A stretch of 50,311 nucleotides of DNA from Candidatus Bathyarchaeota archaeon. GTDB lineage: Archaea > Thermoproteota > Bathyarchaeia > 40CM-2-53-6. This document shows, piece by piece, positions 1 to 50,311 of this stretch. The position numbers and the translations under genes are program-made. Numbering within the stretch: the stretch's first letter is position 1; the number at the start of each line of letters is the position of its first letter. The stretch is taken from NCBI GenBank assembly GCA_005888735.1, contig VBBN01000003.1:1-50311 (forward strand), in the 5' to 3' direction. The notes below the pieces were generated by a model that was not told the DNA's origin, did no database searches, and worked only from the letters and a program-made list of their open reading frames with translations.

Positions 1-1
1 A

Positions 2-280
2 AGCCTCGGAATCGAGAAGCTCAGACAAATCTACGCCAATGCCAAACTGTCAATCAGACCCAGGACCCGCGTTAGCAAGATCGAAGAGATGAAGGAAACG
101 GTCCGAGCGATGGGTCTCCAGCCTGAACAGGTTCTCAACAGCGAAGCTCTCACGAACCCCGCCGCAACATACGTCGGTCAAGAACCTCTCCTAGACCACC
201 AAGCTCAAGTCCTCAGCAAGAAGTTGAGAGAACTCATTGAAGCCACTGCCAGTGGGTCAAATGCACTCCGCGGGGATTGA
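2..280 (+). CDS. Partial: C-terminal end of a probable integrase-like protein
   Basis: The frame is open from the left edge, so this is the 3' end of a longer gene; about 92 codons are visible. It is basic and mostly helical, and includes the stretch RTRVSKIEEMKETVRAMGLQ. I do not recognise it with certainty. Its TGA stop (278-280) overlaps the first bases of the tRNA-3'-end-like repeat at 279-298, and an integrase N-terminal remnant follows. From that context it is probably the tail of a tyrosine recombinase of an integrated element. The catalytic part would lie to the left of the window. It could instead be an unrelated helical protein. Confidence 0.5.
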   Translation, partial: SLGIEKLRQIYANAKLSIRPRTRVSKIEEMKETVRAMGLQPEQVLNSEALTNPAATYVGQEPLLDHQAQVLSKKLRELIEATASGSNALRGD

Positions 281-298
281 ATCCGGGCGGGCCCACCA
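279..298 (+). repeat. tRNA-3'-end-like attachment site, copy A
   Basis: The 20-base core GAATCCGGGCGGGCCCACCA reads as the T-loop end, T-stem 3' strand, acceptor 3' strand, discriminator A and CCA of a tRNA whose 5' end would be GGGCCCG. No 5' tRNA half precedes it. Related copies lie at 2764, 6475, 9701, 10679 and 13977. It is best explained as an integrase attachment-site scar. Confidence 0.7.
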
Positions 299-420
299 CA
301 AGAATTCAGCGAATCCTTTTTGGTTAGACATGACACAGTACTGCTGCGGCGTTGACGAAGCCTACCCGAGCCCTCAGCCGAAACTGAGCTACTACTACCT
401 GGCACACTGGACGCACTTAA
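299..420 (+). pseudogene. Integrase N-terminal remnant after att copy A
   Basis: The bases after att copy A (AGAATTCAGCGAATCCTTTT and onward to about 342) are nearly identical to those after copy E at 10695. The frame reads through PQPKLSYYYL, which matches the better-preserved remnants at 7666 and 10748. Homology then stops. The rest of the gap to 571 shows no further recognisable gene. This is a decayed fragment with no catalytic region. Confidence 0.55.
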
Positions 421-571
421 CACATTCTGCGAGGTGGAATGACGCTCCAACTCTGGGACCCGGCGCAAGGCCTTCATCTAAACCTCCTCGTGTACAAGAT
501 GTTGTACTGCTGGTTCAACAACATAGTTTATCCTGACACTCGATGAATAGTAGGCCTAGAAGTGTAGTCCC

Positions 572-2212
572 ATGAAAGCCTATTCGACCGGAAGATTCGT
601 CACTCTATTAGCCGCCTCAATCATTATCGCCCTAGCCCTAGCATACAGCGTCACAACCTTAGTCCCCTCCATTAACCCCTCCCACGGTCCAAGTTACGCG
701 CTCAGCACAACCCCCTCATCCCTCCAAGTCACGCCCGGCGCTGCCGGGTCCTACACTCTCAAACTAACAAGCCAATTCGGCTTCTCAGGACTGCTGAAAC
801 TAGCTGCCAGAGTTCCGAACGCGCCTAACAGTCTAGCGGTCAGCCTCGCCCCTTCAGAATTACAACTGTCGGCCGGCGGAAGCGTCAGTACAACGCTCAA
901 CGTAGCCACAAACCCCGTAACACCAGCCGGCACGTACTCAATAGCCATAGACGAGACCAGCGGACTTCTATCCCATACTGACACGGTGAGTGTGAACGTC
1001 GTCGGATTCAGCGTCTCAGCCAACCCGGCCTTACTGATCTTCCGACCAAACGCAACCGGTACGTCCACCATCAGCATCACAAGCGTCAATGGCTTCAGTG
1101 GCCAGGTCAACCTATTTGCATCCAGTTCGGCTTCTGGTCCAACAGTCAGCGTCGGCCCGAACACGCTCTTCGTACCAGAGAACAGGACTGTAACTTCCAC
1201 TTTGACAGTTCAATCATCTGCCCAGGGAAGGTTCGACGTGACAGTAACTGTGATCGGTGACCAGTTCTACCAGTCCGTATCGCTACCTGTCGCCGCCACT
1301 TCCTCGACCTCGATCAGCGGAGACTTTAGGATAACCGTGATTCCCAGATCTTTCGACATAAACCCTGGAAACTTCAGAAATGTCATCGTCGAGGTTAATA
1401 GCATCGGGGACTGCGGATGCCTCGTAACCATATCCGCCTCAACCTCGGCCAGTTTCGCCTACGGAATCGGCCCCTACATAGTCCAAGTCCCCGTCGGAGG
1501 CTCAGCCAACTCAACCTTGACGCTCTCAGCAAACCCTGGCGCGGCTCTCGGAATCTACACGGTCACAGTAACTGGGACGAGCCTCTCGATAGCTCACTCC
1601 GCACAGTTGATCGCGACCGTCACGACAGCGCCGGTTCCAGATATGGAACTCACCGCAAATCCCTTGTTCGTCACCGTAGCTCAAGGCGCGTCTAGCACTG
1701 CAAGCATCACAGTCGCGAGCATCGCAGGATTCTCAGGCACCGTCTATCTGACAGGTTCAGTCTACGGGGTAAACAGTAACGCCATAGCAATCAATTTCAA
1801 CCCAACAAGCGTAACGCTAGCGCCCAATGGAACCGCCACCTCAAACCTCACCATCGCCGCCTCCGCGTCCGCCTCCTTACTAGGCTACAACTTTACGGTA
1901 ACGGGAACCAGTGGAACCCTGACGAGAGGAGTCTACGGAAACATCATAGTGATTGCGCCGCCCGCAGGAATGGCACCATTAGCAGTCCAAGAACCCGCAT
2001 CGAGTAGCGTTCTGACAGGCGGATTGATAGGCCAAGTGTTGGCGGCAAGTGTGCTAGTAGTCGAGGCTGTTTCACCCCTAAGCATCGTTGGCCTTGCCAC
2101 TGCTGTGTTGGCGTGCGCAGCCCGGCCGGACCGGCTGAAATCTTCCTTCCCACAAGTCTTTTCTCAGAAAAATAGGGACCCGCTAGACGGGATAGCAAGA
2201 GTTCGAATGTGA
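572..2212 (+). CDS. Surface protein with four Ig-like repeats, anchored at both ends
   Basis: A 546-aa protein. Residues about 9-31 form a signal peptide or membrane anchor. Four tandem beta-sandwich repeats of roughly 90-110 residues follow, each opening with an 'xNPxxxxVxxGxSxTxxIxVxSxxGFSG' pattern (for example SITSVNGFSGQVNLFA and SITVASIAGFSGTVYLTG). A hydrophobic segment near residues 480-515 is followed by a short charged tail. This layout fits an extracytoplasmic adhesion or S-layer-associated protein; the ligand is unknown. A helix-turn-helix membrane regulator begins 25 nt downstream on the same strand and may be co-transcribed. No enzymatic motif is visible. Confidence 0.75.
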   Translation: MKAYSTGRFVTLLAASIIIALALAYSVTTLVPSINPSHGPSYALSTTPSSLQVTPGAAGSYTLKLTSQFGFSGLLKLAARVPNAPNSLAVSLAPSELQLSAGGSVSTTLNVATNPVTPAGTYSIAIDETSGLLSHTDTVSVNVVGFSVSANPALLIFRPNATGTSTISITSVNGFSGQVNLFASSSASGPTVSVGPNTLFVPENRTVTSTLTVQSSAQGRFDVTVTVIGDQFYQSVSLPVAATSSTSISGDFRITVIPRSFDINPGNFRNVIVEVNSIGDCGCLVTISASTSASFAYGIGPYIVQVPVGGSANSTLTLSANPGAALGIYTVTVTGTSLSIAHSAQLIATVTTAPVPDMELTANPLFVTVAQGASSTASITVASIAGFSGTVYLTGSVYGVNSNAIAINFNPTSVTLAPNGTATSNLTIAASASASLLGYNFTVTGTSGTLTRGVYGNIIVIAPPAGMAPLAVQEPASSSVLTGGLIGQVLAASVLVVEAVSPLSIVGLATAVLACAARPDRLKSSFPQVFSQKNRDPLDGIARVRM

Positions 2213-2237
2213 CTCGGCCTGGCCTAGCGGGGAACCG

Positions 2238-2678
2238 ATGACGAAGACCGAGCCAGAAGACTTGGACGTTGCGGTAGCAGGCGAGTACAATACCCTACGA
2301 GTCTACGTTCTAATGCTGAAGGCCAAGTCATCCTCAGCCCGTGACGTTCAGGAAAAGCTTGGATTCTCCAGCCCGGCACTCGCACAACATCACCTGGAAA
2401 AGCTGAGAAAATATGATCTCGTCACTAAAGACTACGATGGAACATACCGCGTCAGATCCAGCAGTTTCGGCATACTCAAGCTCTACGTACGAACGGGCAA
2501 GTGGATCATCCCGCGAACATTCTTCTTCATCATAATATTCGCCGTCCTAACCGCCAGCTTCCTCCCGATAGCTCCTCAACAGCCCTACTATCTCCTCGTC
2601 GCAGTCGTCGCCATGATCGGCCTCACCATAGCCGTCTACGAGACCTTCCGCTCCTACAGAGTCTTACCTCCAACCTAG
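2238..2678 (+). CDS. Membrane-anchored winged-helix regulator
   Basis: A 146-aa protein. Residues about 15-70 look like an archaeal winged helix (ALAQHHLEKLRKYDLVTK is the recognition-helix and wing region). Two membrane segments follow at about 93-112 and 118-138. This resembles archaeal HTH proteins with C-terminal transmembrane hairpins that sense envelope signals. It starts 25 nt after the Ig-repeat surface protein, so it may control that gene or respond to the cell surface. The ATG at 2238 is the natural start because the helix-turn-helix begins soon after it. Confidence 0.7.
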   Translation: MTKTEPEDLDVAVAGEYNTLRVYVLMLKAKSSSARDVQEKLGFSSPALAQHHLEKLRKYDLVTKDYDGTYRVRSSSFGILKLYVRTGKWIIPRTFFFIIIFAVLTASFLPIAPQQPYYLLVAVVAMIGLTIAVYETFRSYRVLPPT

Positions 2679-3032
2679 GAGGGACTCGAACCGTCACCAT
2701 GGGCTACAAGGATCGATTATCCGTTGATTTCTTGGGCCAAAAAGTTCGCTTCCAGGGAGTGGCGAATCCGGGCGGGCCCACCATCACATGTGCGCACTTT
2801 GCATAACCCTGGGCCATTGCAGCCAATGATAGTGACGGAAGTTGGGTGTTCCGCGTCTGAATCGTCCCCGGCGCATACTCATGGCTCGATGTCTGGGTCG
2901 TGGAGCACTCGTTAAAATCTCTGAGTTGGGCACGGGCGAACAGGTAGCGCAAAAGATAGCCAAGGATTGTTTTTGGTAGATGATAGGTTGTATTACATTG
3001 TAATGCTTTCATGTTCTCTTGTACACGGGCTG
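2679..3032. other. Non-coding stretch containing att copy B
   Basis: About 350 bases without a supportable gene. It contains att-like copy B (2764-2783), preceded by GGC instead of a tRNA T-loop. Beyond that I see only AT-rich sequence leading to the promoter of the phosphatase gene. Confidence 0.5.
2764..2783 (+). repeat. tRNA-3'-end-like attachment site, copy B
   Basis: Exact copy of GAATCCGGGCGGGCCCACCA. There is no tRNA body upstream and no recognisable integrase remnant downstream, so it looks like a solo scar. Confidence 0.7.
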
Positions 3033-3039
3033 AATATAT
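3033..3039 (+). promoter_or_regulatory. TATA box of the metallophosphatase gene
   Basis: AATATAT lies about 25 bases before the GTG at 3058. This fits an archaeal TATA box driving a leaderless or near-leaderless transcript. Confidence 0.45.
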
Positions 3040-3057
3040 GGTAAGAATCATGATACG

Positions 3058-4794
3058 GTGGCAGAGACCTTTGTGGGGCCCAGGGCAAAGATGAAGAGAG
3101 CAGCACTTCAAGCAATTATCTTAGGTCTGACTGCGTCACTGATTCTACAAGTTTCACTCTCTAATACGATACCGGTGCAAGCAGCAACGGGTACTAGCTT
3201 CTACTTCGCGGCAGCAGGCGACATAGGATCCGTAACCTCCGGCAACGGACTTGCAACCCTCAACAACCTGAGCGCTAGCGGAACAAGCTTCCTACTCGCA
3301 CTGGGCGACCTCAGCTATAGCCGAGCTCTCACGGGCGACGAGTGGTGCAGCGAGTTCAAGAGCAGATACAACAACATCGAGATCATCGACGGAAACCACG
3401 ATACCGGAGAACAACCGGTCAACGATACGAGCGCCACCCGAAGCTATGAGAAATTCGTCGCGAACTGCCCGTTTGTCTCTCCTTCCCCAGACGGAGCAAC
3501 GTTCGGCCCAGGCACTTGCACGGTCTCCCCTTCATGCTATGGAAGGGAATACTACTTCGACTACCCTAGTGCAAATCCCTTGGCACGGTTCATACTGATC
3601 TCCCCGAGCGTCCTCAACATCACAGGAGCCTGCGGTACCGAGTGCAACCTCGTATCAGGATCCCTCTGTAACCCGCAGAACCAGGCCTCTAAGGATTGCT
3701 GGCCATACGCCAAGAATGATCCGCACTACGTCTGGACCGCGAACGCCATAGACAATGCCAGACAGGCCGGGACCAAATGGGTCATCGTGGGAATGCACAA
3801 ACCATGCATCAGTGCTGGCGAGGAGAACTGTATCGTCGGCTCTGACCTCTTTAACCTACTGGTGTCGAAGAAGGTTGACCTGGTACTCGAAGGACACGAC
3901 CACTCTTACCAAAGGAGCAAGCAACTAGCCCTCAACCCTAGCTCATGCCCGATATTTCCTGTTAATGTAAACACCTTCGTGGATTACAACTCAGGCTGCG
4001 TCGTGGACGACGGTTCCCATGGCAACTACGCGGCAGGTGCTGGGACAACGGTGATGATCGTCGGCACCGGGGGATCAGGATATTTCAGCGTCAACGACCC
4101 AACGGTGCATCCGCAGAACGCGGCTGAGGCCCCATACTTCGTCTCACTGATGGGAAGCAACACTCCCGGTAACGGACATGGGTTCGCACAATACACTGTG
4201 TCAACAGATAGTATTCAAGTCCAAACATACTTCTCAGGGTCGTTCTCTGACTCGTTCAGCATAACACAGCCTCCGCCCCCGTTGTCGACAAGCTTCACTT
4301 ACTCTCCATCAGAGCCGACCAGTGGGCAGACTGTCTCTTTCACCGGTACCGCGACGGGAGGAACCCCGCCATACAATTTCAGCTGGAACTTCGGCGACTC
4401 TGCATCGGCAACCGGGGGTTCTGCAACTCACGTCTACAGGGCAGCCGGATCGTATAGCGTGATTCTAACAGTTAAGGACTCGTCGATGCGGACCGGTCAT
4501 TCGTATCAAACAATAACCGTGATCGCTCCGCTCACATCCAGCTTCACCTATGCGCCGACTAACCCTGGCCCTCTAACGGTGATCACTTTTTCAGGAGCTG
4601 GGCAGGGAGGATTTGCACCCTACGGTTTCAGGTGGGACTTCGGGGACGGTTCAACGGGGACTGGTGCCTCGGTGAGCCATTCCTACCTGCTCCCTGGAAG
4701 CTACGCTGTCACATTGACGGTCACCGACGCGAGAGGCCAGACGGCGAGATCTTCTAAGGTCGTAAACGTGAACCTTCCGCTACCCGGGATCTAG
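3058..4794 (+). CDS. Secreted metallophosphatase with two PKD domains
   Basis: A 578-aa exported protein. A signal peptide spans residues about 12-42. A calcineurin-like metallophosphoesterase domain covers about 45-400, with motifs AAGDIGS, ALGDLSYS, DGNHDT, GMHKPC and EGHDHSYQRS supplying the metal ligands. Two PKD beta-sandwich domains follow at about 403-485 and 490-572, each with an 'SWNFGDS' or 'RWDFGDGS' signature. This is probably an extracellular phosphatase or phosphodiesterase tethered through the PKD domains; the substrate is unknown. The GTG at 3058 fits the TATA box, but ATG 3091, just before the signal peptide, is a good alternative start. Confidence 0.85.
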   Translation: MAETFVGPRAKMKRAALQAIILGLTASLILQVSLSNTIPVQAATGTSFYFAAAGDIGSVTSGNGLATLNNLSASGTSFLLALGDLSYSRALTGDEWCSEFKSRYNNIEIIDGNHDTGEQPVNDTSATRSYEKFVANCPFVSPSPDGATFGPGTCTVSPSCYGREYYFDYPSANPLARFILISPSVLNITGACGTECNLVSGSLCNPQNQASKDCWPYAKNDPHYVWTANAIDNARQAGTKWVIVGMHKPCISAGEENCIVGSDLFNLLVSKKVDLVLEGHDHSYQRSKQLALNPSSCPIFPVNVNTFVDYNSGCVVDDGSHGNYAAGAGTTVMIVGTGGSGYFSVNDPTVHPQNAAEAPYFVSLMGSNTPGNGHGFAQYTVSTDSIQVQTYFSGSFSDSFSITQPPPPLSTSFTYSPSEPTSGQTVSFTGTATGGTPPYNFSWNFGDSASATGGSATHVYRAAGSYSVILTVKDSSMRTGHSYQTITVIAPLTSSFTYAPTNPGPLTVITFSGAGQGGFAPYGFRWDFGDGSTGTGASVSHSYLLPGSYAVTLTVTDARGQTARSSKVVNVNLPLPGI

Positions 4795-5072
4795 CGCTCC
4801 TACCATTAGGACTAGAGCGCATGAACCCTCGGGGACGCTTTTCCCCTCGCGATCCCAGACTTAGGGACTGCAACGACCACACAAAATCTAGTCCGTCGAG
4901 ATTCTAAGACCCGTTGGGATCGGGAAGGGCGACTCCTTCCTCATGACCTCAATAGATCATCAGATAGTCATAGAAAGCGGGATACGTCTCGCCGGAAGAA
5001 AAACTGAAACGCGAAAGTGAAGGGTCGATGGTGCCATTAGGGAATCAGAAGCCCGATGGTTACTGAATAACG
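4795..5072. other. Intergenic region, no recognised gene
   Basis: About 280 bases with several short inverted repeats, such as CTCGGGGACG followed by CCCCTCGCGA. I see no convincing coding region, tRNA or mobile-element end. Confidence 0.4.
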
Positions 5073-5348
5073 GTGAGGCAGGCAAGTCACATGTGCTACC
5101 AGCCTAGCACTTCTCTTCGCTCGGGCACAGACAAACGATTCCTTCTGATACTAAGTGTTCTCAAACTCACCGTCATTGCAGGGCTCGCAATTCAGATTTG
5201 GCTTCGTGGCGACCCTTGGTTTGCTCTCATCTTCTTCGCTGCCTTCTCCGCGCTCTATGCCTTTTGCAGCTGTGAGGCATCATGCCACAGCGTGTCCGGG
5301 AGCAAGTGTCACCCTCCATCCAAGAGGGCTTGCAGAGATGGTGGGTAG
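5073..5348 (+). CDS. Small Cys-rich membrane protein, hypothetical
   Basis: A 91-aa reading frame with two hydrophobic segments (about residues 23-43 and 48-66), then a short cysteine-rich tail (CSCEASC). I do not recognise it. It lies in an eroded stretch next to a truncated hydrolase, so it may be a remnant rather than a working gene. Two overlapping frames (5155-5361 and 5282-5605) are no more convincing. Confidence 0.25.
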   Translation: MRQASHMCYQPSTSLRSGTDKRFLLILSVLKLTVIAGLAIQIWLRGDPWFALIFFAAFSALYAFCSCEASCHSVSGSKCHPPSKRACRDGG

Positions 5349-5623
5349 AAGGAACTGCTAGAACCGAACTGAAAGACCTGACACCGAAACAGATTGACAG
5401 ACTCTACGACGAGCTCCTCCTGCGGTTCGGAACTATCCAATTATCCCGCTTCCAGACGCTTCCCGAGGTTGGGCTCATTACCAGGGCTGAGGCCTTAGAG
5501 GACCGTAGTCGTTTCAATGTGGTGCTATATGGGAGAGACCTAGCAATGCAACGCGGAATCAAGCGACCTTGGAGACAAAGACCTAGTTTCAAAGCAATTC
5601 TATGAGGGTCTTGGGCCCAAAAA

Positions 5624-6298
5624 AGTGTCAGAGGCTTCGGCAAGTCTGATCGTCCGAAGGAGAAATTCTCCGATTATAGGGATCTGAACTCATTGCTAAG
5701 ACATCTCGGAGTGGGGAAGGCATGTCTTCTCGGTATCTCGAACGGCGGCAGAATTGCTCTAGACTTCGTCTCCATACATCCAGAGATGGTCGAAGCATTA
5801 GTCTTGGTTGGAACCGGCGTTCGAGGCTACCAGATCTCGGGACCCGATGAGGAGAAGGAGTGGGACGAGTTCGACGCCAGGGTCATGGCCAAGGGAGCGA
5901 CGAAGGAGAAGGCGATCAAGGAGAAGCAATTGAAGGATGCTGTGACAATAAACGTGGACCTCTGGGCGTCAGCTCAATCACCTGAATCAAGAGAACGCAT
6001 CTTCAAGATCGCGATGGACAACTCTAACGCGTTAGTTGAACCGCCATGGGGAAAGCTCCAAGTCTCTCCTCAACCACCCGCTTTTGCGCGGCTCGGAGAC
6101 ATCAAGATTCCTACCCTCCTGATCATAGGGGACAAAGACGTTTCGGGGACAATGGTGACCAAACGGCTAAGCTCGATAATCCCCGGCTCCAAAATGGTGC
6201 TCCTCGAAGGGGCTGATCATATAGTCAACATGTCCAAACCAAGGGAATTCGATCGAACAGTTCTAGAATTCTTGGACGCAGTAATTAGACAGGTCTGA
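5624..6298 (+). pseudogene. 5'-truncated alpha/beta hydrolase
   Basis: The frame joins the family at SVRGFGKSDRPKEKFSDYRD, the segment after strand beta-4, and continues to 6298. The catalytic triad is present: Ser in the nucleophile elbow GISNGG, Asp in IIGDKD and His in EGADHIV. The first 60 or so residues of a normal alpha/beta hydrolase, with the oxyanion-hole HG motif, are absent. An in-frame TGA at 5603-5605 precedes the homologous part, and other frames upstream do not encode the missing part. The gene was probably cut by a deletion or integration event. A shorter product from TTG 5693 is possible but would lack the core sheet. Confidence 0.7.
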
Positions 6299-6474
6299 GT
6301 AAGGACCGTATTCGCATGGAATCCGAACGGTCTCCTCGCATTTACTGTTGGCGCGCCCAACCATGCGTATACTAATGGGACATTGCTGGATTTACCTCGG
6401 AAATCGCGAGTTTCAAGAAGAAAAAGGGGAGCAGTCCGATTTCCCGTGTTTTCAAAATTCACGTCTAGCCGCTC

Positions 6475-6494
6475 GAATCCGGGCGGGCCCACCA
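6475..6494 (+). repeat. tRNA-3'-end-like attachment site, copy C
   Basis: Exact copy of the 20-base core, here preceded by CTC so that it reads CTCGAATCC, the closest of all copies to a genuine tRNA T-loop. It is followed by the same flank as copies A and E. Confidence 0.7.
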
Positions 6495-6551
6495 AAAAAT
6501 TTTCAGCGAATCCTCTTGGTCTAGCCAGACCACTATACTCGCTAAGACAGG

Positions 6552-6602
6552 TTCGAAGGAAGCGGCGAACTTCATGCTCGATATTGTGACCCGGATAGAG
6601 CA
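6552..6602 (+). pseudogene. Integrase N-terminal scrap with internal deletion
   Basis: The frame at 6552 reads SKEAANFMLDIVTRIEQ. It aligns with SKEPANFVLEVVSNMEK of the remnant at 10748-10990. Roughly 190 bases present in that copy are missing between the att flank and this piece, so copy C is a deleted derivative. Confidence 0.6.
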
Positions 6603-6644
6603 GATTATGATCGTCTCAAATGGAAACTGATCGGTCTAATTTGC

Positions 6645-7595
6645 CTAGGCCTTCTTCATACCCGAGACAATGTACAGAGCGTCAGCACTGATAGTCGGAT
6701 CTTGACGAAGTTTCTGATCGTCCGCGAGCAAGCCCTCGATCTTTGACACGTACCCACTGTTGTACATTGATACTTTCGCATTTGAAAGACCTCCGGCAAC
6801 CACATACTTCCTGTCCTTCTCCATCCTCTCCTTGAAGTATGTCAGGTAGAATCGCAGCTCCTCTTTGACATCGTTCAGCGACCGTCTTGGATCAGAAGCT
6901 AGGTACACGTTATTCAGAATCTCCGCCTTCATGTCGACAAGTCCCGCCTCTTGGAAGATTCCTGGTAGTTTCTCGCCGATCCTGAACTCCTTTCCTTCCA
7001 GCTTCCTTATCCCTCGCAGCTGTGCTTCCCATACTTGGTCAGAGAGACGAGAGAACCGCTTATCGTTCGGATCATAGTAGATGCCCATCTTTCCCTGCTC
7101 CACGGCGACAACGTGTCCACCTGGCTTCGTGATCCTCGCCATTTCTCTGACCGCCTTCAACGGGTCATCGAGATGCATTAGCAAGCTACGACAACATGTC
7201 AGATCGGCATAGTCGTCGTCGATAGGAATCTTGTAAGCGTCACCGAGCTTGAAGGATACAACCTGAGACAGACCAACTCTCTCGGTATCTGCGATTCCCG
7301 CCTTGATTGATTTAGGATTGGAATCTACACCCAGAATCTTCGACCTTCCATCTGATAGTCTTGCGACGTAACGGGTAAAATCGCCTGTACCACACCCAAC
7401 ATCAATGACCTTCTGGCCAGGCGTAATTCCCAAGAATGACTTGTAGAGCTGATCTAACCAGGGCTTCGACCTGAGATATCGATTCCAAAGCTCTCTGCTA
7501 CGCCGCAAATATTTGACTCGGAAGGCCGACTTTGAGATACTATCCTTCCTCTCTCTCCTCCTCGTCCGGACGCCTGCTGTCTTGGCAGTCGACAA
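6645..7595 (-). CDS. Class I SAM-dependent methyltransferase
   Basis: About 316 aa. A Rossmann methyltransferase domain carries motif I VIDVGCGTGDFTRYV, an acidic residue ending strand 2 (GVDSNP), and the UbiE-like post-motif LLMHLDDPLKAVREMARI followed by KPGGHVVAVEQG. A C-terminal helical region of about 120 residues may bind the acceptor. The substrate is unknown. A TATA-like GGATAAAAGC (minus strand) near 7634-7641 places transcription start around 7608. That argues against the first possible start at 7619 and favours TTG 7595 or a later start near the conserved region. The gene stands alone between integration scars. Confidence 0.75.
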   Translation of the reverse strand: MSTAKTAGVRTRRRERKDSISKSAFRVKYLRRSRELWNRYLRSKPWLDQLYKSFLGITPGQKVIDVGCGTGDFTRYVARLSDGRSKILGVDSNPKSIKAGIADTERVGLSQVVSFKLGDAYKIPIDDDYADLTCCRSLLMHLDDPLKAVREMARITKPGGHVVAVEQGKMGIYYDPNDKRFSRLSDQVWEAQLRGIRKLEGKEFRIGEKLPGIFQEAGLVDMKAEILNNVYLASDPRRSLNDVKEELRFYLTYFKERMEKDRKYVVAGGLSNAKVSMYNSGYVSKIEGLLADDQKLRQDPTISADALYIVSGMKKA

Positions 7596-7665
7596 GTGCC
7601 GAAATCTGCAAGCGTGCAATCACGGCTTAAGCTTTTATCCAACAGTACGTCCCCGGAGAACCGGG

Positions 7666-7765
7666 TTGACTAAGCCCAAACCGAACCCTCAACCGAAACT
7701 GAGCTACTACTATCTTCTCGAGGATACGGACGTCAAGCGCTGGTACGATAACGTGGCTCGTGGGT
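7666..7765 (+). pseudogene. Integrase N-terminal remnant, copy G
   Basis: TTG at 7666 starts TKPKPNPQPKLSYYYLLEDT, followed by DVKRWYDNVARG, nearly identical to the remnant at 10748. Similarity ends at about 7765. This corresponds to the N-terminal (core-binding) part of a tyrosine recombinase and has no catalytic domain. No good att core is visible just upstream, only ACCGGG. Confidence 0.6.
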
Positions 7766-7873
7766 GGTCGTCGCCTCCTGTCTCACTGTGTGGGGCCGCA
7801 GACTATGATAGCCATCCTCTCGCGACCCGACTGATTCGAATTCCGACTCGACTCTTTTATCCCCCAGAATCAC

Positions 7874-8056
7874 ATGTTCTGTATCCTGGTTCCATTGGCG
7901 AACTTGACCCTCACTAGACTCTTTCGTAATCATTGGATAGAAGCTGCAATCATATCAACAGCAGCAGTGATCATCGTCGAGACAGTTCTGCTGATAATCA
8001 TCCTTCAAAGTCCACCACCCCCTCGGCCCCAACCCCAAGCCATACCACCACTCTAG
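7874..8056 (+). CDS. Small single-span membrane protein, hypothetical
   Basis: A 60-aa frame with one strong hydrophobic helix (about residues 22-46, AAIISTAAVIIVETVLLIII) and a proline-rich tail. I do not recognise it. It precedes the surface protein at 8100 on the same strand, separated by about 43 nt, and could be a small partner of it or chance. Confidence 0.3.
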   Translation: MFCILVPLANLTLTRLFRNHWIEAAIISTAAVIIVETVLLIIILQSPPPPRPQPQAIPPL

Positions 8057-8099
8057 AACGTGCCGAGGCGAATCTGAAAACCACCAGACATGCTTTACC

Positions 8100-9020
8100 T
8101 TGACCCTCAGAGGCCTCGTCACTCGAAAAGAACTCCTCGGGGCACTTGTCATAGTCGTCTGGGCGGAATCAGTCCTGTTAGTCACCGTCCCCGCCTCGAC
8201 AAGCCTCGCACCCTACCTATATCCACGGTACCTGTTCGGAGACTTCACATACGGCTGCCCTTCTGTTCAGGCGACAACCACCTTCAACGACTCCCTCGCC
8301 CGCTGGCTCGCCCTCAGCTGTCCCAATGGTCCAGCACTCAGTCTCATCCCCAGCACTCGCCTCTGCGGGTATAGAGAGCCAACGTGCACGACAATCTATC
8401 CAGTGTTCACGGCTCCACCCGGACTCATGGGATTATACCTGTATCCACACGGCTATCATGGGTGCCCGGACATGTCGCTTGGCTACCCCCTAGGAATGGA
8501 CCCACTGGAAAACCGCTCCGACCTAATCTACTACCACATCGACCAGCCGACGACTCTCGACTATTGTGCGGTGGTCAAGCAGACACAGCACCAAACCGAG
8601 GGATTCACTATGAAGTGGACAGCAGGTACCGGACAGCAACAACACACGGGGGGAATGACCGCTTCAGTGACCAATGCCACTGTGACCATGGGAAGGAACG
8701 CCACCCTCACATTCCAAGTTACCAATCACAACACGTTCGATGTCACGGTGAACTTTGCCAAGGGCATGACCTTCCTGACGCCGAACTATAACAGCACATT
8801 CACCGCGGTCAACTTCAACCCTCCCAACGCCACTTTGAAGCCAGGCAGCACAAGTTCAACCATTGTAACCATACAAACATCTCCCAGCCAAGTCCCTGGA
8901 AATTACGAGCTTGAGTTGGATGCCCACCCAGTCTACACCCTGCGCTTCTACGGCGATTACTCGGCAACGCCTTCATACACCGGCACTTGGGCACTTACCT
9001 ATCTGAAACTCACCCTGTGA
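8100..9020 (+). CDS. Exported protein with C-terminal Ig-like domain
   Basis: A 306-aa protein with a TTG start. A membrane or signal segment lies at about residues 12-30 (LGALVIVVWAESVLLVTVPA). An extracytoplasmic region with several cysteines (about 50-150) follows. Residues about 190-306 form an Ig-like beta domain (ASVTNATVTMGRNATLTFQV is its first strands), rich in N-glycosylation sequons such as NATV, NATLT and NST. No enzymatic motif is seen. It may be a cell-surface or copper/redox-type domain protein, but function is unknown. Confidence 0.65.
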   Translation: MTLRGLVTRKELLGALVIVVWAESVLLVTVPASTSLAPYLYPRYLFGDFTYGCPSVQATTTFNDSLARWLALSCPNGPALSLIPSTRLCGYREPTCTTIYPVFTAPPGLMGLYLYPHGYHGCPDMSLGYPLGMDPLENRSDLIYYHIDQPTTLDYCAVVKQTQHQTEGFTMKWTAGTGQQQHTGGMTASVTNATVTMGRNATLTFQVTNHNTFDVTVNFAKGMTFLTPNYNSTFTAVNFNPPNATLKPGSTSSTIVTIQTSPSQVPGNYELELDAHPVYTLRFYGDYSATPSYTGTWALTYLKLTL

Positions 9021-9589
9021 CCGACGACCAACAGAACCGTCAACGAGTCTGCGGTATGCCGCACAGCGTTTACCCAGGCGAGGAGCAAAGTGGTAATCTC
9101 GCCTCCGACCCGATGAACGTTCACATCCTTCACGGCTGCATCCAGAGACCTTCTTACATCTTTTTCATTATTTGGATAGCACAACTCTGAGATACTCAAC
9201 AGAGAGTGAGGGTCAAAGCTGCATTCGGCATGACTCATCGTGTTCGACGGGGCACTCTGAGTCTACCAATGTCTCTTCCCAAATCTCAATATGAAACAAT
9301 GCGGTTGCACTCCGTTTCTGAAACCGCTGGGTCCTCAATCCACGGTCGGCAAGAGGAATGAAAAGAACGGTTCTGGCTTGCAGGGTGGCACATTCACCAC
9401 GTAGGAGGCCGGAATGAATGCCGGAAGACAAGAATTAAGCCTGCGCAATCTACAGCGAAAATCGAACAACTGATGAACCTCATCAGGGACCAATTTGCAA
9501 AAAATAACCCCCAGACTAAGGTAGAAACAGTCTGAATCCCCCGGGCCCCAGGATCCGTACAGTCCTAGGTGAAGTAAAGCAACATCCAA
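9021..9589. other. Non-coding stretch, no recognised gene
   Basis: About 570 bases in which both strands show only short unconvincing frames. No RNA gene is recognised. It ends in the degenerate repeat at 9590-9670. Confidence 0.4.
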
Positions 9590-9670
9590 CAATCAACATT
9601 AACATATTTCTAAACAGACCGTCGTCCCAGAAGCCTCCTAATTTACGCGAATCCACAAGGGTTTCGAACC
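9590..9670 (-). repeat. Degenerate repeat R, copy 1
   Basis: Read on the minus strand this gives WFETLVDSRKLGGFWDDGLF and continues RNMLMLIVG. Related minus-strand pieces occur at 12581-12660 and 13861-13946. It sits just left of att copy D. It is an eroded coding fragment of unknown family, probably from the integrated elements. Confidence 0.5.
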
Positions 9671-9700
9671 AAGAAAATGGATTCGCTGTAGTTTTCAGGC

Positions 9701-9720
9701 GAATCCGGGCGCGGCCCGCC
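9701..9720 (+). repeat. Degenerate attachment site, copy D
   Basis: GAATCCGGGCGCGGCCCGCC matches the first ten bases of the att core and then diverges. The preceding bases contain an inverted pair GCGAATCC / GGATTCGC (about 9653-9690). That pair resembles the CAGCGAATCC flank of other copies, but in reverse orientation. Confidence 0.5.
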
Positions 9721-9807
9721 AATCAAAGGTTCTTGAAATATGACGAAGTAGATTCGTGAGAAACTCCGCTAGTCATAACATGACCTATGACCAAAACCGT
9801 GTATTCC

Positions 9808-10217
9808 TCAGACAAACGTCACGCTAATGTTCGCAACCTTTTGTATGGTCTGAAAGTCCTTGTCAGAAGTCACTACTTCGTCCACACCGTTTGCAACAGC
9901 AATACCGGATATCAGAACGTCCAGTGCATTGACAGTTTTTCCAATCCTGAGCAAAGATCCCATTATTTTCGAAGCTTCGTCGGTTGCGGCGGCGTCCAAC
10001 CCAAGGAATACACTTTCTCTTGCGAAGGCCCTAACCCCCTTTTCCTTTTCCAAGAGTCTCCTGTGAAAAATCGGGGTTAGAAGCTCGAAGAGCGATATGC
10101 CTGTCATTCCAACCATGTCTCCTCGATTCTTCTCTCTTTCAACGATTCGTCGCGTCTTCTCTCCCTTACGAAGGAAGTCGATTATGGCGGAAGTATCTAG
10201 GACTATCGTGTTCTCAT
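9808..10217 (-). pseudogene. vapC: VapC-family PIN toxin with start codon out of frame
   Basis: A PIN-domain ribonuclease (toxin) of about 134 codons. It shows VLDTSAIIDFL (first catalytic Asp), GISLFELL (Glu), ALDVLISGIA (Asp) and TSDKDF (last acidic pair). The homologous frame has no ATG, GTG or TTG until an upstream stop. The ATG at 10215-10217 reads MRTR-stop in the antitoxin frame, and a single extra A would convert it to MRNTIVLDTS. So either one base was lost (mutation or sequencing error), or only a truncated product from Met at 10116 is made. The antitoxin VapB overlaps its start. Confidence 0.7.
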
Positions 10218-10421
10218 CACGCTTCTCTTCCTCATCTCTTTGACACTGGTTTCGATAAAGGCGGACTCTTCGTCATCAGCCCATGCTCCCCACAAGGCCA
10301 ACAAGTCTCCACGTTTCTGAAGCAGCTTTTCGATCACATCGCTGAAGCTCTCGCCCTCTTTTTTTGCCTCTGACAGCTTCCTGTAAACCTCCTCCCTAAT
10401 AGCAAGATTCTTGGTTGCCAT
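10203..10421 (-). CDS. vapB: VapB-type antitoxin
   Basis: A 72-aa protein starting MATKNLAIREEVYRKLSEAK. The N-terminal ribbon-helix-helix or UPF0330-like segment with SFSDVIEKLLQKRG is typical of archaeal VapB antitoxins that bind operator DNA and neutralise a PIN toxin. I chose ATG 10421 because the longer upstream frame shows no family similarity. Its stop overlaps the beginning of the VapC frame, the standard antitoxin-toxin order, and the pair is expected to repress its own promoter. Confidence 0.8.
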   Translation of the reverse strand: MATKNLAIREEVYRKLSEAKKEGESFSDVIEKLLQKRGDLLALWGAWADDEESAFIETSVKEMRKRSVMRTR

Positions 10422-10678
10422 ACGCAGGCATGTATATCGTACTGTGTAATAAAGCGTTCCGCATCTGTCATTCCCAAATATGATCATCGAAAAACGCGGT
10501 GTGCTATAAGTTGCGGCCGGAGCCAACAGTTCGAATGCGAAGACTCGTGCCGGACCTCAGGCTACTTCCCGCAGAGGATTCAGGCCCCAGAGTGAGATCG
10601 ATCCTCACGCCTCACCGGTCCAATCCCAACGAAAATCAACGGAGCATTCGTCAGACTCGAACCCGTTCGGGGCTGAGG

Positions 10679-10694
10679 CCGGGCGGGCCCACCA
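10679..10694 (+). repeat. tRNA-3'-end-like attachment site, copy E
   Basis: CCGGGCGGGCCCACCA, preceded by a stretch (ACTCGAACCCGTTCGGGGCT, 10656-10675) that is also found before copy F. It is followed by the flank CAAGAATTCAGCGAATC and an integrase remnant. Confidence 0.65.
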
Positions 10695-10747
10695 CAAGAA
10701 TTCAGCGAATCTTTTTTGGCTAGACATGACACAATACTATTGCCGCA

Positions 10748-10990
10748 TTGACGAAGCCCAAGCCGAACCCTCAGCCGAAACAGAGCTACTACTATCTTCT
10801 CGAGGATACGGACGTCAAGCGCTGGTACGATAGTGTGGCTCGGGGAAGCGTCGCGACCGCGGCAGTCTGGCTGAGGCGCATGGGTTTCACTCACAAGAAC
10901 TTCGGAAAGACTCCGCAGAATCTGGCGAGGATGTGTTCGAAAGAGCCAGCGAACTTCGTGCTTGAAGTTGTGAGCAACATGGAGAAGGGG
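10748..10990 (+). pseudogene. Integrase N-terminal remnant, best preserved
   Basis: About 81 codons from TTG 10748: TKPKPNPQPKQSYYYLLEDT, then DVKRWYDSVARGSVATAAVW, LRRMGFTHKNFGKTPQNLAR and SKEPANFVLEVVSNMEKG. This resembles the N-terminal SAM-like core-binding domain of archaeal tyrosine recombinases (an inference from fold pattern and context). The frame runs on out of family past 10990 into the convergent membrane-protein gene. The catalytic domain is absent. Compared with copy A, one base has been gained in the linker after the att flank. Confidence 0.65.
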
Positions 10991-11032
10991 GTCAGCCTAT
11001 TCACGAGGCCTTCAGGCTCTTTTCTTTCTCTT

Positions 11033-11989
11033 TCAAGAATTCTTCTGGGTCAGTTCAATCAAACGTCTTGCATCTCTGTACTTGCTAAAAATGATCATGA
11101 GGCCTCCTACGAAAAGGAGCGAGATCCACCAAAAGAAGAGAATCGTTGAAGCCAGAAAAGTCTGAGCACCCCCATCTTCGGATGTCAAGCCTTGAACCCA
11201 GAACCCGTACCACCAGGCTGGCAGAATCAGAAGAGCACCCCCGATCATTGCCAATCCCGTGACGATACCGTTCACTCTTCGAGAGCATCCTGCTGCCATT
11301 CCTAGGAACGAATTTGCGAAAATGGTCACCGAGAGAATTCTAGTTGACAAATCCGGGTTTTCACTTAGAACGAGTGTAAGCAGAGTGACGAGTAGGCCAA
11401 ATGTTCCAGCTACCAGGCCTACGCCTCTTCCAACTTGGCTCAAGGAAAACCTTCGTTTCCAAGCGAAGACAGGAATGCTTGCCGCCACGATTGCTGTTCC
11501 GCCTAGAATGGCAAACCCGTCCTGGAACGTTTGGCTTGGGCTCTTATACACAGGCAGTCCCGAGCTCATAATCATCGGACTGTACCTGGAGGTCATCCAT
11601 TGCTGAGTTGCAGCGTCGAAGTACTCGAAACTAACCCTTGCTTCTGCTCCATGCCATCCCAGACTCGCGGTACTTGGGATCTGAACTTGAACATCAAACC
11701 CTCTTCCCTCCCCGGGAGCAAGGACAAGAGGAATCTGAGCCGGAGAGGGTACGGAGGTGGCAAGATCGACAGTAATGGTTATCTCAACTATTCTCTCTGG
11801 AACAGTGCCTGTGTTCTGGACACTCACTCCCAAGATTGCCGAACCACCGGGATAGGAGGCAAATGGATGAGCAGCCTGATAGCCGAATGACATGGCTAGT
11901 CCATCGGGTGAACTGGAATGGGCTGACCCCAGGGAGATTGTTAGAACTATAGTAACTATGAGCCAGATGTGTAGACGAAAGCCGAACAC
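11033..11989 (-). CDS. Membrane protein with extracellular Ig-like domain
   Basis: A 318-aa protein. A signal peptide spans residues 1-24 and a beta-rich extracytoplasmic domain about 30-150 (NTGTVPERIVEITITVDL, an NEW3-like alpha-sandwich pattern). Five or so membrane helices lie between about 155 and 305, and the tail is short and basic. No catalytic motif is evident. It may be a surface sensor or transport accessory. It is flanked by an integrase remnant on its 3' side and a long non-coding stretch on its 5' side. Confidence 0.7.
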   Translation of the reverse strand: MFGFRLHIWLIVTIVLTISLGSAHSSSPDGLAMSFGYQAAHPFASYPGGSAILGVSVQNTGTVPERIVEITITVDLATSVPSPAQIPLVLAPGEGRGFDVQVQIPSTASLGWHGAEARVSFEYFDAATQQWMTSRYSPMIMSSGLPVYKSPSQTFQDGFAILGGTAIVAASIPVFAWKRRFSLSQVGRGVGLVAGTFGLLVTLLTLVLSENPDLSTRILSVTIFANSFLGMAAGCSRRVNGIVTGLAMIGGALLILPAWWYGFWVQGLTSEDGGAQTFLASTILFFWWISLLFVGGLMIIFSKYRDARRLIELTQKNS

Positions 11990-12580
11990 GCCCCTGAGAT
12001 TTTGGTCATCTCAGACATTTTTCCTTATCCCTGAGTGAAGGGCGAAGAACGAAATCTTGACGGACTCCAAAATGGGAGGATCCTAAGACGCAGGAGATGC
12101 TTTGCTATTTGTGGGAAAGGGAATTGTTGGGCATATAGGAAATACATGACGGCCCAGGCATCTTCGAAGGAGGAGTCAGCTCGTTAACGTAAGGAGTTCA
12201 CTCTCAGTCAGAAAAAAGACCATGTTGGGAGGCTACTTCTAGAGTGCTGCCACCGTCTCTCCAGCGAAAGACAACGCGAGATACTTGTCGGCTTAGCACT
12301 ACCAAACGACCCACAGCATCAACGACTAATCATGTCCGTTCCCGGAGTGCCTTTCCAAGCACTCAATCTAAATTTTTGGTAGGAGACCGAATTCAGGTTG
12401 AACCAGAGCTTCCCGAGACGAAAATGAGCCCGTAGGGGGGCTGTTCTCAAATCTGGGTTGGGCTGTTTTTGGTGTAGTTCCGTCCCGCCCCATCACTACT
12501 GTGAGTAGCAGGAGGATTCGCCCCCGTTCGAGTACAGAACCTGCCGGACTCGACCATGAAACATAGCACGCTCGTCGAAA
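11990..12580. other. Non-coding stretch, no recognised gene
   Basis: About 590 bases with stops in all frames and no RNA gene I can recognise. It carries the promoter region of the membrane-protein gene to its left and repeat R copy 2 to its right. Confidence 0.4.
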
Positions 12581-12660
12581 GTCAACTTTAGCATATGTCT
12601 GTAAAGATCGGCGCCCGAGAAACCTCCGAGTTTATGCGAATCTCGGACGGTTTTTGACCT
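12581..12660 (-). repeat. Degenerate repeat R, copy 2
   Basis: Minus-strand reading SKTVRDSHKLGGFSGADLYR followed by HMLKLTF, aligned with copies at 9590-9670 and 13861-13946. This copy has the longest open frame around it (about 12496-12699), suggesting it once belonged to a coding gene. Confidence 0.5.
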
Positions 12661-12937
12661 ACTTACACAAGCTTCCAAGGTGTCTCTTATTAATGACATT
12701 GCGCATGAAACTCGACTTCATCAAGGTATGACGACACCGAATCGTTTCCTTCCTGGTTTTCTGTAATCTAATTGTTCCACGTAGGGTCTTGTAGCGATGA
12801 GCAGTAGCATCGAATCCTATGGAGAATGCTGGCTCTGACGGTTGCGAGCAGTCCCAACAAGGGCCCAACGAAGCTGATTGAAACGCAAGGAACGAACTCG
12901 TGAAAGGCATTTAATCTCTGAAGACGAAAAGAACTCC

Positions 12938-13402
12938 ATGAAACCTGCACAGACGAGCACGCAGAATTCCGCCAAGAGCACCACCGCGATCAGCAAGAAG
13001 TCGAAGGGATTCACCGACGAGGAACGAGGCGCGATAAGGGAGCGCGTCCAGGAGCTGAAGGCGGATAACAGGGACGGGGAGAGCGCCGTGCTCGCGAAGA
13101 TCGCCGAGATGCCGGAACCGGATCGCACCATGGGCAAGCGGCTCCATGCTATCATCAAAGAGAGCGCGCCAGTCCTCTCGCCGAGGCTCTGGTACGGGAT
13201 GCCTGCGTATGCCAAGGACGGCAAGGTCGTCTGCTTCTTCCAACCAGCGCAGAAGTTCAAGACGAGGTACGCGACTTTCGGTTTCAGCGACAAGGCGAAC
13301 CTCGACGAAGGCGGCATGTGGCCGAACGCCTTCGCGCTGAAGGGATTGACTGCCTTCGAAGAGGCAAGGATAGCCGCGCTCGTGAAGAAAGCAGTGAGAT
13401 AA
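12938..13402 (+). CDS. DUF1801 (YdhG-like) domain protein
   Basis: About 154 aa. A Lys-rich N-terminus is followed by a DUF1801-type domain with [36 protein letters not shown] and [15 protein letters not shown]. This family has a YdhG/frataxin-like fold; some members are described as intracellular iron chaperones, but no reaction is established. ATG 12938 is preferred because the extra 20 codons upstream look non-homologous. Local GC is clearly higher than in the neighbours, and the family is common in bacteria, so horizontal acquisition is plausible. Confidence 0.75.
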
Positions 13403-13860
13403 GGACCGAGCTCGCTACTAGGCCCCGCCCTAAGCAGGATCGTCGGTCAGGACGAGGCGTTCCCGCGTGACGAGAACGCGCACCATCGTTCGCCGAACGA
13501 GTCCTCGCTGCTCGACGGCCCTCAGCATTTCACATCCCATCAAGGGTCCGCTCAGCTCCGTTGCCTTGTTCAACTCGTTATCTGTCTCCCTGTTCCTCAT
13601 TGATTGTCCAAGACAATCCTATCCCGTCAGCCAACCCGCTAGCGGCCGCGAGCGCGCCCGCCTGCCTCCACCCTGCCCGCTTCCTCCGCTGAGACACCAC
13701 CTTCCCCGCCCACAGACAAGGGTGCGTCAGCGTGTCAATGTGTCAGAAGGACGAAGGAGTTCTCTTGGGGGTCGTACTGAGAATTCTCTATCCTGCGAGA
13801 CTGAAATCAGTGAGTTTTATGGTGACGCGAGGGAAGAAGGGATAACATGCGGCGAACCGA
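13403..13860. other. GC-rich non-coding stretch
   Basis: About 460 bases. An open frame (13467-14042) crosses it, but its composition is Ser/Arg/Pro-rich and it overlaps repeat R and att copy F, so I regard it as spurious. No RNA gene is recognised. Confidence 0.4.
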
Positions 13861-13946
13861 CAATCAACATTAACACACTTTCTGTCATGTACCGCGATGC
13901 CGCGAGCCTCGTTGGATTCAAACGAGTCCAAACAGTCTCGAACCCG
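13861..13946 (-). repeat. Degenerate repeat R, copy 3
   Basis: The minus strand reads GFETVWTRLNPTRLAASRYM followed by TESVLMLIVG, aligned with the copy at 9590. The bases CAATCAACATTAACA are shared exactly with that copy. It lies immediately left of att copy F, the same arrangement as copy 1 and att D. Confidence 0.5.
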
Positions 13947-13976
13947 GAGACGGACTCGAACCCGTTCAGGGCTGAG

Positions 13977-13993
13977 CCTGAGCGGCCCACCAG
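13977..13993 (+). repeat. Degenerate attachment site, copy F
   Basis: CCTGAGCGGCCCACCAG, a degraded version of the att core. It is preceded by ACTCGAACCCGTTCAGGGCT, as before copy E. Confidence 0.5.
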
Positions 13994-14096
13994 TTTAGCC
14001 CTGAACTATCGGGGATTGGGGATTTCTGGGGCCTTCGTTTGAGATGAAACGCGAAAATCGAAGAATACTAGTCGGAAAGATGCTCGGTCACAGAAC

Positions 14097-15242
14097 ATGA
14101 AGATGACTCATAGCGACCTCAATCGGCGTTTGCTCTGGTCACACTGCCTCTCGAATAGGATTGACGGATCCGATGCGCCCGTTAAGGTGGCAGATGCCTG
14201 CTGTGGTATCCAGTCCCAGAACTTTCAGGAAAGCTTCTCCTCGTTCTGGGCTCGAATCGATGGTTTCCATAACAACGACGTCATGTCAGAACTGAAACGG
14301 GGAGGTGGGCTTGTCAGAACCAGGGCTGTGAGAGGAACGATGCACACGATCCCAAGCAAGGACTACTACACCTACGTCCTCGGTGGAGCCGGTGAGAGAT
14401 TCCTTAGCTGGTTTGACAACATCGCAAAACAGCGCAATTACCCAGGAAGGGTAGAGCGCAGCAGACTGATCTATAAGCCCGTTCTCGAAGAGATCAAGGG
14501 ACGAGCGGTTACAAAGGAAGAGATGCAACCGATAGTGTCCGCTAAGGCTCGAATCCTCGGGCTGAAGGAAGGAGTCTGGACTGGCATAGGTGAAATGGAG
14601 TTCCTGGGCCTACTCGTCTATGCAGGTAAGAAGGGGTCTCGGAGTTCGTACATGCGAGCTGACGACTGGATTCCAGGACTCAAAGCGCCACCAGACCGAC
14701 AAACATGTAATGTCGAACTGTTGCGAGGATATATTGCGCGTCATGGACCTGTGTCGAGAGAGGACATTGTATACTGGGCCTTTTTTAGCCGGCAACAACT
14801 CGACAACGCTCTAGCGGATCTTTCCAGCGAGATAGTCGAATTCAAGATGGGGGGTTCTAAGAGTCCCTACATTGATCTTGATCGTAACATCGATCGGAGG
14901 TTTCCGCCGCCTCCTCGAGCAATAGTTCTTCCCAAGTATGATTCACTCATGATGACCTTACGAGACAAGTCGCGATTCATGGATATGCGGTACTACAAGA
15001 GAGTGTTCCACGACCTCGGAATGGTCAGACCGACGGTGCTAGTGGACGGATTCGTAGCTGCCATCTGGAGAAGAGTCGCAAAGAAGAAGCGTACGTCGAT
15101 AGAGGTGCACGCATTCAAGAAACTCGACAGCGGCGCGAAGGAGACAGTCGAACGGAAATTCTCAGAATACGGTGAATACACCGGACTCGACGTTTCGGTA
15201 AGATGGGTCCGGGGGAAATGGATTCATCAACCATCGAGATAA
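14097..15242 (+). CDS. AlkZ-like winged-helix protein (HTH_42)
   Basis: A 381-aa protein of the winged-helix DNA-binding family that includes AlkZ/YcaQ DNA glycosylases. It shows GIQSQNFQESFSSFWARI, whose Q-x-Q pair corresponds to the catalytic QxQ motif of AlkZ. It also has VRTRAVRGTMHTIP (the usual 'R.W..RGT.H' region) and the C-terminal PKYDSLMMTLRDKSRF and VLVDGFVAAIWR motifs. AlkZ enzymes unhook interstrand crosslinks or excise alkylated bases; substrate here is inferred. Its length matches the family. It stands alone, just right of the last integration scar. An AlkD-like gene lies 5 kb downstream. Confidence 0.85.
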   Translation: MKMTHSDLNRRLLWSHCLSNRIDGSDAPVKVADACCGIQSQNFQESFSSFWARIDGFHNNDVMSELKRGGGLVRTRAVRGTMHTIPSKDYYTYVLGGAGERFLSWFDNIAKQRNYPGRVERSRLIYKPVLEEIKGRAVTKEEMQPIVSAKARILGLKEGVWTGIGEMEFLGLLVYAGKKGSRSSYMRADDWIPGLKAPPDRQTCNVELLRGYIARHGPVSREDIVYWAFFSRQQLDNALADLSSEIVEFKMGGSKSPYIDLDRNIDRRFPPPPRAIVLPKYDSLMMTLRDKSRFMDMRYYKRVFHDLGMVRPTVLVDGFVAAIWRRVAKKKRTSIEVHAFKKLDSGAKETVERKFSEYGEYTGLDVSVRWVRGKWIHQPSR

Positions 15243-15340
15243 CACTCAGATCTTTGCAAACTACATCGGTAGAATGCATGACCCTTGTTATCCGCGCAGC
15301 ACTAGGAAAAGCATCTTTTACCTATACGGCTAATGAAGTA

Positions 15341-15350
15341 AAATTATATA
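15341..15350 (+). promoter_or_regulatory. TATA box of the wHTH-membrane-oxidoreductase operon
   Basis: AAATTATATA, ideal as an archaeal TATA element. Transcription would begin around 15368-15376, which excludes the TTG at 15354 and supports TTG 15387 as the start of the first gene. Confidence 0.6.
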
Positions 15351-15386
15351 TACTTGTTCGGTTCAGCATGGTATAGAAGAGTTTAC

Positions 15387-15932
15387 TTGACAAGTGAAAT
15401 CGAGGACATTCGAAAGGAATTCCGGGAGGGGCTCAAGTCCCTCAAGGACGAGATTCGACGGCAAGTATCGCAAGCTGCCGAGAGTTCGGGAAACAATGGT
15501 TCGATTCGAGTCGACCTCCAAAAGGACGATGTGGCTCAGACCGAACCTTCCTTTGTTGTTGTCAAGGACCTTGTAAGACAGATCCGAGAGGACGTCAAAT
15601 CAAGCTTGGCCACACGAGGAGAGATAGCAGTAGACGAACTCGTTGATAACATGCCCGAGACTACTGCCGCCGACCTCCTGAAATCCTTGGCTAACACGGA
15701 CCGAATCAAGATGGCGAAAATGCTCTACTCCGCAAAGAGGAAGTTCTCAGACTTCAAGACAGAAACTGATCTTGAGGCGGCCTCCGTCAACAATCATTTG
15801 AAGAGTCTACTGAACATGGGACTCGTGAGTCACAGTGACGAGGGAGGCTACGAGCTCACCAAGCGTGGAAGAATGCTCGTCAGGACACTAGCACTGATGA
15901 GCGAAGCCCTAGGAGGGGAACAGGTCAGTTGA
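15387..15932 (+). CDS. Coiled-coil winged-helix regulator
   Basis: About 181 aa. An N-terminal coiled coil (about residues 1-35, SEIEDIRKEFREGLKSLKDE) and a charged linker precede a C-terminal ArsR/MarR-like winged helix (LAAS-like 'EAASVNNHLKSLLNMGLVSH' then the wing 'DEGGYELTKRG'). Start TTG 15387 was chosen from the TATA position. Its stop overlaps the TTG start of the following membrane-protein gene by 4 nt, so the two are translationally coupled and the regulator may control the operon that runs to 19213. Confidence 0.7.
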   Translation: MTSEIEDIRKEFREGLKSLKDEIRRQVSQAAESSGNNGSIRVDLQKDDVAQTEPSFVVVKDLVRQIREDVKSSLATRGEIAVDELVDNMPETTAADLLKSLANTDRIKMAKMLYSAKRKFSDFKTETDLEAASVNNHLKSLLNMGLVSHSDEGGYELTKRGRMLVRTLALMSEALGGEQVS

Positions 15933-17185
15933 TTGAGATAGGACGCGAATCTCGGCTGTCGACGGCGACACGAACAACCGCTGGCATGCTGGCCGGCATG
16001 TCTGCCATACTAGGCGTCATCTGGCTCGCAAGAGGACTCCTCGGAATCCCACAGTATTCCGTCACAATACTTCTCGCTATCTTTGGACTCGCCTTCCTCG
16101 GCCGGATCCTCCGCACCGAGGTCCATTCGGGATTGGGAAGGGCCATTGCAAGCGTCCTCGGGAACTTGGTCATCGCCTTCGTCACGATCATAATCGCGAC
16201 CGGGTTCCTGGTCTGGGTGGCATCTTTGCAGTCAGACGTCTTCCCAAGCATGATTTCTAGCCAGGTGCCAAGTCTTGTGATAGCCGCCATCGCGACCGGT
16301 CTCGGAGCCTACGCGCTCCAAAAGTCCGGTCTCGCACAGAGACGGGATAGTCCGTTTATGGTGAATGAGGGCCGGGCACTGGCGATGCAGGGGACGAAAT
16401 TGACGGTGAAGCAGGATACGGTCGGGATGCCGATCAATCGTCGCGGACACACGATCGGCGCCGTATTGCTTGGCGAGGTCTCGACATCCTTCAAGACGCC
16501 TATGGGAATGGTCAGCTCAATCCTCCCGGGCCCGGTGACCACGGTCGGAGTCCCGTTCCAGGGGAAGACATTGTCCAGTGACGAGGCCGTGAAACTGACC
16601 GGAAAGACGCCGAACCAGCTCAACGAAGAGAGCAGGTCCCGTGCAGAGGACCTGGATGTTGGACGTATCAGGATTAGGGACGGCTGCATGGGGGACCGAT
16701 GGAAGATTGGCCCCCTCATCTTCGACTGGGACGGCGGCGGGGAGCACCATCCAAGGGAGAGATGGTTGGCGAAAGGAGTTGGCAACACGTACATAACAAC
16801 AGACGGAAAGCGTGCAACCGCAAAATGGAACGGTAGCTCCCTCTCTGTTGATGACAAGATGATGAAGCTCACGGTTGGGAGCGACAGCTTCAGCTACTCC
16901 CCGACAGAGGTCAAGACCACCTCGCCACATCACACTCTCCAAGTCACCCAAGACAAGATCACGCTCGACACTAGAAAGTTCACTCTGAAGGTCGCGGGCG
17001 ACAGTGTCATCCTTAGGAGAGAAGACAAGACAAGAACCACCGAATCGAAGACCTTGGCCAATGATCTGCGTTCCCTCCTCACCGAGACGGTGAAGAAGCA
17101 AGTGAGGGATGTTATGGAGGGCGATCCAATCGATCTTGGTGAAATGTTCACGACGACAGAGGAGGTCCTCGCGAAGCATGACTGA
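15929..17185 (+). CDS. Membrane protein with cytosolic beta-rich domain
   Basis: A 418-aa protein. Four predicted membrane helices lie between about residues 20 and 130 (for example MLAGMSAILGVIWLARGLL and AIASVLGNLVIAFVTIIIAT). A soluble region of roughly 290 residues follows, with beta-rich repeats and an end segment of charged helices. I do not recognise a family. It overlaps the upstream regulator by 4 nt and is followed by an oxidoreductase gene, so it belongs to that operon. Function unknown; it may be a membrane-associated sensor or effector. Confidence 0.7.
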   Translation: MIEIGRESRLSTATRTTAGMLAGMSAILGVIWLARGLLGIPQYSVTILLAIFGLAFLGRILRTEVHSGLGRAIASVLGNLVIAFVTIIIATGFLVWVASLQSDVFPSMISSQVPSLVIAAIATGLGAYALQKSGLAQRRDSPFMVNEGRALAMQGTKLTVKQDTVGMPINRRGHTIGAVLLGEVSTSFKTPMGMVSSILPGPVTTVGVPFQGKTLSSDEAVKLTGKTPNQLNEESRSRAEDLDVGRIRIRDGCMGDRWKIGPLIFDWDGGGEHHPRERWLAKGVGNTYITTDGKRATAKWNGSSLSVDDKMMKLTVGSDSFSYSPTEVKTTSPHHTLQVTQDKITLDTRKFTLKVAGDSVILRREDKTRTTESKTLANDLRSLLTETVKKQVRDVMEGDPIDLGEMFTTTEEVLAKHD

Positions 17186-17234
17186 GACGGTCGAAATGAG
17201 GACGGCTTCAACCGTTACTTCGGAGACCAAACTT

Positions 17235-18263
17235 ATGAAAGCTATCTTCCGCACAAAATTCGGCCCGCCAGAGGTTCTCCAACTCAAAGACATCGAGAAA
17301 CCTGTTCCCAACGATGTGCGCGGAGTACTGGTGAAGGTCTATGCAGCGGCCGTGAACCCAGCAGACCGGTATGACATGAAAGGGATGCCCCTACTGTTAC
17401 GATTGATCCTGCCCCTGTTCAAGTTGGACACGGGCGTTTTCAAGCCAAAGGACCCCACGCTTGGGAGCGATGCGGCCGGGCGAGTAGAAGCCGTCACGGC
17501 CAATGTGACCCAATTCAAACCTGGAGACGAGGTGTTCGGCTCCTGCAAGGGCAGCTACGCAGAATACGCTGTTGCTCGTGAAGACAGGTTGGCGTTAAAA
17601 CCAGTCAACTGCTCCTTCGATGAAGCCGCTGCGGTCCCGATCGCAGCAATCACCGCCCTACAGGCCCTTCGCGACCATGGACACATCCAACTCGGGCAGA
17701 AGGTACTAGTCAATGGTGCCGGTGGAGGAGTAGGCACGTATGCGGTCCAGATTGCCAAATCCTTCGGGGCCGAGGTCACCGCGGTCACCAACACGGAGAA
17801 TCTAGAGATGGTCCGCTCGATTGGCGCGGACCACGTCATCGACTATACAAAAGAAGACTATACCAGGAACGGCATACGTTACGACTTGATCTGTGACATT
17901 GCGTCATCCCGCGGGTTCTCGGATTACAAGCGCTCCTTGAAACCTGGCGGAACCTGCGTCCTCGTCGGCAACAGGGACAAGGTCATCCTACGACTGATCT
18001 ACTTCCTGCTCTTCAGACGATTACTATCAGGAGGTCGGAAATTCCGGTTCTTCATAGCCAAGATCAACCAGAAGGACCTGAACATTCTAGGGGATCTCCT
18101 CGAGACTAGGAAAGTCAGGTCGGTCATCGACAGGCGCTACAGTTTGGACGAAATCGGTGAGGCTATGCAGTACCTCGGAGAGGGACACGCCCGAGGAAAA
18201 ATCGTCATCACCGTTGGATCAGATATGAAAAACATGCCCAGTAGAGGACGGTCACAGCAATGA
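17235..18263 (+). CDS. Zinc-independent MDR oxidoreductase (quinone-reductase-like)
   Basis: About 342 aa. This is a medium-chain dehydrogenase/reductase: MKAIFRTKFGPPEVLQLKDI opening, GSDAAGRVEAVTANVTQFKP substrate domain, and the nucleotide-binding motif VNGAGGGVGTYAVQIAKSFG, followed by VIDYTKEDYT. The catalytic zinc ligands of alcohol dehydrogenases are absent, so an NAD(P)H-dependent enone or quinone reductase is likely. ATG 17235 aligns with the family start. ATG 17178 overlaps the previous stop and is an alternative. The next gene overlaps by 4 nt (ATGA). Confidence 0.85.
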   Translation: MKAIFRTKFGPPEVLQLKDIEKPVPNDVRGVLVKVYAAAVNPADRYDMKGMPLLLRLILPLFKLDTGVFKPKDPTLGSDAAGRVEAVTANVTQFKPGDEVFGSCKGSYAEYAVAREDRLALKPVNCSFDEAAAVPIAAITALQALRDHGHIQLGQKVLVNGAGGGVGTYAVQIAKSFGAEVTAVTNTENLEMVRSIGADHVIDYTKEDYTRNGIRYDLICDIASSRGFSDYKRSLKPGGTCVLVGNRDKVILRLIYFLLFRRLLSGGRKFRFFIAKINQKDLNILGDLLETRKVRSVIDRRYSLDEIGEAMQYLGEGHARGKIVITVGSDMKNMPSRGRSQQ

Positions 18264-19213
18264 AACTCGTCGTCGGCGGTCTGAACGGTTTCGTAGGTTC
18301 AAACACCACCGAGGCCTTGGTCAACCTCGGCGAGGAGTGCGTCGTCACTCAGCACAAAGACATCGAGGTTCCCCGATTCCTCCAGAAACACATTGACAGT
18401 CACCATGTACATGTCGAACCAGCGGACGCGACTTCGATAAACGATCTGAGAAAAATCGGTGAAAAGCACAAGATCGACGGTATCGTCAACGTCGCCGGGG
18501 GCTTCAAGGCGCAAGGGACCCAGCATCCCCTACCGGGCCTCAAGGGGTACTTCGACATGCTCGAAGCCACCTTCCGACTGGCACAGGAGTGGAGGGTCAA
18601 GCGGGTCACATTCTCGAGTACGGGTGGAGTCTACCTCGGGCTTTCAGGAGCCGCGGATGAGGAGCATCCGATCATTCTTCCGAGTCCCTACCCAATAGTT
18701 GCATATCAGAAGATCGTCGAGGTGGCCAGCGGTGAGTTCGCGAAGAAAACCGGCATCAGTTCGATCTGCGTTCGATTAATGGGAATGTACGGTCCATTCC
18801 AAGACCCAGAACAGGGCAGTCTAGCGCTACGACTGGTCCATTCGGCTGTGACCGGTAAGCCCCCCGATCTAGAGAACGTCTTCTTTGGACATGCGGATGA
18901 TACAGTGGACCTTTTATACATCAAGGACCTCGCCCGTGCGATCGCATTACTCCAAACCGCGGAGAAGCTCCAATACAACGTCTACAACATAGGCTCAGGG
19001 AAACCCACTACAAATCATGAACTAGTAGAAGAGATCAAGAGGGCAGTTCCAGATTTCACGGCGAACCTCCCTCCGGGCCGATTTCCCTTCCCACCGCTAC
19101 CAGTCATGGAGACCAAGCGATTACAAGCGGACACCGGCTTCTCACCCAAGTTCGACACCCGGTCGGCCGTCCAAGACTACGTGGACTGGCTCAAGGCAGG
19201 GAACCCCAAGTAA
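18260..19213 (+). CDS. NAD-dependent epimerase/dehydratase
   Basis: A 317-aa extended short-chain dehydrogenase. It has the N-terminal motif VVGGLNGFVGSNTTEALVNL (GxxGxxG variant), FSSTGGVY (catalytic Ser/Thr region), YPIVAYQKIVE (YxxxK catalytic pair) and VRLMGMYGPFQDP. It could act on a nucleotide sugar or a similar sugar-like substrate, or reduce an aldehyde or ketone; the substrate is not evident. It is translationally coupled to the upstream oxidoreductase, so the two probably act in one pathway. Confidence 0.85.
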   Translation: MKLVVGGLNGFVGSNTTEALVNLGEECVVTQHKDIEVPRFLQKHIDSHHVHVEPADATSINDLRKIGEKHKIDGIVNVAGGFKAQGTQHPLPGLKGYFDMLEATFRLAQEWRVKRVTFSSTGGVYLGLSGAADEEHPIILPSPYPIVAYQKIVEVASGEFAKKTGISSICVRLMGMYGPFQDPEQGSLALRLVHSAVTGKPPDLENVFFGHADDTVDLLYIKDLARAIALLQTAEKLQYNVYNIGSGKPTTNHELVEEIKRAVPDFTANLPPGRFPFPPLPVMETKRLQADTGFSPKFDTRSAVQDYVDWLKAGNPK

Positions 19214-19485
19214 CAGGGAAGAGCCCCGGACGAACAAGTGTCTGGGAACCAACGAGCGATCTCGGCTGGGAGCCCACAGCGCTGGACATGTCCTTGACCC
19301 AGTACCTTTCTTTCGACATCCACCTTTGAGCGCAGGAACGATTCTGGGCACCCTCTAGAAGCCCGTCCGCCCCGTCAAGGAAGGATGCTGTAAGCCGTGC
19401 CCGAACCCAGTTCCCTGACATATGATGCCTTCTTCTCAGAACGTCGACTCCGTGGAGTTTTTCTAGGAGCCCATAAGAATTCTGG
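19214..19485. other. Intergenic region, no recognised gene
   Basis: About 270 bases. A minus-strand open frame (19191-19754) covers it, but it has an unconvincing composition and runs antisense to a more plausible small gene. I see no RNA gene or repeat. Confidence 0.4.
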
Positions 19486-19773
19486 ATGCAAAACATGTCT
19501 GAGTCAATCGGAAGCACAAACAGGCCTAAAGCACAAGTATCCGAAGAGCCTAGGAAGCTCAGGTTCCTTGTTGCTATAGAATTCTCCGGCAAGGAAGCTG
19601 CAATAGACCACTTTGTGGATCTCACGAATACCGGATGGCCAAAGGGACCAAGACAGAAAGATCTGAAGCTGATTGTAATCAGCCGGCAATGGGACGAAGG
19701 CCGTGTTGAAGGACTTGAAGATGGTACCGGCGAGCTTAACCGGCTGAATACCATGTTAGATAGGCTCGCCTGA
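19486..19773 (+). CDS. Small hypothetical protein
   Basis: A 95-aa protein with a plausible mixed alpha/beta core (RKLRFLVAIEFSGKEAAIDH, then a strand KLIVISRQWDEG). I do not recognise a family. The ATG at 19486 gives an unstructured N-terminus; ATG 19495 is an alternative. It stands alone between the epimerase operon and a methyltransferase. It is moderately likely to be real because its amino-acid composition is that of a soluble protein. Confidence 0.4.
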   Translation: MQNMSESIGSTNRPKAQVSEEPRKLRFLVAIEFSGKEAAIDHFVDLTNTGWPKGPRQKDLKLIVISRQWDEGRVEGLEDGTGELNRLNTMLDRLA

Positions 19774-19880
19774 GTGAACAGCGATTGTTCATGCTAGCGA
19801 GTGAAAGCATGATAGAGTCTAGCGTGCACACGGGGTCCCAAGAACGCTGAAACTCAGCTGAACCCAGTTTGGGGACGAAC

Positions 19881-20537
19881 ATGAAGTCTGAGGATGCCTC
19901 CAAAAGAATCGCGGAGGATTTTGATGAGAAGGCATGCGAATTCTGTGACCGTTACAAGGAATCCGGGCTCTCTGCCAGCAGCAAGATTTTGTTGGGATTC
20001 CTAACTGACGATGGCATCAGAGGAAAGAGCCTCCTGGACTTGGGTTGTGGCGCTGGAGCGTTTACCCTAGAGGCATTGAAGGCCGGTGCCACAAACACTG
20101 TCGGGATGGACCTGTCGGCGGTGATGATAAAGACTGCGAGCGACCTTGCCGGTTCTAGCGGTTTTGGAGCTGTTGCCATGTTCCAGGTGGGAAACGCGGC
20201 GGAGACAGATTTGCCGGCCTGTGACATCGTGGTCTTGGACAAGGTGATATGCTGTTATCCAGACTTTTCAAAGCTACTCGGAAACGCTGGCGGTGCTTCT
20301 CGTGAGAGTCTCGCGTTTGTGATCCCGAGAAACGCGGGGTTGGTCGGACTGTTCTTGAGGCCAGGTGCCTGGCTCATGAACCTCTTCGAGAAGCGTCGCA
20401 AGGGATCTTTGTTCTACATGCACTCCCTCGACAGAATTGATGCAGTCCTGAAAAGCCATGGGTTCGAGCAGAGCCGACGAAAGGCCTCGAGAATCTGGCT
20501 CGCCTTCCTTTACCATAGGGCCCATACGCCAACATAA
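19881..20537 (+). CDS. SAM-dependent methyltransferase
   Basis: About 218 aa. This is a class I methyltransferase with motif I LLDLGCGAGAFTLEALKAGA, acidic motif VGMDLSAVMI and post-motif CDIVVLDKVICCYPDFSKLL, resembling UbiG or Mg-protoporphyrin methyltransferase-like proteins. The C-terminal helical region (LRPGAWLMNLFEKRRKGSLF) may contact a membrane or lipophilic substrate. A TTG 12 nt upstream (19869) is an alternative start. The AlkD-like frame downstream overlaps its 3' end by up to 80 nt. Confidence 0.75.
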   Translation: MKSEDASKRIAEDFDEKACEFCDRYKESGLSASSKILLGFLTDDGIRGKSLLDLGCGAGAFTLEALKAGATNTVGMDLSAVMIKTASDLAGSSGFGAVAMFQVGNAAETDLPACDIVVLDKVICCYPDFSKLLGNAGGASRESLAFVIPRNAGLVGLFLRPGAWLMNLFEKRRKGSLFYMHSLDRIDAVLKSHGFEQSRRKASRIWLAFLYHRAHTPT

Positions 20538-21264
20538 CGTTGATGGAGCGAGAACAGGCCTGCCAAAATCAGAGACCCCCAAGGTTCAGGACATAGTCCA
20601 AGAACTCAGAGCTCAAGGCAACCCCAAGTTTCTCAAAGGGATGGCTAGGTTTGCCATAACCACCGGCACCTCGTTCGGCGTATCGGTGCCGACTGTGAGG
20701 TCAATTGCGAAAAAAATCGGCAAAAACCATGGGCTGGCACTGGACTTGTGGAGCACTGGTTATCATGACGCTCGGCTATTGGCGACTATGATTGACGACC
20801 CACTAGAGGTCAGTGAGGGCCAAATGGAGATATGGGCTAGGGACTTCGATTCTTGGGACGTGGTGGACCAGTGCTGTGGGAACGTGTTTTGCAAGACCCC
20901 TTTCGCTGTCAAGAAGTCTCTTGAGTGGAGCGGCCGAGGCGAAGAATTCGTGAAACGAGCAGGGTTTTCGCTGATGGCCTACTTGGCGGTTCACGACAAG
21001 AAGGCCCCGAACAAGACATTCCTTGCGTTTCTACCAGTAATCGCGCGAGAGGCATCTGACGAGAGAAACTTCGTCAGAAAGGCCGTGAACTGGGCGCTGC
21101 GTCAGATTGGAAAGAGAAATCTGGCCCTGAACAACTCAGCGATTAGCACGGCGAAGGAGATCGGCCAATTAGAATCCAAGGCCGCGAGGTGGATAGCTCG
21201 TGATGCTCTTAGGGAGCTTACGAGCAAAGCGGTTTTGGAGAAAATGCGATCCGACTCAGAGTGA
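20458..21264 (+). CDS. AlkD-like DNA alkylation repair protein
   Basis: The homologous region begins near KVQDIVQELRAQGNPKFLKG and runs to the end, with HEAT-like helical repeats: GMARFAITTGTSFGVSVPTV, RSIAKKIGKNHGLALDLW, DFDSWDVVDQCCGN and FVRKAVNWALRQIGKRN. The DSWDxxDQ and RKAVNWALR motifs match the AlkD glycosylase family, which removes bulky or alkylated bases by capturing rather than flipping them. No ATG, GTG or TTG lies close to the homologous start. The nearest in-frame ATG is 20458, inside the methyltransferase gene, while a well-placed ATG at 20543 is in another frame. A one-base error or a decayed start is possible. Confidence 0.8.
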   Translation: MGSSRADERPRESGSPSFTIGPIRQHNVDGARTGLPKSETPKVQDIVQELRAQGNPKFLKGMARFAITTGTSFGVSVPTVRSIAKKIGKNHGLALDLWSTGYHDARLLATMIDDPLEVSEGQMEIWARDFDSWDVVDQCCGNVFCKTPFAVKKSLEWSGRGEEFVKRAGFSLMAYLAVHDKKAPNKTFLAFLPVIAREASDERNFVRKAVNWALRQIGKRNLALNNSAISTAKEIGQLESKAARWIARDALRELTSKAVLEKMRSDSE

Positions 21265-21292
21265 CACGCAGACCCGACTATCGGCGACCATT

Positions 21293-21565
21293 TTAGAGGT
21301 CTCGAATCTTGTCGTAGAAATCAATTAGGTTCCGCGTCGCAGGCGCTTCTTGATTAAGGGCGAAGATCTTCATCCCTTTCTCGTACCTTTCGAAGAGCAG
21401 AATGTTACTTTTCACAAGCGGTTCCGCTATGCGTGCAACTGTTGAAGGGGACACGTTCAGCATCCTTGCAAGACCTGCCTGGTTGAAAACCTTAGAGCGG
21501 TTCATCAACAGATGCTCCACGAGTTTGACTTGGGCTTTGGACTGGAAAATATCTTGGAGTCTCAA
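21293..21565 (-). CDS. Small winged-helix regulator
   Basis: A 90-aa archaeal winged-helix protein. It opens with QDIFQSKAQVKLVEHLLMN and has a recognition helix in LARMLNVSPSTVARIAEPLV and a wing region LLFERYEKGMKIFALN. This is the typical single-domain 'HTH at the expressed gene' type that represses its own or a neighbouring gene. It lies 14 nt downstream of the UMP kinase gene on the same strand, so the two are probably co-transcribed. Confidence 0.7.
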   Translation of the reverse strand: MRLQDIFQSKAQVKLVEHLLMNRSKVFNQAGLARMLNVSPSTVARIAEPLVKSNILLFERYEKGMKIFALNQEAPATRNLIDFYDKIRDL

Positions 21566-21579
21566 TTCGAAGAGTCCTA

Positions 21580-22257
21580 TCAGTAGACGACCCTTGTGCC
21601 TACAACTTTTCCATGAAGGGCCTCGATAATATTCCCTGGGTCCACCAAGGAAACGAAGCGCGTGGGAATACGCGCTCTTTGGAGAATCTTCAACGCCAAT
21701 GGATCTAAGAGCTCATATCGCCCTGCGAAGACCTCCCCTGCCATTGCCCAGTTCAGCAGCTTATCGACATGGACAGAGCGAATCAGCTTTGCCTTGGGGG
21801 ATTTCTTCGGGTCCTGAGTGTACACACCCTCTACGTCTGTCGCGTTTACCAACACGTCTGCTTTGGTAATCTCGGCCGCGAGCGCGGCTACTGCATTGGT
21901 TGATTGTCCCGGCTGAAGACCCCCTAAAACTACCACTTTGCCGTTTCCAGCAAGGTGGGAGACTTCGCTGAGATTGGTTGGTATCTTTGAAACCGCCGTT
22001 GAGCCAAGCGCGATCCGGAGTAGTTCTGCGTTTGCCCTTGTGAGTTTGATTCCTATTAGGTCGCAGGTCGACTCGTCTGCTCCCAGTTTTCTCGCAGCTA
22101 CTATGTAGGCCCTAGCGTTCTGGCCTCCTCCTGCGACGAGGACCAACTGGTTGCCTTGAGTTGCGAAGTCCGAAAGGGCGCCAGCAATTTTTCTTAGCGC
22201 AACCGTGTCAAGATCCCGCTTGAACAAAGCACCGCCGAGCTTGACTACGGCTCTCAT
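21580..22257 (-). CDS. pyrH: UMP kinase (archaeal PyrH type)
   Basis: A 225-aa amino-acid-kinase-fold enzyme that phosphorylates UMP to UDP with ATP. It has the N-terminal glycine loop AVVKLGGALF, LVLVAGGGQNAR, VLGGLQPGQSTNAVAALAAE (nucleobase pocket), and VLVNATDVEGVYTQDPKKSP. Its length and these motifs match archaeal hexameric UMP kinases. ATG 22257 matches the family start; a TTG three codons earlier is less likely. A wHTH gene follows closely. Confidence 0.85.
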   Translation of the reverse strand: MRAVVKLGGALFKRDLDTVALRKIAGALSDFATQGNQLVLVAGGGQNARAYIVAARKLGADESTCDLIGIKLTRANAELLRIALGSTAVSKIPTNLSEVSHLAGNGKVVVLGGLQPGQSTNAVAALAAEITKADVLVNATDVEGVYTQDPKKSPKAKLIRSVHVDKLLNWAMAGEVFAGRYELLDPLALKILQRARIPTRFVSLVDPGNIIEALHGKVVGTRVVY

Positions 22258-22521
22258 GTCAAGCAAGCTCTCCGATGTGGTTCAGTATATTAGCAGACAG
22301 TCTACCAACGGCCTCGTCCGACGTGAAACGTCATCCTACTGTTCATGATGAGGTCGTAGCGTTCCTTTGAACAGACTCAGACAACCGAAACCCTGCCTGG
22401 CACCCAGAATTGAAACGAGAATTACAAGGCTGAAAGTTCACCGAGATCGGCCAAAGAGAGCGCGGAAAACAACACAAAACCACGAAAAAAACCTAGAAAT
22501 CGATTTTTCCTTTCATGCAGA
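22258..22521. other. Intergenic region before the deazaflavin oxidoreductase
   Basis: About 260 bases with A-rich sequence and no supportable gene. A box-C-like ATGATGA at 22345-22351 is not paired with a clear box D, so I do not call a C/D RNA. Confidence 0.4.
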
Positions 22522-22530
22522 CTATATAAA
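22522..22530 (+). promoter_or_regulatory. TATA box upstream of deazaflavin oxidoreductase
   Basis: CTATATAAA is a strong archaeal TATA element. It implies a leader of roughly 70 nt before the TTG at 22623. Confidence 0.55.
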
Positions 22531-22622
22531 GGCGGGGAGGGGTAACGCTTTCAGAAGCGACTTTCAAGCGTGAGGAACATCGAAGGGACTCTATTCATTC
22601 ACAGCATGAAGGCGACGAAGGC

Positions 22623-23042
22623 TTGAACACCCAGAGATTCCTCTCCGCATCGCACACTTTCTGGTACCGCGCGAGCGGAGGAAGAATCCTAACAAAAATG
22701 CACGGCGCAGACGTCTTACTCCTCACGACCACAGGTAGGAAGACAGGGAAGAAACGTACAACACCGCTCATCTACGTCCAAGACGGCGACAATCTCGCCA
22801 TAGTTGCTTCAAACGGAGGACGAGACCGAGACCCCACCTGGTGGACTAACCTCCAACATAACCCAAGAGCACAAGTCCAGGTAAAACGCGAAAGAAAGAC
22901 CATGACCGCCAAAAAAGCAGGCCCAGAAGACAATGTTCGACTCTGGTCTATGCTGACCAAGGCCTATCCCGCCTATGACGACTACCAGAAGAAGACAAAG
23001 CGGACAATCCCAATAGTCATCCTACGACCCGGCTCAGAATAA
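22623..23042 (+). CDS. Deazaflavin (F420)-dependent nitroreductase-family protein
   Basis: A 139-aa DDN-like split-barrel protein. It shows LLLTTTGRKTGKKRTTPLIY, VASNGGRDRDPTWWTNLQHN and PRAQVQVKRERKTMTAKKA, the characteristic motifs of F420H2-dependent quinone reductases. Such enzymes use reduced F420 to reduce quinones or other electron acceptors. Length is normal. The TTG at 22623 was taken because no ATG is suitably placed in frame. Its presence implies the cell makes F420. Confidence 0.8.
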   Translation: MNTQRFLSASHTFWYRASGGRILTKMHGADVLLLTTTGRKTGKKRTTPLIYVQDGDNLAIVASNGGRDRDPTWWTNLQHNPRAQVQVKRERKTMTAKKAGPEDNVRLWSMLTKAYPAYDDYQKKTKRTIPIVILRPGSE

Positions 23043-23211
23043 CCATTTTATACAGTCCACGACGAATTTTCGTTACAGGATAATCAGTTCCATGTTCGCC
23101 CACCGAGCCGCGCGCAGCCTGAAAAAGCCCAGCACGTGACTAGCGGAGCCAGCAACCCCCTCAGCTGGCCAAGAAAAGAACCCTCAGCAATTCTCAAAGG
23201 TGAATTAGCCC

Positions 23212-24471
23212 ATGTCAGTTTCAAGCTCAGACTCAGTGGCAAGGTTCAGGTTCAGAAGAACACTAGAACAACTAGCAAACAAAGCCGGCCGCGGAACCGA
23301 ACTAATCAGCCTCTACGTTCCGCCGGGAAGCAGAATACATGAAGTTCTTGCCAACCTTCGTGAAGAAGGAGGAACCGCTGTCAACATAAAATCCCGAACA
23401 ACCCGCCAAAACGTCCAAGACGCGATAGAACGCGTAAGCCAACGCCTCAGACTCTTCAAAGAACCACCTCCGACCGGGCTCGTCATCTTCGCCGGAGCCA
23501 TTCCCCAGAACGGGCCAGGGAGCGAGCGGATGGAAATCTACACACTCATACCCCCCGAGCCGATAACAGTCGGCTTCTACAGGTGCGACTCACGCTTCCA
23601 CGTAGAACCCCTACTTGCACTAGCAGCGGAAAAAAACTCGTACGGCATCATAGTCATAGACGGCACAGAAGCAGTCGTGGCGACCTTGAAAGGACAACGG
23701 GTCGAGATCCAGAAAACCTTCACCTCAGGCATACCAGGCAAGAGCCGCGCCGGAGGCCAGTCAGCTCGGCGTTTCGAGCGAATCCGCGAACAGGTCACAA
23801 ACGACTACTACGTCCGGGTCGGACAACATTTCAACGACATCATGACCAAAATTCCCGACCTCAGAGGGATAATCGTCGGAGGACCCGGACCTACGAAGTA
23901 CAACTGGGCAGAAGGAGACTACATGAACTATATGCTGAAGAAGAAAGTCCTGTCAATAGTCGATACAAGCTACTCTAGCGAGATGGGAGTCGAGGAGGTT
24001 GTAGAGAAGAGCGGAGAGATTCTCAAAGGAGTGAGGTACCAGGAAGAGAAACAGCTGGTACAAAAATTCCTCTACGAAATAGGCCACGAAACGGGAAAAT
24101 CAGCCTTCGGAGAAAAGAACGTCCAAAAATACCTAGAGAAAGGAATCGTCGACACATTACTCATCTCAGAAAAACTCGAAGGGCAGAGGCTTCTCCTCAA
24201 GTGCAAGAACTGCGGAGCCGTGGAAGAATTCCGGGGAACAAGATTTGAAGCCGACGCGGTCAAAAGCTCGCTGACAACCCGCCCGTGTCAAAAATGCGGG
24301 AAGACAAACCTGGGAGTTGAAGAGGAATCTGACATAGTTGACAGCTTCGTGGACTTCGCGGAAAAAGCTGGGACTCGAGTCGAGGTCATATCGGAAGAGA
24401 CTGAAGAAGGGCGGATGCTACGAGACTCTTTCGGGAAAGTCGCAGCGGTTCTAAGATACCCTGCCAACTAG
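23212..24471 (+). CDS. prf1: Peptide chain release factor aRF1
   Basis: A 419-aa class 1 release factor, the archaeal/eukaryotic type that reads all three stop codons. Domain 1 carries AVNIKSRTTR (the NIKS stop-recognition motif), and domain 2 carries RAGGQSARRFERIREQ (the GGQ peptidyl-hydrolysis motif). The C-terminal domain has two CxxC pairs (KCKNCGAVEE and RPCQKCGKTN), as in archaeal forms. Length is complete. A TATA-like TTTTATAC lies near 23045. An ordinary aRF1 argues against genome-wide stop-codon reassignment, which bears on the tyrS interruption. Confidence 0.95.
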   Translation: MSVSSSDSVARFRFRRTLEQLANKAGRGTELISLYVPPGSRIHEVLANLREEGGTAVNIKSRTTRQNVQDAIERVSQRLRLFKEPPPTGLVIFAGAIPQNGPGSERMEIYTLIPPEPITVGFYRCDSRFHVEPLLALAAEKNSYGIIVIDGTEAVVATLKGQRVEIQKTFTSGIPGKSRAGGQSARRFERIREQVTNDYYVRVGQHFNDIMTKIPDLRGIIVGGPGPTKYNWAEGDYMNYMLKKKVLSIVDTSYSSEMGVEEVVEKSGEILKGVRYQEEKQLVQKFLYEIGHETGKSAFGEKNVQKYLEKGIVDTLLISEKLEGQRLLLKCKNCGAVEEFRGTRFEADAVKSSLTTRPCQKCGKTNLGVEEESDIVDSFVDFAEKAGTRVEVISEETEEGRMLRDSFGKVAAVLRYPAN

Positions 24472-24552
24472 ACGGGACTTGCACAGGACGAAGAACATCG
24501 CTCTAATAGTCCAGCAACCGGGCCTCACGATTCCGCTCGGCGGAAAACCAGA

Positions 24553-25278
24553 ATGCCCCCACGCCTAAGAGCCGTTTTCTTCGACCTCGGTGAAACCCTC
24601 GTCACTCAGAATATCGAAGATAACATGGTCACGAAGCTTGCCCTCCAAGAGATAGCGAGAATGATTCCGAGGGCAGAACGCCATGAAAACCTCTATGCAA
24701 TCTATAAGAGAGCCTACAAGATCAACCAAAGGCTACGTCTGAAGCACCAGGTCGAGATTCCTATACAGACATGGATGACACAGCTCCTCAGAAGAGCTTT
24801 GCGAAGGGACCCGGATGAGCGCCTCGTCCAACGAGCAGTAGTAGTGGTCGCAAGGCATAGGGGTGCAAATGCGGTCGCGTTCAAGGACGCGAAACCGGTT
24901 GTTGAGTCGCTCACCAAGCGGGATGTGAAGCTGGGAATCATATCAAACATATCGTCTCACGAGGTAGCTCTCCAGATTCTGAAGCATGTCCGACTCCAAG
25001 GCTACTTCGACAAAGTCGTTACGTCAGCTTTGGTCGGAGTTCGTAAGCCCGACCCCGGCATTTTTCGATATGCACTATTCCAGCTAGGATTGAACCCGGA
25101 ACAAGCCGTGCACGTCGGAGACTCTGAACAGATGGACGTTTGCGGAGCTAAAGCCATTGGTCTGAAGACAATTCTGGTCTCAAGACGAGGCTCAAAGCCG
25201 GCTACTATCGCTGATTACAGTGCTGGCAGGCTGAACGATGTCGCAGATCTGGTGCAAGAACTAGAGAAGGATCGCTAG
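24553..25278 (+). CDS. HAD-superfamily hydrolase
   Basis: A 241-aa haloacid-dehalogenase-fold protein with a helical cap. Motif I is FFDLGETLVT (nucleophile Asp, but Gly at the +2 position where phosphatases have Asp), motif II LGIISNISSH, motif III VGVRKPDPGIF (Lys) and motif IV HVGDSEQMDVCGAKAIG. The missing second Asp suggests something other than a standard phosphatase, possibly a dehalogenase-like or non-catalytic member. The gene overlaps the convergent protease gene by 18 nt. Confidence 0.8.
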   Translation: MPPRLRAVFFDLGETLVTQNIEDNMVTKLALQEIARMIPRAERHENLYAIYKRAYKINQRLRLKHQVEIPIQTWMTQLLRRALRRDPDERLVQRAVVVVARHRGANAVAFKDAKPVVESLTKRDVKLGIISNISSHEVALQILKHVRLQGYFDKVVTSALVGVRKPDPGIFRYALFQLGLNPEQAVHVGDSEQMDVCGAKAIGLKTILVSRRGSKPATIADYSAGRLNDVADLVQELEKDR

Positions 25279-26103
25279 GCCGATTCCAGCAAGGCCAAGT
25301 AGCAACGAGAATGGTAGTCCTGGGAACATTTCGTACCGAGCGAGAGCCTTGAATCCAAGAAAGGTCCCTGCGAGGATCCCGACTGCCGCGCTGAAAAATG
25401 CTAGAGCCCCGAAATTCCACAAAGCTGTCGTTGCTAGAAGCGAGTAGAAGACCATGTCGCCCATCCCTATACTCAATTCTTTGTATGTGAAGACCGCGCC
25501 CGGAAGATCTCTGACCTCGACGCTCTTCGCGAGTGCCCCTATTGGACCTCGAAAGACCGCCAGAGTATCGTAGAGGACCAGAGCACCAGCCAGGATAAGA
25601 GCAGTTAGCCAAGGAATGGAGGCTCCAAGAAAGAGCCCTGTCATAGCACTGAGCAGACCAACTCCCAACACCTGGAGATTCTTGTTACGACCGAATACGA
25701 GTAACCCGACAGCCGCGGCCACCGCTATGGAAACAGTTAGCAATACAATGGTGGCGGAGGGGTCAGGGAGAGGATTTCCGGCCAGGGAGAAGAGTATGCT
25801 AGAGTACCAGAGAGCCACTGCAAAGCAAACGAAGACCAACGCGGTCTTGACGGCCCTTTGGAGGAAGCTCATCTTTCCCTTTCTCACCAGAAGAAGCATG
25901 ACGGTGGCGCTACCGGCTAGGGTAAGTACGAAGTAGAGGGCACTCACGGAGGCTGTGGGGACTGTGTCTCCACCGATGATTTGCTGAACCACTACGTTCT
26001 GACTTGCGGGAAGATAGCCGAGAGCCCCGGTAATTGCCAGGCTTAGAATAACTGGGTAGAGGTGCGCTATCGTAGGCTTGAATCGTTCTTCTGGCTGGGC
26101 CAT
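25261..26103 (-). CDS. Presenilin/SPP-like intramembrane aspartyl protease
   Basis: A 280-aa protein with about nine membrane helices. Catalytic motifs are in place: LVLYDTLAVF (YD), SIGMGDMVFYS (GxGD) and FPGLPFSLLLG (PAL-like PGLP). This matches archaeal presenilin homologues, which cleave substrates within the membrane. It lies 6 nt downstream of the aCPSF2 gene on the same strand and is probably co-transcribed with it; substrates are unknown. Confidence 0.9.
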   Translation of the reverse strand: MAQPEERFKPTIAHLYPVILSLAITGALGYLPASQNVVVQQIIGGDTVPTASVSALYFVLTLAGSATVMLLLVRKGKMSFLQRAVKTALVFVCFAVALWYSSILFSLAGNPLPDPSATIVLLTVSIAVAAAVGLLVFGRNKNLQVLGVGLLSAMTGLFLGASIPWLTALILAGALVLYDTLAVFRGPIGALAKSVEVRDLPGAVFTYKELSIGMGDMVFYSLLATTALWNFGALAFFSAAVGILAGTFLGFKALARYEMFPGLPFSLLLGLAGIGLAILL

Positions 26104-26109
26104 ACCGGG

Positions 26110-27366
26110 TTAGATCTCGTGAACGTCTCCGGTCTTCGGGGCAATCGCGTTGAGGCCCAGTTCCTTGTTCGCCCATTCTGCGAGTCTCCTGCAGTTCCCT
26201 TCCGCACCGTGGACAATGAACACCTTGGTCTTCTTGTCCAAATCTGACAATGTCATCTCCAGCTCCCGTTTGCCGCCGTGAGAAGAGAAGTCGAACCTTT
26301 CAATCTGCGCATCAACGGGACGAGCCCTGCCGTGAATAACGAACTTGCGTCGGTCGAGAAGGATTCTCCCTGGGCTTCCGGGGACCTGGAAGCTTACCAA
26401 GAAGACAGCGTTCTCTTTCTTGGACGCGACATTCTCCATGTAGAAAACGGAGGCTCCTCCTTTCAACATACCTGCCGGGGAGATGATGACGCCAGGATTC
26501 TTTGTCGCTTTGCGTCGATCCTCCCAGCCATCGACCCATCGGGCCGTTTTTGCAGCACGGTCGAACACCGTTGCGTCCCTTAGAGCCTTTGGAAACTTGA
26601 GAAGAGTTCCCATCGCGTCCAACGCCATTCCGTCAACCCAGACAGGATGCTCGAAGTGGTAGGCTGATAGAACGGAGAGTAGCTCTTGTGACCTACCAAC
26701 TCCGAAAGCCGGGACGAGTACGACTCCTCCTCGCTCCACGACCTCCGTGACCTTCTCGACAAACTCTTTCTCCAACCCATCGCGTACCGGATGATCCTCG
26801 GTGGCGTAGGTTCCCTCAAGAATAATTGCGTCCAAGTTCTTGTACTCCGGGTCGGCCCCATCAACGAGACGCGTGGGCTGCCTGTTGAAGTCACCCGTGT
26901 AGAGGAGACGACGACCTTCTTGCTCAATGAGTGTCTGAGCGCTTCCAGGAATATGTCCCGCGTTTACTAGAGTCACTGATGCGCTACCAATGTCGAAAGA
27001 CTGGCGGTACTGCATGTCACGTGTATGACGCAGCATCGTCTCCAGGTCAATGTACTCATACGGTACATAGTAGCCACTCAGCTTGAGAAAATCCTTGATT
27101 ATGATCTTCGCAAGTGTGAAAGTGGGCTCAATCCCGTACAGCGGGACCCCACCTTGAATGTAGAATATCGGAGCCGCTCCGATGTGGTCCAAATGCGCAT
27201 GCGTCAAGACTATCGCCTCCACTTCTCGTGGGGGAATATGCATAGGGAACCCTACATGACCGTTGACCATAACGCCGTAGTCAAGGACGACATACTTCTC
27301 TCCGACACTTACGGCAAAGGCTGACCTGCCAACTTCCTGGCAGGCGCCCATGAATCTGATCTTCAT
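26110..27366 (-). CDS. Archaeal CPSF-like beta-CASP ribonuclease (aCPSF2 type)
   Basis: A 418-aa metallo-beta-lactamase/beta-CASP ribonuclease. It has LTHAHLDHIG (zinc ligands), VNAGHIPGS, LLYTGDFN, the beta-CASP region VLVPAFGVGRSQELLSVL and the C-terminal FSSHGGKRELE and IVHGAEGNCR histidine motifs. No N-terminal KH domains are present, so it is the aCPSF2 type rather than aCPSF1. Such enzymes process RNA ends or act as 5'-3' exonucleases. ATG 27366 gives the exact family N-terminus. Confidence 0.9.
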   Translation of the reverse strand: MKIRFMGACQEVGRSAFAVSVGEKYVVLDYGVMVNGHVGFPMHIPPREVEAIVLTHAHLDHIGAAPIFYIQGGVPLYGIEPTFTLAKIIIKDFLKLSGYYVPYEYIDLETMLRHTRDMQYRQSFDIGSASVTLVNAGHIPGSAQTLIEQEGRRLLYTGDFNRQPTRLVDGADPEYKNLDAIILEGTYATEDHPVRDGLEKEFVEKVTEVVERGGVVLVPAFGVGRSQELLSVLSAYHFEHPVWVDGMALDAMGTLLKFPKALRDATVFDRAAKTARWVDGWEDRRKATKNPGVIISPAGMLKGGASVFYMENVASKKENAVFLVSFQVPGSPGRILLDRRKFVIHGRARPVDAQIERFDFSSHGGKRELEMTLSDLDKKTKVFIVHGAEGNCRRLAEWANKELGLNAIAPKTGDVHEI

Positions 27367-27523
27367 TCCGACATCCTATTTCTTTCAACTACACACAAAC
27401 GAAATCTCAGGACACTAACGCGACCGGGTAAGGGACTACAATAAAAGCCCTACAATGGAAGCCAACCCGCGAGACCCTTTTAGGGAAGACAACTTCTCTC
27501 ATCTCAACTATCTCCTAGGAGTC

Positions 27524-28231
27524 ATGTTAATGCCAGTGCAGGTCCTCGTAGAGAAGAAAACTCTGAGAGGGTCCACACTTATCACGGGATTTCACGGAGT
27601 TGGACAGACAGGCTACATAGCGACCAGCTACTTGATACATGCGCTGAAAGCTGAGAGAATCGGGTTTGTAGAAGTGGGCAACCCGCCACCCTGGGTCGGA
27701 ACTGCCGAGGGGGGCCTGGTCACGCCTTTCGAAGTCTATGCGAAGGGAAAGACAGTGCTTGTCAAGCTTGAGTTCTCCCCCCACAGGAGCGAGGAAGCCG
27801 AATTCGCGAAATCCATTGCCAACTGGGCGATTGAGGAGAAGTTCAAAGACGCGATTCTAGTTGGAGGGTTAGACATTTCCTTCAAGCAACGAAGGGACGA
27901 CTTCGCAGTAGTCCCCACTGGAGCCTACTTGGACAAGGCGAAGTTGTTCAAAGCACCAATCCTCGAGCCCGGCTTGTTAGTATACGGACCCTTGGCTGTC
28001 ATGCTTAGCGAGTTCGAAATTCATGACTTCCCGGCCATAGCAGTTCTACCGTACGCCGAGCCTGCAAGAGCCGACCCCGCAGCCGCTGCACTGGCAATCC
28101 GGCGAATCGCCAGCACGTACAATTTCAAGGTCGACGTTGATGAGCTCGTGAAGGACGCCAAGTTCATCGAACGCGAGTTCGACCACAAGTCAAGGCTCAC
28201 GCGGAAGTCGCTGCAAAGAATGTACGCCTAG
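27524..28231 (+). CDS. PAC2-family protein (proteasome assembly chaperone-like)
   Basis: About 235 aa, PAC2 domain. It has STLITGFHGVGQTGYIATSY, FVEVGNPPPWVGTAEGGLVT, AILVGGLDISFKQRRDDFAV and VYGPLAVMLSEFEIHDFPAI, followed by a C-terminal helical tail. Archaeal PAC2 proteins are homologues of the chaperones that assist proteasome assembly. A TATA-like ACAATAAAA at about 27438-27446 lies too close to the ATG at 27455, so I favour ATG 27524 (or 27530), which also fits the family start. It overlaps convergently with tgtA by 4 nt. Confidence 0.85.
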   Translation: MLMPVQVLVEKKTLRGSTLITGFHGVGQTGYIATSYLIHALKAERIGFVEVGNPPPWVGTAEGGLVTPFEVYAKGKTVLVKLEFSPHRSEEAEFAKSIANWAIEEKFKDAILVGGLDISFKQRRDDFAVVPTGAYLDKAKLFKAPILEPGLLVYGPLAVMLSEFEIHDFPAIAVLPYAEPARADPAAAALAIRRIASTYNFKVDVDELVKDAKFIEREFDHKSRLTRKSLQRMYA

Positions 28232-29799
28232 GTCTGGATCGAAAGTTTACGATCAACGATTCGTCCTAATTGATCGGATCTTAAACCCACCCCGTTGACT
28301 ATTGCGAGACGTGACCTAGGGAGCCATGTCTTCAGCTCTCCTCCAACAGCCTCCCCAAGCCTACCATCCTGGACTAATACGACACGCTCCGGAGAGAGAT
28401 TTCTCAAGAACTGGGAGATTATCTCGGCCTTAGTGACATATGCCGATGAATCTTCGGGTTCTACGCTCTCCGTCTGGGCGATTGGATATGTCTCATCCAG
28501 CTCAAGCGGAACTGGACCGTAGGGGATCGAGTAGAACATGATTCGGGCATGCTCCCGTTCCTGGAACTTGCTCACGGTCGACCTGTAGCGAGGGTCCTCC
28601 CTGTATGGCCTCCTCCATCTGCCAGGAAGCAACAATAATCGGGCTCGGCGGGGAAATATCACCCTGCGGATTCTAGACAGATGTCGAAGATTCTCGGGAC
28701 GAGCGTCGCTTGTTGAACCGAAGTGGAAGATCCCACGTGGTTTTACGACAGGCGTCGAAGCTTCTAGCTCCTCGGCATGCCGCGTGATCCTGTTCAGACA
28801 TCGCTTCAGCGCCGGGTGTGAGTATGCGCGTTGCTCCATGAGGTCCCAGAGACGGCCCTTTCGAATAGCATCTCGTATACGTCTAAGTTCGGAGAAACAC
28901 GCTTGAAGATTATGATATGAGAGGGCATACTCCCTCTTGCCTTTTCCAGCCCTCAATAGTTCACGAGGGGTGGCGTTGCGGCAGGTCTCGCAAAGGCACG
29001 GAAATTCCTCCATCTCCCGGATGTCGGATGTTCCTTCAGAGGTTAGGTAGCGGTCGGTTCGCGCGTAAAGCGCATAGGCTGCAGAGTCAAAGAGATCGCA
29101 CCCCATCGCAACGAGAAATGGAAAGAGGGCCGGATGTCCGGCCCCGAAAAGGTGGAGGGGCTTCGACGGAGAGAGTTCCCTTTTCGTTGCCATTATCATA
29201 TCGATTAGGAGTTCAAAGCGTTGTGACTCCATCAGCTGGGTCGGGCTCCCGAGGGCATAGATGGCAAAATCCCTCCTGGCCATCTGCTTCGCCGACCGTG
29301 CAACTTCTTTGACGTAGATGCCACCTTGGATGGGTCCGATCCATAGAATGTCGTTGCGAGTTCTAATTGCTAGCGCCTTGTCAGCTCGACGCACCGTTTC
29401 ATCAACGGTCCACCTCGCCCTAGCCGGACCACTACGATAGCCGGTCGGAATATCTAGAATGACTCCAATGTCAGTGTCTATCCGCTCTTGGTAACGAACA
29501 ATCTCCTCCGGGTCAACGCCCACCTTGCCATATTCGAGGATCTGATAGGCGCCAGAGTCAGTTGCGACTGTCTCCTTAAAGTTCAGAAATTTGTGGACGT
29601 TCGGAACGTCCGCTTCGCTCCGTCCTCGCTTGAGGAGGTAAGCGTTGGTCATTATAGCACGTATACCAAGACCGTTGAAGACATCTTGGCTGAAAATTGG
29701 CAGGTTTGGGTCCACTACTGGAAACATATGGGGAGTTTGAAAGGAGCCACTTTTGGTTGTTAGACTTCCGACCCGCCCGAGTAAATCCTTACAGAACAC
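28228..29799 (-). CDS. tgtA: Archaeosine tRNA-guanine transglycosylase
   Basis: About 523 aa. It exchanges G15 in the tRNA D-loop for preQ0, the first step of archaeosine formation. TATDSGAYQILEYGK carries a catalytic Asp region, PIQGGIYVKE and LHLFGAGHPALFPF follow, and the zinc ligands are in FPCLCETC. A C-terminal region of about 150 residues (MFYSIPYGPVPLELDETYPI) resembles the DUF5591/ArcS-type core rather than a PUA domain. GTG 29799 places the start at the family N-terminus (FCKDLLGRVGSLTTKSGSFQ). The extra 40 codons upstream are basic and not conserved-looking. Confidence 0.9.
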   Translation of the reverse strand: MFCKDLLGRVGSLTTKSGSFQTPHMFPVVDPNLPIFSQDVFNGLGIRAIMTNAYLLKRGRSEADVPNVHKFLNFKETVATDSGAYQILEYGKVGVDPEEIVRYQERIDTDIGVILDIPTGYRSGPARARWTVDETVRRADKALAIRTRNDILWIGPIQGGIYVKEVARSAKQMARRDFAIYALGSPTQLMESQRFELLIDMIMATKRELSPSKPLHLFGAGHPALFPFLVAMGCDLFDSAAYALYARTDRYLTSEGTSDIREMEEFPCLCETCRNATPRELLRAGKGKREYALSYHNLQACFSELRRIRDAIRKGRLWDLMEQRAYSHPALKRCLNRITRHAEELEASTPVVKPRGIFHFGSTSDARPENLRHLSRIRRVIFPRRARLLLLPGRWRRPYREDPRYRSTVSKFQEREHARIMFYSIPYGPVPLELDETYPIAQTESVEPEDSSAYVTKAEIISQFLRNLSPERVVLVQDGRLGEAVGGELKTWLPRSRLAIVNGVGLRSDQLGRIVDRKLSIQT

Positions 29800-30051
29800 C
29801 CTGAAACTGTCTTGACCGTTGCACCTGGGCCCCACCGTCTCCCTTCCAATCCTCCTAGATGCTGAGAAAGCGCCTCGCAAATGACTTCTCTTCGGAACAG
29901 TCAGCGTGGCAGAATCCACTCAGGGGGTAGCAATAGTGAGGAGATAAGCTGCCTCGCTATATCCTATGTTGGACCCCGAGACTATCACAGCGGGGACCGA
30001 ATTTCCTGATGCAGGATTTGAAAAGGTTTTGACTCGGACAGGCGAATCGGC

Positions 30052-30462
30052 TTACCCTGCCTTGATGCCGCCCTTCTCGCGCATGAACTCTTCGTAGACC
30101 TTCTGGACTCTCTCCGCCGCAGGGCCCGACCCTTCGACAATTCCCTTCTCTGTCAGGCGTATTCTATCCATCACGACAATTACACCTGCGTCTTCCATTA
30201 CTCGGACCATTCTGGGAAAGACGCGTTCCAATCGCTCGCCTAAACTGTGCAGGTCAAAGGGTTTGTCGAAACTTGAGATTTGCGTTATGGTTTCTCCGTT
30301 TAAGAAGAGTTTGTGTATAGCTAGTCCAGCGTCGGACTTTGCATTCGTGAGACAGACGCTCATGGTGTCCGTATCGATACCGGTAAGTGTCCCGACAAAT
30401 GTTTTTCCCGACGAAGTCAGTATGCTAACGTTCTTCTGAAGGAGGTTGGATAATTCCTCCAT
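30052..30462 (-). CDS. Sm-like archaeal protein with C-terminal extension (SmAP3-like)
   Basis: A 136-aa protein. Residues about 1-72 form an Lsm fold: VSILTSSGKTFVGTLTGIDT (Sm1) and KLFLNGETITQISSFD (Sm2). Residues 75-136 form an extra alpha/beta domain, the layout reported for crenarchaeal SmAP3. Lsm rings bind U-rich RNA and take part in RNA processing. It is the last member of a minus-strand series: thermosome, tRNA-Glu, Fap7, zinc ribbon, SmAP3. Confidence 0.8.
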   Translation of the reverse strand: MEELSNLLQKNVSILTSSGKTFVGTLTGIDTDTMSVCLTNAKSDAGLAIHKLFLNGETITQISSFDKPFDLHSLGERLERVFPRMVRVMEDAGVIVVMDRIRLTEKGIVEGSGPAAERVQKVYEEFMREKGGIKAG

Positions 30463-30510
30463 GAACTTCCGATCTGCTGTTGACGACAGGGAGTTGAAAC
30501 CTGAAGCGCG

Positions 30511-30741
30511 CTATTTGCCGGGAGCTATATCACCTTTGGTTTCCTGGGCGCCAAGTTGAGCCTTGATTGATGAAGCGATTACCCGTGCCTCACGCGCGTC
30601 TTTCCCACGCCCGAGAACTTGTAGGTTGCTAACTTGAAACCGCTTACCACATTTTGCACATTGACGGGACTCGTTGCGACCGTCCGCCACTTGAACGGTC
30701 CTACATCTTGGACAGGCGACTATGATGAAATGTTTCTCCAT
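30511..30741 (-). CDS. Zinc-ribbon protein, DUF1922-like
   Basis: A 76-aa protein with two Cys pairs: ACPRCRTVQVADGRNESRQC and AKCGKRFQV. These are followed by a conserved-looking helix LGRGKDAREARVIASSIKAQ, the pattern of DUF1922-like archaeal zinc ribbons. Function unknown; nucleic-acid or protein binding is likely. Its start overlaps the end of the Fap7 gene by 22 nt, indicating translational coupling. Confidence 0.75.
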   Translation of the reverse strand: MEKHFIIVACPRCRTVQVADGRNESRQCAKCGKRFQVSNLQVLGRGKDAREARVIASSIKAQLGAQETKGDIAPGK

Positions 30742-31307
30742 GCGAGCTTCCTCTCAAGGTCTATCGGGTCATATTTGCTTAGCCAATTCACCCTCGACAT
30801 CTGCGCTCTATCTCCTCTAATGGCGTTCAAGGCCTCCCCCAACACCTGCGCTTTTGACATTGTCCCAGTGTCTAGCTCGAAAGCCCTCTCGAGTCCAAGA
30901 TTGTGAGCTGCATCGAAATAGCACACATCAAGTAGTTCGGATTCAACGTTCTCCCAGATCTTCCTCTTGGTCCATCCCTTCCTCAACAGCCTTCTGTACA
31001 ATAGAATCGGATCAAGCCTCAACACTATTGCAAATGAATCCACTCCACGAGGCGCGATGTGCCCTACTGTATGAGACGCAACTACTACTTTTCCGCCGCT
31101 CTTGAGCACAGTTGCCAAATGTTGACGAACTCGTTTCTCATCAATAATGAGCGATCCGCGGAATTGGTCGAATCCGACATGAAGCCCTTCAGTCTTTACG
31201 ACTTCTCCTAGGTCAATAAAACGAGCTCCGACCCTTCGAGCAAGAGCTCTGGAAAGTGTAGACTTTCCGACTCCAGGGGTCCCAGTTATGATTATGAGTC
31301 TTGGCAC
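30720..31307 (-). CDS. Fap7/AK6-type adenylate kinase-like ATPase
   Basis: A 195-aa P-loop NTPase. It has LIIITGTPGVGKSTLSRALA (Walker A), VVVASHTVGHIAP, VLRLDPILLYRRLLRKGW and ENVESELLDVCYFDAA, the signature set of AK6/hCINAP/Fap7. Archaeal Fap7 works with uS11 in small-subunit rRNA maturation. The GTG start at 31305-31307 lies only 10 nt after the CCA end of an intron-containing tRNA-Glu gene on the same strand. The mRNA may therefore be released by tRNA 3'-end processing. Confidence 0.9.
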   Translation of the reverse strand: MPRLIIITGTPGVGKSTLSRALARRVGARFIDLGEVVKTEGLHVGFDQFRGSLIIDEKRVRQHLATVLKSGGKVVVASHTVGHIAPRGVDSFAIVLRLDPILLYRRLLRKGWTKRKIWENVESELLDVCYFDAAHNLGLERAFELDTGTMSKAQVLGEALNAIRGDRAQMSRVNWLSKYDPIDLERKLAWRNISS

Positions 31308-31334
31308 TGCTTGGTCTTGGTGCTCCGGCCGGGA

Positions 31335-31356
31335 CTCTCAGCTCGCTCTCTTAGCT
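31335..31356 (-). other. BHB intron in T-loop of tRNA-Glu (59/60)
   Basis: A 22-nt insert. Exon TTCA pairs with intron TGAG (4 bp), with 3-nt bulges AAA and AGT on either side. The inner helix is GCT/AGC and the outer helix is the T-stem CGGG/CCCG. Cutting after the second base of each bulge rejoins TTCAAA with T to give a 7-base T-loop. This is a full hBHBh' structure. Confidence 0.9.
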
Positions 31357-31394
31357 TTTGAACCCGGGTCGCCGGATCGAGAGTCCGGCATACT

Positions 31395-31410
31395 TTCGGC
31401 CGATTGCTGT
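31395..31410 (-). other. BHB-like intron in D-loop of tRNA-Glu (about 20/21)
   Basis: A 16-nt insert. Exon CGGT pairs with intron GCCG (4 bp), with bulges CAA and AAA. The inner helix is almost absent, leaving a 9-nt loop, so this is a reduced BHB. Excision gives a D-loop reading GGTCA joined to AGTATG, the length expected for archaeal tRNA-Glu. The exact cut could shift by one base because of flanking A residues. Confidence 0.8.
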
Positions 31411-31482
31411 TGACCGGTCTATACTACCGGAGCGAAATCGACCGGGAAAGTTCTAGCAGTTAAGGCTTTTCGAAGAATGCCG

Positions 31483-33108
31483 CTAGTCAGGACCATGTCC
31501 GCCTGCACCCGGCGGCGGAGGCGGAGGTTTGGCCGCAGCGATAACGTCATCGATTCTGAGAATCATTGAAGCAACCTCGACCGCGGAGCCAATGGCGTGC
31601 TCCTTCACCTTTAGCGGTTCTAGCACTCCCTCTTTCCACATGTCCGAAATCTCGCCTATGTGCACGTTGATTCCACTCCAGAGTCCTTTCGATTCGTGGG
31701 CAGCCCTCAGCCCGACCAGAATGTCAATCTGCTCCAGTCCAGCGTTATCCGCTAGTGTTCGAGGAATCACCTCGAGAGAATCAGCGAAAGCCTCGACAGC
31801 CAGCTGCTCACGACCACCTATCTTGGTGGCGTAATCGCGAATTCTCTTAGCCAACTCTGTCTCGACCGCCCCTCCCCCCGCCACGATTCTGGGTTTCTTG
31901 ACAACATCAATTACGACAGACAGAGCGTCCTTCAGAGCCCTTTCCGCCTCGTCGACCAGACGCTCAAGCCCAGCGCGTATCAGAATACTGACCGACTTTG
32001 GATCTTTGCTGTCCTGGATGAAAATCATCTTGTCATCCCCGAGCTTTCTCTCCTCAACCAGCCCGGCGATTCCAAGATCTGCCTTGCCAAGATCCTCTAG
32101 GTTTGTGACTATTCGTGCTCCAGTTGCCCGGGACAGCTTCTCCACGTCGGACTTTTTGATTCTTCGGGCCGCGAGGATGCCGGCTTTTGCCAAGAAAGAC
32201 TGCGCAACCTCGTCGATTCCCTTCTGGCACATGACCACGGTTGCGCCCGACTCTTTGACCTTGTCCACCATGTCCTTCATCAGCTTTGTCTCTTCGTCAA
32301 GAAAGGCCTGCATTTGCTGTGGGTTGGAAATCTTGATCTCAGCACTGAACTCGGTCTTCTCAATCTCCAAGGGCATGTCGAGCAGCGCAATCCTGGCCTT
32401 TTCGACGCGTCGCGGCATCCCAGGGTGAACGACCTCCTTGTCCACAATGACACCTCTGACCAGTTCAGTGTCGAGGAGACTCTTGCCCTCTTTCTTGACC
32501 AGCTGGATGTTCTCAATATCGGCAAAGAATGACTCACCCCTTTTTTCTAAAAACTGATTCATGGCTTCGACACCTATCTTGGTGCTATGCTCTGAGGCCG
32601 CGGCTCCGAGAGTCTTCCCGCCCATCGAAGTCAGCGCGACCTTGCGTAGAGTCTCAGTGTCCTTCAGTTCCACGGGCTTGCCTATCTCGGCGAGAACTTC
32701 CATCGCCTTTTCTTCCGCTTTACGGAACCCCGCGTTGATGACCGTTGGATGAAGACCCTGGTCAAGAAGCATCTCTGCTCGTCTCAATAGCTCTCCCGCG
32801 ATGACGACTGCTGTTGTCGTCCCATCGCCCACCTCATCATCCTGAGTCTTCGCGACCTCAACAAGCATCTTCGCGGCTGGATGCTGAACGTCTAACTCGT
32901 CAAGGACAGTCGCCCCGTCGCTCGTCACGGTCACGTCGCCAAGGCTATCGACGAGCATCTTGTCCATCCCTCTTGGACCAAGTGTCGTCTTGACAACTTC
33001 CGTCACGATTCGGGCGGCGCTGATGTTGCTTCTCTGTGCGTCCTTCCCCCGGTTTCGGGCAGAACCCTCTTTTAGAATCAGAATCGGTTGATTCGCCAAA
33101 TATGACAC
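31483..33108 (-). CDS. ths: Thermosome subunit (group II chaperonin)
   Basis: A 541-aa ATP-dependent group II chaperonin. It has [60 protein letters not shown] (the catalytic GDGTT motif), [12 protein letters not shown], and [20 protein letters not shown] near the C-terminus, ending in a Pro/Gly-rich tail. Length is complete. A TATA-like element at 33145-33152 (minus) precedes it. It is the first gene of the minus-strand series leading into tRNA-Glu and fap7. Confidence 0.97.
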
Positions 33109-33144
33109 TGTCTAGTTCACAAGGAGCGCCGAGGAAATAGTTTG

Positions 33145-33152
33145 GATAAAAA
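33145..33152 (-). promoter_or_regulatory. TATA box of the thermosome gene
   Basis: Minus-strand TTTTTATC, about 38 bases before the ATG at 33108. This fits a short-leader archaeal promoter. Confidence 0.5.
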
Positions 33153-33183
33153 CCTTGCTTTTGCTCGGCTTGACTCTTTCAGC

Positions 33184-33405
33184 CTATTCTTTCTGAATCC
33201 GCTTCACTGCGAGTCTAATATCTTCCGCGCGTACCGTTTTCCGCCCTGCGTGCGTGGCCAACTCCAACGCCTCCTTTCCGACGCGTATCGCGGTTTCTTC
33301 CATTACCTTTCGCAATTCCTCGGCTGCATCATCCCCTATTCTTCCTGCTCCGCCTCTTTTGATGAGCCTATGGACAGCAGCGGTTGATATCTCGCCTTCA
33401 GCCAA
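33184..33405 (-). CDS. Archaeal histone
   Basis: A 73-aa single histone fold. It has STAAVHRLIKRGGAGRIGDD (helix 1 and loop), AAEELRKVMEETAIRVGKEA (long helix 2) and ATHAGRKTVRAEDIRLAVKR (loop 2 with RKTV and helix 3). It compacts DNA as dimers or longer stacks. It is divergent from the S17e gene and has its own promoter between them. A complete histone narrows the possible lineages. Confidence 0.93.
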   Translation of the reverse strand: MAEGEISTAAVHRLIKRGGAGRIGDDAAEELRKVMEETAIRVGKEALELATHAGRKTVRAEDIRLAVKRIQKE

Positions 33406-33437
33406 CTATCGGCACGTTTTTCGCGGCTAAAACCAGG

Positions 33438-33445
33438 TTATTTAA
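33438..33445 (-). promoter_or_regulatory. TATA box of the histone gene
   Basis: Minus-strand TTAAATAA, about 33 bases from the histone ATG at 33405. This fits near-leaderless transcription. Confidence 0.55.
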
Positions 33446-33480
33446 GAGTTCCCGGCGACTTTGTCTACTTTGGACACCAA

Positions 33481-33489
33481 TACTTAAAT
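33481..33489 (+). promoter_or_regulatory. TATA box of the S17e gene
   Basis: TACTTAAAT lies about 45 bases before the GTG at 33532. With the histone TATA box it forms a divergent promoter region of about 125 bases. Confidence 0.5.
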
Positions 33490-33531
33490 GTCAACAATCG
33501 AACTCGCCGACTTCCCGGAAGGAAAAACGGC

Positions 33532-33771
33532 GTGGGAAAGGTTCGGATAGCAGCGGTCAAGAAAATTTCTCGAGAAATCATTGCTCTTTATCCAGATAAG
33601 TTTGGAAAGGACTACGAGGCCAACAAGAAAGCCCTAGAGCCCCTCGTAGACGCTAGGACCAAGCGTCTCAGAAACAGAATAGTCGGCTACATAACCAGGC
33701 TAAAGATTGTTGAAGGCAATCGAGCCTCAGCAGCCACCGAGATTCCCACAGAAGCTCCCGAGCAAGCGTGA
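33532..33771 (+). CDS. rps17e: 30S ribosomal protein S17e
   Basis: A 79-aa archaeal/eukaryotic small-subunit protein. It starts (GTG) MGKVRIAAVKKISREIIALY, then PDKFGKDYEANKKALEPLVD and KRLRNRIVGYITRLK, all family hallmarks. The C-terminal tail is short and acidic. It stands at the head of a plus-strand series with SerK-like and SAMP genes. Confidence 0.95.
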   Translation: MGKVRIAAVKKISREIIALYPDKFGKDYEANKKALEPLVDARTKRLRNRIVGYITRLKIVEGNRASAATEIPTEAPEQA

Positions 33772-33792
33772 TCCAGCGGACCGCGTCTGTTT

Positions 33793-34644
33793 TTGGAAGG
33801 CGGCAACGCTTCCCACGGCTACCAAATCGCTAGCGCCAAGATTCCGATTCTTCTTACCCTGAAAAGAGTCCGAGACCTCAAGCCCCATGAGCAGACCATT
33901 CAGGAGGACCTTGACAGGCTCAAGGCCGCCCTAGCAAAGGACCCTGTACTGCGACATCCAATCATATCGGACAATAAGACCGGCTTAGTGCTTGATGGAA
34001 CTCATCGGCTAGCCGCATTGGCTCAGCTGGGCTGCCAGCTTGTCCCATGTGCTGCGATTAACTATCAAGACCCAAGCATAGTCGTGGAAAGATGGTTCAG
34101 AGAAATCAGAGGAACAAGCTTGGACAATTTCAGAGACGGAATTAAGTCCTACGAGTCGTTTAGGGTTGCACCCAAGGAGGCTGAGAACTGGCTTGAGAAC
34201 AGGTCAGGTTTCGCTTCGATACAAGATACGGAATCGTGCTTCGTGCTAGTGACGGCGAGCAAGGACGCCTTGACCCTTGCGCGATGCTCGTTTGAAATTG
34301 AGGAGATGGCCCGAAAACGGGGCCTGAAGGTTGCATATAGCGATGACAATTCTGTTCCCAAAGGTGCGGATGAGTTCCTCTTGTCCACAATCCGTATAGA
34401 CAAGCAGGAAATCATGGCAGCATCAATAGCAGGGAAGGTTTTTCCACCGAAGACCACGCGTCACATCATTCCGTCAAGGCCGTTAGGAATATGTTTCCAA
34501 TTGAAGCTCCTTCGATCCCCCTACCTCGAAAGCGCTCAAGAAGAATTTGTGTCACACTTGAGAAAGTTGAGAATAAGACATCTACCCGGAGGAGCATGGG
34601 TCGGAAGCAGGAGATACGAGGAGGAAGTCTTCCTCTTTGAGTAG
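33793..34644 (+). CDS. ParB-fold protein, SerK-like
   Basis: A 283-aa protein. The N-terminal ParB/sulfiredoxin-like domain shows LKPHEQTIQEDLDRLKAALA, HPIISDNKTGLVLDGTHRLA and ALAQLGCQLVPCAAINYQDP. The LDGTHR motif and domain order resemble archaeal free L-serine kinases (SerK) and SbnI, which use ADP or ATP. The C-terminal half (about 150-283) is a mixed domain I cannot assign. TTG 33793 is the best available start. The SAMP-like gene overlaps its end by 8 nt. Confidence 0.65.
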   Translation: MEGGNASHGYQIASAKIPILLTLKRVRDLKPHEQTIQEDLDRLKAALAKDPVLRHPIISDNKTGLVLDGTHRLAALAQLGCQLVPCAAINYQDPSIVVERWFREIRGTSLDNFRDGIKSYESFRVAPKEAENWLENRSGFASIQDTESCFVLVTASKDALTLARCSFEIEEMARKRGLKVAYSDDNSVPKGADEFLLSTIRIDKQEIMAASIAGKVFPPKTTRHIIPSRPLGICFQLKLLRSPYLESAQEEFVSHLRKLRIRHLPGGAWVGSRRYEEEVFLFE

Positions 34645-34957
34645 GACAGAAACCCAGCAGCTCGGCACAGAAGTAGTCGTGAGACTGATAGGAGTCTTGG
34701 CGTCAGCGGCTGGTAATCGCGAGCTTCGCCTGGATACAGCCTCGATAGCTACCGTTGCTGATCTGGTTAGAGAACTTCTGAGAACCGTTAACAATCCACT
34801 ATTCGAGAGCTATCTGGTGGAGGCGGGAACAAAGGACCCAAGACCGAACGTCATCATACTCTTGAACGAGCAAGACTGTAACATGTTTAGCGGTCTGAAC
34901 ACGAGAATAGAAGGGACAACGGTCGTTACGATAATCCCTGTAGCGCACGGCGGGTAG
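34637..34957 (+). CDS. Ubiquitin-like small archaeal modifier / MoaD-ThiS family
   Basis: A 106-aa beta-grasp protein ending in Gly-Gly (TIIPVAHGG), the hallmark of MoaD/ThiS/SAMP proteins that are adenylated at the C-terminus by an E1-like enzyme. It could carry sulfur or modify proteins. The region IATVADLVRELLRTVNNPLF and NVIILLNEQDCNMFSGLNTR match the family. It is coupled to the SerK-like gene by an 8-nt overlap (TTG start). No E1 or molybdopterin gene is in the window. Confidence 0.85.
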   Translation: MSRTETQQLGTEVVVRLIGVLASAAGNRELRLDTASIATVADLVRELLRTVNNPLFESYLVEAGTKDPRPNVIILLNEQDCNMFSGLNTRIEGTTVVTIIPVAHGG

Positions 34958-34960
34958 TCG

Positions 34961-35155
34961 CTAGACCTCAACAATTTCACACTTTAGGCGTTTTAAGACA
35001 TCGTCAGCCCGGTCTACTTTGATCTTGTAAGTGTACAGCCTGCTAGGGGTCCGCAACTTGAGCTTCACGACATCCTTGGACCGTTTCACTCGACACTCAA
35101 GAGCTCCCTCTGAAATATCGACGAACTGGTCAGCGTTCGTAATCTCGGCGGGCAT
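34961..35155 (-). CDS. rpl38e: Ribosomal protein L38e
   Basis: A 64-aa protein beginning MPAEITNADQFVDISEGALE, with KLKLRTPSRLYTYKIKVDRA and a C-terminal DVLKRLKCEIVEV. These match eukaryotic and TACK-archaeal L38e (MPxEI...F, then K.R...LYT). L38e is known from only part of the archaea, so its presence is taxonomically useful. It is convergent with the SAMP gene, only 3 nt apart. Confidence 0.85.
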   Translation of the reverse strand: MPAEITNADQFVDISEGALECRVKRSKDVVKLKLRTPSRLYTYKIKVDRADDVLKRLKCEIVEV

Positions 35156-35324
35156 TTCCCAACGCCTTTGAGGCGTGCGTCGTTCTCACATAAAACATTT
35201 GGCGGGTAGGCCTGGGTTTGTTGCGGGTTTTTTGAGAGCATTTGCGAGAATTTCGAGACAAACACTCGTGAGGAATCCATAGCCCTATTACGCTGTATTG
35301 CGGAAAAGGAGCATCGCGGGGCAA

Positions 35325-36539
35325 ATGATTCGGATAGGTATCGTTGGAAAGACGAATACAGGCAAGACGACTTTCTTCAACGCCGCGACAAGCTCAACGG
35401 CGGAGGTTTCGACGTATCCTTTTACGACGAAGAAACCCAACACTGCCACAGGGCAGGTTCAAACATTATGCGTATGTCGCGAGCTGAATGTAACAGACAA
35501 GCCTCGAAACTCGACATGTGTCGACGGCTGGCGGTTCATACCTGTTGAGATTATCGACCTACCTGGCCTCATCAAGGGAGCATGGGCCGGAAGAGGACTA
35601 GGAACCCAGTTCCTGAACGTCGTGTCACAAGCAGATGCTCTCCTCCACGTAGTCGATGCGTCCGGAAGCATTGACCCCGACGGAAAAATCACCAGGGCTG
35701 GAATGGGAAACCCAGTCCTAGATGTCCTAGACATAGAAGAAGAGCTAGTTCTCTGGTTCAAGGCATCGATCGACAGGTCATTGCAAAGGCTCCGCAAGAA
35801 AGCCCTCAAGCCGGAAAACTACAATGCCCCCTTGGCAAGGGAGCTCGCAGGCATCGGCGTAAAACAGGCCCACGTGAAAGAAGCACTAGCTGAGACAGGC
35901 CTCAATACAAAAACACCAAGGAACTGGACCGAGGAAGAGATTCGAAGCTTCGCCGAGAGGATCCGAACCATCTCAAAACCGACAGTCATCATAGCGAACA
36001 AAATGGACCTCGCCCAAGCAGAGAAGAACTTCGAAAGACTGCGTGACCAATTCAAGTCGCAACTTGTCATACCGGTTTGCAGCGAGGCCGAGTTAGCTCT
36101 TAGAAGAGCGCAGGAGAAGGGATTCATCCAGTACGTCCCAGGCGAGGAGAGCTTCAAAGTCCTTGACGAAAGCCATCTAAGCAAGGACCAAGCATGGGCC
36201 CTCGCCTACGTTCAACAGAAAGTCATGAGCAAGCTGATGCGGACAGGCGTACAGTTCGCCCTGAACTCGTGCATCTTCAAACTTCTTGGTCTGAACGCAG
36301 TCTATCCTGTGGAGGATATGAAAAAACTCTCGGACAAGAAAGGAAACGTTCTTCCTGACACACTCCTAGTCCCGAACGGGTACACCGCACGGGACTTTGC
36401 TCGACAGATTCACTCTGAGCTAGCCGAAAGGATGCTATATGCTCTTGACGCTAGAAACGGGCTCCGCCTTCCCAACGACTACATCGTACGAGACAGGGAC
36501 GTAATCTCAATCGTATCAGCTGCTCGCAAGAAGGGATAG
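35325..36539 (+). CDS. Archaeal YchF/Obg-like GTPase with TGS domain
   Basis: About 404 aa. It has GIVGKTNTGKTTFFNAATSS (P-loop), EIIDLPGLIKGAWAGRGLGT (G3 and switch II), TVIIANKMDLAQAE (NKxD, G4) and PVCSEAELALRRA (G5 region). A helical insert follows, then a C-terminal TGS domain (LVPNGYTARDFARQIHSELA). It is related to ribosome-associated OLA1/YchF proteins. ATG 35325 aligns exactly with the family N-terminus (MIRIGIVGK); ATG 35298 would add nine unlikely residues. Confidence 0.9.
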   Translation: MIRIGIVGKTNTGKTTFFNAATSSTAEVSTYPFTTKKPNTATGQVQTLCVCRELNVTDKPRNSTCVDGWRFIPVEIIDLPGLIKGAWAGRGLGTQFLNVVSQADALLHVVDASGSIDPDGKITRAGMGNPVLDVLDIEEELVLWFKASIDRSLQRLRKKALKPENYNAPLARELAGIGVKQAHVKEALAETGLNTKTPRNWTEEEIRSFAERIRTISKPTVIIANKMDLAQAEKNFERLRDQFKSQLVIPVCSEAELALRRAQEKGFIQYVPGEESFKVLDESHLSKDQAWALAYVQQKVMSKLMRTGVQFALNSCIFKLLGLNAVYPVEDMKKLSDKKGNVLPDTLLVPNGYTARDFARQIHSELAERMLYALDARNGLRLPNDYIVRDRDVISIVSAARKKG

Positions 36540-36629
36540 CGGTCACAGTATTCCCCGAAGAATAATACCGACAAACGTTAATAGTGGAAATTTCCCGCGA
36601 AATTCCTAACACGTCCTGAGCTTGAAAAA

Positions 36630-37835
36630 ATGACGATACGGATCAGCGAATCACACCAAGTTCCAGTAGCTGAACAGCCCCTTGAGATTGTTGAACGGAA
36701 AGGAGTGGGGCATCCAGACCACATATGCGACGCAATTATGAATGAGGTTTCGGTCGCCCTATCCAAAGAGTACCTCAAACGATACGGAGCAGTCCTCCAC
36801 CATAACATCGACAAGGGACTGCTCGCAGCCGGAGAGGTCCGCAGACGATTTGGCGGTGGAGAAGTAAAGCGTCCAATGTTGATGGTCTTCGGAGACAGAG
36901 CAACCTACGATGTCGACGGGAAATCGCTTCCAGTGGACGAGATAGCAGTATCCACTGCCAAGAAATGGTTCAGCAAGAATCTAAGATTCGTTGACCCCGA
37001 TAAGCATGTCAGATACCAAGTGGAGCTCTCAAAAGGCTCTGAAGCCCTCCGCGACATTTTCTCTAGAAAAGGAAAGTACCTAGGGGCAAACGACACCTCG
37101 GCGGCTGTAGGTTATGCGCCACTCACTGCGACGGAACAGATGGTTCTACAGACTGAGCGCTTCATCAACTCGCCCAGTTTCAAGAAAGATTTCCCGGAGA
37201 CAGGGGAAGACGTTAAGATTATGGCCTCACGGGAAAAAGAACAGCTCACCCTCACCGTAGCACTCGCATTCCTCGATCGCTTTATCGAGAACGAGGGCCA
37301 ATACTTCAAGCGAAAAGCCGAGGTGAACGAAGAGGTGATCCAATTCGTCAAGAACCGCTCAAAATTCGACGGAGTCAATGTCGCAATCAACACTCTGGAC
37401 AAAAGGGGGAGGGGAATGGGCGGCATGTACTTGACAGTTCTAGGAACCTCCGCGGACGATGGCGACGGGGGCCAAGTTGGCCGAGGAAACAGGGTAAACG
37501 GACTAATCCCGTTGAACCGTCCAACATGCTCAGAAGCCGCCGCGGGAAAGAACCCCGTCAGCCATGTGGGAAAAATCTACAACCTTCTCAGCTATGAAAT
37601 TGCCCAGCATGTGTACCAGAGAGTCTCAGGCTTACGGGAGGTCTACGTCTGGCTGCTCAGCCAGATTGGCAGGCCCATTAACGACCCGAAAGTTGCTGGG
37701 GTGGAGATGATACTCGAGAAAGGTGTCGACTACAAGTCGGTATTCAAGCCCACACTGGAGATTGTGAAATCAGAACTCAACAGCATAAACGACTTCACCA
37801 AAAGCCTAACCGAGGGAAAGATACCAGTCTGCTGA
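36630..37835 (+). CDS. mat: Archaeal-type S-adenosylmethionine synthetase
   Basis: A 401-aa enzyme forming SAM from methionine and ATP, of the archaeal family distinct from bacterial MetK. It has QPLEIVERKGVGHPDHICDA (substrate loop), LHHNIDKGLLAAGEVRRRFG, ANDTSAAVGYAPLTATEQMV, and RGNRVNGLIPLNRPTCSEAA followed by AGKNPVSHVGKIYNLLSYEI. It is full length. SAM would feed the two methyltransferases in the window and others. Confidence 0.95.
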   Translation: MTIRISESHQVPVAEQPLEIVERKGVGHPDHICDAIMNEVSVALSKEYLKRYGAVLHHNIDKGLLAAGEVRRRFGGGEVKRPMLMVFGDRATYDVDGKSLPVDEIAVSTAKKWFSKNLRFVDPDKHVRYQVELSKGSEALRDIFSRKGKYLGANDTSAAVGYAPLTATEQMVLQTERFINSPSFKKDFPETGEDVKIMASREKEQLTLTVALAFLDRFIENEGQYFKRKAEVNEEVIQFVKNRSKFDGVNVAINTLDKRGRGMGGMYLTVLGTSADDGDGGQVGRGNRVNGLIPLNRPTCSEAAAGKNPVSHVGKIYNLLSYEIAQHVYQRVSGLREVYVWLLSQIGRPINDPKVAGVEMILEKGVDYKSVFKPTLEIVKSELNSINDFTKSLTEGKIPVC

Positions 37836-37854
37836 TCGAGCCGACCTGTTTACC

Positions 37855-38922
37855 TTGGCTCCTCGAGCATCCGTTGGGACGTTAGCAGCAGCCACCTCCG
37901 CACTTACCGTCGCCACATACCTCATCGCATTTGTCTTCAGCATCAGCGTTCTATTCTCCACTTCGATTGGGCTGGACCTTTTTCATAGTCCTCCGGTAAG
38001 CTTGATATTGGGCGTGTTCTTGTACGAAACTAGACTTCCGCTTCAGGCTAATTCGCTTACAGTGTACTTCGGAACAGTCCTGGTATTCCTAACGTGCTTT
38101 GTTCTGGCGTTCAGGGAAGATGGAGGCATCGTCTCTGGTCTTCGAAAACTGGCTGAAGGAAAAATCGCGCGCCAAGTCCCAAATTGGTTCGCGATTATGC
38201 CTCTTGTCTCTTCAAGCCTCCTCCTATTGGTGGTCTTGATTGTCACACTGGAGAACTCGGTCGGATTACCCACCGGCTCATTGCTAGAGGACAGACCCTA
38301 TGTTAGGCTCTACAGTCTTGCATATGCTTCCGTAGTTGAAGAAGCCGCCTTTCGAATTAGCGTGCTAGGCCTTTTGGTTGCCGCAAGAGCCTCATGGCAC
38401 TCGTATGTCTCCGGCGGCACCGCATTAGCTGCATCTACTACCATCAATAGAAGGGTTCGCCTCGTGTTTCTAGGATTACTATTTCCTGACCAAGCGAAGT
38501 TGGAAACTGGTCTTCAGAGCTTTAGAGTAAACGGATGGTCAGGAATTCATTGGAGCGAGTGGGCGATGCTTTGTGCAACCTCAATATGGTTTGGACTGCT
38601 TCATCTTCTCGGTGGGGGCGGTTGGCAAGTCGGAAAGGTTGCCAGCGCATCCCTTCAGGGTTTTGCAATCGGCATCGCTTTCATGGTATACGGGGCCTAC
38701 GCCTCAATCCTCTTCCATTGGTACTTTGATGTCTACTTCTATGTGACCTTCCTCGCCCCTGCGGTTCTAGGAAACATTGTCTCGCTTCTCATATGGATAA
38801 CCGGTATTCTCGGGTTCTGGATCCTCGCTAGAGCATTTCTGGAAATGACTAGGCCTCAAAACGGGGCCTCACGAAATGGCTTATATCCCGCTGGGCAAAG
38901 TTCCATCTCAGCCGAGGCGTAG
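37855..38922 (+). CDS. CPBP/Abi-family intramembrane metalloprotease
   Basis: A 355-aa membrane protein with about eight helices. It has the CAAX-protease-like motifs EEAAFRISVLGLL (EExxxR), FGLLHLLGG (FxxxH) and HWYFDVYFYV (HxxxD/N-like) near the C-terminus. This matches CPBP glutamic-type intramembrane proteases. Substrates are unknown. A TTG start lies 20 nt after the SAM synthetase stop, so the two may be co-transcribed. Confidence 0.8.
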   Translation: MAPRASVGTLAAATSALTVATYLIAFVFSISVLFSTSIGLDLFHSPPVSLILGVFLYETRLPLQANSLTVYFGTVLVFLTCFVLAFREDGGIVSGLRKLAEGKIARQVPNWFAIMPLVSSSLLLLVVLIVTLENSVGLPTGSLLEDRPYVRLYSLAYASVVEEAAFRISVLGLLVAARASWHSYVSGGTALAASTTINRRVRLVFLGLLFPDQAKLETGLQSFRVNGWSGIHWSEWAMLCATSIWFGLLHLLGGGGWQVGKVASASLQGFAIGIAFMVYGAYASILFHWYFDVYFYVTFLAPAVLGNIVSLLIWITGILGFWILARAFLEMTRPQNGASRNGLYPAGQSSISAEA

Positions 38923-38985
38923 GGGTATGCATCACAGCCACGTCGAGTAGGCCGTAAGTCCACCGAGAAACACAGACGTTGCACA

Positions 38986-41448
38986 ATGCAGGATTCTAGG
39001 GAAAGACAGAAGCCGAGTCTGACCTATTCTCTTCCCAAAGAGTACGAACCTTCGGCAGAGGAACCAAAGTGGCAAGAATACTGGGCCGACGGTAGGGTCT
39101 ACGCGTATGACCCTAGGGATGACTCAAAGCCACCATACGGTATCGACACGCCACCGCCGTATCCTAGCGGGGACTTCCACGTAGGAAACGCTCTGAACTG
39201 GTGCTACATCGATTTTGTTGCTCGATACCGTCGAATGAAAGGCTTCAATGTTCACTTTCCTCAAGGATGGGACTGCCATGGATTGCCCACCGAGGTAAGA
39301 GCAGAGAAAACGTTCAAGATCAGAAAGAACGACGTGCCGCCTGCGCAGTTTGTCGAAATGTGCAGGAAGCTTACCGACGAGTACATCTCGAAGATGAAGA
39401 ACACGATTATCCGGCTCGGAATCTCAATCGACTGGAGCCTAGAGTACCGGACAATGGACCCGTCCTATTACAAGCTCACCCAAGCCTCGTTCCTTCGGCT
39501 CTACAAATCGGGCTACCTCTACAAAGGAGAACACCCGGTAAACTGGTGTCCCAGAGACGAGACAGCCATCGCGGAAGCCGAGGTAGTCCACGAAGAGAGA
39601 AAGGGAACACTGCAGTACATCAAATTCGGACCAAGAGACGAAATCGAGATCGCATCGACAAGACCCGAACTCCTTCCGGCCTGCGTTGCCGTAGCCGTGC
39701 ATCCAGAAGATCAGCGATACAAAAAACTACGAGGCCAGAAAACCACGGTGCCCATCTTCGGCCAGGAAGTTCCGATTATCGAAGACCCGGAGGTGGACAG
39801 CTCATTTGGAACAGGCGCAGTAATGGTCTGCACATTCGGAGACAAGACCGATGTCAAATGGCAGAATCGACACAAGCTACCCGTCATCAAGGCAATCAGT
39901 GAAAACGGCCGCCTCACCTCCGTGGCAGGGCGATACCAAGGCCTGAAGCTCGAAGAGGCAAGAAAGCAAATCGTGGAAGAGCTAGGGCGGCAAAAGAAGA
40001 TCTCGAGAACAGAGCCTTCTCAACAGAGTATAGGAACCTGCTGGCGGTGCAACACTCCTGTGGAGATCATCTCACGTCCTCAATGGTTCATGAGGACCAA
40101 AGCAATGACGCAGTCAATCGTCGACTGGTGCGAAAAGCTGCAGTGGATCCCAGCCTTCGCCAAGCAACGACTCATAGACTGGGCCAACTCCCTCGACTGG
40201 GACTGGGTAATTTCACGCCAGAGAATATTTGCAACTCCCATCCCCGTTTGGTATTGCAAGAAATGCGGTGAAATCACGGCAGCCACGGAAGAGCACTTGC
40301 CTGTCGACCCTCGTAAAGAGGCTCCTCAAGTGGAAAAGTGTCCTCACTGTGGGTCGCGGGAGTTCATTGGGGAAGTTGACGTGTTAGACACCTGGATGGA
40401 CTCTTCGATAACCTCAGCGGTTCACGCTGGATGGCCGAATCAGGGACCCGAATTTGAAAGACTATTCCCCGCAGACCTCCAGCCAAACGGCCTGGACATA
40501 GTGCGGACTTGGGACTACTATCTGCTAGCGCGAAGCCTGGCCCTTTTCTCAAGGGCTCCTTACAAGACGCTACTCATCAACGGAATGGTGAGAGGGACCG
40601 ATGGAAGAATGATGCACAAGTCATACGGCAACTTCGTGATAACAGATGAAGTGTTGCAAAAATTCGGAGCAGACGCCTTAAGGCAATGGGTCGCAGCAGG
40701 CGGTTCCACCGGCTATGACATTCCCTTTAGATGGACCGAGGTGGAGCACGGGAAAAAGTTCCTGACGAAACTCTGGAACGTTTCGAGATTCATCTTGGGA
40801 AACCTCACTTCCCCAGACTTGAGCAACGCCCAATTTACACTCATCGACAGGTGGCTCATCAACTCTATGGAGAAACTAGTCTCAGACGTCTCCGCGGCAA
40901 TGGAAGCATTCCAATTCAATACAGCTCTAGAAGCAATCCGCAATTTTACATGGCACTCTCTCGCCGATGACTATCTCGAAGCTGTGAAATACCGACTGCA
41001 GCCCGGAGCGAACGAGAAAAACCAACAAGCCGTACAATATTGCCTTCATAAGGCGATAATCACAGTATGCAAACTTCTTGCACCAGTTTGCCCGCATGTT
41101 GCGGAAGCTATCTACCAGCAGATTCCACAGCGAGAGGGCTCAGAAAGCGTTCACAACAGTCCCTGGCCCTCGGTAGGCTCGATAGATGAAACGGTGATAA
41201 GGAATGGGGAGGTGCTAGTTGAGACAATTGCCGCCTGTCGTCGGAAGAAATCCGCAGGGGGAATATCCCTCAAAACCCCGATCAAAGAGCTTGTCGTCGT
41301 TGGACCCGAGGCCGTGATTAGCGTACTGCGGGACAACGAGGAGACAATTCTGAGCACCATTCGAGCGGAAGCGCTTGTTCTAAAACCCTCGAATAATCCG
41401 AAGGCCGACGAAAACCCCCTAGGCATCTCGGTGGATATTGTCGCCTGA
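38986..41448 (+). CDS. valS: Valyl-tRNA synthetase
   Basis: An 820-aa class I synthetase. It has PPPYPSGDFHVGNAL (the HIGH region, here HVGN), FPQGWDCHGLPTEVRAEKTF, the editing domain around EIASTRPELLPACVAVAVHP, WVISRQRIFATPIPVWYCKK, VDVLDTWMDSSITSA, and TDGRMMHKSYGNFVITDEVL, in which MMHKS replaces KMSKS. The anticodon-binding domain follows (EHGKKFLTKLWNVSRFILGN). No C-terminal coiled coil is obvious, as in many archaea. The signature-motif substitution is unusual but the rest is complete. Confidence 0.93.
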   Translation: MQDSRERQKPSLTYSLPKEYEPSAEEPKWQEYWADGRVYAYDPRDDSKPPYGIDTPPPYPSGDFHVGNALNWCYIDFVARYRRMKGFNVHFPQGWDCHGLPTEVRAEKTFKIRKNDVPPAQFVEMCRKLTDEYISKMKNTIIRLGISIDWSLEYRTMDPSYYKLTQASFLRLYKSGYLYKGEHPVNWCPRDETAIAEAEVVHEERKGTLQYIKFGPRDEIEIASTRPELLPACVAVAVHPEDQRYKKLRGQKTTVPIFGQEVPIIEDPEVDSSFGTGAVMVCTFGDKTDVKWQNRHKLPVIKAISENGRLTSVAGRYQGLKLEEARKQIVEELGRQKKISRTEPSQQSIGTCWRCNTPVEIISRPQWFMRTKAMTQSIVDWCEKLQWIPAFAKQRLIDWANSLDWDWVISRQRIFATPIPVWYCKKCGEITAATEEHLPVDPRKEAPQVEKCPHCGSREFIGEVDVLDTWMDSSITSAVHAGWPNQGPEFERLFPADLQPNGLDIVRTWDYYLLARSLALFSRAPYKTLLINGMVRGTDGRMMHKSYGNFVITDEVLQKFGADALRQWVAAGGSTGYDIPFRWTEVEHGKKFLTKLWNVSRFILGNLTSPDLSNAQFTLIDRWLINSMEKLVSDVSAAMEAFQFNTALEAIRNFTWHSLADDYLEAVKYRLQPGANEKNQQAVQYCLHKAIITVCKLLAPVCPHVAEAIYQQIPQREGSESVHNSPWPSVGSIDETVIRNGEVLVETIAACRRKKSAGGISLKTPIKELVVVGPEAVISVLRDNEETILSTIRAEALVLKPSNNPKADENPLGISVDIVA

Positions 41449-41596
41449 GGGTTCTGTTAACTTGTCGTTGGATGCCTCTCTGGCGTATTTGGAGGGTTTT
41501 GGGCTCTTGTCGTTCGTTTGTTAGCTGTCAAGTCTGTCTGGCAACACTATGCTCCGACACGGGACGTGCTAGGATTACTGAAAATGTTCAGGAGGG

Positions 41597-42322
41597 ATGG
41601 TCAACGAGTCCATACGGATAGGTCTGGCTAACGATTTATCTTCGCTGAGAAAGCTCTCCCAACTCTCCTACAACCAATTAGCCCAGTATGATTCTCCCAG
41701 TTGTTACAAGCTCTGCCCTATTAGCAGAGCAGCAGGAATACTAGCAGCTAGGAAGAAGTCTCTCAGGAGGAGGATTTCCCACCAGAGAGCCCTATACTGT
41801 CAGACAGCAGCTCGTATCATGCTACGGCTTCAAGACGAAGAACGGAGGATTGGAGATTCCGATCGCGAGAGGGAAACGTCTCAGCATACCCCTAACCAAG
41901 CACACGCTAAACATGATCTCTCAACCACGGGTAGAAAGTATCGGGGTAGGATGAACGGGTGGAGCTTCAGTGAAGCCCAGCGACAGTTAGAGTATAAGGC
42001 GCGATGGACTGGTCTTCCAGTCATTCGAATATCTAGACGCGGGACCAGAGGCTCCAGCATGACATGTCCGAGATGCGGGGAGAGACTCCAATCGGACAAG
42101 AGACTGACACGCAAGCTCTGGTGCAGTAGCTGTCGAGCAGTGATGGACCGGGACAGGGTAGCGGCTGTTAACCTGGCCTGGCGGGGACGGGTGAGGTTCG
42201 ACCGTTCACGGGCCCATGAGGGGCCGCAAGGCGGAGCAGTTGAAGCAGTGAAGGGGAACCCGACGCCTACGGTAATCCCTGGAGTCGATGCTCCGAAGCT
42301 AACTCAACCAACCAAGAGTTAA
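41597..42322 (+). pseudogene. tnpB: Decayed TnpB (IS200/IS605 family)
   Basis: The N-terminus has the TnpB look (NDLSSLRKLSQLSYNQLAQY). The C-terminus has the zinc finger TCPRCGERLQSDKR...WCSSC and the third RuvC motif DRDRVAAVNLAW. The middle of the protein (GLEIPIARGKRLSIPLTKHT and onward) is encoded in another frame around 41845-41945, and the RuvC-I Asp region is deleted. At 241 codons it is well below the usual 370-430. No TnpA is seen. The 3' tail, which could correspond to the omega-RNA region, is retained. Confidence 0.85.
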
Positions 42323-42433
42323 CGGAACCAGTCAAATCTTTAATACGCTACTGGCCAGCTACCGTGCAAGGCGTGGTTTGGGTCAATCATAGGATGTATG
42401 GAGTAGTCATGCGGATCAACGCAGTGCCGCTCT

Positions 42434-42922
42434 TTGACAATCCTAGACTTCAAGCAAGCCAGAGAGGAAAATGAATTGAGCGAGGGAAGCGATAGAGGAG
42501 GAGATAGGCCGAGAACCAGCTACGGAAGACGAGGGGGATACAGAGGAGGGGGAAGACGCGGAGGTGGCAGTAGCGGTTATGGCGGCCAAGGAGGAGGATA
42601 TGGAGGTCGAGGAGGCGGATATGGCGGCGGTAGCCGTGGAGGTTACGGCCGAACTCGTCGAGATTCCGACCGGGATCGCGGACCAGTTCCAGTTGAAGAA
42701 GGCCAAGAAGTTGACATAACGGTCGACTCCGTGGGCAGACGAGGAGACGGAATAGGTCGCATCAACAATTTCGTGGTATTCATCCCCGGAACAAACGCAG
42801 GTGACAAGGTGAAGATCAGAATAACCGGCGTGAGAGGAAGCTTCGCCACCGGCGAAGTGATCTCAAAGAGCGAGGTTGTGGAAGAGGAGAAGGAAGAGGA
42901 GGAGAACGTTGAAGATCGCTGA
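42434..42922 (+). CDS. Gly/Arg-rich TRAM-domain RNA-binding protein
   Basis: A 162-aa protein with a TTG start (alternative TTG 42476). Residues about 20-85 are a low-complexity RGG/GGY tract (GGYRGGGRRGGGSSGYGGQG). Residues about 88-147 are a TRAM beta-barrel (VDITVDSVGRRGDGIGRINN, then FIPGTNAGDKVKIRITGVRG). The tail is very acidic. Stand-alone archaeal TRAM proteins act as RNA chaperones, often cold-related. The added RGG-like tract would increase RNA binding or phase separation (inference). The downstream OB-fold gene overlaps by 14 nt. Confidence 0.85.
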   Translation: MTILDFKQAREENELSEGSDRGGDRPRTSYGRRGGYRGGGRRGGGSSGYGGQGGGYGGRGGGYGGGSRGGYGRTRRDSDRDRGPVPVEEGQEVDITVDSVGRRGDGIGRINNFVVFIPGTNAGDKVKIRITGVRGSFATGEVISKSEVVEEEKEEEENVEDR

Positions 42923-43196
42923 GCTAAGACCTGGAATGCGGAGAGTAGACGTTGCGGGCAAGATTGTGAATATCGAAGGACCAAGAGATGTCAACACCAA
43001 GTTCGGCCCCGGCCAAGTTGCAACTGCAACTCTCGAAGATGAATCCGGTTCAGTAAAAGTCACGCTCTGGAACGAGAACATCTCGAAGGTCGCGGTTAAC
43101 GACAAGGTCTCGATAGAAAACGGATACGTTGACTCGTTCCGCGGAGAGCTTCAGCTCAACGTCGGAAAATACGGAAAAATGAGCAAGGTCGAATAA
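42909..43196 (+). CDS. Single OB-fold nucleic-acid-binding protein
   Basis: A 95-aa single OB domain beginning (TTG) MKIAELRPGMRRVDVAGKIV, with VATATLEDESGSVKVTLWNE, DKVSIENGYVDSFRGELQLN and a final VGKYGKMSKVE. It resembles archaeal RPA-like ssDNA-binding OB folds. TTG 42909 is preferred because the upstream residues in this frame are the poly-Arg shadow of the acidic TRAM tail. It is translationally coupled to the TRAM gene; both probably bind nucleic acid. Confidence 0.8.
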   Translation: MKIAELRPGMRRVDVAGKIVNIEGPRDVNTKFGPGQVATATLEDESGSVKVTLWNENISKVAVNDKVSIENGYVDSFRGELQLNVGKYGKMSKVE

Positions 43197-43257
43197 TCAT
43201 CACTTTCAAAGATCGCGTCTTTATCAGACAACGCATCTTGCGCTTGGCCGAACCGCC

Positions 43258-44115
43258 TCACCTTTGAGCCGAGGCCTGGACGGACGGCTGTTCCGGCGAC
43301 GCCCCTAGCGTGTAGCGCGAGAGAACCGTTTTTCTCTGCTGGTTTTCCACCTGCGCAACGACTTCGATAAATCCCTCAATCTTTGTGCCGGCAATCTTCT
43401 TCTTCAAGAGCTGGTCCACTTGGAAGATTCCTGACTCGTTGTACATACTGATTTCGACAATAATCGGTTTCAGCTTTCCTTTTCGAATCTTGACATCGTG
43501 AATGGACATTGCGGAGAGGGCGTGAATGTCCTTCTTACCCGCGGTGAAAGGAATCCTTGCGCGCCCTTCCTTCATGTCCAGCGCATCAGCAACCCTAACC
43601 ACACCAGCCTCAAGCGTGAACTGCGGAATCTCAGACTCATGAGCGTAGATCGCATGCAACGTCTCCGCGGTTATGACGGCGCGCTCCTTGTCACCATAGA
43701 CTCCGCGAACCAAGTCCGGAATCATCTGTGCAGCGAGAGAGACGCTGAAGACCTCATGGTTGTCCCTGTGAGCGACCATGCCAAGGTCATGAAGAACAGC
43801 TCCCAAGAACACGACAACCTCAGCATCCTCGTTCGTCATTGAGTGTTCTGTTACAATGTTAGGCTGAACCTTGGCCTCGACGAGGCTCCTCAATATCTTC
43901 AGTGCAATGTTCGACACAATGGCGAAGTGAACTCGTCCGTGGTCTGACAGACCAAGCCGCCTGACCGCGTTGACGTTAATGCAATCCCACAGGCTCTGTA
44001 GATACTCGTCCGAGTTAACCCGGTCTAGAACTGTCTTCAGCTTCGTGTTCGAATTGTACGGAAGGTTAATCAGAAAAGCGCACCGTGACGATGAGCGAAA
44101 CAGAAAGTGCCTCAA
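43258..44115 (-). CDS. HD-domain phosphohydrolase
   Basis: About 285 aa. HD-superfamily metal ligands are seen in GRVHFAIVSNIALKIL (first His), FLGAVLHDLGMVAHRDNHE (His-Asp and following His) and LEAGVVRVADALDMKEGRAR (last Asp). This points to a metal-dependent phosphohydrolase on nucleotides or cyclic nucleotides, substrate unknown. TTG 44115 removes a long basic N-terminus that does not look conserved. Even so it overlaps the divergent hydratase start by a few bases, so the true start may be slightly later. Confidence 0.75.
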   Translation of the reverse strand: MRHFLFRSSSRCAFLINLPYNSNTKLKTVLDRVNSDEYLQSLWDCINVNAVRRLGLSDHGRVHFAIVSNIALKILRSLVEAKVQPNIVTEHSMTNEDAEVVVFLGAVLHDLGMVAHRDNHEVFSVSLAAQMIPDLVRGVYGDKERAVITAETLHAIYAHESEIPQFTLEAGVVRVADALDMKEGRARIPFTAGKKDIHALSAMSIHDVKIRKGKLKPIIVEISMYNESGIFQVDQLLKKKIAGTKIEGFIEVVAQVENQQRKTVLSRYTLGASPEQPSVQASAQR

Positions 44116-44949
44116 AAACGTTCTCGAACCCAGTCTCACCGAGGAAGACAAGACCCGACAAGTCCTACATCTGGCGGTGTTAGAGGTGAAGGAGAGAGTG
44201 TTCGGGTCGAAGTCTCGAATCGAACCGCGTGGATAACTATGGAGAGACCGGCGATTCTGAACGCTCTTTCCAAGGCCATGTTTCGGGGCCTGAAAAACGC
44301 GATCGCCATCGCCTCCGACGACCCCCATGTCCGGTATGTTGCTATCACCGGGGCCGGAACCGGATTCTCAGCCGGTCTCGACATCAAAGAGGTCGGGGGG
44401 TTTCAGACGTTGGACTCTGCGCGGAGTTTCGTGTACTCTCTCGTGAGACCCTTCTGGAGACAGTTCTTCGACTGCGACAAGCCAATAGTGGCCCTGGTTA
44501 ATGGTCCCGCTTATGGCGCGGGCGCAGAAATGGCTCTGGCTTCTGACATCGTCATCGCCTCCCGCGAAGCCACTTTTGCCTTTTCAGGAGGCCGGGTGGG
44601 AGCACTCTGCTGCATATCAGGAATTGTTGGACCTCTGCTCATGCAGGGTCGGAAACTCGTCGAGATGAACCTGACTGGGCATCCCGTCACTGCAACAGAA
44701 GCCCTTCGACTCGGCCTCGTCAATTATGTAACGCCGGGAGACCGGCTAAGGCGAACCGGAGAAGAGACGATTCGAAGCATGGACGGTGTTTCGCCTATTT
44801 CAAACTCGAGCTTCAAACGGATTCGGAACGACTTCATAACCAATAGACTTCTCGACAAGGCTCACCTAGAGCTGCTGAGGGCAATAACAAGCCCGGATTT
44901 CCGGAAAGGCTCTCAGGCCTTTCTAGCCAAGACAACCCCCGTCTTCTAG
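44107..44949 (+). CDS. Enoyl-CoA hydratase/isomerase-family protein
   Basis: A 280-aa crotonase fold. It has AWITMERPAILNALSKAMFR, GAGTGFSAGLDIKEVGG (oxyanion hole 1), VALVNGPAYGAGAEMALASD (oxyanion hole 2) and VEMNLTGHPVTATEALRLGL. By alignment with hydratases, the Glu of 'KLVEMNLTG' (equivalent to Glu164) is kept. The position of Glu144 is Gly/Arg within FSGGRVGALCCISG. A canonical hydratase is therefore unlikely; isomerase or another CoA-thioester activity is possible. The GTG at 44107 is the only early start; ATG 44239 would be too short. Confidence 0.8.
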   Translation: MPQKRSRTQSHRGRQDPTSPTSGGVRGEGESVRVEVSNRTAWITMERPAILNALSKAMFRGLKNAIAIASDDPHVRYVAITGAGTGFSAGLDIKEVGGFQTLDSARSFVYSLVRPFWRQFFDCDKPIVALVNGPAYGAGAEMALASDIVIASREATFAFSGGRVGALCCISGIVGPLLMQGRKLVEMNLTGHPVTATEALRLGLVNYVTPGDRLRRTGEETIRSMDGVSPISNSSFKRIRNDFITNRLLDKAHLELLRAITSPDFRKGSQAFLAKTTPVF

Positions 44950-45125
44950 AAATCGCCCACAACAGGCCCCGAATCGCCCGGAGTCAACACTGGTTCACAA
45001 TCTGTCACCTATTACTCAGAGCCTCGTTACGGGCCCCCGCATGATTTGCAGCTAGAGCAAGATAACGAAGACTGACGACTCGCCCCGCTCGATACTCGAA
45101 AATCGCAATTCTGGTGAACGAGGGC

Positions 45126-45132
45126 TTATATC
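45126..45132 (+). promoter_or_regulatory. TATA box of the small zinc-finger gene
   Basis: TTATATC, about 45-50 bases before the ATG at 45176. Plausible archaeal promoter. Confidence 0.4.
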
Positions 45133-45175
45133 CAGTCCATGACCTTCACATGGTAGGATAGGAAGATTAGAAGAA

Positions 45176-45319
45176 ATGCGTGGCGGAAGTTGGAAAAACC
45201 GGAACGTCCGGACAGAGATGAAGACTCTTGAGTGTCCACGATGCCACGACCACGTCCGCCTAGACAAGTACACGGCTCATATTGCCACCTGCCCAAGGCC
45301 AGTCGTCGCCACTACTTGA
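45176..45319 (+). CDS. 47-aa C2HC zinc-finger protein
   Basis: A short gene from ATG 45176 to TGA 45317-45319. The product starts MRGGSWKNRNVRTEMKTLEC, continues with PRCHDHVRLDKYTAHIATC and ends PRPVVATT. The pattern C-x2-C-(x)n-H-x4-C forms a C2HC zinc finger preceded by a basic tail, which suggests nucleic-acid or protein binding. A TATA box lies upstream. It ends 20 bases from the 3' end of the tRNA-Ser gene, convergently. Confidence 0.6.
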   Translation: MRGGSWKNRNVRTEMKTLECPRCHDHVRLDKYTAHIATCPRPVVATT

Positions 45320-45398
45320 CCTGCTGAAAATCTAGTTTTTGGCGCCGGGAGTGGGATTCGAACCCACGCGGCCCTAAAGGGCCACAGGCTCTCAAGGC

Positions 45399-45421
45399 CT
45401 ACGCTCCCTCCAAAACGGGAA
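45399..45421 (-). other. BHB intron 3 of tRNA-Ser (29/30)
   Basis: 23 nt. Exon GCGC pairs with intron GCGT; bulges are AGT and AGG; inner helix is TCCC/GGGA with an 8-nt loop. Splicing joins CAG with GC and completes the anticodon stem CAGGC/GCCTG perfectly. Confidence 0.9.
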
Positions 45422-45429
45422 CTGCGCCT

Positions 45430-45450
45430 CTAGACCCACACTCACGAGGT
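45430..45450 (-). other. BHB intron 2 of tRNA-Ser (21/22)
   Basis: 21 nt. Exon GGAT pairs with intron GTCT (two wobble pairs); bulges are TAA and AGA; inner helix is a short CC/GG. Splicing gives the canonical D-arm GCCGAGTGGATTAAGGC. Confidence 0.85.
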
Positions 45451-45464
45451 TAATCCACTCGGCC

Positions 45465-45490
45465 AACGGGACACGGCTCCACGCCGCGTA
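45465..45490 (-). other. BHB intron 1 of tRNA-Ser (8/9)
   Basis: 26 nt, between T8 and G9. Exon CGGG (acceptor strand) pairs with intron CCCG; bulges are ATT and TTG; inner helix is ACGCGGC/GCCGTGT (7 bp) with a 5-nt loop. Splicing gives GCCGGGATGGCCGAG. This position, between acceptor and D-stem, is unusual. Confidence 0.88.
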
Positions 45491-45579
45491 ATCCCGGCGC
45501 GAACCACGCGTTCAGGTCTCTTGCTCACGTCGCGAAGCTTACCTAATAAGAAGTATCCCAAACAATTCCACGAAATTCG

Positions 45580-46023
45580 ATGTCGAGGAGTAGAGATGAG
45601 GGACATCAGCTTCTCGACCATGTAACCGATGCTCTTATCGAAGCCTGGGGGCCAACCCTCGAACGCGCTCTGGCCCAAGCCGGGCTTGGACTCTTCGAGA
45701 CAATTGCAGACCTCAACAACGTCATCCCCTCCGAGGCTCGGAAGATAAGAGTCTCAGGACACGACGAGCTAGAACTTGTCTACAACTGGCTAGAGGAACT
45801 TCTTCTCTCTTTTGAGATAAAACGAATGATATTTTCCGAGTTCGACATCGAGAAGATTACGAACATAGACTCATCGGAGCTACTGAAAGCTACGGCTCAC
45901 GGAGAGCACTACGACCCTGACCGACACCACGGACGCGTTGAAGTGAAAGGAGTCACATATCATGAGATGTCAGTCGTGCGTCGTGCTGGAAGAGTCACCG
46001 TAAGGTTCCTCCTAGACCTCTAA
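45580..46023 (+). CDS. Archease
   Basis: A 147-aa archease, the small protein that activates the RtcB RNA ligase by helping guanylylation and turnover. It has LLDHVTDALIEAWGPTLERA, ALAQAGLGLFETIADLNNVI, LELVYNWLEELLLSFEIKRM and the C-terminal VEVKGVTYHEMSVVRR (family hallmark K.vTYHem.v). Length is normal. It lies directly upstream of rtcB, the common archaeal order. The divergent gene is the three-intron tRNA-Ser. Confidence 0.95.
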   Translation: MSRSRDEGHQLLDHVTDALIEAWGPTLERALAQAGLGLFETIADLNNVIPSEARKIRVSGHDELELVYNWLEELLLSFEIKRMIFSEFDIEKITNIDSSELLKATAHGEHYDPDRHHGRVEVKGVTYHEMSVVRRAGRVTVRFLLDL

Positions 46024-46073
46024 CACGCAACGATTCGGCCTAGACCGACAGTCTTGTCGCACCACTCAATGAG

Positions 46074-46081
46074 GCTTATAG
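46074..46081 (+). promoter_or_regulatory. TATA box of rtcB
   Basis: GCTTATAG, about 35 bases before the rtcB ATG at 46113. It gives rtcB a promoter of its own with a leader of about ten bases, besides any read-through from archease. Confidence 0.45.
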
Positions 46082-46112
46082 GCTACAGCTTCAAGGCCCA
46101 GCCTGACGAGGG

Positions 46113-47600
46113 ATGAGCGAGACAGTGCAGGGCTTCGGCAGAACCACCAGCAGCCAAATTCCAGTTCACAAAGTTGCTCCCAACATATGGGAAGTCTCCA
46201 GCGACCACCAGCCCGGCATGAAAGTACCAGCACGTATCTACGCGGACGACGACCTCCTCGCAAAGATGAGAACAGACAGGACAATCCAGCAGTGCGTCAA
46301 CGTGGCTCACCTCCAGGGAATATGCAACTACTCAATCACCATGCCCGACGGTCACGAAGGCTACGGTTTTCCAATAGGAGGAGTCGCGGCGACCGACTAT
46401 GACGAGGGACTTGTTAGTCCAGGCGGAGTAGGCTACGATATCAACTGCGGCGTCCGGCTCATAAGAACCAACCTGACCGAAGAAGAGGTTCGGCCCCAAC
46501 TCACAAAACTCGTCGAGACAATATTCAACTTCATACCATCAGGCCTGGGGAGCAAAGGGCAGATCCGGCTGAGCACCAGCGAGCTCGACAAGGCTGTGAC
46601 TGACGGCCTTGACTGGGCCCTCGACCATGGCTATGCTTGGCCAGAGGATCATAGGACCATCGAGGAAGAGGGTTGCATGGAGGCTGCCGACCCAGCGAAA
46701 ATCTCCAACAATGCCAAATCCCGTGGCGCCCCACAACTCGGAAGTCTGGGAAGCGGAAACCATTTCATCGAGATAGAAAGAGCCGACAAGATCTTCGACA
46801 AACGAGTCGCTGACAGATTCGGAATAACAAAGGAAGGACAAATCCTAGTGTTGATTCACACAGGCAGCAGGGGCTTTGGCCACCAAGTTTGCAGCGATTA
46901 CCTGCGGGTGATGGAGAGAGCCATCGGCAAATACAATATCCAGCTTCCAGACCGCGAATTAGCAGCCTGTCCCAGCAAGAGCCCGGAGGCAGAGGACTAC
47001 ATTCCCGCGATGTCGGCTGCTTGCAACTTCGCTTGGGTGAACCGGCAGATGATAACCCACTGGACACGCCAGGCGTTCGAGAAAGTATTCCAGAAGCCAG
47101 CTGACTCTCTGGACATGCGGATCGTCTACGACGTCGCACACAATGTTGCGAAGGTTGAGACGCACACTGTGAAAGGTCAGATGCGAAAAGTGACAGTACA
47201 CCGGAAGGGGGCGACGCGTTCTTTTCCCCCAGGGAACCCGGATATTCCTGCTGAGTACCGCGACGTAGGTCAGCCGGTTTTGATTCCGGGTAGTATGGGG
47301 ACTAGTAGTTGGGTTCTTGTTGGGACACCTAGGGCGATGGAGTTGAGTTTTGGGACGACTGCTCATGGGGCTGGTCGGTTTATGAGCAGGTCTGCCGCGC
47401 GGCGGAAGTGGTGGGGTGCTGACCTGAAGAAGTCGTTGGAGAGTCGGGGAATTGTTGTTCGGGCTGCGAGTCTGGAGGTTGTGGCGGAAGAGGCGCCGGA
47501 CGCATACAAGGATGTTGACCGGGTGGTGGAAGTCAGCCACCAGTTGGGAATTGGGACAAAAGTTGTTCGGATGACACCTATTGGTGTGGCCAAGGGCTAG
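46113..47600 (+). CDS. rtcB: tRNA-splicing ligase RtcB
   Basis: A 495-aa GTP- and Mn-dependent RNA ligase joining 2',3'-cyclic phosphate and 5'-OH ends after intron excision. It has TMPDGHEGYGFPIGGVAATD, VSPGGVGYDINCGVRLIRTN (metal-binding Cys), LGSGNHFIEIERAD (metal His), HTGSRGFGHQVCSDYL, and TTAHGAGRFMSRSAARRKWW, whose His accepts GMP. Full length and continuous, with no intein. Together with archease and a BHB endonuclease (not in this window) it would process the intron-bearing RNAs encoded on either side. Confidence 0.97.
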   Translation: MSETVQGFGRTTSSQIPVHKVAPNIWEVSSDHQPGMKVPARIYADDDLLAKMRTDRTIQQCVNVAHLQGICNYSITMPDGHEGYGFPIGGVAATDYDEGLVSPGGVGYDINCGVRLIRTNLTEEEVRPQLTKLVETIFNFIPSGLGSKGQIRLSTSELDKAVTDGLDWALDHGYAWPEDHRTIEEEGCMEAADPAKISNNAKSRGAPQLGSLGSGNHFIEIERADKIFDKRVADRFGITKEGQILVLIHTGSRGFGHQVCSDYLRVMERAIGKYNIQLPDRELAACPSKSPEAEDYIPAMSAACNFAWVNRQMITHWTRQAFEKVFQKPADSLDMRIVYDVAHNVAKVETHTVKGQMRKVTVHRKGATRSFPPGNPDIPAEYRDVGQPVLIPGSMGTSSWVLVGTPRAMELSFGTTAHGAGRFMSRSAARRKWWGADLKKSLESRGIVVRAASLEVVAEEAPDAYKDVDRVVEVSHQLGIGTKVVRMTPIGVAKG

Positions 47601-47666
47601 TTACTTTTGCAAATCTTCGTTTGATGTGAGCATTATTACGTAAGGGACGGGTGTGCTCTTCGGCGT

Positions 47667-47793
47667 GGGCGAGCGTGAGGCGCCTGCCTCGAGAGAGCCG
47701 GGCTGAGGGAAGACTCTCGTCTTCACTGTGAGGCTTTGGTGTTAGTGTTGCAGGCGACAGCCTCTGTCAAAGGGGCTTACGCGAAACTCGCCC
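47667..47793 (+). ncRNA. Candidate structured RNA between rtcB and tyrS
   Basis: A 127-base GC-rich segment with a long closing helix: GGGCGAG (47667-47673) with CTCGCCC (47787-47793), extended by CGTGAG (47674-47679) with CTTACG (47776-47781). Inside, CGCCTGC (47681-47687) pairs with GCAGGCG (47750-47756) and CGAGAG (47690-47695) with CTCTCG (47714-47719). GAGGCT (47730-47735) could pair with AGCCTC (47759-47764), interleaved as a pseudoknot. No tRNA T-arm is present. I cannot assign it to a known RNA family. The strand is assumed from the neighbours. Confidence 0.4.
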
Positions 47794-47861
47794 TAAAGTC
47801 GTGGGCTAGAGGCTTTAAGCCGAGAACTGTTTTGGGTTGATGTCGTGGATAGGAGGCCTCG

Positions 47862-48968
47862 ATGAGCTTAGAGAAGCGTCTCGACCTTGCTTGTCGTGGG
47901 ACTATTGAGGTTGTCCAGCGTTCCGAGCTGGAGAAGCTCTTGGCTGAAAAGAAAAAGCCTCGGGCGTACTGGGGCTTTGAGTGTTCCGGAAAGCGGCGCT
48001 AGCCGCCTGGACTGATGCACATCGGCCAAGGACTTGTCTGCGGCCTCAAAATCCGAGACATGGTCGAGGCTGGTTTCGAGTTCATCATATTCCTCGCCGA
48101 CTGGCATTCCATGGTGAACAACAAGTTCGGCGGAGACATGAGCAAGATTCGACAGATCGGCGAATACTTCAAGCACTGTTTTACTGCGCTGGGGCTACCG
48201 GAGGGGAAGGTCCACTATGTCTGGGCGTCGGAGCTTGCCGGCAGGGCTGAATACTGGGAGAGAGTGTTGCGTGTTGGGAAGGCGTCGAGTGCGCAACGTG
48301 TGATGAGGGCTCTTCCGATCATGGGCCGGGAGATGACGGGCAAAGATGCGGAGGCCGCTAGCCTGTTCTACCCTTGCATGCAGGCTGCCGATATTTTCGA
48401 GATGCGGCTTGATGTTGCGTGCGCGGGAGTTGACCAGCGGAAGGCGCACATTCTCGCCCGGGAGACAGGGGAGAAGCTTGGCTGGGGTAAGCCGGTTTGT
48501 CTCCATACTCCCTTGTTGATGGGCTTAGCGGGCTTGGGGGCTGGTGTTGTCGGGAGTTTTGACGAAGACCCGAAGGTGAGCAGCGTGATCGCGGCGAAAA
48601 TGTCGAAGAGCAAGCCTGAGAGTAGCGTTTTGATTCATGATAGTCCGCAGGTAATTGGAGAGAAGCTGCGCGGGGCGTTCTGCCCGCCGGGTGTTGTCGA
48701 GGGTAATCCGTTGATGGAGTACTTCGGGACTCTAGTCTTTCCCCGCTATGCAGAGTTTGTTTTGAAGCGTGAGACGAAGTACGGCGGGGATATCGTGGTT
48801 CAGGGTTTTGAGGAGCTGGAGCGGTTGTACGTGGCTGGGAAGGTTCATCCTCAGGATTTGAAGGTGAACATGGCCGGGTTCTTGTCTGACGAGCTGGCTC
48901 CGGTCCGGGAGTATTTTGCTGCTAGGCCCAAGGTTTTGGAAGAGGTTCGAGGAATCGATGCTGGTTAG
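47862..48968 (+). CDS. tyrS: Tyrosyl-tRNA synthetase interrupted by a 21-nt BHB-type intron
   Basis: ATG 47862 has a Shine-Dalgarno-like GGAGG just upstream. The first exon encodes MSLEKRLDLACRGTIEVVQR and onward to PRAYWGFECSG. An in-frame TAG (48000-48002) then interrupts. The same frame resumes with MHIGQGLVCGLKIRDM (HIGH motif), FYPCMQAADIFEMRLDVACA, GVDQRKAHILARE and AAKMSKSKPESSVLIHDSP (KMSKS), all archaeal TyrRS motifs. Removing 47992-48012 gives GFECSGMMHIGQGL, a continuous class I active site, and a 361-aa protein of normal length. Without splicing, only a 46-residue peptide or a product lacking the tyrosine-binding N-terminus could be made. Confidence 0.9.
47992..48012 (+). other. 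BHB-type intron in tyrS pre-mRNA
   Basis: 21 nt. Exon CCGG (47986-47989) pairs with intron CTGG (48007-48010), flanked by 3-nt bulges AAA (47990-47992) and ACT (48011-48013). The inner helix GCGGC/GCCGC is capped by GCTA, and the outer helix is GTGTT/GATGC with wobble pairs. Cutting after the second base of each bulge removes exactly 21 nt and turns A + TG into an ATG codon, in frame. The in-frame TAG lies in the loop and inner helix. Confidence 0.85.
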
Positions 48969-48983
48969 TGTTAGGGTTTGGTT

Positions 48984-49442
48984 GTGAAGGAGAGGCGTAG
49001 GTGTCGGCTGGCCGTTCGTCAGCCCCGGGCATCGTATTACGCCTGGAAGAAGGAGGAGGTGGAGAAGGTGTTGGATTTGTTGCGGAGAAGTTCGAGTGAG
49101 GGTGTTCCGGTCATTGTGGAGGGGCGGAAGGATGAGGCCGCTCTCCGGAAGCTGGCGGTTTCGGGGAGGGTTTTGTGTTTGAAGGCGAGACGGGGCTCGA
49201 GGCTGGACTTTGTCGAGCAGCTGGACGGATTCGACAGAGTGATTGTCCTGACGGACTTCGACCGCGAAGGACGTGAGCTCCGAGACTGGCTCTATCATGA
49301 ACTGTCAAGGCTCGGTGTCAAGACGGATGATACGTTGTGGCGTAGGGTCAAGGCGTTGTCGCGGTCGGATGTTCGGAGTGTGGAGGAACTGCCGAGCTTC
49401 ATCAGAGCTTTGGAAGCCCGAGCAATGGGCAGGAGGCTTTGA
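48984..49442 (+). CDS. Toprim-domain protein (archaeal UPF0292-like)
   Basis: About 152 aa. The Toprim fold is shown by GVPVIVEGRKDEAALRKLAV (catalytic Glu) and FDRVIVLTDFDREGRELRDW (DxD metal-binding pair), followed by a helical region. Small archaeal Toprim proteins resemble the nucleotidyl-transfer core of primases and topoisomerases; their exact role is unclear. GTG 48984 or TTG 48978 can serve as start, 9-15 nt after the tyrS stop, so the two genes are probably co-transcribed. Confidence 0.8.
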   Translation: MKERRRCRLAVRQPRASYYAWKKEEVEKVLDLLRRSSSEGVPVIVEGRKDEAALRKLAVSGRVLCLKARRGSRLDFVEQLDGFDRVIVLTDFDREGRELRDWLYHELSRLGVKTDDTLWRRVKALSRSDVRSVEELPSFIRALEARAMGRRL

Positions 49443-49470
49443 CTGAGCGCCGGGTCTGGACATTTCGGCC

Positions 49471-49478
49471 TTTTTTTT
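49471..49478 (+). terminator. Oligo-T terminator after the Toprim gene
   Basis: Eight consecutive T residues 28 bases after the stop at 49442, consistent with archaeal U-tract termination of the tyrS-Toprim transcript. Confidence 0.55.
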
Positions 49479-49653
49479 CGATTGGGGGCGATTTGCGGGG
49501 CAGTAACGGGGCCACGATGGGCCGATGAGCCGCCTTAACGGGTGCATCGACCCGCTCTGTTCGAGTTTCACACTTCTTAATGGGAACGTGATGAAAGCCT
49601 CCTCAGCGCATCGATCGCTAGAGTTGTGATTGTGAATGTCAGCGGGACCTCGT

Positions 49654-50311
49654 ATGCGGCAGTCGTTTCGGAACGGCCTCCCGGCGTACGGCAAGGTCTT
49701 GTTGTTGCAGGGCGTGGTTGTTGCTTCTTTCGCATTCTGGCTGTTGAAAGAGTACCAGAACAACCGGTACCTTCAGGAGTACATTCGGGGCAGGATTCCG
49801 ATGTGGTTATCACTCCCGGAAGTGGCTGCGTCATTGGCCTTCCTAGTTCTCGGAGCTGGAATGCTCGCTAGGTCTAGAAGTCTGAAACAGAGGGCAAGAC
49901 AGATCGCTCAGGCAGATAAGCTCACTCCGGTCAGTCCCATGTTTGCGGGGTCTCAGCCGGATATTCGGACCCCTTCAGCGGCTTCCGCTATTGGTGACAG
50001 GTCAGCTTCACCGCCTGCCAAGGTCTCAGCATTCGCCGCATTCGATGCCGAGAATGTCGGGCCCCCCGTCCTCAAACTCATCGAGTCACCTCCTGGTCTG
50101 AATCGAAACCCGTCTGCGCCAAAGCCCTTCCCTGTCATCCTACGAATTGAACCTCTCGAGGAACCCTTCAGGGAATGGGAGCAACAGCCCGCGACGACTG
50201 AATCTATCCTGAAGAGAATTGCCCCGACTCAAGCTACGCTGCCCTCCTCCCCCATGGGGTCAGTGAGAAGGATTGGGTCCTTCGACGAAACCTCCGGGAG
50301 ACCCCTGGTCT
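49654..50311 (+). CDS. Partial membrane protein, open at right edge
   Basis: ATG 49654 opens a frame of at least 219 codons that runs off the window. It starts MRQSFRNGLPAYGKVLLLQG. Two membrane helices (about residues 13-31 and 55-77, WLSLPEVAASLAFLVLGAGM) are followed by a long Pro/Ser/Ala-rich cytosolic or surface tail. I do not recognise the family. The Pro-rich composition is unlike its neighbours. It may be the N-terminal part of a larger envelope protein. Confidence 0.6.
   Translation, partial: MRQSFRNGLPAYGKVLLLQGVVVASFAFWLLKEYQNNRYLQEYIRGRIPMWLSLPEVAASLAFLVLGAGMLARSRSLKQRARQIAQADKLTPVSPMFAGSQPDIRTPSAASAIGDRSASPPAKVSAFAAFDAENVGPPVLKLIESPPGLNRNPSAPKPFPVILRIEPLEEPFREWEQQPATTESILKRIAPTQATLPSSPMGSVRRIGSFDETSGRPLV

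What the first reader, a model, noticed from the sequence alone, without database searches (positions are those of the whole stretch)
47862..48968. Tyrosyl-tRNA synthetase gene appears to carry a 21-nt BHB intron with an in-frame stop
Seen: the TyrRS frame is continuous from 47862 to 48968 except for one TAG at 48000-48002, immediately before the HIGH motif. The 21 nt at 47992-48012 form a near-ideal bulge-helix-bulge: CCGG/CTGG core, AAA and ACT bulges, GCGGC/GCCGC inner helix. Exact excision yields GFECSGMMHIGQGL. Known: archaeal pre-mRNA splicing by the tRNA endonuclease and RtcB is established mainly for cbf5. Inferred: tyrS here is a spliced protein-coding gene, so synthesis of an essential synthetase depends on the tRNA-splicing machinery. 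Unspliced message would give a 46-aa peptide, which offers a possible feedback control.
Basis: partly seen in the sequence, partly recalled or inferred. Interest (0 to 1): 0.93.

Follow-up and report, generated by a model that had tools for sequence, protein, structure and literature searches.

The report
Spliced tyrosyl-tRNA synthetase gene in archaea
A gene every cell needs, the one that loads tyrosine onto its transfer RNA, is interrupted at the same spot in many Bathyarchaeia by a tiny insert whose RNA shape marks it for removal by the transfer-RNA splicing enzymes, which would make it a second kind of spliced protein gene in archaea.

Summary
Window 47862-48968 is a tyrS gene, the only TyrRS found in its genome. 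It is broken by TAG 48000-48002 within 21 nt (47992-48012) that fold as a 5/4/5 bulge-helix-bulge. Relatives show this is no sequencing accident. Of 136 genomes of its class (taken as Bathyarchaeia) whose site I read, 33, in seven families, carry an insert at the same nucleotide, 21-53 nt long and of changing sequence. Only 7 of 33 lengths are multiples of three. Cutting at the standard tRNA-endonuclease position gives Leu or Met before MH in 33 of 33, as in 80 of 94 intronless sites. Helices covary, including an exon base with an intron base. The genome has two EndA-family proteins, one catalytic-like, plus RtcB and archease. I conclude that this is a conserved EndA/RtcB pre-mRNA intron. Splicing itself was not observed. 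In the papers I saw, cbf5 is the only protein gene with a reported coding-sequence BHB intron in archaea. One old gain with losses, or repeated gains, remains open.

The parts
47862..47991 (+). tyrS exon 1 (43 codons plus the first base of codon 44)
   Evidence: homologous N-terminal frame in relatives
47992..48012 (+). 21-nt BHB intron of tyrS, phase 1, with an in-frame TAG at 48000-48002
48013..48968 (+). tyrS exon 2, from the last two bases of codon 44 (MHIG... KMSKS ... stop)
   Evidence: Pfam tRNA-synt_1b PF00579
47981..47989 (+). exonic 5' strand of the BHB: outer helix GTGTT and core CCGG
48007..48018 (+). 3' strand of the BHB: core CTGG (intron), bulge ACT with the cut after AC, outer helix GATGC (exon)
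47993..48006 (+). inner helix GCGGC/GCCGC with GCTA loop, wholly inside the intron
46113..47600 (+). rtcB, tRNA-splicing ligase, gene directly upstream (enzyme expected to join the exons)
   Evidence: Pfam PF01139, E 2.8e-173
45580..46023 (+). archease, helper of RtcB (role recalled)
   Evidence: Pfam PF01951, E 1e-38

Best explanation
A conserved archaeal pre-mRNA intron in tyrS. The tyrS transcript folds at the HIGH-motif codons into a bulge-helix-bulge. The tRNA-splicing endonuclease EndA (probably heteromeric: one catalytic and one structural subunit) cuts after the second base of each bulge. RtcB, helped by archease, joins exon ends 47991 and 48013, giving a 361-aa TyrRS with GFECSGMMHIG. 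Shown: the insert, its fold, its homologous position, its covariation, the intact exon frames, and the enzymes' genes. Inferred: cutting and joining in the cell, and the make-up of the EndA complex. The intron is most likely a near-neutral passenger kept because EndA is present anyway; a regulatory role is possible but unproven.
For: (1) 33 of 136 genomes read have an insert at the same nucleotide, in 7 families; lengths 21-53 nt; length mod 3 = 0, 1, 2 in 7, 5, 21 genomes. (2) Excision at the EndA position leaves L (17) or M (16) in 33 of 33; cuts shifted one to three bases upstream give I or V in 13 of 33, and one base downstream gives K, T, Q or stop in 29 of 33. Intronless sites have L 63, M 17, F 8, I 4, P 2 of 94. 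(3) Covariation over 24 distinct loop-trimmed rows: 44 cells with both sides changed against a shuffled mean of 15.7, and covariation score 0.412 against 0.223, 0 of 500 shuffles as high; core and inner helices each 95.8% paired; exon base 7 with intron base 25 is U-A in 15 and C-G in 9 of 24. RNAalifold without a given structure finds the inner helix and three of four core pairs. (4) Exon codons at the site are TCY-GGA in 33 of 33 intron genes against 3 of 94 intronless sites. (5) A covariance model separates intron genes (70-90 bits) from intronless ones (span 54 nt, at most 52.2 bits). (6) EndA: one own protein aligns along nearly its whole length with PDB chain 3p1z_B, E 5e-42; a second PF01974 protein lacks the matching DHAPFIV-like stretch. 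(7) dN 0.018-0.052 against dS 0.15-0.69 in five close intron-bearing pairs; only one TyrRS found in the own genome.
Against: No transcript or protein data. The outer helix is weak (77.5% of cells paired), and 6 of 33 genomes have an unpaired inner end of the core (G-A). Two measures do not exceed shuffles: pairs with a change on both sides (5 against 4.6; 333 of 500 as high) and further pair types (13 against 13.4). The motif alone is not rare by chance and its folding energy is not exceptional. PF01974 is also in the intronless relatives searched (41 of 41 genomes), so EndA does not tell the two sets apart. Counts are not corrected for kinship. All this rests on draft genomes; the own one is 93% complete, so an intronless second copy could be missing.
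Confidence: 0.93

Rival explanations
1. Programmed ribosome bypassing: the ribosome jumps from the GGA codon before the insert to a matching codon after it, as in phage T4 gene 60 (recalled).
For: A GGA codon stands on both sides of the insert in the window and in 17 of 33 genomes in all; a hairpin lies between.
Against: In 16 of 33 genomes the codon at the would-be landing site is AGA (15) or AGT (1), not GGA (row of shift -4). The bulges, the exon-intron core pairing and the L/M rule at the EndA cut are not asked for by bypassing. TCY-GGA exon codons fit core pairing.
Confidence: 0.02
2. Stop-codon read-through or pyrrolysine at TAG, adding seven residues to TyrRS.
For: The window's insert is a multiple of three with a TAG in frame.
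Against: 26 of 33 same-site inserts are not multiples of three, so read-through would leave exon 2 out of frame. The insert would sit in a stretch, GFExSGxMH, that shows no insertion in the 94 close intronless sites.
Confidence: 0.01
3. Pseudogene or assembly error in this genome.
For: Draft genome; stop in frame; a truncated tyrS remnant does exist in one relative (G065 C4).
Against: Same-site inserts in 32 further genomes; no other TyrRS found in the genome; strong amino-acid conservation outside the insert.
Confidence: 0.02
4. The splice is real but serves regulation: TyrRS output is tied to tRNA-splicing capacity.
For: The intron is kept in members of seven families; archease and rtcB lie next to tyrS here.
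Against: rtcB was not seen upstream of tyrS in any relative locus held (flanks up to about 1.5 kb); many relatives lack the intron altogether; early stops are not conserved.
Confidence: 0.15

Closest known systems
cbf5 pre-mRNA intron of Desulfurococcales and Sulfolobales (Yokobori 2009, PMC2738675: sections 8, 9 and the reference list read; Watanabe 2002 seen only in reference lists)
   Same: Very short intron at a fixed codon in a housekeeping gene, BHB at both borders, cut between second and third bulge base, patchy gain and loss; hetero-oligomeric EndA proposed there and likely here.
   Different: Different gene and class; core and bulges are regular in 27 of 33 here, while that paper calls most cbf5 motifs it shows unconventional; 21-53 nt against 16-44 nt; lies in the HIGH motif of a synthetase. 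Splicing of cbf5 has cDNA support; this one has none yet.
Archaeal tRNA introns
   Same: Same motif and presumably same enzymes; 11 of 18 tRNA matches in the own genome are 100 nt or longer, as expected with introns.
   Different: Here the substrate is a protein-coding message outside any tRNA fold.
HVO_1309 5' UTR BHB sites of Haloferax volcanii (PMC7714728, passages read)
   Same: An mRNA cut by EndA at BHB sites.
   Different: In the untranslated leader, so no reading frame depends on it.
Putative 12-bp introns of rudivirus SIRV1 genes (as told in PMC2738675, section 8)
   Same: Short insert in protein genes, proposed as introns.
   Different: Splicing not shown, insert keeps frame, virus genes.

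Membership tests
EndA-type (BHB) intron in an archaeal protein-coding gene | Exon-intron borders fold into a bulge-helix-bulge with a 4-bp core and 3-nt bulges | tested here: met
   with 3-nt bulges set, 27 of 33 cores have 4 pairs (GU allowed), 6 of 33 have 3; outer helix often weak
EndA-type (BHB) intron in an archaeal protein-coding gene | Cut between second and third bulge base restores the protein frame | tested here: met
   33 of 33 give SG(L/M) then MH
EndA-type (BHB) intron in an archaeal protein-coding gene | Intron absent at the same site in related genes | tested here: met
   94 close intronless sites counted
EndA-type (BHB) intron in an archaeal protein-coding gene | Host genome encodes a catalytic and a structural EndA subunit | tested here: met
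   two PF01974 proteins in own genome, one like PDB 3p1z_B; complex and substrate range not assayed
EndA-type (BHB) intron in an archaeal protein-coding gene | RNA ligase RtcB present | tested here: met
   46113-47600
EndA-type (BHB) intron in an archaeal protein-coding gene | Spliced cDNA observed or RNA cut by EndA in vitro | not testable with these tools
   no transcript data on hand
cbf5 intron family | Lies in cbf5 | tested here: not met
   host gene is tyrS; the own TruB/cbf5-type match lies in an unbroken 314-aa frame
Programmed translational bypassing | Matching take-off and landing codons | tested here: not met
   17 of 33 match, 16 of 33 do not

The most novel reading that the evidence does not exclude
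Many Bathyarchaeia depend on, or have repeatedly regained, a spliced essential synthetase at one fixed nucleotide. The HIGH-motif codons act as a proto-splice site, and TyrRS supply is tied to tRNA-splicing capacity, giving a regulated mRNA-splicing step in archaea.
Probability: 0.15. Interest if true: 0.93.

Novelty: new member of a known kind. Interest (0 to 1): 0.83.

Why it matters
If splicing is confirmed, archaea have a second conserved family of spliced protein-coding genes, in a largely uncultivated class and in an essential aminoacyl-tRNA synthetase. It turns the question of how archaeal mRNA introns arise, persist and are lost into a comparison that can be run now: 33 genomes with the intron, 104 read sites without it, and exon bases constrained by pairing. 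A gene caller would be likely to truncate or misframe such genes (inference).

Tried and rejected
Bypassing, read-through and pseudogene readings were tested and rejected. A conserved rtcB-tyrS pair was looked for and not found: only the window's own loci L001 and L002 showed rtcB, within flanks of up to about 1.5 kb and less in some loci. Rfam scan of the window: nothing over gathering score. In one search the L066 stretch was cut inside the motif, so its fold says nothing about the BHB; the L047 stretch folds with core, 5' bulge and inner helix but a 5-nt 3' bulge. A BHB-only model (R2) searched in the own genome gave two hits at E about 8 and missed the known tyrS site, so it says nothing about further introns. 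In 41 genomes R2 found 22 places at E up to 0.5: 18 tyrS introns, of the 23 that these genomes have, and four other places (G003 C78, G018 C88, G013 C90, G008 C69), none a clear interrupted gene. The phylum search (398 genomes drawn) found no intron-like match outside the class, only two of intronless length, but the model works on DNA likeness and its filters lose weak matches, so absence elsewhere is not shown. The tree of 90 rows holds 29 of the 33 intron genes; partial rows L067 and L102 were left out, and three pairs of rows are identical. It needs 8 changes of the label, of which starred branches force 3, and 28 of 84 inner branches are weak. The AU test rejects intron rows as one clade, p 6.7e-36, which fits one old gain with losses as well as repeated gains. 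The tRNA finder was run without intron mode, so tRNA introns were judged only by match length.

Full report
What is there. The window is contig C5 of a 2.39-Mb, 72-contig genome, 93% complete. Among the 80 best named records most are titled Candidatus Bathyarchaeota, as are 11 of the 14 closest (L033-L046); a smaller part are Hecatellales, Heimdallarchaeota and other archaea. I therefore take the window's class as Bathyarchaeia (inference); record names with depths in cm suggest soil for the nearest ones (inference). The gene at 47862-48968 is tyrosyl-tRNA synthetase (Pfam PF00579). Its frame is open except for TAG 48000-48002. A search of the genome found no other TyrRS: the only weak second hit (E 0.017) has a different HIGH region of its own.

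The structure. The 21 nt at 47992-48012 and their flanks fold, as minimum-energy structure of 47980-48019, into outer helix, core CCGG/CTGG, two 3-nt bulges and inner helix GCGGC/GCCGC; 16 of 200 shuffles fold as well, and in a longer stretch the outer pairing shifts. A scan for outer, core and inner helices together finds only this place on both strands of the window, against 0 or 1 per shuffled strand; without the outer helix the shape is common by chance. The motif alone would therefore not be convincing.

The relatives decide the matter. I read the same site in 136 genomes of the class (137 sites; one genome has two): 30 loci, 7, and 100 stretches. Of 256 class genomes searched 228 have a match, so 92 were not read. 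33 genomes have an insert at the identical nucleotide: 16 in the window's family and 17 in six more families. Lengths are 21, 22, 23, 24, 25, 27, 29, 30, 32, 34, 35, 37 and 53 nt, and only 7 of 33 keep frame. The other 104 sites, ten of them from a more distant TyrRS type, show no insert (sites that the script flagged were judged by eye). Among the 80 named loci, 23 show the insert. An automatic label also flagged loci whose motif is GFESSG, GFELSG or alike; read by eye these have no insert. L067 and L102 are partial matches: L067 reads without insert and L102 cannot be judged.

The cut site. If EndA cuts as described for cbf5 (between second and third bulge base, PMC2738675 section 8), the joined codon codes for Met or Leu in 33 of 33. 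Moving both cuts by one to three bases upstream yields Ile or Val in 13 of 33, and one base downstream yields Lys, Thr, Gln or a stop in 29 of 33. Intronless sites have Leu 63, Met 17, Phe 8, Ile 4, Pro 2 of 94.

Covariation. Over 24 distinct loop-trimmed rows, core and inner helices are each 95.8% paired, the outer 77.5%. 44 cells have both sides changed (shuffled mean 15.7, 0 of 500 as high), and sliding the partner strand destroys the signal. Two other measures, pairs with a change on both sides (5 against 4.6) and further pair types (13 against 13.4), do not exceed shuffles; and shuffles do not allow for kinship. The strongest single sign is pair 7-25 between an exon base (third base of the Ser codon) and an intron base: U-A in 15 rows, C-G in 9, no exception. 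RNAalifold without a given structure finds the inner helix and three of four core pairs. The exon seems to pay for the pairing: TCC or TCT followed by GGA in 33 of 33 intron genes, 3 of 94 intronless sites (not corrected for kinship). Six of the window family's 16 rows have ACGG with a G-A mismatch at the inner core pair, and outer helices are often broken, so some introns have a relaxed motif.

The machinery. PF01974 proteins occur in 41 of 41 genomes searched, with or without the intron; the own genome has two matches, and 35 of 41 have two or more. One own copy aligns over 5-188 of 189 residues with PDB chain 3p1z_B (E 5e-42; Aeropyrum pernix as recalled), including the GPGIDHAPFIV stretch that holds the catalytic His (recalled); the other lacks this stretch and looks structural. 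PMC6379350 (passages read) says that only (alpha-beta)2 and epsilon2 enzymes remove relaxed motifs efficiently. The A. pernix loop with a Lys important for this (recalled as Lys44) has a Lys at the aligned place here. RtcB and archease lie just upstream of tyrS, but no relative locus held has rtcB there, while a downstream Toprim-domain gene is found in many. Eleven of 18 tRNA matches in the own genome are 100 nt or longer, as expected with introns.

Gain and loss. On a quick tree of 90 TyrRS proteins the intron label needs 8 changes, at least 3 on well-supported branches. One clade of the 29 intron rows is rejected. Same nucleotide, an invariant first inner pair (G-C in 24 of 24 rows) and similar border bases favour common descent with several losses, as proposed for cbf5; repeated gain at one site is not excluded. 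The genes stay under purifying selection: dN 0.018-0.052 against dS 0.15-0.69 in five close intron-bearing pairs; four wider pairs, including all three with the window, are at or near saturation in dS. The own cbf5-type gene has no interruption in its 314-aa frame.

What is known. Nine literature searches aimed at archaeal or bathyarchaeal BHB introns and tyrS introns listed no title or abstract opening reporting an intron in an archaeal tyrS. The lists (30 of 368; 15 of 70) were cut, the library holds open-licence papers only, and beyond listings I saw only passages or sections of eight papers. PMC7714728 (2020, passages) states that only one additional BHB intron had been reported in archaea, in cbf5 mRNA, besides its own 5' UTR case. 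PMC2738675 (sections 8, 9, 14) describes cbf5 introns of 16-44 nt, their patchy loss, and unproven 12-bp virus inserts. I therefore file this as a new member of a known kind, in a new gene and class.

What is open. No RNA evidence exists here. The function of the intron, its age and the reason for its retention are unknown. The early-stop feedback idea is not supported, because the stop's place is not kept.

Noticed in passing
window 45580-47600: Archease and rtcB, the RNA-ligase pair, stand directly upstream of the intron-bearing tyrS; this order was not seen in the relative loci held (flanks up to about 1.5 kb).
   Followed up: partly
L294 (G003 C78:3958-3994): A BHB-like match as strong as the tyrS introns (35.8 bits) lies between an ornithine-cyclodeaminase-like frame and a flavin-monooxygenase-like frame (names from reading, no search) in a genome whose own tyrS has no intron; host gene unclear.
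   Followed up: partly
L271 (G065 C4:17219-17291): A truncated second tyrS piece with a 19-nt insert at the same site, beside the full intron-bearing gene on C19; looks like a decayed copy.
   Followed up: partly
G000 tRNA matches (L273-L290): Eleven of 18 tRNA matches are 100-146 nt long, suggesting many tRNA introns in this genome; ARAGORN without intron mode names a tRNA in five of the 18 loci, one of them apparently the same gene twice.
   Followed up: partly
window 48978-49442: Small Toprim-domain gene just after tyrS, found downstream of tyrS in many relatives.
   Followed up: partly
window 47601-47861: A 261-nt gap between rtcB and tyrS with no Rfam match over gathering score; content not explained.
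   Followed up: no
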